Shown here in pieces: positions 1-45,680 of a stretch of DNA of 45,680 nt; within the stretch, counting starts at the first letter, position 1, and each line of letters opens with the position of its first letter. Both the position numbers and the translations under genes were made by a program. Below the pieces are notes generated by a model that saw only the letters and a list, made by a program, of their open reading frames with translations, was not told the DNA's origin and did not search any database. Source of the stretch: a virus; the IMG/VR virus record IMGVR_UViG_3300034375_003810, positions 1 to 45,680 of that record. One strand, written 5' to 3'.

Positions 1-134
1 AGATTCAAGACGGTGACGGTAGAGCATTAGAGCTTTATTTCAAGTATCGACACGGGTTACCAAAACAGAAAACAGAGGTAACTACAGATAGCGAACAACC
101 ATTTATTTTAACCCTAAATAGTGGAGCTAAGTAA
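1..134 (+). CDS. terS: Terminase small subunit, 3' part only (window starts inside the gene)
   Basis: This is the C-terminal part of the DNA-recognition subunit of the packaging motor. The first two bases finish a Lys codon, and reading on from position 3 gives 43 residues that match the C-terminus of the complete copy at 45198-45455 exactly at protein level. At DNA level it differs at eight positions, all silent. The stop TAA (132-134) overlaps the GTG start of terL at 121, so translation of the two subunits is probably coupled. The missing 5' part is present at the other end of the window. Confidence 0.85.
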   Translation, partial: IQDGDGRALELYFKYRHGLPKQKTEVTTDSEQPFILTLNSGAK

Positions 135-359
135 GAAGCAAACAGAAGCTTTTGAATTAGCTACTTCTGGGGAAAAAGATGTAATACTTTACGGAGGTGC
201 TATTCGTGGAGGCAAGACCTACTGGCTACTAACTACATTTTGCTACCTAGCTTCGACCTATGCTAATTCTAGATGGGTTATAGTTCGTGAGAGCTTACCT
301 ACGTTAAAGCGTACTACTCTGGTATCGTTTCAAGCGTTACTAGCTGAGGGGTTAGATGT
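1..359 (+). repeat. Terminal repeat, left copy (partner at 45322-45680)
   Basis: The first 359 bases match the last 359 at a constant offset of 45,321 with no indels and 14 substitutions (about 96% identity). The differences are at 17, 26, 74, 92, 107, 108, 110, 119, 222, 228, 240, 300, 303 and 304. All are synonymous in terS or terL. This shows circularity or terminal redundancy of the assembly, but two non-identical alleles are joined. Confidence 0.95.
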
Positions 360-1419
360 TTACGTTAAGTCATTCAATAGAGACACTTATACGGTGACCT
401 TTCGCAATGGTTCGCAGATTATCTTCATGGCTGAGTCGTTTGATACTGATAAGGAATTAAACCGCTTTAGAGGTCTAGAAATAAATGGTGCAGGTGCTGA
501 AGAGATTAACGAATTACAAGAGGCTACATTCCACAAGCTAATAGAGCGTACGGGTACATGGCTAAAGGCGGGCGATGTTCCAGCGGTCATACTAGCTACT
601 TGCAACCCTACTCATAACTGGGTAAAGAATCGTTTTTATGATGCTTGGAAAGAGGGCACACTACCTAAGCGGTGGAGCTACATTCAGGCTAAGATAACCG
701 ATAACCCTTTCATACCTAAGAGCTATTTACAGAGCCTTAAAGACAATATGCTGCCAAACGACTATCAAAGGTTCGTTGAAGGCGATTGGGAGGTAATAGA
801 GGTTAACAATAGGTTTGCCACTAACTGGGATGATAAGTACGTAGTTGATGACATCTACATAAAAGAGAATGAGATTCTTTATGTTAGTATGGACTTTAAC
901 GTAGAGCCTTTTGGTTTCATCTATTACCAAGCGTATCAAGATAGTAAAGGCTTCCACTTTCACATATTGGACGAAGAGACAATTAACGAGGGGTCAATCA
1001 ACCAAGCGGCTAGACAGATAGAGTTTAAATACTATCCGTGGATTCATAACATGATTATAACAGGAGACTACAACGGAAACGCTAGAACGCTATCTAACGG
1101 GTCTTATTACGAGCAACTAAGTCGAGAGCTCAAGATACCTATGCGTAACATTCAAACAAGCGCAAACCCTCAACATAAGAAGTCTAGGAATGATTTAAAC
1201 TATGTTCTCTATCATCACCCAGACTTTAAGATCCATAAGCAATGCGAAAGCACTATTAGAGACTTGCGTTTTGTGGAGGCTAACGGTGAAGGTGGTCTAG
1301 TTAAAGAGAACAGAAAGAATATCCATGAACGCGCGGACCATATGGATTGCGTGAGGTATGCTGTTAATCACAAAGCAGTTAGCGATTGGATTAAGTTTAA
1401 CCAAGCTATTAGGGGTTAG
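121..1419 (+). CDS. terL: Terminase large subunit (ATPase and nuclease packaging motor)
   Basis: This protein pumps DNA into the prohead and cuts the concatemer. Its 432 residues are a normal length for the family. The Walker A motif GGAIRGGKT is at residues 25-33, Walker B with the catalytic Glu pair GAEEINE at about 125-131, and the coupling motif LATCNP at 158-163. The C-terminal RNase H-like nuclease shows its acidic residues at D258 (SMDFN), D316 (TGDYN) and in HERADHMDCVRY at about 402-413. The start is GTG, inside the last codons of terS. A second, incomplete copy begins at 45442. The gene ends against an antisense gene, with the two 3' ends overlapping by 11 bases. Confidence 0.95.
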   Translation: MELSKKQTEAFELATSGEKDVILYGGAIRGGKTYWLLTTFCYLASTYANSRWVIVRESLPTLKRTTLVSFQALLAEGLDVYVKSFNRDTYTVTFRNGSQIIFMAESFDTDKELNRFRGLEINGAGAEEINELQEATFHKLIERTGTWLKAGDVPAVILATCNPTHNWVKNRFYDAWKEGTLPKRWSYIQAKITDNPFIPKSYLQSLKDNMLPNDYQRFVEGDWEVIEVNNRFATNWDDKYVVDDIYIKENEILYVSMDFNVEPFGFIYYQAYQDSKGFHFHILDEETINEGSINQAARQIEFKYYPWIHNMIITGDYNGNARTLSNGSYYEQLSRELKIPMRNIQTSANPQHKKSRNDLNYVLYHHPDFKIHKQCESTIRDLRFVEANGEGGLVKENRKNIHERADHMDCVRYAVNHKAVSDWIKFNQAIRG

Positions 1420-1621
1420 ACCAGAGTACTCTATCCTCAAAGCTCACGATACAAGTATCATAGCCGTGTGTAGTATAGTGGTCTATTAGGCTTTGCGTAT
1501 TCCAGCCTAGAACGTCCTCTTCGCAAGTTTGCAGAATCTTATCCTGACCTTTACAAGTTAAGCACTCGCGTACTTCGGTGCAGCCAGATATTAGTAGTGC
1601 AATGGGTATTATCTTTCTCAT
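1409..1621 (-). CDS. Small predicted lipoprotein, antisense to the tail/packaging operon
   Basis: The 70-residue product starts with a short basic n-region and a hydrophobic core ending in LISGC, a good lipobox (LxGC type) with Cys at residue 14. The mature part is Cys-rich (six more Cys after the lipobox) and has no family I recognise. It is likely exported and lipid-anchored. A TACCTTTG -7 box on the minus strand lies only four bases before the ATG, so the gene has its own promoter and an almost leaderless mRNA. It lies between terL and a plus-strand small-gene operon and looks like an independent moron-type insertion. Possible roles are superinfection exclusion or host-surface change; this is inference from location and lipidation only. 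Confidence 0.65.
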   Translation of the reverse strand: MRKIIPIALLISGCTEVRECLTCKGQDKILQTCEEDVLGWNTQSLIDHYTTHGYDTCIVSFEDRVLWSNP

Positions 1622-1625
1622 GTTT

Positions 1626-1633
1626 CAAAGGTA
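1626..1633 (-). promoter_or_regulatory. Minus-strand -7 box TACCTTTG for the lipoprotein gene
   Basis: Reading the minus strand, TACCTTTG fits the Bacteroidota -7 consensus TAnnTTTG and ends four bases before the ATG at 1621. No clear TTTG is seen at the expected -33 position, so strength is uncertain. The spacing implies a leaderless or near-leaderless transcript. Confidence 0.5.
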
Positions 1634-1667
1634 GTATAAAAAAAAAGTAAAAAAAGTTGCAGAAAGT

Positions 1668-1708
1668 TTTGGTAGTCTAAAAAGTAGTAGTACATTTGAC
1701 TTGTCAAA
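1668..1708 (+). promoter_or_regulatory. Phage-family promoter P1 with inverted repeat operator
   Basis: TTTG (1668-1671), a 19-base spacer and TACATTTG (1691-1698) make a full Bacteroidota promoter. The spacer core AGTCTAAAAAGT is shared with the promoters at 2091, 20643 and 33857. TTTGAC-TT-GTCAAA (1695-1708) is a perfect 6-bp inverted repeat that begins inside the -7 box and covers the probable transcription start, as an operator would. The A-rich leader leads to the ATG at 1725. Confidence 0.85.
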
Positions 1709-1724
1709 CAAACACAGACACGCC

Positions 1725-1916
1725 ATGAATGCTTTTCTTATTACATCGCCAAAAGGAGTTTCAGAATGGAAATCTACATTTGTAGAAGCTCAAGAAGAAA
1801 TGAACCGACTTGAAAAGTCAGGAGTTGTTTCTAACGTAACCGTTCAACAGTTCGTTAACGGAATTCTCGCTAAGTCTTTCACATATAACTGGAACGGTGT
1901 AGAATGGGAAAAGTAG
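1725..1916 (+). CDS. Small hypothetical protein (63 aa)
   Basis: First gene behind promoter P1. I chose the ATG at 1725 over the upstream TTG at 1701, because the TTG lies inside the promoter operator and could not be on the mRNA leader. The product has a short N-terminal strand, a charged helix (WKSTFVEAQEEMNRLEKSG) and a C-terminal beta-rich end with three Trp in total. It overlaps the next gene by 13 bases, so the two are probably co-translated. I do not recognise the family. Position just after terL behind an early-type promoter suggests a host-takeover or regulatory role, without direct support. Confidence 0.7.
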   Translation: MNAFLITSPKGVSEWKSTFVEAQEEMNRLEKSGVVSNVTVQQFVNGILAKSFTYNWNGVEWEK

Positions 1917-2086
1917 ACGATAGAGGGCAGCTATATGAGTCTCACTACTTATCTAGTGGTGAGGTTATTTGGCTTTATTCTGACAAGCTCCACAGGCTTT
2001 ATAGTATCGCAGATCTAAATGGTCTAGACCTATCTAACCCTAGTCAATTTAGAGCTGCTCAAAAAATATTTGAAAAAAAACACTAA
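1904..2086 (+). CDS. Small hypothetical protein (60 aa)
   Basis: This 60-residue product starts at an ATG inside the previous gene in another frame. It is polar, with a tyrosine-rich centre (LYESHYL, IWLYSDKLHRLYSI) and a basic C-terminus. There is no signal peptide or membrane segment. It ends five bases before promoter P2, so it closes the small P1 operon. No terminator is visible between it and P2, so P1 transcripts may read on. I do not recognise the family. Confidence 0.65.
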   Translation: MGKVDDRGQLYESHYLSSGEVIWLYSDKLHRLYSIADLNGLDLSNPSQFRAAQKIFEKKH

Positions 2087-2090
2087 AAAT

Positions 2091-2121
2091 TTTGGTAGTC
2101 TAAAAAGTATTAGTACATTTA
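2091..2121 (+). promoter_or_regulatory. Phage-family promoter P2
   Basis: TTTG (2091-2094), a 19-base spacer and TACATTTA (2114-2121). It copies P1 nearly base for base (TTTGGTAGTCTAAAAAGT shared), but the last -7 base is A and the inverted repeat seen at P1 is missing. It may therefore be weaker or not controlled by the same regulator. It drives the gene at 2147. Confidence 0.75.
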
Positions 2122-2146
2122 CACTCAGAAACAAACACACAAAGCC

Positions 2147-2377
2147 ATGAGCAAAATGAACACAATACCAACAGACATCACTAGCCTACCAGTAGTAGCG
2201 CAAACCATCAGAGTTATCCGCGTTATGTGGGATGTAAGAGCTGAGAAGCCTTTCGGCAACCATTGGTTGAACGGAATTGATGAAACTGCTGAGAAAGCTC
2301 TTTCTATGCTTTTCGCTCAGTACGCTGAGGGGCATGAGACTACTGGAACTTTCGCTAGAAGATTAGCGGGGGTTTAA
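2147..2377 (+). CDS. Small hypothetical protein (76 aa)
   Basis: Single-gene unit between promoter P2 and a strong intrinsic terminator at 2402-2429. The 76-residue product begins at the ATG at 2147 after an A-rich leader; a second Met at residue 4 is an alternative. The N-terminal part is hydrophobic and beta-like (VVAQTIRVIRVMWDV), the C-terminal part helical (DETAEKALSMLFAQYAEG). Its own promoter and terminator suggest timing different from the downstream tail genes. No family recognised. Confidence 0.7.
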   Translation: MSKMNTIPTDITSLPVVAQTIRVIRVMWDVRAEKPFGNHWLNGIDETAEKALSMLFAQYAEGHETTGTFARRLAGV

Positions 2378-2401
2378 TCTCAAAACCTAAACCTAACTAA
2401 A

Positions 2402-2429
2402 GAGCCTCCAATTAGGGGGCTTTTTTTTT
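2402..2429 (+). terminator. Intrinsic terminator
   Basis: AGCCTCC (2403-2409) pairs with GGGGGCT (2415-2421) around a 5-base loop, followed by nine T. It separates the small accessory genes from the tail operon and runs directly into the -7 box at 2431. Confidence 0.85.
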
Positions 2430-2430
2430 G

Positions 2431-2438
2431 TATCTTTG
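2431..2438 (+). promoter_or_regulatory. -7 box TATCTTTG fused to the terminator
   Basis: TATCTTTG follows the T-tract of the terminator after a single G and ends four bases before the ATG at 2443. It would start the tail operon with an almost leaderless mRNA. No TTTG is seen about 19-20 bases upstream, since that position is occupied by the terminator stem. The same T-tract/box junction recurs at 21782 and 44826. Confidence 0.6.
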
Positions 2439-2442
2439 CCTT

Positions 2443-2613
2443 ATGACATTAAGCAATGAACAACTAGAGAACCTCGAAAGTCACGCTAAGGCTATGATTG
2501 AGGGCAAAAAGAACATTACAGAAAACCTTAACCATCTTATCAAAGAAGCTCAGAAAGTCGGCTATGTGATAAGCCCTAAGACTGGTAAGGTTACTAAAAA
2601 GATAGAACAATGA
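2443..2613 (+). CDS. Small helical protein, first gene of the tail operon (56 aa)
   Basis: I start this gene at the ATG at 2443. A TTG at 2428 is in frame, but it lies in the terminator/promoter junction and is unlikely to be transcribed. The 56-residue product is charged and almost wholly helical (EQLENLESHAKAMIEGKKNI), ending in a basic tail, and could form a coiled coil. The stop overlaps the ATG of the next gene by four bases (ATGA). The role is unknown; location suggests a virion-assembly or structural partner. Confidence 0.7.
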   Translation: MTLSNEQLENLESHAKAMIEGKKNITENLNHLIKEAQKVGYVISPKTGKVTKKIEQ

Positions 2614-2960
2614 TCTGCAACCCATGTACTACCGTTTTACCTATTCCCTACTGTGCTACTAACGTATGGGTAGGTGATTGGTCTGCTGATGGTGTCGCGT
2701 TATTCGTGTACACTTTAAACACGGCTACGGGTGTTATCAGTAAAGAATCAACCACTAGCGGAACTGATGGTAAGATAAGCATCACGTTTCCTAATAGAAT
2801 AGCTAATGCCACTTACGAGGTATGGGTTAATACAGATGAGTCTAAGGCGTTTTCTAAAGAGGCTTTTGACCTTCCAGATACAAGTACCTCAGTAACTTGT
2901 TTAAGCGTTAGATTTGAGCGCGTAGGAGACACTATTGCAGAAGCTAAACTATCTGAATGA
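2610..2960 (+). CDS. Putative minor virion protein, beta-rich (116 aa)
   Basis: The product starts MICNPCTTVLPIPYC, with three Cys in the first 15 residues, and continues as alternating polar/hydrophobic beta strands typical of a small sandwich domain. The Cys-rich start resembles those of other structural proteins here (MAC- at 17650, 21841 and 22999). It is coupled by 4-base overlaps to genes on both sides. Location before the tail chaperone and tape measure suggests a small tail or decoration protein; the fold is inferred from the residue pattern only. Confidence 0.6.
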   Translation: MICNPCTTVLPIPYCATNVWVGDWSADGVALFVYTLNTATGVISKESTTSGTDGKISITFPNRIANATYEVWVNTDESKAFSKEAFDLPDTSTSVTCLSVRFERVGDTIAEAKLSE

Positions 2961-3244
2961 TAATATACATTGCACTCTGCATAATCGGCATATATGAAGC
3001 TACTGACAGCTTACTATACACGTTCACAGGAAAAGACCTTAGCGTCTACTTCGATATGCTCGAAGGTAAGAAAGCTCAGAAGTATCTTAAGCCTATAATC
3101 TTCTGCACTCTTTGCATGAGTAGCTTTTGGGGTTTAACGCTTCAATTGACCTATGGCACGCCTTTAATGCTTATTACTAACCTATTCGCTATATGCGGGG
3201 TTGTTCGTATCGTTACGGCTATAATAGACAAACTAGATAAATGA
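2957..3244 (+). CDS. Small integral membrane protein (95 aa)
   Basis: Three hydrophobic stretches (about residues 1-14, 46-66 and 69-88) predict an inner-membrane protein. The second contains FCTLCMSSFWG, a CxxC motif entering the membrane. An amphipathic charged loop (LEGKKAQKYLK) lies between segments one and two. It overlaps its neighbours by four bases on each side. A membrane protein in a tail operon could act in entry or exclusion, or simply be co-expressed late; I cannot tell which. Confidence 0.65.
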   Translation: MIIYIALCIIGIYEATDSLLYTFTGKDLSVYFDMLEGKKAQKYLKPIIFCTLCMSSFWGLTLQLTYGTPLMLITNLFAICGVVRIVTAIIDKLDK

Positions 3245-3909
3245 AACTACTTTTCAAACTACTTTCTAAGGTATCTCCAGATACTATTGACGCTTACATT
3301 CGCCAAAGATGGACTAAGCCCGTAGGGTTCGAGGATCTTAACTTAGCCTTTATTGATGAAAGCGGTAAGGCTTGGTATGAGTTCGGTAACGGTATGGCTA
3401 ACCCTATTAAACGAATAGAGCAGCAATCTCAGTTCGTTTCTTTTCTGTCTGCAAGGGTAAGCCCTGAGGCTATGGAGATAGCTTATGAGGGTGTTACTAA
3501 GGCGTTCAATGAAGGCAAGTATCTAGAGGGCTTAGTTATCTTTAAGCGGTTCATGGATATGCGAGATATGATTATCCCGCTAGACGTTCTTATTAACGCT
3601 TTAGCTGCTGACTTTATACGTGAAGATGAGAGCATAACAGACATTAACGACAAGATACACCAAGAGAAATGCGACTACTTGAAAAAGGTAGTTGATAATG
3701 GTGATAGCTTTTTTTTTCAATTGACCGCTGTGAAAGACCTATCAGAACGGTTCAAGATTTCCAGAGACTCATGGGCGGTCATTTCGAAAGGCTACAAGGA
3801 AAGTCTAAACGAGCTAAAGGAAGAGATAGAGCTGGTTCGTTCGATGAACTTAGAAAAAGGATCGCTAACGAAAGCGCAACCCTCAGGCAATTCATCAGAA
3901 ACAACCTAG
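3241..3909 (+). CDS. Tail assembly chaperone (G-type), zero-frame product
   Basis: This 222-residue soluble, mostly helical protein lies directly before the tape measure gene, the conserved position of G/GT tail-assembly chaperones, which bind the tape measure and recruit tail-tube subunits. A nine-T run at 3709-3717 encodes three Phe (DSFFFQ) in this frame. From that run the -1 frame is open to 4025. The residues after the run in the zero frame are polar and low in recognisable structure. No sequence family was recognised; the call rests on location and the frameshift arrangement. It is coupled to the membrane protein gene upstream by a 4-base overlap. Confidence 0.65.
   Translation: MKLLFKLLSKVSPDTIDAYIRQRWTKPVGFEDLNLAFIDESGKAWYEFGNGMANPIKRIEQQSQFVSFLSARVSPEAMEIAYEGVTKAFNEGKYLEGLVIFKRFMDMRDMIIPLDVLINALAADFIREDESITDINDKIHQEKCDYLKKVVDNGDSFFFQLTAVKDLSERFKISRDSWAVISKGYKESLNELKEEIELVRSMNLEKGSLTKAQPSGNSSETT
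3709..3717 (+). other. Probable -1 ribosomal frameshift slippery site (nine T)
   Basis: The run reads TTT TTT TTT in the zero frame and contains a canonical T TTT TTT heptamer at 3711-3717. In the -1 frame the last stop is the TAG at 3705-3707, immediately upstream, and the frame is then open for more than 300 bases. This is the arrangement expected for a programmed frameshift. Confidence 0.65.
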
Positions 3910-4025
3910 CAACCAACGCTGAAGAGTTCAATCACTTGATGGGTTTGTCAGGTGAGCAAATGTTATTTGAAATTCGTATCTTTGTAGATAAGGTCTTAGA
4001 CCAACGCAAGCACTCTAAACGGTAG
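3717..4025 (+). CDS. Tail assembly chaperone T extension, made by -1 frameshift (GT fusion)
   Basis: A -1 shift at 3709-3717 would join residues 1-159 of the G product to 102 residues encoded here, giving a GT fusion of about 261 residues. This segment is charged and helical (SFDELRKRIANES; GLSGEQMLFEIRIFV). By analogy with lambda gpGT the T part would contact the tail-tube protein. If no frameshift occurs, an ATG at 3771 in this frame could start an 84-residue protein, but no leader feature supports it. The end is 28 bases before the tape measure start. Confidence 0.65.
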   Translation, partial: SIDRCERPIRTVQDFQRLMGGHFERLQGKSKRAKGRDRAGSFDELRKRIANESATLRQFIRNNLATNAEEFNHLMGLSGEQMLFEIRIFVDKVLDQRKHSKR

Positions 4026-4053
4026 GCTTTATACACCGTTATCTTGTTTACAG

Positions 4054-6582
4054 ATGGCGGATAAAATAGTAGGCGTCTACGATATAAAGGTAGATCAAGC
4101 GGTAAAGAACCTCAACAAGCTAGAGAAAGAGGTTAAGGACGTTGGTACTCAGTCTAAGAAAACCGCTAAAGATACAGAGCAGCAATATACTAAACTTTCT
4201 AAGAATCTAAGCGGCTCGTTTAAGAATTTAGGTAGGCAACTGGCTGGTGCTTTTGCTATTGGTGGCTCTGTTATGCTTCTAAAGAACGCTATAACTGGAA
4301 TAATCAACACTACCAAAGACTTTGAGTTCCAGATGTCTAGAGTTAAGGCTATCACGGGTGCAACTAGCAAAGAGTTCAATAAGCTTTCTACTGACGCTAA
4401 GAGGCTAGGTGCTTCTACTAAATTCACCGCTACTCAGGTAGCTGAATTGCAAGAGGAGTTCGCTAAACTAGGCTTTTCCACTACTGAGATACTTAACGCG
4501 ACTGAAGCAACTTTAACACTAGCTGAAGCTACAGGTAGTGAACTTGCAGAATCGGCTAACGTAGCGGGTGCGGTTCTTAGGTCGTTCGGTTTGGATGCTG
4601 AAGAAACCCAGAGGGTTGTTGACGTAATGGCTTTAAGTTTTTCTAAGTCTGCTCTTAACATGACTGACTTTAGCGAGGCTATGAAGTTTGTAGCTCCTAT
4701 TGCTAAGTCCGCTAATATAGAGATTGAAACGGTAACCGCTTTACTAGGCAAGTTAGCAGATAGCGGTTTGCGTGGTTCTATCGCTGGTACTGGGTTAAAG
4801 AACCTATTAGCTGAACTATCAAACGAAAACAGTCAACTAGCTAAGAGGATTGGTTTTTCCGTCAAGAATAGTAACGACCTTACTAAAGCTTTCGAGGTTC
4901 TAGCTACTAAGAATATTGACCTTACAGAAGCGTTAGCCCTTACAGATAAAAGAAGTGCAGCAGCCTTTACTACCTTGATCAGAGGTGCTGAAGATGTAAA
5001 GATATTAAATGATGAACTAGTAAACGCTACGGGTGCAGCTCAGGAGATGGCTGATGTAATGCGTGATAATTTAAAGGGCGATTTAGATCAGCTTAGCGCG
5101 TCATTTGAAAGGCTTCAGTTAGCACTCGGTGAGGGTGAAGGTGGACTAGCTAGACTAGCTAGGTTAGGGGCTAAAAACTGGACAAGTTACGCAGAAGCTG
5201 CTACTAGAGCTGCTTTGTCTAACGACCAACTAATTGAGCAGAAAACGGCTGAGCAGTTTGCTGAAATATCAAAAAGCATAGATGAGAGTAGTTTGTCTAT
5301 TGATGAGTTAATAAAGAAATACGGAGAACTTCTAGTAGGTAGTATAGATAACTACCAAGCTCTAGTTGATCAGGGTAGGGTTACTGATGAGGTTAACGAA
5401 ACATGGCTATCTAGCATAAATGCACTTCAGCAAGTTGTGAATATGCTTAGGGAAAAAAGAGACGCACAAAAAGAAGATAACGAAGAAACGGAAAACGCGG
5501 TAGTAGTTACAGATTTATATGTTAACTCAATAAACCAACTAAATAAGGAATTAAAAGACTATCAAAAAGAACTTAAAGACGCTGAGATAGGTTCTACAGA
5601 GTTTTTTAATATAGTTGACAAGATAAATAAAAAGACTAGAGAGCTTAACGATGCTATAGCCATGACAAAGCTAGCCGATGCTCTAAAGGTTGATGTTGAA
5701 GTAGATGAAGATGGTGAGGATAGATTTATAGCTAATCAATTAGAGTTTTTAGATCAGAACTTTCCAGATGCAGTAGAAAGAGCTACTACTTATGCTAGTG
5801 ATCAATGGGATGAGTACTTTAATAGTGTAATGGAAGGTCAAGATGAAATGACCGAGCATAATAAGGCTTCTTTTTTCGATTACGCTAATGCTACTGGTGA
5901 TCTGTTCGCGAATCTCTCTCAGATACAAAGAAACCTAAACGAAGAGGAACTAAACAACCTAGCAGCTCAATTAGAAAGAGGGCAAATAACTAGAGAGGAG
6001 TACGATGCAAAGCGTAAAGAGATAATGAGAGAGCAAGCGGAAAGCGATAAGGCTCTAGCTATCTTTGACGCCACTGTTAACGGTGCTTCTGCTATCGTTA
6101 ATGCTTTGAACACAGACCCCACAGGAGTGTTAGCCGCTATAGTTGGTGCTAGTGTTGCGGCTCAAATTGCTGCTATTGCCTCGCAACCTTTACCACAGTT
6201 TGCAGAGGGTGGTTTCATTAATGAGCATGGTGAGTTTGTGGGTCGTAAACACTCACAAGGTGGTGTTAAGATAGAGGCTGAAGGCGGTGAGTTTATAACT
6301 GCTGCAAAGTACGCGCAACCTAACAAGGATATACTGAAAGCTATTAACTCTGGAAGCTGGGAAAAGTACAAAGTGGAAAACATAATAGCCCCAGCTATTG
6401 AACAAGTTCTAGAAGGTGGCTTGCAAGGCTTAGGAGCTTCTTATAGCTTACAGAATAACTTTAACGATAGAAACCTACTTAAAGCCATAGATAGACATAG
6501 GAATAGTGATAAGGACGGTTTTATGTATTTGGCTAAAGAATTGAAAAGAATGAACCCACGTAAACGAGGCGGCTTTGCTTGA
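4054..6582 (+). CDS. Tape measure protein (TP901-type core)
   Basis: At 842 residues this is the longest gene of the tail core. It sets tail length and is threaded through the tail tube. The N-terminal 60 residues form a Lys/Glu-rich coiled coil, followed by a hydrophobic segment (about 70-90). The conserved TP901 tape-measure core follows at about 90-360, with MSRVKAITGATSKEF, TKFTATQVAELQEEFAKLGF and ADSGLRGSIAGTGLKNLL as recognisable landmarks. A long helical region and a Gly-rich end (FAEGGFINEHGEFVGRKHSQGG) complete it. At the usual 0.15 nm per residue the tail would be about 125 nm. Its 3' end overlaps the next gene by eight bases. Confidence 0.92.
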   Translation: MADKIVGVYDIKVDQAVKNLNKLEKEVKDVGTQSKKTAKDTEQQYTKLSKNLSGSFKNLGRQLAGAFAIGGSVMLLKNAITGIINTTKDFEFQMSRVKAITGATSKEFNKLSTDAKRLGASTKFTATQVAELQEEFAKLGFSTTEILNATEATLTLAEATGSELAESANVAGAVLRSFGLDAEETQRVVDVMALSFSKSALNMTDFSEAMKFVAPIAKSANIEIETVTALLGKLADSGLRGSIAGTGLKNLLAELSNENSQLAKRIGFSVKNSNDLTKAFEVLATKNIDLTEALALTDKRSAAAFTTLIRGAEDVKILNDELVNATGAAQEMADVMRDNLKGDLDQLSASFERLQLALGEGEGGLARLARLGAKNWTSYAEAATRAALSNDQLIEQKTAEQFAEISKSIDESSLSIDELIKKYGELLVGSIDNYQALVDQGRVTDEVNETWLSSINALQQVVNMLREKRDAQKEDNEETENAVVVTDLYVNSINQLNKELKDYQKELKDAEIGSTEFFNIVDKINKKTRELNDAIAMTKLADALKVDVEVDEDGEDRFIANQLEFLDQNFPDAVERATTYASDQWDEYFNSVMEGQDEMTEHNKASFFDYANATGDLFANLSQIQRNLNEEELNNLAAQLERGQITREEYDAKRKEIMREQAESDKALAIFDATVNGASAIVNALNTDPTGVLAAIVGASVAAQIAAIASQPLPQFAEGGFINEHGEFVGRKHSQGGVKIEAEGGEFITAAKYAQPNKDILKAINSGSWEKYKVENIIAPAIEQVLEGGLQGLGASYSLQNNFNDRNLLKAIDRHRNSDKDGFMYLAKELKRMNPRKRGGFA

Positions 6583-8485
6583 TACTTATTTAAACGGAAA
6601 CCTAGTAAATGAACCCATCGGACTAGATGAGGTTAGTGAACATTTATACTACTCTAATGAGCTTAACTATTACGTAGTTGAGATAGATGGTAACCTAACC
6701 TTTACTGGAGATGAATACACTTATATTAGAGGCGTGTTCGATAGTAACATTTGCGCTGATATTGATATAACTATAGTTAACTCAGAAACTCAAGAAATAA
6801 ACTTCGAGGGTATTATAAAGGTAGCTGATGTTGTATTTCGCCCTAATGAAAGGCTAGCGGTTTGTGAGGTGCAGAATGACAATATAACCGCTAAGGTAGC
6901 GAATAACAGAAACATACTATGCAATCTTATTGCTGGGCGTTCTAAGAATGATACAAACTACTCTGTAACTACAACTACATTCGATGTATATAACCCTACT
7001 GCTACAACTACAGTTAGCCGTGAGGGTATAATGGTTTACGATGCTTTGAAGTCTATTGTATCGTTTATGTCAGATGACGAGTTAAGTTTCGAAAGTGATT
7101 ATTTAAACTATAATAACCCTACAGGGCTAAGAGCTTATTCGGTTCTTATTTCTGGTTCTAGGTTAAGAGCTGGTGTAGGTGGTTCTATTAATATATCGTT
7201 TAGTGATTTGTTCAATGATCTTAATGCTTTATTCAATCTATCCCTAGCCTTTGAGGATGGTGTTATAAGGATAGAAGATAAAGACTACTTTAAGAATCAA
7301 CAAAGCTCTGTAGTGTTTGAGGATGTTGATGAACTATCTCAGCAACTAGCCACAGAAACGCTATACGCAAAGGTAGAGTTTGGTAGTGCTCAAGTAACTA
7401 AAGAGACCGACTACTTACAAGATATTCGTTTTAACGGTCATCAACAAGAAGAGTATCATTTAGGCGGGCAATGTAATACCGACACAAAGCTAAATCTTCA
7501 GCTAAACAAGATAATAACAGATACCAACATAATTCAAAGGGTATTACCTTCTGGTTCTATGGGTGGTCAGAATGACGATACCTATGACGAGGATGTTATT
7601 ATACTAAGCCTTAACAGTAGCTTTGAAACCGCTTTAACACTTAAACCCGCTTCATCTACTAACTACTACTTTAACGAGATATACACTAATAAGATAGTAG
7701 CTCAAAACTGGCTAGGTCAAATACCTCAATCAATATACGCTTTCTTAGGTGAGGGGAATGACGGATGCTTTATAAACCTATCGGTAGACCAAACAAATAC
7801 AACCCCTTACGTGGATGGTTTGCAATGCGATCAAGAAAGCCCACTACCCTACAATGATGTTAACGGAAACTACGAGATAGACAATAGATACTTTCCATTG
7901 TTTCCAGTAGCTCCATTTGATACGTCAGCAGTTAACTTAATGGATGTTGGCTTTTATACTGCTCCAGCTAATAACCTTTACTCGTTTACAGTAGATGTAA
8001 ATGTTTACTATGAGAACCCTAACCCATCATTTACGCCTAGCTTCTTTTTCCAAAGAATGGCAACAAACACTATAGACGGTGCTAGAGAGGCGATAGATGA
8101 CAATTCAATGGTAACCACTTTCTTAGGTGCTAATGTTTGGAATATAAAAGGGGGCGGTGCTTTGTACCTTAATACGGGTGACTATGTAGGATGTTCTTTT
8201 GTTGGAACTTATCCACCTGACAAGATACTAGCTGGTGCTACTTTTGAGGTTTCAGATCCTTTAGGCGGTGTTTGGCAAACTTATGATGCTTCGAATGTTT
8301 ATAATGTTCAGAATGACACTACATACCCTATTAATGTAGCAGACTGGAAAGAGATAAAAGAAAGCCCGTTTAAATACATGAGCATGACGCACAAAGAAGG
8401 TAATTCGATAGGGTGGTTAAAGGACATTAGCAGAAACCTAAAAACAAGCGAATCAACAGTAACACTAATAGCGAAAAATGGCTAA
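6575..8485 (+). CDS. Distal tail / baseplate-hub-like protein (636 aa)
   Basis: The gene directly after a tape measure usually encodes the distal tail or hub protein, and this 636-residue beta-rich product fits. No clear motif is visible. The N-terminal 100 residues (VVEIDGNLTFTGDEYTYIRG, then the IDITIVNSETQEINFEGII region) look like a beta-sandwich adaptor. A DALKSIVSF/SDLFNDLNALFN region resembles hub domains that anchor fibres. The start is TTG at 6575, inside the tape measure gene; the nearest ATG is out of frame. It overlaps the next gene by eight bases. Function is inferred from position and composition. Confidence 0.6.
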   Translation: MLDTYLNGNLVNEPIGLDEVSEHLYYSNELNYYVVEIDGNLTFTGDEYTYIRGVFDSNICADIDITIVNSETQEINFEGIIKVADVVFRPNERLAVCEVQNDNITAKVANNRNILCNLIAGRSKNDTNYSVTTTTFDVYNPTATTTVSREGIMVYDALKSIVSFMSDDELSFESDYLNYNNPTGLRAYSVLISGSRLRAGVGGSINISFSDLFNDLNALFNLSLAFEDGVIRIEDKDYFKNQQSSVVFEDVDELSQQLATETLYAKVEFGSAQVTKETDYLQDIRFNGHQQEEYHLGGQCNTDTKLNLQLNKIITDTNIIQRVLPSGSMGGQNDDTYDEDVIILSLNSSFETALTLKPASSTNYYFNEIYTNKIVAQNWLGQIPQSIYAFLGEGNDGCFINLSVDQTNTTPYVDGLQCDQESPLPYNDVNGNYEIDNRYFPLFPVAPFDTSAVNLMDVGFYTAPANNLYSFTVDVNVYYENPNPSFTPSFFFQRMATNTIDGAREAIDDNSMVTTFLGANVWNIKGGGALYLNTGDYVGCSFVGTYPPDKILAGATFEVSDPLGGVWQTYDASNVYNVQNDTTYPINVADWKEIKESPFKYMSMTHKEGNSIGWLKDISRNLKTSESTVTLIAKNG

Positions 8486-10052
8486 TACGATACCAAATCA
8501 ACCTATAATATTCGACTACTCAGATGACTGTTTACTAGCTTCTGATGACTTAAAAGTAATGGCTCAATACGGAGATATTACGCAGTTTCAGATGGAGCTA
8601 GAACCATGTGGTTCAGATGTCAATCTAATACAAGGCGGTAACTTTCAGAATGATGCTCTATGGACTTCTACTAGTTCAGCATGGGAGGTAAGTAGTGGTA
8701 ACGCTATTAAGGTAGGCGGTATCTCTGGGCAACTATATCAAGCAGCTCCGACTACTACTGGAACTTTAGCTAGGCTTACTTTTACCATTGTATCTATTAC
8801 AGGTGGGTCTATTAACGTATCATGGGCGGGCAATACTCACTTCTTTGATACTGCTGGAACTTATACACTATGGCTTAATGCTGACGCTACTGCTTCTGCT
8901 GCTAGCCTATCTTTCGCTGCTAACGCTTCTACATACGTTTGGCTTAGAGATGTGCAACTAATTACAGTTAACACAGATTTCCAAGTTAATATAATAGATG
9001 AGGACGATACAACAATAGACACGCTAGAAACATCTGACGGTTACTTTGATTTCTCAGATGGTTACTTTACTTGTTCTATAGATTGGGAGGATTTAGGTAT
9101 AGCAGATGGATGTTATAGACTTGAAGTAGTAGATCCTTGCCCTTGTTCGCAGCGTGGTATGATTGCGCTAGACTTTATTAGCGGTACTTTTGAATGGTCT
9201 ACTACTTCTAGTTGGACTATTGGAAGCGGAACGGCTAGCTATAGCGGTACGGGTGTAGGTATAGCACTTCTAAGCAATGTAATCTGCTCAGATACTACTT
9301 ATGAAGTTAGTTATACTATATCTAACATGACTGCGAACGCTGAAATGAATATCAGACTAGGTAACCAAGATGGTGCAACTAGAACTGCTAACGGTAGCTA
9401 TACAGAGCAGATAACCGCTAATAGTAATGGCTTTAAAATATACGGAGATTCCACTAGCGGTACTTCTAATTTTGATGTAACCAAGCTATCTATAGTAGCG
9501 GTTGATAATATTGAAACCATTACTAGCAACGAGATCAAGCTAAAAGAAACCTTAGACGGTTGTTCTTTGGCTTTGGCACTATGTAATGATTCTGATGGGC
9601 TAGGCTTTGGCTTCGCTAACACGGGGTTTAGACCGCTAATGAGAATACCCGCAAGTTTAAACCGTTCTAGCTATGTTATGGAGCGTTTGAGTTATGATAA
9701 TTCAAGAGGTCGTAAAGCTACATATTACGGAAGGCGTAGAAAGGCTCTAGAGCTTGGTTATGATGGTAAATACTTCATGCACGATTTCGCTAGTTTATTC
9801 GGATTAGCAGACCACTTCTATATAAATGATGTAGAATACTTTGTAGAAGACGATGAGTACCCATCTATTAGCTGGGGTGAGTTTGATGATGTAGGAGGGG
9901 TTACGGTTAATGTAAGTGAAAAAGTACAGCTAGTAGAAAACAGAAGACTATCTAGTGCTAGCGTAGGATGCGACCCACTAGGTAGTAAGTTACTAGATAA
10001 AAATGATTTACCAATTTATGACCAACAAGATAGAATAATTAGAACACCTTAA
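8478..10052 (+). CDS. Tail protein with two inserted carbohydrate-binding-like modules (524 aa)
   Basis: The frame domain is interrupted twice. Residues about 50-170 (from NLIQGGNFQNDALWTS to WLRDVQLITVN) and about 225-345 (from GTFEWSTTSSWTIGSG to DVTKLSIVAVDN) each look like a jelly-roll module of the CBM4_9 type: Trp-rich strands, a Gly/Ser-rich face and a final strand ending in V-D/Q-L. Between and after them the frame domain resumes (DFQVNIIDEDDTTIDT, DGCYRLEVVDPCPC) and ends in a basic stretch RGRKATYYGRRRKALELGY. The modules probably bind host surface sugars. It is translationally coupled to its upstream neighbour and lies four bases before the next gene. Confidence 0.6.
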   Translation: MANTIPNQPIIFDYSDDCLLASDDLKVMAQYGDITQFQMELEPCGSDVNLIQGGNFQNDALWTSTSSAWEVSSGNAIKVGGISGQLYQAAPTTTGTLARLTFTIVSITGGSINVSWAGNTHFFDTAGTYTLWLNADATASAASLSFAANASTYVWLRDVQLITVNTDFQVNIIDEDDTTIDTLETSDGYFDFSDGYFTCSIDWEDLGIADGCYRLEVVDPCPCSQRGMIALDFISGTFEWSTTSSWTIGSGTASYSGTGVGIALLSNVICSDTTYEVSYTISNMTANAEMNIRLGNQDGATRTANGSYTEQITANSNGFKIYGDSTSGTSNFDVTKLSIVAVDNIETITSNEIKLKETLDGCSLALALCNDSDGLGFGFANTGFRPLMRIPASLNRSSYVMERLSYDNSRGRKATYYGRRRKALELGYDGKYFMHDFASLFGLADHFYINDVEYFVEDDEYPSISWGEFDDVGGVTVNVSEKVQLVENRRLSSASVGCDPLGSKLLDKNDLPIYDQQDRIIRTP

Positions 10053-10055
10053 ACA

Positions 10056-10580
10056 ATGGCAAGATTTACACAATATCCAGCAGCATCAGATAGCGATTAT
10101 ATAGATGCTACTACTTTCCTAATAGCTAACGAAGATGGAGAGATCAAACAGGCTTCTTTAGAAGGGCTTAGAGATAACTTTGGTAGCTCTATACAGAGTG
10201 CTAGTCTAGTTATACCCTCAGCGCAAGTATTAGCTTTAAACACTACACCGCAAACTATAGTAGAGGCTCAGGGCTCTGGTAAAGGAATAGAAGTGCTAAG
10301 TGCAAGTTTTAAGATTAGTTTTAACTCTGCTGCTTACACTACTAATACAACCTTACAAGTAGCTTCTAGCGGTGCTACTATTGCGCAATTTAGATTATTA
10401 AACGCTTTGACAGGATCTGTATCTGCAACTAGAAAGCTAGGGGAGTTAGTAAGCTCTACGGCTACAGATACACAAATAATAGCTAATGCGGTACTAGAAG
10501 TAGAAGTACCATCTGCTGACCCTGTAGCTGGTGATAGTGATATAGAAGTTTTCGTTCTTTACAGAGTAGTTGATATTTAA
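10056..10580 (+). CDS. Putative small fibre or fibre-base protein (174 aa)
   Basis: The N-terminal 45 residues (MARFTQYPAASDSDYIDATT, then FLIANEDGEIKQASLEGLRD) look like the virion-attachment start seen in fibre and collar-fibre proteins, where a parameter-like stretch precedes trimeric stems. The rest is rich in Ala, Ser, Thr and Val and predicted as beta strands. It may be a short fibre or an adaptor linking the tail tip to the larger fibres that follow. It starts four bases after the previous stop and ends 20 bases before the next ATG. No enzyme motif is visible. Confidence 0.5.
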   Translation: MARFTQYPAASDSDYIDATTFLIANEDGEIKQASLEGLRDNFGSSIQSASLVIPSAQVLALNTTPQTIVEAQGSGKGIEVLSASFKISFNSAAYTTNTTLQVASSGATIAQFRLLNALTGSVSATRKLGELVSSTATDTQIIANAVLEVEVPSADPVAGDSDIEVFVLYRVVDI

Positions 10581-10600
10581 CCCCTAAACCCTTATACAAA

Positions 10601-11575
10601 ATGGCATTGAAAATTGCAACCCAAAACAATTTAGTCGTATTTACGGATACGGAAACGGGAGTAGAGTACCCATATAATAAAGCATGGGTTGAGGCTCGTT
10701 ACACGGATAGTGAGATACATTTCGAGCATACTATCCAAAGACCGCAAACATACCCTTTTAGAACACATGAAAGCGGTGCTATTTACAAAGTGCCATTTAC
10801 AGAGGTTCAAGATTCTGAAGGTACTTTACTAAACACTAAAACCGCTATACAAGAATATCTATCGGACAAGCTGGGTTTTAATGCGGCTGGTGCGGCAGCC
10901 TCAACAACGGCTTTACTAGCGCAAACAGGCTACGGTCATACTGGAGCTTTTGCGGGCAAACCACTATCTAATGACTACGTTTGGGAGGCTGGTACTGGTA
11001 TCACATACACTCAGGACGATGTAGATAATGACATTTACAAAGTTCTAAGTTTAGACAATGATGTTCACTTAGCAGTAGATAACCCTTATTGGACTACGCC
11101 AGATGTTAGCGGTGGTGATAATGTTGACCTATTCAACGGCTACGCATTACCTCATAATGTAACTACGCTTTTCGATTACGAATATGATTTCGACACGGAA
11201 TACCCAGCTTCTACGGGTACGGGTTTCGAGGGTTCAACTGGTAGAATAAGACTGAATGATTTACAGTATGGCGATCAACTTAGAGTTAGGTTTGATTTCA
11301 ATGTTATACCTCAAGTCGCTAATACTACGGTTGAGCCAGCTCTTTGGTATTCAAACAGAAATGATAATGACGATATTACTTTTACTTTTCCGTTAACTAC
11401 TAGTCCTATATTCTACGGAGGCGGTACGGTAGGTAAAACGTATCTGAACAGAACCGAGATTAGTGCGTGGGTAATATCTAACGAAGATGTAAACGCCTTA
11501 ACACTTCCATCTATCAAGTCTGACAACCCTGTGATAATTCAACCTCTAGGTCTTTTAGTAACTGTATTAAGATAA
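10601..11575 (+). CDS. Putative tail fibre / tip protein (324 aa)
   Basis: This protein is acidic and beta-rich. Its N-terminus (MALKIATQNNLVVFTDTETG) resembles the start of the next gene product in layout: a short head domain with a VPFTEVQDSEG segment, matched by the IPYTEFTDADGNG segment in the 1118-residue neighbour. The two probably share an N-terminal attachment domain, and this one may be a shorter paralogue. The centre contains an aromatic, Asp/Asn-rich stretch (DNPYWTTPDVSGGDNVDLF). It sits in the fibre cluster and ends five bases before the next ATG. Confidence 0.5.
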   Translation: MALKIATQNNLVVFTDTETGVEYPYNKAWVEARYTDSEIHFEHTIQRPQTYPFRTHESGAIYKVPFTEVQDSEGTLLNTKTAIQEYLSDKLGFNAAGAAASTTALLAQTGYGHTGAFAGKPLSNDYVWEAGTGITYTQDDVDNDIYKVLSLDNDVHLAVDNPYWTTPDVSGGDNVDLFNGYALPHNVTTLFDYEYDFDTEYPASTGTGFEGSTGRIRLNDLQYGDQLRVRFDFNVIPQVANTTVEPALWYSNRNDNDDITFTFPLTTSPIFYGGGTVGKTYLNRTEISAWVISNEDVNALTLPSIKSDNPVIIQPLGLLVTVLR

Positions 11576-11580
11576 TAAGA

Positions 11581-14500
11581 ATGGCAATAAGAATTGTAAG
11601 AAACGAAGCGGGTAACTGCATTAACTTTTTTGGATCAAGTAACCCAACATACTGGAACGCTTGTTTGAGTGGTCAGGTTGATAGTACAGATACCAACACA
11701 GTAAATGTAATTAACGACATTATCACGGCTCAAACAGGGGAAACAGAATACGAGTTCTTTAGAATACCTTACACCGAGTTCACAGATGCAGACGGTAATG
11801 GTTTCGCAGATGCTCAAACTACTGCTGATTACATTACAGAAAAAGCTAACGTAGTTGGTCTAAGTGGTGAGGGTATTGACTTGACTGATGAAACGGTTTG
11901 CTTTAAACTAGACGATACATCTACTAGCATCATGCTAGATAGTGGTCATTCTTTTGGAGTTAATACGATCAAAGCGGTTGATAATGGTGACGGTTTAATT
12001 CAGATTCAAAGTGAATTAGGGGACATAGTACACTTTACTAAGTTAGACCATACAAATGTATGTAATGGGGATGGTAATTCTATTAGCGGTGGTTTAAATG
12101 ACGTCATAAATTACCTAAATGAGTTGTTTACAGTAGGTGCTTTTGAATCTGTAGTAATTTCAGACCCTTATTCAACTATGGTAGCTGATGTTGATGGTGT
12201 TGATATTGTAAGCCCTACTTATGTAGGTAATGGTATAAACCCTGTTGGTGCTGATGTTTTTGGTGCTAGTGCTTCAGGTGCTTTAAATGGTTATCTATCA
12301 ACTGAAACTATTGACCAAGCAGGAGAATACTTTACGTTTGATATTAGAGTAGAAGGAACTATAGGTTTTGGGTTAGTACACTCTCAAGCTAGTTATGATG
12401 CGGGTTATTATAGTGGTAACGCTAATTATGCTAACCCTACAACTTTTGGCACTTCAAATAGTTCTCATTACGGGTTTCAGTTCTCTCATTGGTTTCACCC
12501 AACTCCTAACGGATCTTGGACTAACTACGGAGCTAACACTTCTTATTCAATGCGTTCGGGCTGGTCTAACTTTAATGGAACTGACGAGCAAGCAGACTGG
12601 TTAGCTGGTGACCCTATTAAAGTGAGAGTAGGATTAGATGCAAACGGTTTTATTTCTATCGAAACATTAAGAGACGGTTCTACTTGGGTGCCTCACGTGA
12701 GAACCTCTTACCCTTCTGTAGAAGGTGTTGAGTATCGATTAGGTATTAAGATGGGAGATACTAATGTAAGGCTGCATACTTTGCCAAAAGTACACTTATT
12801 GGAGCCTGCTGCACCTACTATGCAGTTTAGATATATAGAGAGTCCTGATGGAGTGTATAACTACCCTATATTTGCTACTGAAGAAGAAGCTAATTATTAT
12901 GATGCAGTAGAGGGTGGCTCTGGCACTTCACACACTCACGTTTACGCTGATGACCCTACTAATACTACTTGGTATATGCCTGACACTAACAGTACAATGG
13001 CAGCTACAGTACCTCCTACTAATGCACAGACATTTGAAGGTAATGCTATCAATTGGACTGAAGTTACATCTTTAACGGATTCTGATTTAGTTCCACCATC
13101 ATTTACTGACACTACTATTACTGTAGACGAATTAAGCGCAGTTAACTATCAAGTAAGCCCTGTAGATGTAGGGTATGTTACTACCATTGGAGGTATTCCA
13201 GCTTGGAGTTTGGTTGATGGCACTACTTTGCAAGGAACTGCTCCAGAGGTAACTGGATACAATGACGTTAACCCAAGCGATACAACTACCGTAACGGTTT
13301 ATAGAACCAACTCTTACGGAACTAGTCAAGGTACTTTAACGGTTAACATAACTAACCTTACTGCTCCACCTGTAACTTCAATAACAGGCACAACTCACGA
13401 GGGGGGTACTGCTTTAATTGATTCTGATACTATGGATGATGGCTCTGTAATATCTATAGATGAACAAGTAGGAGTAGGGCAAAGATTTGTAATTGAAAAA
13501 GAATGGGTTGACACTTATGTGCTGCCTAAGATTACATCTGGAACTGGAGCTAAATCTGTATTTATTGGATTCCCTAGTAATAGTGCAAACTATTCTACTG
13601 TTGGATTTGAAGATTTCTTCATAGGGTGGCAATTCTATAGTGACGATACAACTAGAGCTAACAACAACTGGAGATTGAGAGCTATCTCAAATGGTGCTAT
13701 AAATGCGAATGTAGGTATTGGTGGTCAAACTAGCGGTCTTTATGATTACGTTATTGAGAACCAAGGAACTGATATTGTTTATGGTGGACTCGTAGAAAGT
13801 CAAGGAAATAACCCTAGTACATATGTTTACGCTACATCATCTCAAGACTCTACTTGGAAATATACGGGTGGACTATCTGGCGTAACTTCTGAAGCTAGAG
13901 ACATAGTTATAGCTACTAGCGGAACTGATATGGATTTAGATTTACAGTACTTTGCAGAATACACAGAGCCTGTAGCTCCTACTAGCTTAACTAATTGGAA
14001 CAAGGCACTGGATTTTAGTGGTTCTAATGAGCATTTAAAGCAAGTAAGTAATTCAACTACAATTACTGCTTTGAGAATGTATGGTTCAAGTGTAACTGTA
14101 CCACCTAACGCTGATGCAAGTAAGACAGCTAGTGATTCAAACTCTAAGCCTTGGGCTACTGCGATAGTATTTAAAGCTGACTTGAACAGCTCTACTCAGC
14201 ATATTTGGAATCAAGGTGAAGGTGCAAGTTCAGGAGACGATAACATATATTTAAAAGTAGACGGTCAAGGTCAATTACAATTTAATTGGGGTAGGGTTAA
14301 TTCTGGTTCTCTTAATCAATGTACAGTCGCTTCAGGGATTCAGAGTAATACGTGGTATGGAGTTTACATAGCTCATAAAGGCACAAGACTTTCAGGAAAT
14401 GATGCTACTGCGTCTAACTTAGCTGACGCTTTTGATATTAGATTAATGAGTAGTGGTGATTCTTTTGCTACACTAGGAAGCAACTTATCTACAAGTGCTA

Positions 14501-14937
14501 ATTGGACTTCTACAGGTGGTAGAATGGATAGAAGTTTTACAGGAGATTTCACTATTGGTGGAAGAGGTGCAAACAGAAGTTTTCACGGTAAAGTAGCTAG
14601 TATGGTTATTACTACACTGAGAGCAAACTTTGCTATGCCTACAGACGCTGAAATTGAGTTGATGATAACAGACCCTAAAAAGTGGGAAGATGATTATAGA
14701 GTAGGTCAATTTGTAAGATGGGTTTCCTCAACGTCAATCACAACTTATAACCCTAGTAATTACACTTATGGTTATGGTAATACTCAAATTTGGTTAATGG
14801 GTGATGGTTCTTCAGATTCTTATGCAAATGGAATTAGAAATGAAGTTTATCCTGCTGACCAAAACTATACTAAACTGCAATTAAACAGTATGGTATCTAA
14901 CGATATTCAAACCGTAAGCATCAACGGATTAACTTAA
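11581..14937 (+). CDS. Large modular receptor-binding tail fibre (1118 aa)
   Basis: The longest gene in the window. After an N-terminal attachment domain (1-150) comes a lectin-like region rich in Trp, Tyr and Asn (about 190-410). A segment with EGGSGTSHTHVYADDPT and TTWYMPDTNS follows, which resembles modules common in marine phage fibres. Next is an Ig/He_PIG-like domain (VDELSAVNYQVSPVD to GTLTVNITNL), then two beta-sandwich regions. The last 330 residues resemble a concanavalin/LamG sandwich (NKALDFSGSNEHLKQVSN, GRGANRSFHGKVASM). It ends the tail operon 22 bases before a terminator. The mosaic build suggests repeated domain exchange; the receptor is presumably a host surface glycan. Confidence 0.65.
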   Translation: MAIRIVRNEAGNCINFFGSSNPTYWNACLSGQVDSTDTNTVNVINDIITAQTGETEYEFFRIPYTEFTDADGNGFADAQTTADYITEKANVVGLSGEGIDLTDETVCFKLDDTSTSIMLDSGHSFGVNTIKAVDNGDGLIQIQSELGDIVHFTKLDHTNVCNGDGNSISGGLNDVINYLNELFTVGAFESVVISDPYSTMVADVDGVDIVSPTYVGNGINPVGADVFGASASGALNGYLSTETIDQAGEYFTFDIRVEGTIGFGLVHSQASYDAGYYSGNANYANPTTFGTSNSSHYGFQFSHWFHPTPNGSWTNYGANTSYSMRSGWSNFNGTDEQADWLAGDPIKVRVGLDANGFISIETLRDGSTWVPHVRTSYPSVEGVEYRLGIKMGDTNVRLHTLPKVHLLEPAAPTMQFRYIESPDGVYNYPIFATEEEANYYDAVEGGSGTSHTHVYADDPTNTTWYMPDTNSTMAATVPPTNAQTFEGNAINWTEVTSLTDSDLVPPSFTDTTITVDELSAVNYQVSPVDVGYVTTIGGIPAWSLVDGTTLQGTAPEVTGYNDVNPSDTTTVTVYRTNSYGTSQGTLTVNITNLTAPPVTSITGTTHEGGTALIDSDTMDDGSVISIDEQVGVGQRFVIEKEWVDTYVLPKITSGTGAKSVFIGFPSNSANYSTVGFEDFFIGWQFYSDDTTRANNNWRLRAISNGAINANVGIGGQTSGLYDYVIENQGTDIVYGGLVESQGNNPSTYVYATSSQDSTWKYTGGLSGVTSEARDIVIATSGTDMDLDLQYFAEYTEPVAPTSLTNWNKALDFSGSNEHLKQVSNSTTITALRMYGSSVTVPPNADASKTASDSNSKPWATAIVFKADLNSSTQHIWNQGEGASSGDDNIYLKVDGQGQLQFNWGRVNSGSLNQCTVASGIQSNTWYGVYIAHKGTRLSGNDATASNLADAFDIRLMSSGDSFATLGSNLSTSANWTSTGGRMDRSFTGDFTIGGRGANRSFHGKVASMVITTLRANFAMPTDAEIELMITDPKKWEDDYRVGQFVRWVSSTSITTYNPSNYTYGYGNTQIWLMGDGSSDSYANGIRNEVYPADQNYTKLQLNSMVSNDIQTVSINGLT

Positions 14938-14959
14938 TCGTTTTTGCAAGTAATTTAAG

Positions 14960-14990
14960 AGGGGCGGCTTTCGGGTTGCCCCTTTTTTTT
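14960..14990 (+). terminator. Intrinsic terminator at the end of the tail operon
   Basis: AGGGGCGGC (14960-14968) pairs with GTTGCCCCT (14975-14983) with two G:T pairs and a short TTTCGG loop, followed by eight T. It closes the operon that starts at 2443. Downstream, 14991-15106 is A/T-rich with a weak box (TATATTTA at about 15015-15022) and no gene. Confidence 0.85.
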
Positions 14991-15106
14991 GTGGTTACAT
15001 TCAAAAAATTTATTTATATTTACATTGTGGTTTTAGCTTAGCGGCTATGTAATTAGGTTCACGTATCACCTCCCACCTCTTTTAAGATACGCTAAAAAGA
15101 TACGAT

Positions 15107-15688
15107 ATGAAGCAATGCACTAATTGTGGTAAAGAAAGAACCTTATCTGAATTTGGTTATAATAAATTAACAAATGATGGACGTCAAAGTTGGTGTAGGG
15201 TTTGTGATTACGAAAGGATTTTAAATTGGAAAAGAGGCAAAAGCGGGCTTATATCTATAATTTACTCTAGTCAAATATCATCTTCAAGAAAAAGAGGTTA
15301 TAATCCCCCAGAATACTCCAAACAAGAACTTATGGACTGGTTGTTTTCTAAGAATAAATTTCACGAGATTTACGATAAATGGGTTGAATCTGGCTATGAT
15401 AAATGGACTAAACCAAGTGTTGACAGGATAGATGACTATAAAGGATATTCGTTAGGTAATATTCAAATAATGACTTGGCGAGAAAACCTTGATAAGTTTT
15501 CTAATGACAAGAAGTCTGGAATAAACAACAAGTGCAACAAAGAAGTAAAACAAATAGATTCGGATGGGAATATAATAGCAATATTTCATTCACAAGTAGA
15601 GGCTGGAAGAGTGACTGGAATTGCTCACCAATCTATTAACAAGTCGGTGAATCACGGATGTAAAGCGGGTGGGTTTTATTGGAAGTAA
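15107..15688 (+). CDS. HNH homing-type endonuclease with NUMOD-like C-terminus
   Basis: The N-terminus has a small zinc ribbon (C4-x2-C7, C30-x2-C33). The centre carries an HNH-type core of the kind found in free-standing phage homing endonucleases: PSVDRIDDYKGYSLGNIQI, then TWRENLDKF. The last 50 residues, from KEVKQIDSDGNIIAIFHS to GGFYWK, resemble a NUMOD DNA-binding module. Such enzymes nick or cut recipient genomes and spread themselves. The gene sits alone between the tail-operon terminator and an antisense cassette, and its A-rich codon choice differs from the tail genes. Both facts fit a selfish insertion. Its stop abuts the 3' end of the antisense gene at 15689. Confidence 0.82.
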   Translation: MKQCTNCGKERTLSEFGYNKLTNDGRQSWCRVCDYERILNWKRGKSGLISIIYSSQISSSRKRGYNPPEYSKQELMDWLFSKNKFHEIYDKWVESGYDKWTKPSVDRIDDYKGYSLGNIQIMTWRENLDKFSNDKKSGINNKCNKEVKQIDSDGNIIAIFHSQVEAGRVTGIAHQSINKSVNHGCKAGGFYWK

Positions 15689-16312
15689 TCACCATCCAGC
15701 TCCCTTTTCTCTATGAGTATGCACATGACCGATTGTGCTTGTCAATCCAATATGGTCAGTTAAGCTTGGAACTAAAAACAATTGTTTAAGCCCCATTAAG
15801 TGAATACAATTTGGTAAAGCGTGGTCAATTTGCTGATTCTTAGCGTAGTTATCTCTGTGATTTATAAAGTATGGGTGGTTTAACACCTTTTTAGCTACAT
15901 CTCTTTTCATTAAATATGCACCGCCCCAACTTGAAGCCCAGCCGCCTTTTATTTCTTGTATTCCTTTGCTCCAATTGTGCCTTTTTCTAAGTCCTTCTGG
16001 TGTATAGCAAGCCACAAATCCAACATCTTCACCCATTGCAGAAATAGCCGTTTCGCACCATTTAGGCGCATATAAAACATCATCAGACATTACCGCTACA
16101 TATTCAGCGTCAGACTTACATAAATCTTCGAGAACTCTGTAATAGTGCTTAAAGCATCCAGCGTGCTCACCTAGATACTTTACAGGTGCAGTAGTCTCAT
16201 GTTTAAACTCTTTACCGTCAGGATACACCGTAAAAGGTACGCCTATACTTTTTTGCATATCTTTGAATGTTTCCCGCTTTCTAGGAAACCACATAACACC
16301 TATTTCAATCAT
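15689..16312 (-). CDS. Glycosyltransferase-like protein (GT-A type), antisense cassette gene 3
   Basis: This 207-residue protein has features of small GT-A fold transferases: an N-terminal Rossmann-like start, CKSDAEYVAVMSDDVLYAPK with an acidic SDD at residues 76-78 (DxD-like, metal and nucleotide-sugar binding), and a downstream GGWASSWGGAYLMKRDVAKK stretch like acceptor-binding regions. The last part is His-rich (TDHIGLTSTIGHVHTHREKG). It would transfer a sugar to a phage or host acceptor. It is the last of three minus-strand genes, with a 65-base gap after the acyltransferase gene. Confidence 0.65.
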   Translation of the reverse strand: MIEIGVMWFPRKRETFKDMQKSIGVPFTVYPDGKEFKHETTAPVKYLGEHAGCFKHYYRVLEDLCKSDAEYVAVMSDDVLYAPKWCETAISAMGEDVGFVACYTPEGLRKRHNWSKGIQEIKGGWASSWGGAYLMKRDVAKKVLNHPYFINHRDNYAKNQQIDHALPNCIHLMGLKQLFLVPSLTDHIGLTSTIGHVHTHREKGAGW

Positions 16313-16377
16313 GGATAAAGTAGATAAGTTTTTAAAGTCAAAAGGTTTAGAGAATCATGTTTGGTTCAGAAAGTTGC

Positions 16378-16887
16378 TTATTGAGTTCGCGGCTTCGCTG
16401 GGTTACCGTAAACAATAGATCTTTCTTTAACATCTTTAACAACTGATGAGCCTAGACCTATTAGCGCGTTTTCTTCAATTATAAGGCGGTTTCTAAGCGT
16501 TGCCCCTAGTTTGACCTTTACACCGCTTTTAATTATGGTATAGCCTCCTATAATAGCCCCTGTGCATATTTCGCAGCTATCTAGTATCTTTACATCATGC
16601 CCGATATGAGAATGAGCCATAATTAGGTTATCGTTTCCTATGTAGGTAGTTCTAAATTCAAAAGGTCTTTGAATAGTTACGTGTTCGCTGATAACGTTAT
16701 TATCGCCTATGCTTACGTTACCTTTAAACTCTTTCTGGTCTTTTCCACGTATCTCACCGTTTGAGCCTATTACCGTATAAGCTCCTATCCAGTTACCTTT
16801 ACCTAGCCTTACATTTGGGTAAATGATAGCGGTACGGTGAATGTAATTACCGTCTATATTGATATACTCAGCCTCATGTAAATTCAT
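16378..16887 (-). CDS. Hexapeptide-repeat acyltransferase (left-handed beta-helix)
   Basis: The 169-residue product is built almost wholly of hexapeptide repeats ([LIV]-G-x-x-x-x), for example LGKGNWIGAYTVIGSNGEI and TGAIIGGYTIIKSGVKVKLG, which fold as a left-handed beta-helix. The segment NLIMAHSHIGHDVKI places a His where LpxA and PglD/NeuD-type transferases have their catalytic His. The end, GSSVVKDVKERSIVYGNPAK, is the usual cap of sugar O- and N-acyltransferases. It probably acetylates a sugar or lipid-A-like precursor. Start and stop overlap the neighbouring GT2 gene by four bases, so the two enzymes are co-translated and probably act on one glycan. Confidence 0.85.
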   Translation of the reverse strand: MNLHEAEYINIDGNYIHRTAIIYPNVRLGKGNWIGAYTVIGSNGEIRGKDQKEFKGNVSIGDNNVISEHVTIQRPFEFRTTYIGNDNLIMAHSHIGHDVKILDSCEICTGAIIGGYTIIKSGVKVKLGATLRNRLIIEENALIGLGSSVVKDVKERSIVYGNPAKPRTQ

Positions 16888-17552
16888 TTCAGATACGGTA
16901 GTTTTTTGGTAATTATTTCGGGGTCAATGTATTCTGCATTTTGCCATTTGCTAAACGGGGTTATGTTTATTTTGCTCTTTAGATCAACCGCTATTAAACC
17001 GTTCTTTTTTAGGTTTATGCTTTTCGATTTACCTAGGTTCATCTTCGCGGTCATTGAACTATCTAAATACTTATTCAACCCATCATCCCACGGCTTCCAT
17101 TTCCATGATTCCATAACCTCAGAAGATATACATCTACCCGCGCCAACTGTTAACCCTTTCCTATGGTCTGAGTATCCAGCCCAGTACAAAGCCTTACCGC
17201 TTCTAAGGTCGTAAAAATACAGATCCTCTAAGCCTATAAAGTCGTAACCTCGTTTCATGTATCGCATATACAATGCAAATACTTCGGGCGTTATTATATC
17301 ATCAGAACCCATGCAAATAACGTAGTCAGAACCTTTAGCCTCTTGCGTTGCCGCGTTCATCTTATTGCTTAGAGGCTTGTTTCTTTTTTCGATATACTCA
17401 AAGCCCTCAGAGGTAACTAAACGCCTAGATGTTACACCCTCACTACCTGAGACTATTACGCGAATGTTATAGGGTAGGTTCTTTACACCTTTAGCGAATA
17501 GCTTAAAGACTTCTGGTCTTTTCCATACGCCCGTACATATAGTTATATTCAT
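16884..17552 (-). CDS. Family 2-like glycosyltransferase, first gene of antisense cassette
   Basis: I use the ATG at 17552, 222 residues; the TTG three codons upstream lies next to the promoter box. The fold is GT-A: a strand-rich start (MNITICTGVWKRPEVFKLFA), the KPLSNKMNAATQEAKGSDY nucleotide-binding region and the metal-binding acidic motif MGSDDII (SDD at 83-85). It would transfer a sugar from a nucleotide donor. Its promoter (17559-17566) is divergent from that of the structural gene at 17650. With the acyltransferase and second transferase it forms a glycan-modification operon. Targets could be virion proteins, phage DNA or host surface polysaccharide; the sequence does not decide. Confidence 0.82.
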   Translation of the reverse strand: MNITICTGVWKRPEVFKLFAKGVKNLPYNIRVIVSGSEGVTSRRLVTSEGFEYIEKRNKPLSNKMNAATQEAKGSDYVICMGSDDIITPEVFALYMRYMKRGYDFIGLEDLYFYDLRSGKALYWAGYSDHRKGLTVGAGRCISSEVMESWKWKPWDDGLNKYLDSSMTAKMNLGKSKSINLKKNGLIAVDLKSKINITPFSKWQNAEYIDPEIITKKLPYLK

Positions 17553-17558
17553 TAAAAG

Positions 17559-17566
17559 CAAAGATA
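17559..17566 (-). promoter_or_regulatory. Minus-strand -7 box TATCTTTG for the glycan cassette
   Basis: On the minus strand TATCTTTG ends six bases before the ATG at 17552, giving a very short leader. It lies back to back with the plus-strand box at 17579-17586, with only 12 bases between them, so the two transcription units probably interfere or are co-regulated. Confidence 0.6.
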
Positions 17567-17578
17567 GTTAAAATTTCG

Positions 17579-17586
17579 TATCTTTG
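17579..17586 (+). promoter_or_regulatory. Plus-strand -7 box TATCTTTG with hairpin leader
   Basis: TATCTTTG is a perfect -7 box. The roughly 60-base leader before the ATG at 17650 contains AAGCCT (17602-17607) and AGGCTT (17614-17619), a 6-bp stem-loop that may protect the 5' end of an abundant message. No TTTG is seen at -33. Confidence 0.6.
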
Positions 17587-17649
17587 CATAGAACGCAATT
17601 CAAGCCTCGTCTAAGGCTTAATACTAGGCAAGCTAAAACTATTTTTAAA

Positions 17650-18198
17650 ATGGCTTGTACTTCTTACAACTGCTCTGACTTAGTTAGTCAGGTGCTTAAT
17701 GATTGTGGCGAGTTATTGAATGGTTCAGCAGCAGAAGCGGTTGTTTTCTCTTGCGGTAGCCTACCTACTGATCCTTCAGATGGTACTGAGGTTGCTGCTT
17801 TGATTGCGGCTGGTGATGCAGTTCTATTTAAAGAAATTCTAGTTGAACTTCCAGCAGCTTCGGGTGTTGAAGGTGCGGCTTATAGAGCTGGTGCAGAACC
17901 GCGTACAATGACTTACCAAAGAACCCTAAACTGGGTGGATTCTAATGTTAACTCATCTTCACATCTTACTTATGACGCTATCGACATTGCTAGCGGTCAG
18001 CCTGTAGGTGGTATTCTTTTGAAGATTTATGAAGAGGATGAGTGCCTATACATTACGCCAAACAGCGCGGGTATTCTCTTTAAAGGTGGTGGACTTGAGG
18101 GATCAGATTCTGAGGCTCTTCGATATGTCTATACTCCATCTTGGAAGTCTAAAACTAACCCTAGAGTAGTTGATACTCCAGCGGGCGTATTTAGTTAA
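17650..18198 (+). CDS. Probable abundant structural protein, candidate major tail protein (182 aa)
   Basis: I start at the ATG at 17650; a TTG in the promoter region at 17584 is in frame but would be untranscribed. The protein starts MACTSYNCSD, like the major capsid (MACQ-) and another virion protein (MACF-). Length (182 residues), beta-rich composition and a monocistronic unit with its own promoter and strong terminator fit a highly expressed tube or decoration protein. Codon choice (GCT, ACT, TCT, CTT) resembles that of the capsid gene. No other gene in the tail block is an obvious tail-tube candidate, which supports this role, but no motif proves it. Confidence 0.5.
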   Translation: MACTSYNCSDLVSQVLNDCGELLNGSAAEAVVFSCGSLPTDPSDGTEVAALIAAGDAVLFKEILVELPAASGVEGAAYRAGAEPRTMTYQRTLNWVDSNVNSSSHLTYDAIDIASGQPVGGILLKIYEEDECLYITPNSAGILFKGGGLEGSDSEALRYVYTPSWKSKTNPRVVDTPAGVFS

Positions 18199-18221
18199 TT
18201 AGACGCCAAAAACTACTTAAA

Positions 18222-18248
18222 GCCCTCGCCATTTGGTGGGGGTTTTTT
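18222..18248 (+). terminator. Intrinsic terminator
   Basis: GCCCTCGCC pairs with GGTGGGGGT-type bases across an ATTT loop (CCCTCGCC 18223-18230, GGTGGGGG 18235-18242), followed by six T. It ends the single-gene unit of the 182-residue structural protein. Confidence 0.82.
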
Positions 18249-18276
18249 GTTTAAAATGGGTACTATGTAAAAAGTG

Positions 18277-18342
18277 AAATTAAGCCCCTTGTAAGCCCCT
18301 TATAAGGAGCTAAAGATAAAGATAAAGATAAAGATAAAGATA
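18277..18342 (+). repeat. (AAAGAT)n repeat with AAGCCCCTT direct repeats; copy of a replication-gene segment
   Basis: Two direct copies of AAGCCCCTT (18282-18290, 18293-18301), then a near-palindrome AGCCCCTTATAAGGAGCT and five tandem AAAGAT hexamers. A very A/T-rich tract follows to about 18390. The block is about 89% identical to 40612-40677 inside the replication gene, where it encodes KIKPLISPLHGAKDKDKDKD. Here the same frame is broken by TAA, so it is either a decayed gene fragment or a functional DNA element such as an origin. It is not a CRISPR. Confidence 0.75.
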
Positions 18343-18394
18343 TAGTTATATACTAACTAGTTATTTAATTTATTTAAAGTCAAAAAAAAATTAC

Positions 18395-18402
18395 TATCTT
18401 TG
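18395..18402 (+). promoter_or_regulatory. -7 box TATCTTTG for the GT8-like gene and head operon
   Basis: TATCTTTG lies 20 bases before the ATG at 18423, in a strongly A/T-rich tract. No -33 TTTG is visible. It would start the unit 18423-20501 (glycosyltransferase, 137-residue protein, scaffold). Confidence 0.55.
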
Positions 18403-18422
18403 TCCAGAATCAAAAGGACTAA

Positions 18423-19283
18423 ATGAACATTGTTTTACTAGCAATCGGAAAAAGGGGTTATACCTTCGCGGCTTATAACCTAGCATTTTCGATAAAGCAT
18501 CATAGCCCTGACGCTAAGATTCTACTAATCCATGATGGGCAATACTTGAGCCAAGTACCTACGGATGTATTCGATGAATTGCACGAGGTTAATCTAGCCT
18601 TTACTCATCAGCGTGGAGTGTTTGATGCTGGAGGTGCAAAGCTCGGAGTTTATGGCGTAGCTACAAAGTACTTCAAAGAGTATCTTTACTTAGACGTTGA
18701 TGCTTTGTGTTTGAAGGATTTAACTCCATTCTACGAATCGCTAACAAAAGACCTACACACCGACATCATGGGTAAGGGTGGTTTCGAGGATAAGATCAAC
18801 TACTCTATCTGGGCAAGTAATGAAGATATTTGGGAGCAGTTCGAGTTAGAAGAGGATTCTACCTACTACGCGCCTCAAACATCATGGCACTACGCGAAAA
18901 AGACAAGGGCTAACACTTACCTTTTCAAGTTAGCGCAAAAGTTGAATATTGAAACTTTTCAAGACGCTAAGAAATTGTCAATGCGTTGGGGTAAGGCGTT
19001 GCCAGATGAGCTTATCTTTGGCGGTGCTTTAGCGGTTAAAGAGATTGATGCTAGCACAGAGACTAGACCTATCTTCTTTGGCAGTACTCACAAATCCATA
19101 GGAGATGTAAAGCGTGAGTATTACGTTCTGAGTCTTTACGGTAACGGAAACGGTAGAACGCTTACTAAAACAGACTACATTGAGTTTTATGACCGCGAAA
19201 TGATTAAGGTTTTACGTCAGTATGGCAAGAACCATCACTTCAAGGTTAACCTCATAATGAACGATAAACTTGTAAATAAATGA
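18423..19283 (+). CDS. GT8-like glycosyltransferase (286 aa)
   Basis: The N-terminus (MNIVLLAIGKRGYTFAAYNL, then AFSIKHHSPDAKIL) and the metal-binding motif YLYLDVDALCLKDL (DVD, residues 91-93) match the GT-A plan of glycogenin-like (GT8) transferases, in which DxD holds Mn and UDP-sugar. A second typical region follows (LPDELIFGGALAV), where family members place acceptor-binding residues. It is the first gene of the head operon and overlaps the next gene by four bases. This location suggests that a virion protein may be its target, unlike the antisense cassette upstream. Substrates are unknown. Confidence 0.75.
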   Translation: MNIVLLAIGKRGYTFAAYNLAFSIKHHSPDAKILLIHDGQYLSQVPTDVFDELHEVNLAFTHQRGVFDAGGAKLGVYGVATKYFKEYLYLDVDALCLKDLTPFYESLTKDLHTDIMGKGGFEDKINYSIWASNEDIWEQFELEEDSTYYAPQTSWHYAKKTRANTYLFKLAQKLNIETFQDAKKLSMRWGKALPDELIFGGALAVKEIDASTETRPIFFGSTHKSIGDVKREYYVLSLYGNGNGRTLTKTDYIEFYDREMIKVLRQYGKNHHFKVNLIMNDKLVNK

Positions 19284-19693
19284 AACCAATAAACATCGTT
19301 TTTACTAAAAACGGAAACCGCGCAAAGCGGTCTTATAGTTGGCTACTGTCACAAGAGAGTGAGTGGGCTATGGATGTTAACCCGTTCATAATTCAAGACC
19401 CTGAGATCGGTAAAAAGGTAGAGGGTTTACTCTACAAAGATTTGCCAGTAGCTGAGCAGTTAATGCGAAAGTATCCAAGACACGGACTAGAACTATATTT
19501 ACTACCAGATGCCGAAGAAGAAGAAATATGGCAAGCGGAAGAGGTGAACCTCGAAGAGCTTGTAACGAAAGGTATTAGCGAAATTAAAATGACTGTTGAC
19601 GAGGCTAATATTGACATTGAAAAGCTAATTGAATTAGAAACTGAGAATAAAAACCGTAAAACCCTAATTGACTACCTAAATGGAATTAAGTAA
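19280..19693 (+). CDS. Hypothetical head-module protein (137 aa)
   Basis: An acidic protein of 137 residues, coupled by 4- and 14-base overlaps to the glycosyltransferase gene and the scaffold gene. The first 70 residues appear globular (INIVFTKNGNRAKRSYSWLL). The second half is a charged helix (DAEEEEIWQAEEVNLEELV, then LIELETENKNRKTL). Helical acidic proteins next to scaffolds are often assembly factors, but nothing here shows a specific function. Confidence 0.6.
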   Translation: MKPINIVFTKNGNRAKRSYSWLLSQESEWAMDVNPFIIQDPEIGKKVEGLLYKDLPVAEQLMRKYPRHGLELYLLPDAEEEEIWQAEEVNLEELVTKGISEIKMTVDEANIDIEKLIELETENKNRKTLIDYLNGIK

Positions 19694-20501
19694 AATTTTT
19701 GAATACCAAGGAATTGAACTAGGCGAAGATGCAACCTTTGAAGATTACAAGTCTGCATTTGACGCTAAGTACCTGACAAAAGAGAACGCCCTTCAAGATG
19801 AATCTATCCGTAATCATTGGGCGGGTGAAACTACTTCTAAGTTCGCTAGAGAACTGACTAGAACGGCAAAAGAAAACGACATTGAGTTAACTCCAGAAGA
19901 GAAAAAACTTCCTGTTGGTGATTTGTCTCGTTTGATCGTGGCAAAAAAGCAAGAGGCGTTCGATACTAAAATCACAGAACTAGACACTAAGCGAAAGCCT
20001 AGCGAAGAGTTCAATACTTTGAAAGATAAGTACGAAAGCCTAAACACTAGATATACCGAAGAGCTTACTGCAAAGAAAGAGCTTCAAGGTATGCTAGAAA
20101 AGAAGGAAAACGAATTCGTTACCTTTCAAAAGGACTTCAAACTAAACCAAGCCAAAGATTCTATTTTCGGAGGCTTGAAGTATAGCGATAACGCTAGTGA
20201 TCTACTCAAGAAAGGTTTCCTAGCTACTGTTAACGAAAAGTACGCTATCAGTTTAGGCGAAGATGAAAGCCCGATTATCACAGATAAGGAAGGTAACAGA
20301 ATCAAAGACCCTAACAAACACGGTTCATTCTTGAGCCCTAACGATGTACTATCTAATGAACTAAACGAAGCTGGACTTGGTAAGGTAGTAGAGAAAGAGA
20401 AGTTTCCAGAGGCTAAACCTAGAGAGTTTAAGAAGTCTATGGATAACAATGGGATAGTTAAACCAAGTTACGCTAGACCAAATAGCGGTCATATGATGTA
20501 G
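19680..20501 (+). CDS. Capsid scaffolding protein (273 aa)
   Basis: The 273-residue product is highly charged, with a long coiled coil at about residues 85-160 (LDTKRKPSEEFNTLKDKYES, then LQGMLEKKENEFVTFQKDF). An N-terminal acidic domain and a C-terminal basic, disordered tail (PREFKKSMDNNGIVKPSYAR) complete it. This matches scaffold proteins of the HK97-fold capsid pathway, which template the prohead and leave before DNA entry; the basic tail would bind the capsid protein. It lies before the major capsid gene, separated from it by an accessory insert (20502-21840). Confidence 0.8.
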   Translation: MELSKIFEYQGIELGEDATFEDYKSAFDAKYLTKENALQDESIRNHWAGETTSKFARELTRTAKENDIELTPEEKKLPVGDLSRLIVAKKQEAFDTKITELDTKRKPSEEFNTLKDKYESLNTRYTEELTAKKELQGMLEKKENEFVTFQKDFKLNQAKDSIFGGLKYSDNASDLLKKGFLATVNEKYAISLGEDESPIITDKEGNRIKDPNKHGSFLSPNDVLSNELNEAGLGKVVEKEKFPEAKPREFKKSMDNNGIVKPSYARPNSGHMM

Positions 20502-20510
20502 TAGGTGCAT

Positions 20511-20564
20511 GGTGTGCGGGGAGAGCCCGTAACGGGTTGAAAGTTTTACCTATTGAAACACACC
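20511..20564 (+). ncRNA. Possible structured RNA element downstream of the scaffold gene
   Basis: GGTGTG (20511-20516) can pair with CACACC (20559-20564). Inside, CCCGT (20526-20530) and ACGGG (20532-20536) can form a small hairpin. The region lies just after the scaffold stop, before the terminator. It has no tRNA T-loop and no ORF. It may be a 3' UTR structure or a small RNA; support is base pairing only. Confidence 0.3.
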
Positions 20565-20566
20565 TC

Positions 20567-20602
20567 AGGGGGGTTAGCCAAACGGTTAGCCCCTCTTTTT
20601 TG
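20567..20602 (+). terminator. Intrinsic terminator after the scaffold gene
   Basis: GGGGTTAGCC (20570-20579) pairs with GGTTAGCCCC (20584-20593) with two G:T pairs, followed by TCTTTTTT. It ends the scaffold operon. Confidence 0.8.
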
Positions 20603-20642
20603 TGCTTAATTCAAAAAAAAATTCAAAAAAGTTTGAAATAAT

Positions 20643-20684
20643 TTTGTCAGTCTAAAAAGTGTTTCTACATTTGACCCAGTCAAA
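20643..20684 (+). promoter_or_regulatory. Phage-family promoter P3 with inverted repeat operator
   Basis: TTTG (20643-20646), 19 bases and TACATTTG (20666-20673), with the shared CAGTCTAAAAAGT core. TTTGAC-CCA-GTCAAA (20670-20684) is a 6-bp inverted repeat with the same arms as P1 but another spacer. It drives the gene at 20704 after an A-rich leader. Confidence 0.85.
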
Positions 20685-20703
20685 CAAACAAAACAAAAGC
20701 AAA

Positions 20704-20889
20704 ATGAAAATCAAAGCAATTAAAATTTCAGACCCAACAATCACAGCTGAGTTCAACTGGAATAATGAAATGACAGAATGTGACCACCTTGCGATAGGTG
20801 TAGATGACAATGACTGGGATGTATTGATGTCTGCAAAGGTTCACGAGGGATGCGATGTAGACGGGTGGATAGTAACAGTTCAATTTTAA
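20704..20889 (+). CDS. Small acidic hypothetical protein (61 aa)
   Basis: The start is the ATG at 20704. An in-frame GTG at 20659 lies between the -33 and -7 boxes and cannot be used from this promoter. The product is acidic and beta-rich (MKIKAIKISDPTITAEFNWN, then an Asp-rich centre and DGWIVTVQF). It forms a single-gene unit behind promoter P3, in an accessory insert between scaffold and capsid genes. A hairpin without a T-tract follows the stop (20897-20914). No family recognised. Confidence 0.65.
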   Translation: MKIKAIKISDPTITAEFNWNNEMTECDHLAIGVDDNDWDVLMSAKVHEGCDVDGWIVTVQF

Positions 20890-20896
20890 ATTATTA

Positions 20897-20914
20897 GGGG
20901 GTGTAAAAGCCCCC
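20897..20914 (+). repeat. GGGGG/CCCCC hairpin without T-tract (copy of the one at 42976)
   Basis: GGGGGTGTAAAAGCCCCC is identical to 42976-42993: five G:C pairs and an 8-base loop TGTAAAAG. Both copies follow a small-gene 3' end. The missing T-tract argues against a classical terminator; a processing or stability element is more likely. Confidence 0.55.
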
Positions 20915-20938
20915 GCCCACAGGGTTAAAAAAAAATAC

Positions 20939-20946
20939 TATTTTTG
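20939..20946 (+). promoter_or_regulatory. -7 box TATTTTTG
   Basis: TATTTTTG lies 18 bases before the ATG at 20965 and fits TAnnTTTG. The tract before it is A-rich, with no -33 TTTG. It would drive the two membrane-associated genes at 20965 and 21427. Confidence 0.45.
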
Positions 20947-20964
20947 CGCCCTCAATTAAAAACA

Positions 20965-21420
20965 ATGAAAAACAAAGTAACAATGCAAGTACTAATTATT
21001 ACCGCTTTACTATCAATTACATCTGGTTTAGGTGTAGTAAAGCACAACGGAGAGAAAGAGCTTAGAAAGCTAGAAGCTGAGATAGCAGCTAAAAAAGAAA
21101 GTGTTTTAGGTGTTTACTACGCTGAGGACTTATGTATCACCAAGAAAAGCGACCTATCATGTACGGTTTACGGTAATGTAGGCTTTTGGCTAGAGATAGC
21201 TGAAGAGGACGGTGTTAAGGTCATTAACGCTGAAGGTGCTTATCCTTTTGAATCTATGCGATTCGAGATTGTTAAAGAAGAGGGTGATACTATCTACACT
21301 AAACAGGGTGTTGAAATAACGCGCAAAAATGAGGGGAAAAAAACTAACATTACTTTCTCAGGTGTAGATTCTATTACGTATCTTCATGGAGATTTCGAAA
21401 CATTCAAACTATTTAATTAA
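20965..21420 (+). CDS. Signal-anchored or secreted hypothetical protein (151 aa)
   Basis: I start at the ATG at 20965; the upstream in-frame TTG (20944) is part of the promoter box. The N-terminus (MKNKVTMQVLIITALLSITS) is a signal peptide or signal anchor. A short Lys/Glu coiled coil (EKELRKLEAEIAAKKES) and a beta-rich domain follow, which would lie outside the inner membrane. It shares a unit with the membrane protein at 21427, six bases downstream. Location in an insert inside the head module suggests an accessory host-interaction role, such as exclusion of other phages. Confidence 0.62.
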   Translation: MKNKVTMQVLIITALLSITSGLGVVKHNGEKELRKLEAEIAAKKESVLGVYYAEDLCITKKSDLSCTVYGNVGFWLEIAEEDGVKVINAEGAYPFESMRFEIVKEEGDTIYTKQGVEITRKNEGKKTNITFSGVDSITYLHGDFETFKLFN

Positions 21421-21426
21421 AAAACA

Positions 21427-21702
21427 ATGAAATACCCAGCGTTAAGATTTATTAGTAAAGTTTACAAGGTTTCTGCATACATCATGCTATTCCTTTCGAT
21501 AGTGGGTTGCTTTATTCCGTCTATCGGTGAAATTGATACGGCACTAACTATAGGTCTAGATTGGAACGGACTTCTAGGTTTTGATGACTTCCTGTTATTC
21601 GCTACTATTCTTTTTGGCGGTTCATTTGTAGCCCTAATAAACCTAGCTATATCAGAGGTTTTGAGTGTTGTAATGGATATTGAAACCAATACTAGAAAAT
21701 AA
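21427..21702 (+). CDS. Small membrane protein with two transmembrane segments (91 aa)
   Basis: Two clear hydrophobic segments (about residues 15-33, VSAYIMLFLSIVGCFIPSI, and 52-73, FDDFLLFATILFGGSFVALI) separated by an acidic loop predict a hairpin inner-membrane protein. The N-terminus is basic, so both ends probably face the cytoplasm. It follows the secreted protein gene at 20965 and precedes the terminator at 21750. Holin-like topology is possible, but the gene is far from the lysis block. Confidence 0.62.
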   Translation: MKYPALRFISKVYKVSAYIMLFLSIVGCFIPSIGEIDTALTIGLDWNGLLGFDDFLLFATILFGGSFVALINLAISEVLSVVMDIETNTRK

Positions 21703-21749
21703 CCTACTCAATAGTATGCCTTAGCTTTTCTTCATGTTTGTTTGATTAT

Positions 21750-21780
21750 AACCCGCGCTTGCATACCGCGGGTTTTTTTT
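21750..21780 (+). terminator. Intrinsic terminator joined to the capsid promoter
   Basis: AACCCGCG (21750-21757) pairs perfectly with CGCGGGTT (21767-21774), followed by six more T. It isolates the capsid gene from the accessory unit upstream, and its T-tract leads straight into the -7 box at 21782. Confidence 0.88.
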
Positions 21781-21781
21781 G

Positions 21782-21789
21782 TATCTTTG
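21782..21789 (+). promoter_or_regulatory. -7 box TATCTTTG for the major capsid gene, with hairpin leader
   Basis: TATCTTTG follows the terminator T-tract after one G. The 51-base leader has ACCCAA (21816-21821) and TTGGGT (21833-21838), which can pair and place a stem-loop just before the ATG at 21841. ACGCGG occurs twice in the leader. The hairpin may control or protect the capsid message. Confidence 0.6.
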
Positions 21790-21840
21790 TAAAGCGTTCA
21801 CTACACGCGGCTCACCCAAACGCGGATATATTGGGTTTAC

Positions 21841-22941
21841 ATGGCTTGTCAGCCTTTATACGACAAACTATTTAAACCTAATATAATGTCTTATACGCCT
21901 AGTTCATTGGTGGCTTGTCCGAATCTTCAAGAAGATTTAGATAGAATTTTCGGAGCTGAGCCAGCTAAATATTACATCGAACCTGTACCTTTCACGCAGT
22001 ACCTAATGTCTCCAGCAAACCGTTCTGACCTCAAAATGATGGTTAGCCCAGGATCTGCTAAGACTAGAACAGTTCAAGCAATTTATCAGCCTCGTATCCT
22101 TTCTAGCGAAGTTCAGTCTAACGTAAGCGATTACTGCAACGCTTCAACTGAAAGAGGTACAACTTCTACTACTTACTCAATTGACACTACTCAGAACCTT
22201 TTCATTGAGCAGTCTTTTGATGTAGATAACCTAGCTGCTGCTTGCCGTGATAACGCTGATTGGTTCAACGATCAAATCTTGAAAATGGTTGTGGCAATGG
22301 ATAGCCGAGTTAACCAAAAGAACGCTACTCAAGCGGGTGCGCTTCTTGGTGGCTGGTCTGCTGATGTTTCTGGTATTCCTTTCGCTACTTTGAGTGCTGA
22401 TGTATTGAAAGTTAGAACTCAGAAAACTGCATCTGATACTGATATTTTCTACCAATCTCAGCAAGCGGTTGTATCTGCTGCTGAAGCGTCTCACTTCGGT
22501 CAGTTCATCACTATTGGAGGTTTCGGACTTCACAACTACATGAAGATGATGGAGCACGGATGCTGCGCGAGTAGCGGGCTAGATGTTGCTTCACTTCAGC
22601 GTGAGTTCGGTTTCGCTTCTGTACGCGATAGAGATGTAGCTACGGCTGCTGGAGGTAACGAGTTCGCATGGGCGGTTGCTAACGGTTCTTTGCAAGTTCT
22701 TTACTACAACAGATGGCAAGGTCTTTTCGAGTCTCGCGATGCAAACCAAAGCTACGGAGTAATTAACTCACCTTCTACTGGAATGGCTTACGACCTAGTT
22801 GTTAAGCATGACTGTGGAGTGATTGACGTTACTTTGACTGCTACTACTAAATTGGTAGCACTTCCTGACGATATGTTCCAAACTGGAGATCACATGGAGG
22901 GAGTTAAAGGTTTCGCGGCTATCGAAGTAGATAACGCTTAA
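21841..22941 (+). CDS. Major capsid protein (HK97-fold candidate, 366 aa)
   Basis: This 366-residue protein lies after the scaffold and before the connector and portal genes. It has its own promoter and terminator, as for an abundant product, and uniform codon choice (TTC, AAC, GCT, ACT, CGT). It lacks membrane segments or enzyme motifs and is rich in Ala, Ser, Thr and Asp. An N-terminal arm, a long central helix (DNADWFNDQILKMVVAMDSR) and a C-terminal region with DVTLTATTKLVALPDDMF fit the HK97 plan. It contains seven to eight Cys, including HGCCASSG, unusual for capsids. There is no sign of a fused protease. Confidence 0.82.
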   Translation: MACQPLYDKLFKPNIMSYTPSSLVACPNLQEDLDRIFGAEPAKYYIEPVPFTQYLMSPANRSDLKMMVSPGSAKTRTVQAIYQPRILSSEVQSNVSDYCNASTERGTTSTTYSIDTTQNLFIEQSFDVDNLAAACRDNADWFNDQILKMVVAMDSRVNQKNATQAGALLGGWSADVSGIPFATLSADVLKVRTQKTASDTDIFYQSQQAVVSAAEASHFGQFITIGGFGLHNYMKMMEHGCCASSGLDVASLQREFGFASVRDRDVATAAGGNEFAWAVANGSLQVLYYNRWQGLFESRDANQSYGVINSPSTGMAYDLVVKHDCGVIDVTLTATTKLVALPDDMFQTGDHMEGVKGFAAIEVDNA

Positions 22942-22955
22942 TTAGTCTTTAATTT

Positions 22956-22986
22956 GGGGGGTTAGGTTTTGCCTAGCCCTCCTTTC
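22956..22986 (+). terminator. Intrinsic terminator after the capsid gene
   Basis: GGGGGGTTAGG (22956-22966) pairs over 11 positions with CCTAGCCCTCC (22972-22982) around a TTTTG loop, then TTTCTT. The T-tract is imperfect, so it may be leaky and lower expression of the connector genes relative to capsid. Confidence 0.75.
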
Positions 22987-22998
22987 TTACTTTTCAGA

Positions 22999-23991
22999 AT
23001 GGCTTGTTTCGATAATATCATTAGTTATAAAGGGGGTTGTGAATCGGTTAGCGGTTTGAAGCTAGACCAAGTTGTAACGATAAAAGAGGTTGAGAGTTTT
23101 ATAGATGCTGACTACGGGTCGGCTTCTGAGTTTATTGACGATAAGATTTCTTTTGCGATTACCAACGTGGTTAACGAGGCTACTAATCACTTCCAGAGCT
23201 ACTATATTCCTAAGACCATATTAGACGATAAAAGGGCGGGTTTCTTTGACCAAGATAAGGTAGAAGTAGCTGCTGAAGCCAAATACAAGGGCGTAGAGTT
23301 AGAGCTTTGCGACCAAGATACTTATTACGAGTTATTCGTTAACTCAATCGAAACATACCTAAATTATACGGGTGATGTTGATGTGCTTGTTATTGATACG
23401 ATGACAGGCGAAACACTAGATACTGTAACTGTTTCTAGCGTGGCTGGTTCAATAGTAACTACCCACGTAGGCAAGAGTTACAAAGCTGAAAAGCGAAAGC
23501 GTAGAATAGGTTTTGTTTATGATGCTACAAGTGTACCAAACTACAAGACCGAGTTAATTAGCGCGGGTTGTCATGCTTGTAATAAAGGGCGTTATAACCT
23601 TAGCGGAATAGTGCAAGGTAGAAACATTAGCTATGATCTAGCTGATACGCCTATTCTAGCTAATGTTAACGGTGAATCAAACACTAGCGGGTTATCTATT
23701 CGCTTTAATGTCACTTGCGATAATGAAAGCTGGATATGTAACTACAGAAACCTACTAGCATTACCAATACTATATAGAACTGCTGAATTGATTATGGATT
23801 ACGCTGTATTTAATACGGATAGGTTAAACAGTCAAGCGGTTAAGAAACAAGTTCTAGAAGCTAGGCAAATGAAATACCACGAGGACTATCTAGCAGCTTT
23901 AGATACTGTTCTAAAGAATATGATACCTCCTACAGATGGCTACTGCTTTAGCTGCAAAAGAAACGCTAAATATACAACTACACTACCTTGA
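22999..23991 (+). CDS. Virion structural protein, probable head-tail connector component (330 aa)
   Basis: I start at the ATG at 22999, giving MACFDNIISYKGGC, the third MAC- start in the structural genes. The in-frame codons upstream lie inside the terminator. The 330-residue product has an acidic beta-rich centre and a C-terminal CxxC (YCFSCKRNAKY) that may bind metal. It lies between capsid and portal where neck and connector genes are found. It is coupled to a tiny ORF and the gene at 24056 downstream. No motif identifies it further. Confidence 0.6.
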   Translation: MACFDNIISYKGGCESVSGLKLDQVVTIKEVESFIDADYGSASEFIDDKISFAITNVVNEATNHFQSYYIPKTILDDKRAGFFDQDKVEVAAEAKYKGVELELCDQDTYYELFVNSIETYLNYTGDVDVLVIDTMTGETLDTVTVSSVAGSIVTTHVGKSYKAEKRKRRIGFVYDATSVPNYKTELISAGCHACNKGRYNLSGIVQGRNISYDLADTPILANVNGESNTSGLSIRFNVTCDNESWICNYRNLLALPILYRTAELIMDYAVFNTDRLNSQAVKKQVLEARQMKYHEDYLAALDTVLKNMIPPTDGYCFSCKRNAKYTTTLP

Positions 23992-24068
23992 ATCAAGTTG
24001 TAGGACATAAACAATATTTGGCTAAGATGTCAGACGAACTGATAACATTTGTTATATGGCTGAACTGA
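23988..24068 (+). CDS. Possible 26-residue bridging ORF
   Basis: A TTG overlapping the stop of the upstream gene (CCTTGA) opens a frame that runs exactly across the 64-base gap and ends 13 bases inside the gene at 24056. The peptide (MNQVVGHKQYLAKMSDELIT, then FVIWLN) is short, with a hydrophobic end. It could be a leader peptide that couples translation of the two flanking genes. Its fit to the gap is the only support. Confidence 0.3.
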   Translation: MNQVVGHKQYLAKMSDELITFVIWLN

Positions 24069-24625
24069 CACCTAAACAATTTGCTGCTGAGATAAAGAAG
24101 AGGGCTAACCTTTTGAAAGCTCAGAATAAGCCTTTGCAGATAGCCGCGCAAACGGCTCACGCTTTGAGGGTTAAGCGTATATTTCATGATGGGCTAGATA
24201 GCAATAACTCTAGTATAGGTAGCTACTCAACAAGTCCAGAGGTATGGATTTCAAACGACTACCATAGAAGGGGCGGCAACAAGGGTAAAAGCGGTAGAGC
24301 TAAAAAGACTAGCTACTACAAGTCTTATGCTGACTTTAAGAAGTCTCAGGGCTTTGGTTCTAATATTGTGCTAAGACAAACTAACCGCTTGCAGAGTGAT
24401 TTCGCAAATAGGCAGATTAGCCCTAATTCAGACGGTTTACCAAACTCTAAGCCGATTAGAGTAACTAAGGATAGGTATATCGAAAGAATCACCTCAGAGA
24501 ACGAAGAAAAGATAAAAGGTAGAGAAAATATCTTTAACTTTACAAATAAAGAAAAAGCCGTATTTAATCGCGTTTACAATGCAACGGCAACTAAGATTTT
24601 AAACGGTCAAACAACTAGATTATAA
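24056..24625 (+). CDS. Probable head-tail joining / virion morphogenesis protein (189 aa)
   Basis: This basic 189-residue protein (MAELTPKQFAAEIKKRANLL, then IAAQTAHALRVKRIFHDG) has the layout of HK97 gp10-like and virion-morphogenesis connector proteins: an N-terminal helix, a basic loop rich in Gly, Lys and Arg (YHRRGGNKGKSGRAKKTSYY), then a beta domain. Such proteins finish the neck or tail terminator ring. It shares TAATG with the following tiny gene and lies directly before the portal gene. The family call is by resemblance only. Confidence 0.55.
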   Translation: MAELTPKQFAAEIKKRANLLKAQNKPLQIAAQTAHALRVKRIFHDGLDSNNSSIGSYSTSPEVWISNDYHRRGGNKGKSGRAKKTSYYKSYADFKKSQGFGSNIVLRQTNRLQSDFANRQISPNSDGLPNSKPIRVTKDRYIERITSENEEKIKGRENIFNFTNKEKAVFNRVYNATATKILNGQTTRL

Positions 24626-24663
24626 TGGGCTGTAACTGTAAAAAGAAAAAAGGCAAGAAATGA
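24625..24663 (+). CDS. Cys/Lys-rich 12-residue microprotein
   Basis: ATG at 24625 overlaps the upstream stop (TAATG), and its own stop overlaps the portal start (ATGA), so it fits exactly between two virion genes. It encodes MGCNCKKKKGKK, with a CxC pair and seven Lys. The double overlap and the non-random composition support translation. It may bind metal or nucleic acid, or may only link translation of the connector and the portal. It is too short for similarity-based calling. Confidence 0.5.
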   Translation: MGCNCKKKKGKK

Positions 24664-26468
24664 CCCCAGAAGAGGTACTAGATAACGTATTGGAGGCAAG
24701 TAAAGACCTCTACAAAGTAGATAAAGATGGAAACTGCTACTTTGAAAGACTACCTTACTATTACGAGGGTTATGCAGCAGCAGTAAACCAACGTAAAAGA
24801 ATCAAGGTTCACGCTAATATTGACGAGTTCCCTTATGAGCTTTTCAAGAAACGAGCCCCGAATCAGAACGATGAGGAAAACGAATATCTGAGAGAGAACT
24901 ACAAGAATACCACTCACCCTGTTTTTGTGGACTACTTGAGCGTGGTTACTACTGGGCTTAATGACTATAACTGGTCTATAGAATACCCTCAGAACGCTGA
25001 AAGCTATATTGAGTACATTGATAACGGTATAAAAGGTTTTACGAGCTTAGACGGTTATGTAAAGAAGATTATTCCAACTACAAAAGCAAAAGACCCTAAC
25101 GGAGTTGTAACATTTACGGTAGCTCCTAATTTAGTTGAGGTTGATGGTGAGTTGAGAATTGACGATACAGAAAACCTAAAGCCGCAGCCTATCTATTACA
25201 AGTGCGATAACGTAGTAGCTTGGGGCGATGACCATGCGATGCTAGAAAGCCATGAGAAAAGCGCGGTTGAGTATTACGGCAAGATTCAGCGCGTAGGTAG
25301 GGTTTTCTACTATTATGATACTGAGTACATTTACAAGATAGTTCAGAAAGGTAAATTGATAGATAACCTTTTTGACATTGTGCCAGTATTCAAGCATGAT
25401 CTAGGCTACTTGCCTTGCGATAAATTAAAGGGTGTTCCTTCTATCTTAGAAGATGGTTCTATCTATTACACCTCACCATTCTACTACGCGGTTGATTTGT
25501 TGGATTGGTCTTTGACTTATAGCAACTACTTAAATGTAAGTGTAGCTAATTCAGCGTTTCCGTTTAGGATTATGGTAGGCGATGCTTGCGACTTCCAAAG
25601 CGAGGGCGGTAAGTGTTTTAACGGAAAATGGATTTCTAACGATGGTAGCGCGGGCGGTCATTGTCCAGAGTGTAACGGCTCAGGAATGAAAGTTAGAGTA
25701 AGCCCTATGGGTACTTATCTTCTAAGACCTAAACAGGGGCAAGATGAGGGCGATACTTCATTTACTAACCCTGTTGAGTACGTTAGCCCTGACCGTAATA
25801 TCTTAGACTTTGTAAAGGAACTAGCTAAACAATACTTTAACGATGCTAGGTCTATTCTGCATATTCACACATCTAACTCAGAGGTGAAGGGTAGCGAAGA
25901 TATGACTGCTACGGGTATGGCTATTGACCAAAAGGCTAAGTTTGCATTTGTTCAGCCTATCTCAGATCAGGACTTTGATATTTACCAATTCTATCTAGAC
26001 TTGTTTGCTGATTTAAGAGGTGAGGAATCTGCTAAACTTACATACCCTAAGACATTCGACTTCTTAACGGAGGCTGACATTCTAAGTGATATTGCAGTAG
26101 CTAGGGCAAGTAAAGCTCCAGCAGCTATTATCCACAGTTTGATATACCAATTCATCGACAGAAGATTCCATAGCGAAGGCGAAAAAGCTAAAGCCATAGA
26201 GGTACTTATTGCTGCTGACAGATTGCTAACGCTGACTAGCGATGAGATAATCCAAAGAAAGGCGCAAGGTGCTATAGATAACTGGGAGATAGTTCTACAT
26301 GATTCTGGATTGAAGTTCATTAACGACTTAATCATAGAAGATGCTAACTTCTTAAACTTGGAGCTTACAGAACAAGTAGCCAAGCTAACAGAATTGGCTA
26401 AGTCAACTGCTCCAAACCCATTAGCGGGGCGTACTCAAGAACTTACAGATAGGTTGATCGGTGGCTGA
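24660..26468 (+). CDS. Portal protein (602 aa) with an internal Cys4 motif
   Basis: The dodecameric portal forms the DNA entry vertex and binds terminase. At 602 residues, location beside a MuF protein (8-base overlap), high charge and the sequence of a beta-rich wing followed by long helices (PDRNILDFVKELAKQYFNDA and the region up to TEADILSDIAVARASKAPAA) fit a portal. Unusually, residues 310-338 carry C310-x8-C319 and C335-PE-C338 followed by NGSG, like a zinc ribbon, in the wing region. No Walker or nuclease motif exists. The start ATG overlaps the stop of the microprotein. Confidence 0.78.
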   Translation: MTPEEVLDNVLEASKDLYKVDKDGNCYFERLPYYYEGYAAAVNQRKRIKVHANIDEFPYELFKKRAPNQNDEENEYLRENYKNTTHPVFVDYLSVVTTGLNDYNWSIEYPQNAESYIEYIDNGIKGFTSLDGYVKKIIPTTKAKDPNGVVTFTVAPNLVEVDGELRIDDTENLKPQPIYYKCDNVVAWGDDHAMLESHEKSAVEYYGKIQRVGRVFYYYDTEYIYKIVQKGKLIDNLFDIVPVFKHDLGYLPCDKLKGVPSILEDGSIYYTSPFYYAVDLLDWSLTYSNYLNVSVANSAFPFRIMVGDACDFQSEGGKCFNGKWISNDGSAGGHCPECNGSGMKVRVSPMGTYLLRPKQGQDEGDTSFTNPVEYVSPDRNILDFVKELAKQYFNDARSILHIHTSNSEVKGSEDMTATGMAIDQKAKFAFVQPISDQDFDIYQFYLDLFADLRGEESAKLTYPKTFDFLTEADILSDIAVARASKAPAAIIHSLIYQFIDRRFHSEGEKAKAIEVLIAADRLLTLTSDEIIQRKAQGAIDNWEIVLHDSGLKFINDLIIEDANFLNLELTEQVAKLTELAKSTAPNPLAGRTQELTDRLIGG

Positions 26469-27867
26469 GTTTTCAAAGGAAATAAAAGCCCTAGTTAGCG
26501 AAAAGCTAAACAGATTGGAAAGTGTACCTAACGCCTTCCTTTCTAGTATGGAAAAGATACAAAGAACAAAGTTCAAAGATGTAGTTAGTCTTTTGGATAT
26601 GCTAGACTATGAGGGCGGTTCTTTGGTTGTTTCTGAGGCTAACTTACTTAGAGTTGAGGCGTTAGTTGATGAGATAAAAGGAGTGCTTACGGGTTCTGAG
26701 TTTGAAAAAGCTCTAGGTGGTTTAATGGGTGAGTTTGAGCAACAAGCGGTATTGAATTACGCTTACTTTGAAACGGTAGATGCAGCCTTTGCGATACCTC
26801 AGATTAGTTCAGCTATTGTAAAAGAAAGGCAAGCGGCTACTATTGCAAGTTTACTAGATAGCACAAACCAATACCTAAGTAACCCTACTAGGGAGGCTAT
26901 AGCTAGTTCGATTCAGTCAGGTGGTAGCCGTCAAGACCTTATAGATACTTTGCGCTTATTAGTGCAAGGCGATAAAGATATAGATGGTAGGTTACTAAGA
27001 TCTACTAGGCTAATTGTATCTGATGCTTTCGCGCTAAATGATGCAGCAGTTAGCGAGTCGATAGCCGATAATCTAGGGCTAGAGTGGTACTTTTATACAG
27101 GCGGTACTATGGACACTACGAGATGCTTTTGCAGAGAAAGAAACGCTAAGTTTTATCACAAAACAGAAGTAGAAAAGTGGGGTGCTCTAGATAAGAAAGC
27201 ACTAGGTAAGTGCTACTCTTCAAAATATGGATGGCAAGGTAGAATGCCTAATACAGATAAAAAGACAATATTCCTAACAAGAGGCGGCTATAATTGCCAA
27301 CATTCACTACTACCAGTTAGTGAGGAGGTTGTGCCGCCAGAAGTCGTAAATAGAGTTTTTGGAGGTAAGGGGAACAATGTGAAAATTAAAATATCAAACA
27401 ATAGCGGGTTTGACCTTGATATTAAAAGCATAAATCAGCACGCAAGATTAAAAGCCAATGAATATGGATTAACAGACAATTTTGTTATTGAAATATCTAA
27501 AAGTGAAAATGTAGGTGGTGGAGTTTCATTCAAAAAAGTTTCAAATGATTTATCAAAGTTTGATAATAAAGTAGAAATATACACAGACGGAACACTTACG
27601 AAAAAACAATATAACCAAATAATAAACCACGAATTAAGGCATGTACAACAAGGTCAATTAGACAGGTTGCAAATGAGAAGAAACAAATCAGGAAGATGGG
27701 ATTTATATTGGGAAGGAAAGAAATATATGTCTGCGACTGAATACGAAAGGCTTACAAAAAGAATAACAAACCCAAGGCTTTCAGCACCTAAAAGATATGA
27801 GGCTTTCAAGAAATACTCTAACCTGCCTTGGGAAAAAGAGGCTTTTGATAATGACGGAACATTTTAA
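26461..27867 (+). CDS. MuF-type minor head protein fused to an HExxH metallopeptidase-like domain
   Basis: Residues 1-300 are a phage head morphogenesis (MuF/SPP1 gp7-like) protein: helical start, then DTTRCFCRERNAKFYHKTEV and GGYNCQHSLLPVS, the Cys/His hallmarks of the family, which sits by the portal and enters the capsid. Residues 301-468 are a separate domain with HELRH at 390-394 (HExxH zinc motif) and a later PWEKEA at 456-461, whose Glu could be the third ligand. This is the design of MuF-linked polymorphic toxins. The C-terminal part is visibly more A/T-rich (about 30% G+C in the line at 27421 against 38% at 26461, by hand count). It is translated with the portal and followed by a 48-residue acidic gene. 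Confidence 0.78.
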   Translation: MAEFSKEIKALVSEKLNRLESVPNAFLSSMEKIQRTKFKDVVSLLDMLDYEGGSLVVSEANLLRVEALVDEIKGVLTGSEFEKALGGLMGEFEQQAVLNYAYFETVDAAFAIPQISSAIVKERQAATIASLLDSTNQYLSNPTREAIASSIQSGGSRQDLIDTLRLLVQGDKDIDGRLLRSTRLIVSDAFALNDAAVSESIADNLGLEWYFYTGGTMDTTRCFCRERNAKFYHKTEVEKWGALDKKALGKCYSSKYGWQGRMPNTDKKTIFLTRGGYNCQHSLLPVSEEVVPPEVVNRVFGGKGNNVKIKISNNSGFDLDIKSINQHARLKANEYGLTDNFVIEISKSENVGGGVSFKKVSNDLSKFDNKVEIYTDGTLTKKQYNQIINHELRHVQQGQLDRLQMRRNKSGRWDLYWEGKKYMSATEYERLTKRITNPRLSAPKRYEAFKKYSNLPWEKEAFDNDGTF

Positions 27868-27869
27868 AA

Positions 27870-28016
27870 ATGAAAATATTAGTTGACGTAAATCTTCCAA
27901 TTTTTGTTATAATCGATGAGGTTAAAAACGGCAATTTAACAGCTAATGATTTAACTGATGAACAGTTGGATTCACTACCAATTGAAGTAAGAAAAATAGC
28001 AGAAAATAATGCTTGA
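27870..28016 (+). CDS. Small acidic protein, candidate immunity or antitoxin partner (48 aa)
   Basis: ATG at 27870 begins two bases after the MuF-metallopeptidase stop, and the frame runs 48 residues, overlapping the next ATG by eight bases. The product (MKILVDVNLPIFVIIDEVKN, then GNLTANDLTDEQLDSLPIEV) is acidic, with a beta-strand start and a helical end. It shares the A/T-rich codon style of the toxin-like domain rather than that of the head genes. Placement directly after a toxin-like C-terminus is the usual position of an immunity gene. It is not recognised as a known immunity family. Confidence 0.6.
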   Translation: MKILVDVNLPIFVIIDEVKNGNLTANDLTDEQLDSLPIEVRKIAENNA

Positions 28017-29634
28017 AAGTATAATTGATTTCATTAACCTAAAATTAGGGCTTCTTAACTACTTTGAGAAAACCCATTGTTTAAGTACGTTGGTTAAGAA
28101 TGATGACGGCTTAATTTATCCAGCAGAATACATTTCTAACGGTGACTTTGAGGCGGTTGATTTTGACGCTTACGATGGGGTTAGCTACATTCGTGTTAAC
28201 GGTGAAATAGATGTTGAGCGAGTAGATCAGAGATACACGCCTAAACCACGTTTAAACGTAACCTTTCCTTTGAGATTAGTTTACGCGGTTAGAAAGGATA
28301 AGTTAACTAAAGATGACGCTTATTCGTTTGATAGAGTTAGGGGCTCTTTGGTGAAACAACTAGAAAGCGATTCAGCAGACTTAGCAAATCAATTAGAAGC
28401 GGATAGAATAGTAGTAAGCACATCTAACTATATCTCAGATACTAAAGAGCTTTGGGATGAAGAAACCGCAGAAACTGGAACTTTTCAGCCTAAGTACGAG
28501 GTTGTTTTTGGTGCTATGGAGGTTAGCGTTACGGTTACAACTAGAGCTGAGTGCATACCTTCTGAGTGCGATGATTTCGAGAGCGATATACTAAAAACTT
28601 TCGACTTTTGCAAAACAAACACGCAAGATAGATTAACATCTACTCAGGTCGATTGTTTAACTGATTGGCTTTGTGATGGGTCTGGTAGCCCTGTTACTAT
28701 ACAAATCAACGGGGTAACCTATACTACTGCTCCAGCAGGAACTACATATAACCAAGAGTTTGTTAATACAGATGGTGATGCAGTTGGTACGGCTGCTAAC
28801 CCTTCGGTAGTTGGTGATTCAACTATTCAAATAAACGGAGTTAGCGCGGGTTCGGTTGTAGCTGAAGGCACGTATAACCAAGGCTTTGAAAACTCTCAAG
28901 GTAATACCGTTGGTACGGCTGCTAACCCAAGTATAGCGGGTGATGCAACTGTTACTATAAATGGTGATAGTTTAGGTTCTGAGGGTTCTATCCCTTCAGA
29001 AGAATCTAACGATATCACGGTTAATCTAGACGGCTCACCTAGTGGTTCTTGGAACGGTACTAGCTGGGAGGTTACTAGCGCGGCTTGCGATGACGCTACG
29101 GTAAACGCTAACGGTGTTTTGGTTAGTAATGTTGCAAGTGGTGGAACTTTAGATATAGATGTTCACGATACCGATAACAATGACGTAGGTACGGTTACAG
29201 GTACTGAGATAGAAATAGCAGACACAACTATACGTAACCAAGCTAATGATTTTACAGACACAGAGTTAGCAGAAGGAACTTATACACTAGGACTTCAAAG
29301 GGTAATAGATTCTGACGGATCAAATGTTGACACTGTAGATTATAAGCCTATTTCAGATGGAGAGGTATTCACTTGTACGCCTCAGGTTAAAGATTTATCA
29401 CTATTTTTTGATGTAAAAAATGGAGATAGCGCAATTAGCTCTATTACAATAACATCTAACTCTGCTGGAACTATTGATGCTATTGATAACGGAGGGTTAA
29501 CAGGTTTGGTCATTGAGGTTAACTCTGTAACTGTTACAGTACCTTTTACGCTAGTTAATACAGATATATTAGATATATCATTTACAACAGCGTCTAGCGA
29601 TGCAACTATTGAACTAAGTGGAACTTATACGTAA
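28009..29634 (+). CDS. Neck/tail-completion-like protein with repeat-bearing C-terminal extension (541 aa)
   Basis: Residues 1-200 form a compact charged domain (ESIIDFINLKLGLLNYFEKT at the start) that fits a neck or tail-terminator protein. From about 220 on, the protein is an acidic, Gly/Ser/Thr/Asn-rich extension with a repeat of about 42 residues; GTAANPS and INGxxx recur, and GTTGGTACGGCTGCTAACCC occurs at 28783 and again at 28909. Later domains (SITITSNSAGTIDAIDNG) resemble Ig-like modules. Extensions of this kind are usually displayed on the virion surface. It overlaps both neighbours by a few bases. Confidence 0.55.
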   Translation: MLESIIDFINLKLGLLNYFEKTHCLSTLVKNDDGLIYPAEYISNGDFEAVDFDAYDGVSYIRVNGEIDVERVDQRYTPKPRLNVTFPLRLVYAVRKDKLTKDDAYSFDRVRGSLVKQLESDSADLANQLEADRIVVSTSNYISDTKELWDEETAETGTFQPKYEVVFGAMEVSVTVTTRAECIPSECDDFESDILKTFDFCKTNTQDRLTSTQVDCLTDWLCDGSGSPVTIQINGVTYTTAPAGTTYNQEFVNTDGDAVGTAANPSVVGDSTIQINGVSAGSVVAEGTYNQGFENSQGNTVGTAANPSIAGDATVTINGDSLGSEGSIPSEESNDITVNLDGSPSGSWNGTSWEVTSAACDDATVNANGVLVSNVASGGTLDIDVHDTDNNDVGTVTGTEIEIADTTIRNQANDFTDTELAEGTYTLGLQRVIDSDGSNVDTVDYKPISDGEVFTCTPQVKDLSLFFDVKNGDSAISSITITSNSAGTIDAIDNGGLTGLVIEVNSVTVTVPFTLVNTDILDISFTTASSDATIELSGTYT

Positions 29635-30611
29635 TGAGTAAGAAGATTGTATTTTATAATTATTCGTTTAATCCTATAAGTCCAGACTTTGTATCTACTT
29701 GGAACGTTGCAAGTGATGGCGAAACGGTAACTTTGCCATTGCTATCGGGTGGATTGTATTCGGGAACAATTGACTGGGGCGATTCTAATAGCGATTCGTT
29801 AAGTTATGCGAACAGAGCGCACGTTTACACAACTGCGGGAACGTACACGATAACCATTTCGGGAAGTGATATTCAAGGGTTTCAGTTCAATAATGGTGGA
29901 GATAAGGCGAAAATTACGGATGTTAGTAATTGGGGCAACTTAACTATCACAACCAATAAGGCGTTCTTTGGATGTTCTAATTTAATAGTTAGCGCAACAG
30001 ACGCGCCAACTATTTCGACAACAGATTTACAAAGCACATTTAGAGCAACAGATTTAACGGGGGCAGACCTATCAGATTGGGATGTTTCAAGCGTTACGAA
30101 CTTTTTAGCTTGTTTTTATCAATCCGATTTTGAGGGCGGAAATGTTAGCACTTGGGATGTTTCAAGTGGGGTTGAGTTTGAATCATGCTTTGGCTTTTCA
30201 AATTTTGACGGGGATGTTTCAAATTGGAATTTGGCAAGCGCATCACAAGTTGACTTCATGTTCTACACAACCCCAAACTTCAATTCAGATATAACTATAA
30301 CAAGTGCGACAACTAACGTAAGATCAATGCTACAAAGAGTACCATCATTTGACCAAGACATTAGCGATTGGAGCGTAACACAAATAACTGGCTTCGGTAA
30401 TTTCATGGCGGGAGGCGGTATTGGATCACCAACACTTTCTACGGCTAATTATGATGCTTTATTGATAGCTTGGGATGCTCAAGGAGCAATGAGTTACTCA
30501 GGAACGGTTAACTTTGGTGGAAGCAAATATACAAGTGGCGGAGCAGCAGAAGCCGCAAGAACAAGCTTAATTAGTAAGTGGGGCGGAATAGCAGACGGAG
30601 GAGCAGCATAA
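29634..30611 (+). CDS. Virion-associated adhesin: PKD-like domain plus DUF285 (BspA-like) repeats (325 aa)
   Basis: An N-terminal PKD-like fold is visible (GTIDWGDSNSD and HVYTTAGTYTITISG). Residues about 110-240 carry the DUF285 repeat signature, with DLSDWDVSSVTNFLACFYQS, STWDVSSGVEFESCF and VSNWNLASASQVDFMFYTTP spaced about 23 residues apart. This repeat is known from surface proteins of Bacteroidota and mycoplasmas. There is no signal peptide, so the protein acts inside the virion assembly pathway or on the particle and is probably a host-binding decoration. Its start overlaps the preceding stop (TAATG). The codon style differs from the tail genes, which suggests acquisition from a host-like source. 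Confidence 0.7.
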   Translation: MSKKIVFYNYSFNPISPDFVSTWNVASDGETVTLPLLSGGLYSGTIDWGDSNSDSLSYANRAHVYTTAGTYTITISGSDIQGFQFNNGGDKAKITDVSNWGNLTITTNKAFFGCSNLIVSATDAPTISTTDLQSTFRATDLTGADLSDWDVSSVTNFLACFYQSDFEGGNVSTWDVSSGVEFESCFGFSNFDGDVSNWNLASASQVDFMFYTTPNFNSDITITSATTNVRSMLQRVPSFDQDISDWSVTQITGFGNFMAGGGIGSPTLSTANYDALLIAWDAQGAMSYSGTVNFGGSKYTSGGAAEAARTSLISKWGGIADGGAA

Positions 30612-30620
30612 TTTAACGAG

Positions 30621-30836
30621 ATGAACGAGATACGATACCCTTCAGTTACAACTTATTACATTTGTTTTGATGCACTTAGAACAGAAGTAAAAAGCTACGG
30701 ACTTGTAGAACCGAACCAAGTCTTTACAACCATTTGGATTTTTGATGAGTTTACAGACAAGGCTGAATGGTTAGCAGAGTTAGCGAACTGGGGAATAGTT
30801 CCAGAGTTTGACGAACAAGGAAACGTAGTGTTATGA
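30621..30836 (+). CDS. Small hypothetical protein between virion and lysis genes (71 aa)
   Basis: The 71-residue acidic product (TYYICFDALRTEVKSYGLVE, then WLAELANWGIVPEFDEQGNV) has no signal or membrane segment and is rich in aromatic residues. It starts nine bases after the adhesin gene and overlaps the holin-like gene by four bases. Small proteins at this place in related phages are often adhesin chaperones or lysis helpers, but nothing in the sequence supports either specifically. Confidence 0.6.
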   Translation: MNEIRYPSVTTYYICFDALRTEVKSYGLVEPNQVFTTIWIFDEFTDKAEWLAELANWGIVPEFDEQGNVVL

Positions 30837-31024
30837 GTCTACTAAGAGACGCAAATAACAAGATGAGTAGCAAAAGGGTGTCGGGTTACGTTATCCTATT
30901 GGTTGTTTTGTTGGCGTTTATTGGAGATTTATTTAGTGAATTAGAAATAAATGAAAGCGTAGCTAATACATTGATAATGTCGGCTGCTGCATTATTAGGA
31001 ATAGGAACATTTGAGAAGAGATGA
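30833..31024 (+). CDS. Holin-like protein with two transmembrane segments (63 aa)
   Basis: A basic N-terminus (SLLRDANNKMSSKRVSG) is followed by two hydrophobic segments (about residues 19-36, YVILLVVLLAFIGDLF, and 43-58, VANTLIMSAAALLGIG) and a short charged C-terminus. Size, topology and location at the start of the lysis block fit a class II holin, which times host lysis by making holes in the inner membrane. It overlaps both neighbours by four bases (ATGA). Direct family similarity was not tested. Confidence 0.68.
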   Translation: MSLLRDANNKMSSKRVSGYVILLVVLLAFIGDLFSELEINESVANTLIMSAAALLGIGTFEKR

Positions 31025-31302
31025 GTGGCAAGGAGATCAACATAAACATGGAGGTCGTTAAGTTTGGGGTTGTAGTGGGTGTTAACTTGGTTACGCTAGT
31101 TGGTGCTTACTTCAAGCTGGAGGGTACGAGTTCAGAGGCGTTAGAATTAGCTAAAGAGAACGCGGTAACCATTGAAATGATGCAACGCGCAAATATTGAA
31201 AGAGACTTAGAAACTGTGAGATTCAGGGAAAACATGACTAATAGAGTTCATAACATTGAAAGTCTTACTCAAGACATACATCACGCTGTTATTGGCGATT
31301 AG
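31021..31302 (+). CDS. Membrane-anchored coiled-coil protein of the lysis block (93 aa)
   Basis: One hydrophobic segment (about residues 12-30, VVKFGVVVGVNLVTLVGAYF) is followed by a charged helix (ALELAKENAVTIEMMQRANI, then ERDLETVRFRENM) that would form a coiled coil. This is the topology of antiholins, i-spanins and phage membrane anchors of the xkdA/BhlA type. It overlaps the holin-like gene by four bases and contains the start of the secreted protein gene (31256) in another frame. Confidence 0.6.
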   Translation: MSGKEININMEVVKFGVVVGVNLVTLVGAYFKLEGTSSEALELAKENAVTIEMMQRANIERDLETVRFRENMTNRVHNIESLTQDIHHAVIGD

Positions 31303-31552
31303 TGCAGCAGCTCAACACCAGCCTCGTAAAAAGAGAGCTGACTTGACGCGAAAGTACACTAAACGCATTTTAACCGAAATTGATAAGAAAGATAGTTTAT
31401 CTTTGTGCGAAACAATACGTTTACAAAACGAAATAATTAACGCGATATGTACGGAAAAATTTGCAGAAGATATTACGAAACTCAAACAGAAGGCGAACTC
31501 GAACTATACAACGAGGACACGCACGAACTCGAATTCAAGTGTAAAACCTTAG
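31256..31552 (+). CDS. Secreted basic protein, nested start (98 aa)
   Basis: The frame opens with TTG at 31256, inside the previous gene. The first 20 residues (MKVLLKTYITLLLAISAAAQ) are a textbook signal peptide with cleavage after Ala or AAAQ, which supports this start and frame. The mature part is basic and helical (RKKRADLTRKYTKRILTEID) with two Cys, so it would act in the periplasm. It overlaps the DUF5675 gene by 106 bases in another frame. A TATCTTTG box lies within this gene at about 31398 and may start transcription of the endolysin-like gene. The function is likely in lysis. Confidence 0.55.
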   Translation: MKVLLKTYITLLLAISAAAQHQPRKKRADLTRKYTKRILTEIDKKDSLSLCETIRLQNEIINAICTEKFAEDITKLKQKANSNYTTRTRTNSNSSVKP

Positions 31553-31881
31553 AGTTGCCTTGGTTAGATAATCAGACTAATATTAGTTGTATTCCAGAGG
31601 GCTTTTATGACGTAGTACCTCGAACCTCTGCGAAATATAAGAAGCACTTTCACGTTACCGATGTTGAGGGGCGTAGTTTTATCCTAATTCATCACGGTAA
31701 TTACGCGGGTTCTGATAACCCTAATACTGGGCGTTCAGATATTCGCGGTTGCATCTTGGTAGGAAAAAGCCATATAGACCTAGACGGTGATGGTATTAAA
31801 GAGGTAACTAATTCTAAGTGGACTATGGAATCGCTTTTAGAAGTAGCTACAGATGGTTTTGTTTTAGAGATAACTCAATGA
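31447..31881 (+). CDS. DUF5675 family protein, candidate cell-wall lysis enzyme (144 aa)
   Basis: The 144-residue protein matches my knowledge of the DUF5675 family: LELPWLDNQTNISCIPEGFY, then FILIHHGNYAGSDNPNTGRS and DIRGCILVG. The conserved H83-GN and GC (101-102) resemble the HxxN...GC signature of YkuD-like L,D-transpeptidases, so a peptidoglycan-active role is plausible. The family is usually found beside holin genes in phages without a classical endolysin, as here. No other endolysin is visible in the window. It lacks its own signal peptide. The start is the ATG at 31447; the stop overlaps the ATG at 31878. Confidence 0.68.
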   Translation: MYGKICRRYYETQTEGELELYNEDTHELEFKCKTLELPWLDNQTNISCIPEGFYDVVPRTSAKYKKHFHVTDVEGRSFILIHHGNYAGSDNPNTGRSDIRGCILVGKSHIDLDGDGIKEVTNSKWTMESLLEVATDGFVLEITQ

Positions 31882-32231
31882 ACAGGGCTCTAGCTATAAC
31901 TATAGCGGTGCTTGTATTGGTTTGTTTAGGGCTTTCGATAGCCCTACTCAACACCAAAGATTCAGATACAGTTGAGGGTTACAAAATAGAGCAGCACGAA
32001 AAAGAAATAAAGCGGCTGGAAAAAAATATTTTGAATTTTGAAAAAGAAATATTTACTTTGCGGCACGAAAACGATTCATTGAATGAGATTAAACAGAAAG
32101 TTAGAACTATCACGATACGTGAAATTGATAGTGTTTATGCTTTGCCTTTTGACGGTAGAGCAGACTTTTGGTCAAAGGAAACCGCCCGCATTGATAGTGT
32201 CAGGGTCGGATACGTTGGTAGCAATAACTGA
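31878..32231 (+). CDS. i-spanin-like membrane-anchored coiled-coil protein (117 aa)
   Basis: I start at the ATG at 31878 (ATGA with the upstream stop), giving an N-terminal membrane anchor (MNRALAITIAVLVLVCLGLS) followed by a periplasmic coiled coil (EQHEKEIKRLEKNILNFEKE). This matches i-spanins (Rz type), which link the inner to the outer membrane in the last step of lysis. An in-frame ATG at 31818 would add a basic extension and hide the anchor, so I reject it. The 3' half contains the start of another exported protein gene (32083) in a different frame, as in Rz/Rz1 pairs. Confidence 0.62.
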   Translation: MNRALAITIAVLVLVCLGLSIALLNTKDSDTVEGYKIEQHEKEIKRLEKNILNFEKEIFTLRHENDSLNEIKQKVRTITIREIDSVYALPFDGRADFWSKETARIDSVRVGYVGSNN

Positions 32232-32538
32232 AAAAGACTTTAACACTATTCTATTTGGCTTCAGCTACATTAGAAGCCTCGAAAACAATTCTAATTTAAC
32301 ATCTAAGCAACTATCTAAACAGGATAGTATAAACGCTTACCTATCAGAAGTTCTAGTCTTAGAACGCGCTAAAACGGCTCAAAAGGATTCAGTAATAATT
32401 AACCTAGAAACAATAATTGAAAACGAAACCAAAAAGAAGAAAAGAGAAAAGCTAAAAAACACACTAATACAAATAGGCGGTGCTTTGGTGATCGCTGCTG
32501 AAACAGGAATAATCACCTATCTAATTTTAAATAAATAA
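32083..32538 (+). CDS. Exported protein nested in the spanin-like gene; candidate spanin partner or u-spanin (151 aa)
   Basis: The ATG at 32083 lies 149 bases inside the preceding gene. The N-terminus (RYVKLIVFMLCLLTVEQTFG) is a signal peptide; there is a Cys in the h-region but no good lipobox. The middle is a Lys/Glu-rich helix (SVIINLETIIENETKKKKRE) and the C-terminus a membrane segment (TLIQIGGALVIAAETGIITY). Exported N-terminus, coiled coil and C-terminal anchor are the plan of unimolecular spanins; the nested position is that of Rz1. Either way it probably helps fuse or disrupt the outer membrane. It ends three bases before the next ATG. Confidence 0.6.
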   Translation: MRLNRKLELSRYVKLIVFMLCLLTVEQTFGQRKPPALIVSGSDTLVAITEKDFNTILFGFSYIRSLENNSNLTSKQLSKQDSINAYLSEVLVLERAKTAQKDSVIINLETIIENETKKKKREKLKNTLIQIGGALVIAAETGIITYLILNK

Positions 32539-32541
32539 ACT

Positions 32542-32748
32542 ATGAGTGCATACCACACTAATGAAGGCGTACGCGAAGAAATAGACCGCCTACTTAAAAG
32601 AAACGCAAAAAGGCAAGCTAATCTAGGTATTGATTCCACAGAAGATGAGCTATTTAGAGCTGCTAAACTTTGGGAAGCAGACCTAATTGAAATTGCAAAG
32701 CTAGACCCCGAATACGCTAACTCAATACACTTTTCAGAAGATGCCTAA
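32542..32748 (+). CDS. Small helical hypothetical protein (68 aa)
   Basis: The 68-residue product is charged and helical throughout (EEIDRLLKRNAKRQANLGID, then EDELFRAAKLWEADLIEIAK). It has no membrane or signal segment. It overlaps the phosphoesterase gene by eight bases, so the two are probably co-translated. It marks the end of the lysis block. I do not recognise it. Confidence 0.6.
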   Translation: MSAYHTNEGVREEIDRLLKRNAKRQANLGIDSTEDELFRAAKLWEADLIEIAKLDPEYANSIHFSEDA

Positions 32749-33793
32749 CAAAAGAATAAGACTATCACCCGAAGAGTTAGATATTGTTTACGCTTGGAGA
32801 GAGCGCGGGCACTTACCTGAGTTATTCGAGCAATGCAAAGCGGCTGGAATTGACGTTAAAGATGTTAAACACTACTGGCACAAAAGCGAAAAGTTCTCAA
32901 TCTTCGCAAAGAATGGAGGGCAAACTTTAGAAGCTACTTTCGAGCCTATTATAGAAGAGCTTAGAGATTATTCGCCTAAGTTCAAGAAGATTAAAAGAAC
33001 GCCAGTAGATGACCCTCATTGTCTTATAATAGATCCCTCAGATATTCACGTAGGCAAACTAGCTTCAGTTTCTGAAACAGGCACTAGATACGACATTGAC
33101 AAAGCGGTTAGCCAAGTTGACGAAGGTATTAACGGTATATTATCAAAGGCTTACGGGTTCAACATCGACAAGGTTATTTTTGTTATAGGTAACGATGCTC
33201 TACATATAGATACGCCTAAACGACAAACTACAAGCGGAACGCCTCAAGATACTTCTGGAATGTGGCACGAAGCGTTTGTAGCGGCTAAAGAGATGTATAT
33301 TAAGGCAATTGAGCAGATACTACCTTACTCAGATGTTGAGGTTATCTTCAACCCGTCTAACCATGATTATATGAGTGGGTTCATGTTGGCTCAGACTATT
33401 GAGGCGTACTATCGCAAGTCTAAGAATGTTACTTTTGACTGCTCTATTTCTCACAGGAAATACACGCAATACGGTAATAACATGATAGCTACCTCGCATG
33501 GTGACGGAGCTAAATTAGCTGATTCACCTCTGTTAATGGCTACTGAAAACCCTCAGATGTGGAATGATTGCCAGTACCGTTATATCTACCTTCACCACAT
33601 TCATCATAAGCAAACACATAAGTTTATGAGTGGAAAGGACTTTATCGGTGTAACTGCTGAGTATCTTAGAACTCCTAGCCCTTCTGATTCATGGCATCAT
33701 CGTAACGGTTATGTAGGTGCTAAGAAAGCTATTGAGGGCTTTATTCATTCGTTTGAGAATGGTCAGGTAGCTAGGTTAACTCACCATCTGTAA
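32741..33793 (+). CDS. Calcineurin-like metallophosphoesterase (350 aa)
   Basis: The five metal-binding blocks of the family are visible: DPSDIHVGK (D101, H103), IGND (D152), NPSNHD (N207-H208-D209), TSHGDG (H253) and LHHIHHK (H285-H289). The N-terminal 80 residues look like a small helical DNA-binding or specificity domain (LSPEELDIVYAWRERGHLPE). Phage members cleave phosphodiesters in DNA or nucleotides; Mre11/SbcD-like nuclease activity is possible, but no SbcC partner is present. It is the last gene before a strong terminator, coupled to the 68-residue gene upstream. Confidence 0.85.
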   Translation: MPNKRIRLSPEELDIVYAWRERGHLPELFEQCKAAGIDVKDVKHYWHKSEKFSIFAKNGGQTLEATFEPIIEELRDYSPKFKKIKRTPVDDPHCLIIDPSDIHVGKLASVSETGTRYDIDKAVSQVDEGINGILSKAYGFNIDKVIFVIGNDALHIDTPKRQTTSGTPQDTSGMWHEAFVAAKEMYIKAIEQILPYSDVEVIFNPSNHDYMSGFMLAQTIEAYYRKSKNVTFDCSISHRKYTQYGNNMIATSHGDGAKLADSPLLMATENPQMWNDCQYRYIYLHHIHHKQTHKFMSGKDFIGVTAEYLRTPSPSDSWHHRNGYVGAKKAIEGFIHSFENGQVARLTHHL

Positions 33794-33814
33794 ACAATTC
33801 AACCCCTATTGATT

Positions 33815-33849
33815 AGACCCCTTCGTAACTGTTGGGGTCTTTTTTTTTT
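33815..33849 (+). terminator. Intrinsic terminator at the end of the late/lysis region
   Basis: AGACCCC (33815-33821) pairs with GGGGTCT (33834-33840) around a 12-base loop, then nine T. It separates the lysis/phosphoesterase genes from the recombination operon. Confidence 0.88.
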
Positions 33850-33856
33850 GAAAAGT

Positions 33857-33887
33857 ATTGTCAGTCTAAAAAGTATTATTACATTTG
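33857..33887 (+). promoter_or_regulatory. Phage-family promoter P4 (recombination operon)
   Basis: TATTG (TTG at 33858-33860), 19 bases and TACATTTG (33880-33887), with CAGTCTAAAAAGTATT shared with P1-P3. Only a weak TTTG-AAC-CAAA repeat is present, so the operator may be degenerate. It starts the operon 33906-36449. Confidence 0.8.
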
Positions 33888-33905
33888 AACCAAATTAAAA
33901 AACAC

Positions 33906-34169
33906 ATGAAACAATTCATCAAAGCAATTCAAGATTCTAAAGCCAGCCCAGAGGCTAGGTTATTAGCGCAAAAAGTAGTATCTTACCTCAGGTTAGAGAG
34001 CAATGTAACACTAGACGTAGATCGTGCTACATTTGAAGAGATACAAGAGATAACAGGCTACAAGGTTAACGATACATGGGATTGGAAATGGATAGCTATC
34101 TATGACGAGTACCACGAAAACAGAGTAGACATTCAATATAGAGATTACCAAAACCTAATATTCAACTAA
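33906..34169 (+). CDS. Small hypothetical protein, first gene of the recombination operon (87 aa)
   Basis: The ATG at 33906 is preferred over the in-frame TTG at 33885, which lies in the -7 box. The 87-residue product is helical at first (KQFIKAIQDSKASPEARLLA) and ends in an acidic aromatic part (DTWDWKWIAIYDEYHENRVD). It lies one base before the next ATG. Location ahead of recombination genes suggests a regulatory or accessory role; no family recognised. Confidence 0.65.
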   Translation: MKQFIKAIQDSKASPEARLLAQKVVSYLRLESNVTLDVDRATFEEIQEITGYKVNDTWDWKWIAIYDEYHENRVDIQYRDYQNLIFN

Positions 34170-34170
34170 A

Positions 34171-34572
34171 ATGAACGAAACACAAAAACAACGATTCAAG
34201 GTCTTAGCAGAAGAAAACAATCTAACTAAAGACCACTTCTTTAAAGCTCCACAGGGCTACGTAATTATCACTAGACAAGGTATCGAACGTATCCAAGCGT
34301 ATAGAGGTATTCGCGTTAAGTATGACATTGTAAGCCTATCTGATGACCTCAAGTATTGCGTAGTTAAGGCTTACGGTGAGATGGCTCAGAAAGACGGTTT
34401 GCCTATGCTTATGGAGACTTACGGTGAAGCTAGTCCAGAGAACGCCAAACAAAAGTATAAGGTAGCTATGGCTGAGAAACGTGCGCTATCGCGTGTAGTT
34501 TTAAAACTTAGCGGGCTATATGAAATAGGCGTATATTCGGAGGATGAAAGTGACGATTTCAAAAGAGCTTAA
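34171..34572 (+). CDS. Conserved phage protein next to YqaJ exonuclease; possible recombination mediator (133 aa)
   Basis: The sequence YKVAMAEKRALSRVVLKLSG follows ETYGEASPENAK, a pattern I know from phage proteins encoded beside exonucleases and single-strand annealing proteins. In the lambda Exo-Beta pair the annealing protein and exonuclease genes are neighbours, and here the YqaJ exonuclease start overlaps this gene by 29 bases. At 133 residues it is shorter than RecT or Erf, so it may be a mediator or a compact annealing protein. Assignment to a named family is not possible by eye. Confidence 0.5.
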   Translation: MNETQKQRFKVLAEENNLTKDHFFKAPQGYVIITRQGIERIQAYRGIRVKYDIVSLSDDLKYCVVKAYGEMAQKDGLPMLMETYGEASPENAKQKYKVAMAEKRALSRVVLKLSGLYEIGVYSEDESDDFKRA

Positions 34573-35185
34573 TGCTATGTTTGACGAACTACTAGAGCAG
34601 AGAACAGATGAATGGTTTAACCAAAGATTAGGGAAGTTCACCGCTTCCCGCTTTGGTGACCTAATGACCAATTCACGAAAGAAGGGCGTAGAGCTTAGTG
34701 CTACGGCTATGAGCTACATTTACGAAAAAGCCGCAGAAAAGCTAACAGGTCAGCGTAATGAGTTTACGTCTACTGCTATGGAATGGGGTACTGAGAACGA
34801 ACCTATTTGTAAGGCTTATTACGAAGAGCTTAAAGGCTGCAAGATTGAAGAGATGCCCTTTGTACTTATTAACGAGTATTCGGGCGCAAGCCCTGACGGT
34901 ATGGTGGATGGTGAGAACATCGAAATCAAATGTCCTTACAACACAACCAACCACCTAAAGACAGTATTCGAGGGTTATATAGATCCTAAGTATATGTGGC
35001 AAATGCAAGGGCAAATGATGGCTACTGGTGCTATTGTTTGTAGATTTATTAGCTTTGACCCTAGAATAGAAGATGAACGCTTTAGGCTTGCTGAGATTCG
35101 TGTAGAAGCGGACTTTGAGATGCAAGAGAAGCTAAGAGAGCGTTTAGCTTTGGCAAATGAAACACTTAAAAACATGATGCAATGA
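34544..35185 (+). CDS. YqaJ-type phage exonuclease / recombinase (213 aa)
   Basis: This enzyme resects double-stranded DNA ends for phage recombination. The PD-(D/E)xK core is visible: TAMEWGTENEP (E86), GASPDGMVDGENIEIKCP (D118, E127, K129) and a WQMQGQMMATG helix. The N-terminus has the family box EQRTDEWFNQRLGKFTASRF. Length (213 residues) fits the lambda Exo/YqaJ family. The ATG at 34544 is nested 29 bases into the upstream gene, and the stop overlaps the next start (ATGA). It works with the possible mediator and the SSB-like protein nearby. Confidence 0.9.
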   Translation: MKVTISKELNAMFDELLEQRTDEWFNQRLGKFTASRFGDLMTNSRKKGVELSATAMSYIYEKAAEKLTGQRNEFTSTAMEWGTENEPICKAYYEELKGCKIEEMPFVLINEYSGASPDGMVDGENIEIKCPYNTTNHLKTVFEGYIDPKYMWQMQGQMMATGAIVCRFISFDPRIEDERFRLAEIRVEADFEMQEKLRERLALANETLKNMMQ

Positions 35186-35577
35186 ACGACCCAAAACAAG
35201 TAATTAAAGGGCTTATGAAAAAAGCCGAAAAGAACAACTCCATCAATTCGCTATTAGATATTAGTCAGCAGATAGCGGGCTGGATGGTGTACGTATCAGA
35301 ATTGGAAGGTATAGCCTTTCAAGGATACCAAGAAGCTGAATATGCCAGAAAGAACTTCGAGGCACTCTATATCCAAAAGTCAGACGAAAGCGCAACAAAA
35401 GCTAAAGAGTTAGCTATTATAGAAGCGTCTGAACTTAGAGAAGTAGAAACGTCTATGGAAGTTGAACACAAACAATGGCAAATCTTTAGAGTTACAGTAA
35501 GGGAGTATCTCGAAAGTCTCAGACAGAAAATTAGTTACCTTAAATTAGAAAACCAAACACAAAAACTAACAGTATGA
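35182..35577 (+). CDS. Coiled-coil hypothetical protein of the recombination operon (131 aa)
   Basis: The 131-residue product is helical nearly throughout, with a possible coiled coil in the C-terminal half (EHKQWQIFRVTVREYLESLR, then QKISYLKLENQTQKL). Trp and aromatic residues cluster in the first third (GWMVYVSELEGIAFQGYQEA). It is coupled by 4-base overlaps to the exonuclease gene before it and the SSB-like gene after it. It may be an exonuclease or annealing cofactor; no family recognised. Confidence 0.62.
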   Translation: MNDPKQVIKGLMKKAEKNNSINSLLDISQQIAGWMVYVSELEGIAFQGYQEAEYARKNFEALYIQKSDESATKAKELAIIEASELREVETSMEVEHKQWQIFRVTVREYLESLRQKISYLKLENQTQKLTV

Positions 35578-35921
35578 ACGTATCAGGAAAAGTTTACAAG
35601 GTATTGCCGCTACAAACATTCGAAAGCGGTTTCACGAAAAGAGTAGCAGTAATTGAAACAGAGGGTGAGTACCCTCAGAAGCTACCAATTGAGTTCTTAA
35701 AAGACAGGACAGTGATGCTAGATAACATTACAGAGGGTCAGCTCGTAACGGTTGAATATGACCTAAGAGGCTCAGAGTGGAACGATAAGTTCTTTTTAAG
35801 CGCGGTTGCTTGGAAGATTGACGCTAAGACTAGCCCATCTATGGATAAAGCCGTAGAGGTAGTTAAAGAGGGGTTAGGTGCTGAAGTAGTAGCGGAGGTT
35901 GAAGATGATCTGCCATTTTGA
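35574..35921 (+). CDS. OB-fold single-stranded DNA-binding-like protein (DUF3127 type, 115 aa)
   Basis: The pattern VSGKVYKVLPLQTFESGFTK, then VAVIETEGEYPQKLPIEF and WNDKFFLSAVAWKID fits the DUF3127 OB-fold family common in Bacteroidota and their phages. The last residues EDDLPF copy the acidic hydrophobic tip of bacterial SSB (DDDIPF), which recruits repair and replication proteins. It probably coats ssDNA during recombination and replication. It sits between the exonuclease genes and HNH/VRR nucleases, each joined by 4-base overlaps. Confidence 0.78.
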   Translation: MNVSGKVYKVLPLQTFESGFTKRVAVIETEGEYPQKLPIEFLKDRTVMLDNITEGQLVTVEYDLRGSEWNDKFFLSAVAWKIDAKTSPSMDKAVEVVKEGLGAEVVAEVEDDLPF

Positions 35922-36181
35922 AAAAGCACACTAAAATTTACTTCGAGGGTATGGGGTTTGATAAAACAGACTTCATACCCTGTGAGGTATGCTCTAAACG
36001 CGCGACCGATATACATCATATAGATGCTAGGGGTATGGGTGGAGACCCTCAGGGTAAAAAAGATACCTTAGATAACCTTATGGCACTATGTCGAGTATGT
36101 CACGATAACTTCGGTGATATTGTCGATTTTAAACCGTATCTTCGTAAGATTCATAAGATGAATATTGAGACGCGCGGCTAG
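35918..36181 (+). CDS. HNH nuclease-like protein (87 aa)
   Basis: Starts with TTG overlapping the previous stop (TTTTGA). It carries the HNH zinc core: CEVCSKRATDIHHIDARGMG, then DNLMALCRVCH, with CxxC pairs flanking the HH-I-D site. Length (87 residues) and the Cys4 frame resemble NinG-type or 5mC-type HNH proteins found in phage recombination operons, where they process branched DNA or act in packaging. It overlaps the next gene by 17 bases. A homing role is less likely, because the gene fits neatly in the operon. Confidence 0.78.
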   Translation: MKKHTKIYFEGMGFDKTDFIPCEVCSKRATDIHHIDARGMGGDPQGKKDTLDNLMALCRVCHDNFGDIVDFKPYLRKIHKMNIETRG

Positions 36182-36449
36182 AACTGATAAGAACCAAACT
36201 GAGATAGTAGCAGCCCTTCGGAAACGTGGGGCTGTTGTTCTTATTACTAGTCAGTTAAAAAACGCCTTCGATATTCTAGTAGGTTACGAGGGAAATCTAT
36301 ACATAGTCGAAATTAAGGACGGTTCTAAACCTCCTAGCGCAAGAAAGCTAACATCTGGTGAGCTTGAGTGCAAAGAACGCTTTGAGTCTGTAGGCGTTAC
36401 ATACCACGTAATTACAAGCGTGGAGGAAGCAATTTCTATGCTATCCTAG
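36165..36449 (+). CDS. VRR-NUC-like nuclease, possible Holliday junction resolvase (94 aa)
   Basis: The TTG at 36165 starts this 94-residue protein. LKNAFDILVGYEGNLYIVEI and KDGSKPPSARKLTSGELE show the D-(x)n-ExK nuclease core and basic loop of VRR-NUC and Hjc-like resolvases. It would cut branched recombination intermediates, in keeping with the exonuclease and SSB-like genes upstream. It is the last gene of the operon; a promoter follows 39 bases downstream. There is no clear terminator. Confidence 0.75.
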   Translation: MRRAARTDKNQTEIVAALRKRGAVVLITSQLKNAFDILVGYEGNLYIVEIKDGSKPPSARKLTSGELECKERFESVGVTYHVITSVEEAISMLS

Positions 36450-36487
36450 TACGATTTAAAAAAAAATCAATTTTTTCTGTTAAAAAG

Positions 36488-36529
36488 TTTGGTAGTTAAA
36501 AAACTATCACTACTTTTGATGACATCAAA
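36488..36529 (+). promoter_or_regulatory. Phage-family promoter P5 with 7-bp palindromic operator
   Basis: TTTG (36488-36491), 19 bases and TACTTTTG (36511-36518). TTTGATG-A-CATCAAA (36515-36529) is a perfect 7-bp inverted repeat, identical to that at 44421-44435. It drives the regulator and replication region from 36561. Confidence 0.87.
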
Positions 36530-36560
36530 CAACGGGGGTAACCCACTAAAACAACAGAAA

Positions 36561-36704
36561 ATGACTGCTTTAGAAAATCAAATCAACAAACTTTCAAAAA
36601 ACGAAAGAGACTACTTTAACAAGTTAAACAAAATGGGTATTATAGGTGAGGATGCGTTAAGCCATGTGTTAATAGCATCTGCTACTGGATTGATAAAGAA
36701 GTAA
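36561..36704 (+). CDS. Small helical protein (47 aa)
   Basis: The ATG at 36561 is the start; the in-frame codons further upstream lie in promoter P5. The 47-residue product is helical (ENQINKLSKNERDYFNKLNK, then an Ala/Ser-rich end) and basic. A hairpin TGGGGC/GCCCCA follows the stop. It might be a small DNA-binding or host-interaction protein; no motif proves it. Confidence 0.6.
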   Translation: MTALENQINKLSKNERDYFNKLNKMGIIGEDALSHVLIASATGLIKK

Positions 36705-36708
36705 AAAC

Positions 36709-36732
36709 TGGGGCAACCATAAGAACGCCCCA
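36709..36732 (+). repeat. TGGGGC/GCCCCA hairpin without T-tract
   Basis: A 6-bp stem with a 12-base loop, followed by ACAATAAAAC. The hairpin at 42976-42993 is also followed by ACAATAAAC and an ATG. Both lie between two small genes, which suggests a shared mRNA-processing or stability role rather than termination. Confidence 0.5.
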
Positions 36733-36745
36733 CAATAAAACAAAC

Positions 36746-36928
36746 ATGAAAGTTTACATAGAACTAGAACTAGAAGTAGATTACCACTTTGAAACCGATC
36801 ATATCGCTGGATGGGAACATAGCGAAGAGGTACTACATATTGATGAGGTCAGTTGCGAGGAATACCCAGATTTAGACCTATCAGATTTTGACGATGAAAT
36901 AACCAAACAAATAATTGAAAATGATTGA
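36746..36928 (+). CDS. Small highly acidic protein (60 aa)
   Basis: The 60-residue product contains about 22 Asp or Glu (LELEVDYHFETDHIAGWEHS, then EEVLHIDEVSCEEYPDLDLS), and few basic residues. Such charge can mimic DNA, as in anti-restriction Ocr- or Gam-like inhibitors, but this is a guess from composition. It overlaps the HTH gene by eight bases, so both are made together. It starts 13 bases after a hairpin. Confidence 0.62.
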   Translation: MKVYIELELEVDYHFETDHIAGWEHSEEVLHIDEVSCEEYPDLDLSDFDDEITKQIIEND

Positions 36929-37085
36929 CGAAGTAATAATCGAAATGAAGGCTAAGAAAATAAAGCCTATTCAGCTCATTGCTGAAACTGGTGTAAGCCA
37001 ACAAACCTTTTACCGCTTTCTAAATGGAGGCAAGGTAAGCCAAAGAACAAAACAACTAATAATTGACTATTTAAACTTGAAGTGA
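36921..37085 (+). CDS. Small helix-turn-helix DNA-binding protein (54 aa)
   Basis: The 54-residue protein is little more than an HTH: IQLIAETGVSQQTFYRFLNG, then GKVSQRTKQLIIDYL, with the turn at GVS and a recognition helix QQTFYRFLN, like Cro/CI-type domains. It is a plausible regulator of the palindromic promoters in this genome and is itself in the operon behind P5. It overlaps its neighbours (8 bases upstream, TGATG downstream). Binding sites were not tested. Confidence 0.75.
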   Translation: MIDEVIIEMKAKKIKPIQLIAETGVSQQTFYRFLNGGKVSQRTKQLIIDYLNLK

Positions 37086-37540
37086 TGACTGAAAAAGAAC
37101 TAGAACTAATTGAAATGATGGTTGACGAGTACCGAGAAACTCTCATATCAAAAGTGAATACCGCGCAAAGCATATCGCTAAACGAGGGCGGTGCTGAAGT
37201 TACATTTGATACTTACGCTAACGTAATAGCTAATTACTTCTGCGTAGATAAGGCTAAGATGTTATCAAAGAACACTAGGCTCACGGAGTATAAAATAGGG
37301 CGTCAGGTGCTTTGGTTTCTGTGTAGGTCAGGCGAGAGTCAACTACCTTACTCATTGCAGAGATTAGGTAATATGTCTGGAGGGTTTAACCATGCTACTG
37401 TTTTACATGGTACTAATAAAATAGCTGGAGAGCTTCCGTATGATAACAGTTTAATGAGTGACGTTAAACAGATATGTAAGATACTAGGTTTTCAGTTAAT
37501 CAAAACAGGACGCAAACACACAACCGTTAGAGAGATATGA
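37085..37540 (+). CDS. Stand-alone DnaA domain IV-like DNA-binding protein (151 aa)
   Basis: The ATG at 37085 overlaps the HTH stop (TGATG); the GTG one codon upstream is less likely. The C-terminal half has the DnaA domain IV pattern: KIGRQVLWFLCRSGESQLPY, then the signature GGFNHATVLHGTNKI at about residues 96-110 (compare GGRDHTTVLHA in DnaA), which reads DnaA boxes. There is no AAA+ domain, so it cannot act as an initiator ATPase alone. It may recruit host DnaA or helicase to a phage origin, or compete with host initiation. Confidence 0.83.
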   Translation: MTEKELELIEMMVDEYRETLISKVNTAQSISLNEGGAEVTFDTYANVIANYFCVDKAKMLSKNTRLTEYKIGRQVLWFLCRSGESQLPYSLQRLGNMSGGFNHATVLHGTNKIAGELPYDNSLMSDVKQICKILGFQLIKTGRKHTTVREI

Positions 37541-37665
37541 AACGATACCAGATAAGACGCTGGGATATGCGCAACACACTAAGAGTAAAAAAGTATCTTT
37601 TTCCTTTGTGGTTTATGATGAATTTAACTACATTTGGACTAATCTATTCAATGACAATAAACTAA
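37537..37665 (+). CDS. Possible small membrane protein upstream of the helicase (42 aa)
   Basis: ATG overlaps the stop of the DnaA-like gene (ATGA), and the frame encodes a basic start (MKRYQIRRWDMRNTLRVKKY) and a hydrophobic end (LFPLWFMMNLTTFGLIYSMT). It would be a 42-residue tail-anchored peptide. The promoter of the helicase lies inside it. The clean overlap and the basic/hydrophobic split favour a real gene. Confidence 0.42.
   Translation: MKRYQIRRWDMRNTLRVKKYLFPLWFMMNLTTFGLIYSMTIN
37605..37636 (+). promoter_or_regulatory. Promoter P8, TTTG-N20-TACATTTG, for the helicase-methylase genes
   Basis: TTTG (37605-37608), 20 bases and TACATTTG (37629-37636), 34 bases before the ATG at 37671. 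It lacks the AGTCTAAAAAGT core and the inverted repeat of the other promoters, so it is probably read by the host sigma factor without phage control. Confidence 0.68.
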
Positions 37666-37670
37666 ATAAA

Positions 37671-39035
37671 ATGAACTATCAAGAATTTTTAGAAAGTAAG
37701 CGACATTCTTTAGGGGAGTTTGGTTTTGATGCTAATTACATTCCCGATATGGCTTTTGACTTTCAGCGACACGTAATAGAAAAGGCGGTTAAAAAAGGGC
37801 GTATAGCTGTTTTCTTAGATACTGGTCTGGGTAAGACCTTAGTTCAGCTTTCAATAGCTCAGAACGTTGTGAACCATACTAACAAAAAAGTATTGATTCT
37901 AACCCCTTTAGCCGTTGCGTTTCAATTTATTCTGGAAGCTGAAAAGCTAGGTATAGATGACATTGAGTACTCAAAGGACGGCAAGCACACAAAGAAGATA
38001 GTTATCTGTAATTACGAAAGGTTGCACTATTTCGATAGTAATGATTTCGCTTGTGTTGTTTTAGATGAGAGCTCTATTTTAAAGAACTTTGACGGCAAGA
38101 TTAAGAATCAGATAACTAGCTTTATAAAAAAAGTTCCTTATCGTTTCTTGAGCACGGCAACCCCTAGCCCTAATGACTTTATTGAACTGGGTACAAGTTC
38201 TGAAGTTTTAGGATATATGGGTTATATGGATATGCTGGGTAAGTTCTTTAAGAACAATCAAAACGACACAGGAGGTAGAAACAACATAGGCAACAAATTT
38301 TATCTAAAGCCACACGCGGAAAAAGACTTTTTTGCGTGGGTTAATCAATGGTCTATAATGGCAAAAATGCCGAGTGATTTAGGTTTTTCAGACAATCGTT
38401 ATAAGCTACCTGAATTGAACGTAAATAGACACGTAGTAAAAAACCAGTCTTTAATAGATGTTGATGGTCAAATACAAATGTTTACACCGATAGCAAAGAC
38501 AATGACAGAGGTTAGACACGAACAAAAGCAAACCGAGCAGAAAAGATGCGAAAAGGCTATTGAATTAGCTAACGGTAAAACCTCCGTATATTGGTGCAAT
38601 ACGAACGCTGAAAGCGCAATTCTAAAAGCTAATGATAGCGAAGCGGTTGAGATTATAGGTAGTCAATCAATAGATAAAAAAGAAGAGGCGTTACAAGCTT
38701 TTGCTAATGGAGAAATTAAGCGGCTAATAACAAAGGCTAAAATGACTGGAATGGGTTTAAATTGGCAGCATTGCAATCATTCGGTATTTTTTCCTACTTG
38801 GAGTTATGAGCAGTACTACCAAGCGGTTAGAAGGTTTTGGAGGTTCGGGCAGAAAAACGATGTTAATATTGATATGGTTATTTCAGACGGTCAAACAAGA
38901 GTTTTAGAAGCCTTGCAGCAAAAGACACAAAAAGCAATAGAACTACACAAGAGGCTAACAGAAAATGTAAACCGTTCATTTGTAGATGTACGAAAAGAGT
39001 TCAAAACAGAAATAGTAAAACCAACCTTTATATAA
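37671..39035 (+). CDS. SF2/SNF2-like DNA helicase (454 aa)
   Basis: I start at the ATG at 37671; an in-frame GTG at 37608 would lie in the promoter. Motifs of SF2 helicases are clear: FLDTGLGKT (Walker A, residues 48-56), VVLDESS (DExx, D132-E133), FLSTATPSPND (motif III), and QAVRRFWRFGQKNDV (motif VI with arginine fingers). The protein has no nuclease domain. It is followed after six bases by a DNA methyltransferase gene, and both have an A-rich codon style unlike that of the late genes. Roles could be replication-fork remodelling or, with the methylase, DNA modification or anti-restriction. Confidence 0.88.
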   Translation: MNYQEFLESKRHSLGEFGFDANYIPDMAFDFQRHVIEKAVKKGRIAVFLDTGLGKTLVQLSIAQNVVNHTNKKVLILTPLAVAFQFILEAEKLGIDDIEYSKDGKHTKKIVICNYERLHYFDSNDFACVVLDESSILKNFDGKIKNQITSFIKKVPYRFLSTATPSPNDFIELGTSSEVLGYMGYMDMLGKFFKNNQNDTGGRNNIGNKFYLKPHAEKDFFAWVNQWSIMAKMPSDLGFSDNRYKLPELNVNRHVVKNQSLIDVDGQIQMFTPIAKTMTEVRHEQKQTEQKRCEKAIELANGKTSVYWCNTNAESAILKANDSEAVEIIGSQSIDKKEEALQAFANGEIKRLITKAKMTGMGLNWQHCNHSVFFPTWSYEQYYQAVRRFWRFGQKNDVNIDMVISDGQTRVLEALQQKTQKAIELHKRLTENVNRSFVDVRKEFKTEIVKPTFI

Positions 39036-39041
39036 AAAGAA

Positions 39042-40061
39042 ATGAAAGTAAAAGAACAAGAAGTTACCGATAACTGGGCGATATACAATGGTGATTGTAT
39101 GGACTTACTGCCAACCCTAGAAAATGAAAGCATAGACCTGAGTATATACTCTCCTCCGTTTGCTAATCTTTACACTTATTCAAGCGATGCAAGAGACATG
39201 AGCAACGTGGATAGTAACGAGCAGTTTTACCAGCAATACGAATATCTTGTAAAAGAAATGGCAAGAGTTACAAAGAGCGGTAGAATTAACGCCATACATT
39301 GTACTGATTTATTTAAATATAACGGTGCTTTATATGATTTTCCAGCAGAAATAATAAAGCTACACGAAAAGTACGGGTTTACTTATATGAGTAAAATTAC
39401 TATTTGGAAAGAGCCCTTAAAAGTTCGTATCAAAACAATGGTTCAATCTTTAATGCACAAATTTATAATAGAAGATAGTACTAAAAACTACCCAGCAATG
39501 CCTGACTATGTCATTTTGTTTAAAAAGAAAGGCGAAAACGAAGTACCAGTAACGCACCCTTTTGGTCTATCTAATTATGCTGGAGAACGCCCGATAATGC
39601 CTGAGACGGTCGGTATTTATAATAGAGCTAACGGAACTGACTTTACAACTCCTGATCAACTTTGGGAGTACGTAAAAAACAAATACAAAGACCACGAAGA
39701 CCCAAAAACAAACAAATTGAGCCATATGATTTGGCAGCGTTACGCGAGTGCGTTATGGGATGACATACGCGTAGAGAACTGCCTACCATTTAAAGATTCA
39801 AAAGAAGACGATGACGAAAAGCACGTTACCCCAACTCAGTTAGATGTAATTGATAGGCTTGTTGAATTATATTCTAACCCTAACGAGGTTGTTTTAACGC
39901 CTTTTATGGGTGTTGGTTCGGAGGTATTCAGCTCCGTTTCAATGGGTCGAAAGGCTATCGGAATAGAGCTAAAAGATAGCTACTTTAAGCAAGCTAAATT
40001 AAATCTAAAAGAAGCTGAAAAGCGGTTTAGAGAATCAGTAAAACAAGCTAGCTTATTTTGA
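39042..40061 (+). CDS. Beta-class DNA methyltransferase (339 aa)
   Basis: Motif IV SPPF (residues 37-40) is near the N-terminus after YNGDCMDLLPTLENESIDL, and the SAM-binding motif I TPFMGVGSEVFSSVSMGRKA with GIELK is near residue 290. This order (IV before I) defines the beta class, which makes N4-methylcytosine or N6-methyladenine; SPPF favours neither with certainty. A target-recognition region lies between. Methylating the phage genome would protect it against host restriction. No cognate nuclease is encoded. The stop overlaps the TTG of the next gene (TTTTGA). Confidence 0.88.
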   Translation: MKVKEQEVTDNWAIYNGDCMDLLPTLENESIDLSIYSPPFANLYTYSSDARDMSNVDSNEQFYQQYEYLVKEMARVTKSGRINAIHCTDLFKYNGALYDFPAEIIKLHEKYGFTYMSKITIWKEPLKVRIKTMVQSLMHKFIIEDSTKNYPAMPDYVILFKKKGENEVPVTHPFGLSNYAGERPIMPETVGIYNRANGTDFTTPDQLWEYVKNKYKDHEDPKTNKLSHMIWQRYASALWDDIRVENCLPFKDSKEDDDEKHVTPTQLDVIDRLVELYSNPNEVVLTPFMGVGSEVFSSVSMGRKAIGIELKDSYFKQAKLNLKEAEKRFRESVKQASLF

Positions 40062-40297
40062 AAACTCCAGTAGCTAAAATTATAGACGGAATAGAGGACG
40101 GTTTGCAGTATAACAGTAATGTATATGCTGTAAACGTCCTCGGACGTCTTAAAGAGCTTGCAGAAGGCTTACTAGATGAAGAGCGTAGGGTTATTCAGTC
40201 AGCCTATGCCAACGGTTATTTAATGACCAAAAGCGCGAAGGAATACTATGAGGATACCTACGATAGAAAACAATTAACACTTTTTGAAGATGAGTAA
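40058..40297 (+). CDS. Small hypothetical protein (79 aa)
   Basis: TTG start overlapping the methylase stop. The 79-residue product is helical and acidic (VNVLGRLKELAEGLLDEERR, then a YEDTYDRKQLTLFEDE end). The C-terminal QLTLFEDE resembles the QLxLF clamp-binding box of proteins that bind the DNA polymerase sliding clamp. If real, it would tie this protein to the replisome. It overlaps the replication gene by eight bases. Confidence 0.6.
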   Translation: MKTPVAKIIDGIEDGLQYNSNVYAVNVLGRLKELAEGLLDEERRVIQSAYANGYLMTKSAKEYYEDTYDRKQLTLFEDE

Positions 40298-40901
40298 AAG
40301 ATTCACGGATACAGACAAATGGAAAAAGCCTTTTATAAGGGGCTTAGAAGCTAAATATAAGCTACTCTGGTTTTATCTTCTGGACGATTGCGATCATGCT
40401 GGTATATGGATAGTAGACCTAGAAATAGCTTCTATCAGATGTGGTTTTGACTACTCAGAAAAAGAAGTACTAAGGGTTTTCAAGAACCATATTCAAGTAG
40501 TTAAGGGTGGCAAATATTGGTTTATTGAGGACTTTGTAGACTTTCAATATGGAGAGCTTAACCCTCATAATAGGGCTCATGCTTCTGTTATCGGCAAATT
40601 AAAGAAGTATAAAATTAAGCCCCTTATAAGCCCCTTACATGGGGCTAAAGATAAAGACAAGGATAAGGATAAAGATAAAGACAAAGAAAAAGATATACCT
40701 ACGTTCGATGAGTTTTACGAGTATGGCGTTAAGTATCGAAATGTTGACAAGGAAGAGCTACGTTTGAAGTACGCTAGCTGGGTTGCTAATGATTGGCGAG
40801 ATGGAAATGATAACCCGATAAAAAACTGGAAAACAAAGCTGCTCAATACAATCAAATTTCTTAAACTTGCAGAATCAACAAAAACGAGGATAGCACTATG
40901 A
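40290..40901 (+). CDS. Replication initiator-like protein with (KD)n linker (203 aa)
   Basis: I start at the ATG at 40290; a TTG two codons upstream is possible. The N-terminal part (WKKPFIRGLEAKYKLLWFYL, then DHAGIWIVDLEIASIRCGFD) looks like the winged-helix domain found in phage O-type and DnaD-like replication proteins. A low-complexity linker of repeated Lys-Asp, encoded by AAAGAT/AAAGAC hexamers at 40645-40692, joins it to a C-terminal helical domain (LRLKYASWVANDWRDGNDNP). In lambda O the origin iterons lie inside the gene, and the hexamers may act likewise. It overlaps the primase-helicase gene by four bases. Confidence 0.68.
   Translation: MSKRFTDTDKWKKPFIRGLEAKYKLLWFYLLDDCDHAGIWIVDLEIASIRCGFDYSEKEVLRVFKNHIQVVKGGKYWFIEDFVDFQYGELNPHNRAHASVIGKLKKYKIKPLISPLHGAKDKDKDKDKDKDKEKDIPTFDEFYEYGVKYRNVDKEELRLKYASWVANDWRDGNDNPIKNWKTKLLNTIKFLKLAESTKTRIAL
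40612..40692 (+). repeat. Iterated AAAGAT/AAAGAC hexamers inside the replication gene; partner of 18277-18342
   Basis: AAGCCCCTT occurs twice (40617-40625 and 40628-40636), followed by AGCCCCTTACATGGGGCT, an inverted repeat, and about eight hexamers of the AAAGAT type. The same order occurs in the intergenic region at 18277-18342 with about 89% identity. It is both coding (KD repeats) and a candidate origin of replication. Confidence 0.65.
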
Positions 40902-42691
40902 AGAAAATAATTGAGTGGGATAGTATCGAAGTCAGAGGTAACAGGTCTGGAAGTAAGAAAACAACTTGCCCAGCTTGTTCACCTGACAGAAGAAACTCTA
41001 AAGACCCTTGCCTATCTGTTAACTTTGAGAAAGGACTTGCAAACTGCCATCATTGCGGTGCGGTTAGCTTTAGAAAAGATGAGAGCTTTAAACCGACCTA
41101 CACACCACCGCCTCAAGACTGGCAAAACTATACTAACCTATCCGATGGAATGGTTAAGTATTGCGCTAGTCGCGGGATACCTCAGAGGGTTCTTATTGAC
41201 TTTAGGATAACAGAAGAAAAGCAATGGTTACCGCAAACCAACAAAAAAGAGAACTGCATTGTATTCAACTACTTCGAGGGCGATGAGATAGTTAACAAGA
41301 AGTTTAGAGATGGGCGTAAGAACTTTAGCCAGTCTAAGGATGGTAAAAGAATGCTTTATAACATTAACTCAATAGTAGGTGCTAAAGAGGTCTATATAGT
41401 AGAGGGTGAGTTCGATGTTCTAGCAATGGCTTCGCAAGGTATAGACAACGTGGTTAGTCTAGTGAATGGTGCTAATGACCACGATGACCAATGGGTGAAC
41501 TCTCAAAAGTACCTAGATGACGTTGAGCATTTTATTATAGCGGTTGATAATGACCCTAAAGGAATTGAGGTACGGGAAAAGATAGCTCACAGGCTAGGTA
41601 AATGGAGGTGTAGTTATATCGAATGGACTGATAAAGACGCTAACGGATCTGTAATGTCAAATAACTTTGACAGCGATCTAACTAAGATTGTAAGGTTTCC
41701 AGTTAGCGGTACACACACCGTTAAAGACCTAGAAGCTGGTATATTCGACCTACACAGAAACGGACTGCCTAAGACTATCAAACCAAAGCATAAGAGCTTC
41801 GATAATGTAAACGACATCTTCAGCGTTATGAAAGGTCATTTAGTAACCGTTACGGGTATCCCTTCGCATGGTAAGTCAAATTATGTTGAATGGTATGTTT
41901 TGAATCTAGCTAACGACCATGATATGAAAGCTAGTTTCTTTAGCCCTGAACATACGCCTATGGCACTACATCAAACTAATTTCATGCAGAAGGCGATAGG
42001 TCGTAACTTCTGGAAAGACGTAGATGGTTTGCCACGTATAAAAGAAAGCGATATTTCACGATATACTGAATGGGCAAATGAAAAGCTATACATAACTGCT
42101 CCAGATAGGGGTGAGGTTGCTACGTGGGAATGGCTTATAGATAAGTTTAAAGAGCAGCTATACAGTTACGGTATTAACATCTTTGTAATTGATGCTTTCA
42201 ATAAAGTTCAAATGCCACAGGGTAACAGGCTAGAAAGCATTAACGACATTCTAACCAAGTTAACCGCTTTCGCTCAGTCTAATGATGTTATAATATTCTT
42301 AGTAGCTCACCCTACTAAAATGAAAAAGAAAGATAATACAGATGTTTACGAGATGCCTACGCTATACGATGTTTCAGGTAGTGCGGACTTCAGAAACCAA
42401 ACGCATGACGGTTTCACAATTCACAGACATTTCGGAGATGAGCCTTGTACTGAGTTTGCTAGCATGAAAGTAAAGTTTCAATTTCAAGGTAAGATAGGCG
42501 AAACTTGCAAGATGGATTATGATCTTCCAACTGGAAGGTATTACGAAAAAGGAACTAACCCTCCACGCTTTGACATGACCATACCAATGGAAGAGCAAAT
42601 ATTAGCCCCAGCAATGAAGCCTAGCCCTAGCTTTAACACTAACGAGACATTTTACGATATAGATGAAGAAGAGACCTCAACGCCATTTTAA
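40898..42691 (+). CDS. Bifunctional primase-helicase (T7 gp4-like, 597 aa)
   Basis: The protein makes primers and unwinds the fork. It has a zinc ribbon (C24-PA-C27, C50-HH-C53), a TOPRIM primase core (VYIVEGEFDVL with E170; IIAVDNDP with D217 and D219) and a RecA-like DnaB-type helicase with Walker A GIPSHGKSN (320-328), Walker B IFVIDAFN (428-435) and FLVAHPTKM. The acidic C-terminus (DIDEEETSTPF) is like the tail of T7 gp4, which contacts the polymerase. With no polymerase gene visible, host PolIII or PolA is probably used. It is coupled by four bases to the initiator-like gene. Confidence 0.93.
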   Translation: MKKIIEWDSIEVRGNRSGSKKTTCPACSPDRRNSKDPCLSVNFEKGLANCHHCGAVSFRKDESFKPTYTPPPQDWQNYTNLSDGMVKYCASRGIPQRVLIDFRITEEKQWLPQTNKKENCIVFNYFEGDEIVNKKFRDGRKNFSQSKDGKRMLYNINSIVGAKEVYIVEGEFDVLAMASQGIDNVVSLVNGANDHDDQWVNSQKYLDDVEHFIIAVDNDPKGIEVREKIAHRLGKWRCSYIEWTDKDANGSVMSNNFDSDLTKIVRFPVSGTHTVKDLEAGIFDLHRNGLPKTIKPKHKSFDNVNDIFSVMKGHLVTVTGIPSHGKSNYVEWYVLNLANDHDMKASFFSPEHTPMALHQTNFMQKAIGRNFWKDVDGLPRIKESDISRYTEWANEKLYITAPDRGEVATWEWLIDKFKEQLYSYGINIFVIDAFNKVQMPQGNRLESINDILTKLTAFAQSNDVIIFLVAHPTKMKKKDNTDVYEMPTLYDVSGSADFRNQTHDGFTIHRHFGDEPCTEFASMKVKFQFQGKIGETCKMDYDLPTGRYYEKGTNPPRFDMTIPMEEQILAPAMKPSPSFNTNETFYDIDEEETSTPF

Positions 42692-42803
42692 GGAGCTTAG
42701 AGAGTTAGACGAACTCCAAGACCTAGTAAACAAGCGACCAACTGAAGTGAATAAAAAGAAATTTGAAAAAAAGTTAGAAATGTTTTGGTCAGGTCGGAAA
42801 TAG
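42663..42803 (+). CDS. Small basic helical protein (46 aa)
   Basis: ATG inside the 3' end of the primase gene. The 46-residue product is rich in Lys, Arg and Glu (MKKRPQRHFKELRELDELQD, then a KKKFEKKLEMFWSGRK end), likely a helix. Its 29-base overlap with the primase gene and its end near the next promoter suit a real gene. The -33 TTTG of the next promoter lies inside its last codons. Function unknown. Confidence 0.5.
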   Translation: MKKRPQRHFKELRELDELQDLVNKRPTEVNKKKFEKKLEMFWSGRK

Positions 42804-42825
42804 TATATATGTTTGTGTCAACAAA
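42784..42825 (+). promoter_or_regulatory. Promoter P7, TTTG-N20-TATGTTTG, with inverted repeat
   Basis: TTTG (42784-42787), 20 bases and TATGTTTG (42808-42815). TTTGT-GTCA-ACAAA (42812-42825) is a 5-bp inverted repeat at the same place as in P1, P3, P5 and P6. It drives the cluster of tiny genes from 42839. Confidence 0.72.
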
Positions 42826-42838
42826 TAAAACAAACGAC

Positions 42839-42985
42839 ATGACAATCGAAGAAACAATACAAATGATTAACCTACTGAAGGCAGAGAACAACCCAATCAA
42901 TGATGAGTTAATTGCCTTCTACGAAAGAAAAGTAAAAGAAGCTTACGCTAACGCAATAAACAAAGCATTTAAACAGGGGGTGTAA
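42839..42985 (+). CDS. Small helical protein (48 aa)
   Basis: I start at the ATG at 42839; in-frame codons upstream lie in the promoter. The 48-residue product is helical (TIEETIQMINLLKAENNPIN, then YERKVKEAYANAINKAFKQG). The stop codon lies in the loop of the GGGGG/CCCCC hairpin at 42976-42993, so stop and structure may interact during translation. First gene of a cluster of tiny genes. Function unknown. Confidence 0.6.
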   Translation: MTIEETIQMINLLKAENNPINDELIAFYERKVKEAYANAINKAFKQGV

Positions 42986-42993
42986 AAGCCCCC
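42976..42993 (+). repeat. GGGGG/CCCCC hairpin overlapping a stop codon
   Basis: This is an 18-base element identical to 20897-20914. The gene at 42839 ends at its TAA. ACAATAAAC follows, as after the hairpin at 36709. It has no T-tract. Confidence 0.55.
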
Positions 42994-43008
42994 ACAATAA
43001 ACTAAACA

Positions 43009-43098
43009 ATGGAAGCACTAATTTATCTAGCAGTACCCGTAATGCTTGGTCTAATGGGTTTAAGAATTATCAAAGAAGAAAACAGATACAGAAAATGA
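43009..43098 (+). CDS. Tiny membrane protein (29 aa)
   Basis: ATG at 43009 encodes a hydrophobic segment (MEALIYLAVPVMLGLMGLRI) and a charged end (IKEENRYRK). The stop overlaps the next ATG (ATGA). Position and a transmembrane pattern favour a real single-span protein. Function unknown. Confidence 0.52.
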   Translation: MEALIYLAVPVMLGLMGLRIIKEENRYRK

Positions 43099-43412
43099 AA
43101 ATCAACGGCAAAGAATACCTACAGATAGGTTACAACGAGAAAGTATTTCTATCGGTCTATAACGAGGACTATGAGCGCATTAACAAAACTTGTGTAGACC
43201 CTCAGCCAGACTGGAATAAAGAAGAGTACCCAGAGCATCATATATTCCACGAATCGTTTATAGATTTTTCTAGGTACATCCCTAATACCTACGATTACAT
43301 TAACTTTGTGAAAGCTCCAACGGTTTACGAAGTTAGCAGAGCGATTAACTTACTAGCTGATGAAGGCGTAGTAGTTTACGATGGTGTAACACTTCACGAA
43401 AAAGTAAAATGA
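43095..43412 (+). CDS. Hypothetical early protein (105 aa)
   Basis: The 105-residue acidic protein is rich in Tyr, Asp and His (VFLSVYNEDYERINKTCVDP, then a HHIFHESFIDFSRYIPNTYD region). It has no membrane segment. It is joined to the genes before and after by 4-base overlaps. No family recognised. Confidence 0.6.
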   Translation: MKINGKEYLQIGYNEKVFLSVYNEDYERINKTCVDPQPDWNKEEYPEHHIFHESFIDFSRYIPNTYDYINFVKAPTVYEVSRAINLLADEGVVVYDGVTLHEKVK

Positions 43413-43597
43413 ACGAGATAGAAGAAAGCTACTTTAACGCTTATCTGTTATTCACAGAGCAGATAACATATGATGAACTAGCAGAGGAAGGTATGTTCTA
43501 TCTACCTAAAGACCACGGCAACCCGAAAGTGCTCCTAGAATACTTTGAAGAGATAGAAGATTACGAAAAGTGTAACGATATTATAGAAGCGATATGA
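43409..43597 (+). CDS. Small acidic early protein (62 aa)
   Basis: The product has about 18 acidic residues in 62 (EIEESYFNAYLLFTEQITYD, then YFEEIEDYEKCNDIIEAI) and may be helical. It is coupled to both neighbours by ATGA overlaps. Such acidic early proteins often inhibit host nucleases or transcription, but this is analogy only. Confidence 0.6.
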   Translation: MNEIEESYFNAYLLFTEQITYDELAEEGMFYLPKDHGNPKVLLEYFEEIEDYEKCNDIIEAI

Positions 43598-43884
43598 AGA
43601 GCTTTATAAACAACTGGCTAAGAGCTTACAGAAGATTTAAACCAAAACAAAAGATGAGTAAATTCAAAATATCAGGTCAGGAACGTAGAGAATTGAAGAA
43701 ACTTCTAAACGAGTACAAGTCCTATGAAAAAGGATTCTGGCACTACCATCAGCTTGACAAGGATATGTATAGCTTCATTAGCCCTGATAAAAAACATCAG
43801 CCACCTATGAGTTATGAAGAAGCTCAGAAGAGGTACGACAAGGTGGTTCGCAACATAGAAAGAATAACTAAAGAATTAGAATAA
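43594..43884 (+). CDS. Basic helical early protein (96 aa)
   Basis: The 96-residue product is basic and helical (RAYRRFKPKQKMSKFKISGQ, then YEEAQKRYDKVVRNIERITK). A second Met (residue 21) precedes the more regular part and could be an alternative start, at 43654. It follows an acidic gene in the same operon, and the opposite charges make a complex possible. No family recognised. Confidence 0.6.
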   Translation: MKSFINNWLRAYRRFKPKQKMSKFKISGQERRELKKLLNEYKSYEKGFWHYHQLDKDMYSFISPDKKHQPPMSYEEAQKRYDKVVRNIERITKELE

Positions 43885-43889
43885 TTGAA

Positions 43890-44018
43890 ATGAAAAAAGA
43901 TACAGATAATTGCGGTGGAATAGAAGAAGATTTAAGTATTAAACTTGCTATTTGGTTTTCGATATGCTTTTTATTTGGTTCGTTACCCATGATAATTTTT
44001 TACGTATTTGGAATTTAA
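43890..44018 (+). CDS. Tiny membrane protein (42 aa)
   Basis: ATG at 43890 gives an acidic N-terminus (MKKDTDNCGGIEEDLS) and one membrane segment (LAIWFSICFLFGSLPMIIFY). It lies five bases after the preceding stop. Inner-membrane location with the N-terminus in the cytoplasm or periplasm is uncertain. Function unknown. Confidence 0.5.
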   Translation: MKKDTDNCGGIEEDLSIKLAIWFSICFLFGSLPMIIFYVFGI

Positions 44019-44041
44019 TAGGATGAAAACAAGAAAAGGTT

Positions 44042-44179
44042 TTGTCTGCAAAGGAGAGTAGACTTGTTGTTAATGGATATGACCCAATAGACGAGGTTTC
44101 GATTATTGTTAAACACGCCCACCAACTCCAAAACCTATACTTTGCACTAACAGGAGAAGAACTAAAACTTACGAAATGA
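44042..44179 (+). CDS. Small hypothetical protein, TTG start (45 aa)
   Basis: The frame from TTG at 44042 encodes 45 residues (SAKESRLVVNGYDPIDEVSI, then IVKHAHQLQNLYFALTGEEL) and its stop overlaps the next ATG (ATGA). An ATG at 44023 in another frame gives only 12 residues before a stop, and would reach this frame by a +1 shift. So this is either a TTG-started gene or one with a broken start. Confidence 0.42.
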   Translation: MSAKESRLVVNGYDPIDEVSIIVKHAHQLQNLYFALTGEELKLTK

Positions 44180-44376
44180 CAAGCAAAATAACCCAGAAGA
44201 TAATAGCCGACCTAGTAGCCTCTGATGAGAAAGGTCTGAAAGAGTACGGTGTAACAGTAGACCGAGAAGATTACACACTTAGAGATTGGTTGCAAGAAGC
44301 CTATGAAGAGACTTGCGACACGGCTAAATACCTAAGGGCTGCAATAGAGAAGATAGACCGAGATAAAAAAAGTTGA
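44176..44376 (+). CDS. Small conserved phage protein, MazG-like helix pair (66 aa)
   Basis: The pattern GLKEYGVTVDREDYTLRDWL, then QEAYEETCDTAKYLRAAIEK is one I know from short phage proteins. EETCD resembles the EExxD metal-binding motif of all-alpha NTP pyrophosphohydrolases (MazG), but only one such motif is present in 66 residues, so an enzyme would have to be an oligomer or the resemblance is accidental. It ends the tiny-gene cluster 17 bases before promoter P6. Confidence 0.58.
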   Translation: MTSKITQKIIADLVASDEKGLKEYGVTVDREDYTLRDWLQEAYEETCDTAKYLRAAIEKIDRDKKS

Positions 44377-44393
44377 ATTTTTTTTCTGAAAAG

Positions 44394-44435
44394 TTTGGTA
44401 GTTTAAAAAGTGTTCTTACCTTTGATGACATCAAA
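44394..44435 (+). promoter_or_regulatory. Phage-family promoter P6 with 7-bp palindromic operator
   Basis: TTTG (44394-44397), 19 bases and TACCTTTG (44417-44424). TTTGATG-A-CATCAAA (44421-44435) is identical to the operator of P5. It drives the gene at 44454. Confidence 0.87.
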
Positions 44436-44453
44436 CAAACAAAGACAGAAAAA

Positions 44454-44705
44454 ATGAAATTTGAAATCGGAAAAACTTACAAAGGAGTTAGCGGAGTTGG
44501 TGAGTGTGCAATCACAGTAGTAAAAAGAACAGATAAAAGCATCTGGATTGATTCATCAATGGAAAAGAACAAAAGACTTAAAATAAAAAGCGGATGGAAT
44601 AATACAGAAGCGGTTTCTTACAGAAGTTGGTGGGCTGATGCTTCAGAAATCTACACAGAAGAAAAACAAGTAGAGGACGCTTACTACGCAGCATACAACA
44701 GATAA
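44454..44705 (+). CDS. Small basic hypothetical protein (83 aa)
   Basis: I start at the ATG at 44454; the longer frame begins inside the promoter. The 83-residue product is beta-rich at first (MKFEIGKTYKGVSGVGECAI, then TVVKRTDKSIWIDSS) and ends acidic and aromatic. A Trp-Trp pair (SYRSWWADASEIY) stands out. It is the only gene under promoter P6 before the terminator at 44789. The regulation suggests a host-takeover function; no family recognised. Confidence 0.68.
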   Translation: MKFEIGKTYKGVSGVGECAITVVKRTDKSIWIDSSMEKNKRLKIKSGWNNTEAVSYRSWWADASEIYTEEKQVEDAYYAAYNR

Positions 44706-44788
44706 AAGCAATACGGTGGAGAGGATTACCGTAGACCAAAACCTCAATTAAAAAAGCTTGTCAAGAAACTAATGGTGCAGCAAGCTAG

Positions 44789-44825
44789 AGCCCTGACGAT
44801 GAGAGAACGTTGGGGCTTTTTTTTG
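44789..44825 (+). terminator. Intrinsic terminator joined to the packaging promoter
   Basis: AGCCCTGACG (44789-44798) pairs over ten positions with CGTTGGGGCT (44808-44817), followed by seven more T. It is joined directly to the -7 box at 44826. The 83 bases before it (44706-44788) hold no gene that I can support. Confidence 0.88.
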
Positions 44826-44833
44826 TATATTTG
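44826..44833 (+). promoter_or_regulatory. -7 box TATATTTG for the packaging genes
   Basis: TATATTTG follows the terminator T-tract and one G, as at 2431 and 21782. The leader to the ATG at 44903 is about 65 bases and contains a two-codon ORF (ATG AAA TAG). It would drive 44903, terS and terL. Confidence 0.58.
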
Positions 44834-44902
44834 TAGGGTGTAATGAAATAGGACTTATATATAGTCAAGGATAGCCACTTAAGGCGAGTTAACAATTACA
44901 CA

Positions 44903-45172
44903 ATGCCAAAGTACAGAGGATACGACATAACTAGAAGCAACCGAAAAGGTAAGAAGTACAAAGCCTGCAAGGGTGGTAAGTGCGTACACTTCGGGGCTAA
45001 AGGTTATATAATACGACCAAAGACTACTAGAGGTGATAGTTATTGCGCTAGAAGCTCTGGTATTAAGTCAAGCCCTAACTCACCTAATTCATGGGCTAGG
45101 GCGTTATGGTCATGTAAGGGTAAAAAGTCTGTTAACAGTAAGCCTTTCTTTGGTAAGATCAAGTTACCTTGA
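44903..45172 (+). CDS. Cys-rich basic protein upstream of terminase (89 aa)
   Basis: The 89-residue product is strongly basic, with four Cys (KKYKACKGGKCVHFGAKGYI, then GDSYCARSSGI and WSCKGKK). The pattern is familiar from small conserved phage proteins lying before terminase genes. The Cys spacing could hold one zinc, and the charge suggests DNA binding, perhaps during packaging. It lies 25 bases before terS in the same transcription unit. Confidence 0.68.
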   Translation: MPKYRGYDITRSNRKGKKYKACKGGKCVHFGAKGYIIRPKTTRGDSYCARSSGIKSSPNSPNSWARALWSCKGKKSVNSKPFFGKIKLP

Positions 45173-45197
45173 TTTTGAATAAACAAAATATTTCAAT

Positions 45198-45455
45198 ATG
45201 GAAAAACGAGGCGGTGCAAGAGCTGGAGCGGGTAGACCTCCAAAGTCAGAAGAAAGCAAACTAATAGAAAGGCTAGACGCTATTATCAACCAAGATGAGG
45301 TACTTGAGGTGCTTCATTCCAAGATTCAAGACGGTGATGGTAGAGCCTTAGAGCTTTATTTCAAGTATCGACACGGGTTACCAAAACAGAAAACTGAGGT
45401 AACTACAGATAGTGAACAACCATTTATACTGACCCTAAACAGTGGAGCTAAGTAA
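45198..45455 (+). CDS. terS: Terminase small subunit (85 aa)
   Basis: Complete copy. The N-terminus EKRGGARAGAGRPPKSEESK has the GGARxGAGRPP box common at the start of phage small terminases, a basic AT-hook-like tail. Helical DNA-binding parts follow (KLIERLDAIINQDEVLEVLH, then ALELYFKYRHGLP). It recognises the packaging site and hands DNA to TerL. At 85 residues it is at the short end of the family. Its stop overlaps the terL GTG by 14 bases. The part from 45322 on repeats the start of the window. Confidence 0.85.
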   Translation: MEKRGGARAGAGRPPKSEESKLIERLDAIINQDEVLEVLHSKIQDGDGRALELYFKYRHGLPKQKTEVTTDSEQPFILTLNSGAK

Positions 45456-45680
45456 GAAGCAAACAGAAGCTTTTGAATTAGCTACTTCTGGGGAAAAAGA
45501 TGTAATACTTTACGGAGGTGCTATTCGTGGAGGCAAGACCTATTGGCTGCTAACTACATTCTGCTACCTAGCTTCGACCTATGCTAATTCTAGATGGGTT
45601 ATAGTTCGTGAGAGCTTACCAACTCTAAAGCGTACTACTCTGGTATCGTTTCAAGCGTTACTAGCTGAGGGGTTAGATGT
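45322..45680 (+). repeat. Terminal repeat, right copy (partner of 1-359)
   Basis: Collinear with 1-359, with no indels and 14 silent substitutions. See the left copy for positions. It sets the genome unit at about 45,321 bp. Confidence 0.95.
45442..45680 (+). CDS. terL: Terminase large subunit, 5' part only (second copy)
   Basis: The GTG at 45442 starts the same protein as at 121. The 79 residues present are identical, including the Walker A motif GGAIRGGKT, and the six DNA differences (at the positions matching 222, 228, 240, 300, 303 and 304) are all silent. The gene is cut by the window end. It is a repeat of the beginning, not an additional gene. Confidence 0.92.
   Translation, partial: MELSKKQTEAFELATSGEKDVILYGGAIRGGKTYWLLTTFCYLASTYANSRWVIVRESLPTLKRTTLVSFQALLAEGLD

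Follow-up and report, generated by a model that had tools for sequence, protein, structure and literature searches.

A predicted −1 recoded tail gene with an all-T slippery site upstream of the tape-measure gene in a phage of probable Bacteroidota hosts and its relatives

A two-frame gene and its relatives

The window analysed here, i.e. the whole stretch of 45,680 nucleotides of IMG/VR record IMGVR_UViG_3300034375_003810, carries on its plus strand an open reading frame of 222 amino acids (3241–3909), the predicted short, G-like product of a two-frame gene that lies directly upstream of the gene for a tail length tape measure protein (4054–6582, plus strand; PHROG 1533 with E = 1.5e-73, among other PHROGs, and Pfam PhageMin_Tail with E = 3.5e-38). 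Within this frame a run of nine T (T9, 3709–3717, plus strand) is read as AGC TTT TTT TTT CAA (3706–3720) and contains the in-frame slippery heptamer T_TTT_TTT at 3711–3717 of the same strand; about 64 last codons of the ORF are situated 3' of this site. The −1 frame is closed directly 5' of the run by TGA TAG (TAG at 3705–3707) and is open from 3708 to the TAG at 4023–4025. A slip after codon 159 would be followed by about 102 codons of this frame (3717–4025, plus strand), and the putative long, GT-like product would be a fusion of 159 + 102 = 261 amino acids.

Re-reading of the sequence bore out an earlier note on this DNA with respect to the T9, the in-frame T TTT TTT, all of their positions, and a −1 frame that is closed just before the run and open to 4025, giving a 261-residue fusion ahead of the tape measure. 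The same note had argued from the succession of stop, slip site and open frame that the site is functional. We attach little weight to this argument because a stop just 5' of the run is no conserved signature of the family: the −1 frame of most relatives is already open 5–14 codons further upstream of the run. The window is AT-rich and has 13 runs of at least eight A or T, a T9 by itself being not rare there, and, according to the window's ORF lists, no run of at least this length other than that at 3709 falls inside an ORF of at least 150 amino acids. By the same lists, A9, T9 and T10 runs at 1638, 2421, 18382, 20613, 20927, 33840 and 36458 are located outside long ORFs.

Relatives were gathered from IMG/VR by searches with the 222-aa protein, the terminase and a profile; among deposited phages, the 222-aa protein had no match. 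The relatives of this protein range from 83% identity (locus L001) down to about 20%. The gene was present in 108 records, of which 105, including the window's own slice, reach the slip site, the other three being contigs that end before it; stricter de-duplication left 93 distinct loci. The heptamer was found in frame and at the same position in 105 of 105 records, as T_TTT_TTT in 98 and as T_TTT_TTC in 7, and the first slippery phenylalanine codon was TTT in 31 of 31 cases, the ratio elsewhere in the gene being 93 TTT to 110 TTC. Complete −1 extensions measure 95–109 codons in every record and zero-frame tails past the slip 50–65 codons, truncated records aside, while the +1 frame is shut within 3–20 codons in all loci. 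In close relatives, the −1 protein is conserved from the first residue after the slip. The gene that follows in the relatives has a median length of 834 amino acids, and those sampled match tape-measure or related PHROGs.

The earlier note had looked to related phages for a conserved T-run and −1 frame, and had named relatives with the second frame but no slippery run as evidence to the contrary. Both features are kept in all of the 105 records, and no relative reaching the site was devoid of the run. Within the set of records compared, the gene family therefore has the heptamer and the two downstream frames as its fixed features. Among other phages of Bacteroidota, a T-run cassette upstream of the tape measure was absent from the Porphyromonas, Parabacteroides PDS1, Elizabethkingia TCUEAP2, Bacteroides BKO1-3, hattifnatt and Nekkels phages, and scans of bacterial genomes revealed no prophage relatives that would name a host. 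The annotated tail assembly chaperone of Elizabethkingia phage TCUEAP2 (L168:11109–11816), like its counterparts in L167 and L169, consists of one ORF close to an A10 run, and is not homologous to the window gene by hhalign.

Sequence elements at the slip site in two clades

The sister clade, with approximately 20–30% identity to the window's protein, carries GGAGG (70 loci) or GGGGG (14 loci) in 84 of 84 distinct loci, always at exactly 9 or 10 nt upstream of the heptamer, the chance of either motif at these spacings being about 0.002 per locus; one example, with the element 9–10 nt before T_TTT_TTY, is L034:8430–8455. The element persists across changes of codon phase (AAG GAG G.. and GGA GG..) and of peptide (KEGS, KGGA, NGGA and EEGS), and its codons are skewed: glycine is encoded by GGA or GGG in 40 of 40 cases against a background of 13%, and glutamate by GAG in 44 of 44 against 43%. 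Since the same nucleotides are maintained across phases and peptides with such codon usage, they point to selection on RNA, for a signal of the kind that stimulates −1 shifting by bacterial ribosomes.

In E. coli dnaX, a Shine-Dalgarno-like (SD-like) element lies about 10 nt upstream of A_AAA_AAG. The sister-clade sites resemble dnaX in the position of GGAGG or GGGGG before the heptamer, and differ from it in having a U-run instead of an A-run, in belonging to another gene and to phages that start their genes without SD, and in their downstream hairpins, which are candidates in both clades with mostly weak z-scores and without covariation support. The sister-clade hairpin had 84% of cells paired and no compensatory pair, and none was seen in the fold of the close clade either; the hairpins are accordingly regarded here as candidates, and no conserved RNA structure downstream is claimed.

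Gene starts in the sister-clade loci are devoid of an SD signal (4.0% at ≤ −8 kcal/mol, as compared with 4.3% in shuffles), and the same crude method returned 22% against 6% in shuffles for lambda, 45% at annotated lambda starts and 0% at the gene starts of a Cellulophaga phage. The presence of an SD-like element at the slip site of phages that lack SD at their gene starts appears to be new and was unexpected; it is a feature of the relatives, not of the window. Gene-start statistics and the nearest phages together suggest that the hosts of the window phage and its relatives are probably Bacteroidota: the deposited phages whose tape measures are closest to that of L034 (20 records) all belong, wherever named, to Bacteroidota hosts, the window portal finds its matches exclusively in phages of Bacteroides, Parabacteroides and Elizabethkingia, and the top matches of the window tape measure come from Bacteroides, Flavobacterium and Cellulophaga phages.

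In Bacteroidia, the anti-SD of the ribosome is hidden and SD sequences go unrecognised; even so, a perfect SD-like element is retained at the +1 site of prfB in many of these bacteria (PMC8710568). The tail genes studied here look like a second example, of −1 type, beside prfB, with which they share the retention, at a site of recoding, of a near-perfect SD-like sequence despite the hidden anti-SD (PMC8710568). The prfB case differs in that the shift is +1, takes place at a stop codon and involves a short spacing, whereas the sites described here would serve −1 tandem slippage on a heptamer, at 9–10 nt, in a phage tail gene.

In the window's own clade, the SD-like element is mostly degenerate at the same spacing, with duplex energies from −2.5 to −10 kcal/mol. 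Its counterpart in the window is AATGG (3697–3701, plus strand; −5.8 kcal/mol, weak), which holds the 9-nt spacing taken by AGAGG in L001 and by GGAGG in the sister clade, and this weakness counts against ribosomal shifting in the window itself. T9 is present in all 13 window-clade members of the protein tree and in L020, whereas sister-clade sites have T6–T8, with one T9, and seven of these loci have six Ts only, followed by C. Most T9 sites are built as FFF, and those of L020, L102 and L103 as SFFL with TTG, in another codon phase. The 13 members with T9 group together with support on the tree; L020, which has T9 on a long branch, stands at the base of the other side. The T9 state takes two changes in all. 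Either the state with weak SD and T9 would be old and the SD-like element was gained along with a shorter run, or the reverse took place.

This distribution bears on the nature of the slipping machine. In the window's clade, RNA polymerase might slip on T9 and produce mRNAs whose run is longer by one U (or shorter by two), to be read normally into the fusion; we regard this as unlikely, albeit deserving of attention. A long A/T homopolymer of about nine or more in the coding strand, as such slippage demands, occurs throughout the window clade and, one T9 apart, not in the sister clade; T9 is kept in the former and in L020 despite differing codons; and most T9 sites are without a strong SD-like element, which always accompanies T6–T8 in the sister clade. 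A swap of this kind between slippage mechanisms in homologous genes has been recorded for dnaX, to judge from the title of Larsen et al. 2000, cited in PMC3711429. Set against these points are the in-frame heptamer kept in every clade, the T9 being partly forced by FFF with TTT codons, and the occurrence of AGAGG or AGGGG at stimulatory spacing in L001, L012 and L014 of the window clade. The sister-clade sites with six Ts and then C also fit tandem tRNA slippage better than slippage of the polymerase. That U_UUU_UUU is a modest ribosomal frameshift site in E. coli (PMC5009743) counts against shifting by the ribosome. In the T9 clade the ribosome presumably remains the slipping machine, to which the polymerase may contribute.

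As a tentative view, which we hold to be possible rather than probable, one homologous site may exist in two mechanistic states in Bacteroidota hosts. In one lineage, the SD-like element before T_TTT_TTY would be contacted by an anti-SD open to elongating ribosomes and not to initiation; in the window lineage, T9 without the element, either dropped or never acquired, would work possibly by polymerase slippage.

Predicted products and their likely role

The AlphaFold2 model of the 222-aa form had a mean pLDDT of 82.5 and a confident helix at residues 175–201, encoded past the slip; the −1 domain gave a weak model of four helices (68.5). Neither product matched any PHROG or Pfam family, no match with E below 0.001 was obtained to PDB sequences or, with Foldseek, to PDB and BFVD folds, and hhalign detected no similarity between lambda G and the window protein. 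Homology to known tail chaperones was accordingly rejected within the reach of PHROGs, Pfam, PDB sequences, Foldseek and hhalign. To our knowledge, the known families of tail chaperones are mutually unrelated and very diverse in sequence.

The closest known system is lambda gpG/gpGT, grouped here with the tail-assembly frameshift class of dsDNA phages of Xu et al. 2004. As in lambda, two overlapping frames lie directly before the tape-measure gene, with a −1 shift on a heptamer (PMC5009743; lambda record), and a short and a long product with a common N-terminal part would result. The differences are in the heptamer, GGGAAAG in lambda and all-T here, in the missing detectable homology, and in the distance from the slip to the zero-frame stop, which is 7 codons in lambda and 50–65 codons here, where both frames encode conserved C-terminal segments.

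The earlier note had proposed a G/GT chaperone made by programmed −1 shifting. The shift at the T-run is strongly favoured by the comparative evidence; the chaperone role finds no match in family or fold and is suggested, as the most likely one, by the position before the tape measure and by the G/GT-like architecture. It is improbable, in our estimate, that the site shifts the frame for products doing another job in the tail module: the long distance to the zero-frame stop and the lack of sequence or fold similarity to known chaperones would speak for it, whereas the gene's place just before the tape measure, its architecture with two products and the great sequence diversity of known tail chaperones speak against it.

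Selection on both frames and the proposed recoding

In three separate groups of relatives, synonymous change in the zero frame was about 1.0 of expectation upstream of the site, fell to 0.33, 0.58 and 0.39 of expectation in the first approximately 20 codons past it, and amounted to 0.44–0.57 across the whole overlap (3718–3909 in the window, plus strand). Beyond the zero-frame stop, differences between close pairs pile up at the wobble position of the −1 frame. With the slip placed 50–65 codons before the upstream stop, both frames come under constraint over that stretch, and such a long overlap constrained in both frames is, judging by these rates, a new trait.

These data leave a very slim chance that the downstream frame is a separate overlapping gene of 84 amino acids started at ATG 3771 (3771–3773, plus strand), whose sole presence in relatives had been named in the earlier note as evidence against frameshifting. 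Several close relatives do have an ATG at codon 20, as do many members of the sister clade near codon 24. The ATG at 3771 is, however, neither needed nor conserved, its position being taken by TTG in L001, L010 and L017, and 14 of 93 loci are without ATG, GTG or TTG over the initial 55 codons of the −1 frame; since many relatives are thus without a start codon, independent initiation is excluded as the common mechanism. Furthermore, the strong constraint sits between the slip and ATG 3771, and a separate gene would leave the invariance of the heptamer without a reason, so that an own start at this ATG is contradicted by the comparative data from both start codon loss and constraint before it. 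Homopolymers are error-prone, but an assembly or sequencing error in a gene of really one frame has a negligible probability and was ruled out, as the same frames and run recur in about 100 records from many metagenomes, T6C sites included, with selection on both frames past the site.

We found no mechanism other than a −1 fusion at the run with which the invariant heptamer, the two conserved frames, the constraint, the missing start codons and the closed +1 frame fit together. We therefore propose, with a probability of roughly 0.85, that 3241–4025 is one recoded tail gene with a −1 shift on T_TTT_TTT, the pair of products likely working like lambda gpG and gpGT. Most ribosomes would read straight on and make the 222-aa protein. 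A minority would shift by −1 at 3711–3717, where two tRNA-Phe in the P and A sites could re-pair on overlapping TTT codons, and would continue as far as 4025; the resulting 261-aa protein would share the N-terminal part of 159 residues and have another C-terminal domain. By analogy to lambda gpG/gpGT, the common part would coat the tape measure and the extra domain of the long form would recruit the major tail protein. That both products are made, and in which ratio, we infer from the sequence. This is a variant of the known G/GT frameshift, and its new elements are the all-T site, the long dual-constrained stretch and the unrelated protein family.

The analysis brings to light a large family of tail frameshift genes that lacks annotation and had escaped homology searches. 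It also supplies about 84 natural instances in which an SD-like element is under apparent selection at a −1 site in phages of presumably SD-blind hosts, and thereby makes testable the question, raised so far by the +1 site of prfB (PMC8710568), of whether the hidden anti-SD of Bacteroidia pairs during elongation. The lineages with SD and T6–T8 and those with mostly SD-less T9 represent a natural experiment on ribosomal versus transcriptional slippage.

Some other genes of the window should be mentioned. The gene order is unusual, with the terminase large subunit (121–1419) and then the tape measure (4054–6582) within 3 kb, and with a portal-like gene at 24660–26468 (in the region 21841–27867), which matches portals of Bacteroidota phages, about 20 kb downstream. 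A hexapeptide-repeat transferase and a family-2 glycosyltransferase (16378–17561, minus strand) lie on the opposite strand within the structural region, and an N6/N4 DNA methylase (39042–40061) adjoins a putative helicase (37608–39035) and a Toprim/DnaB-like primase-helicase (40898–42691).
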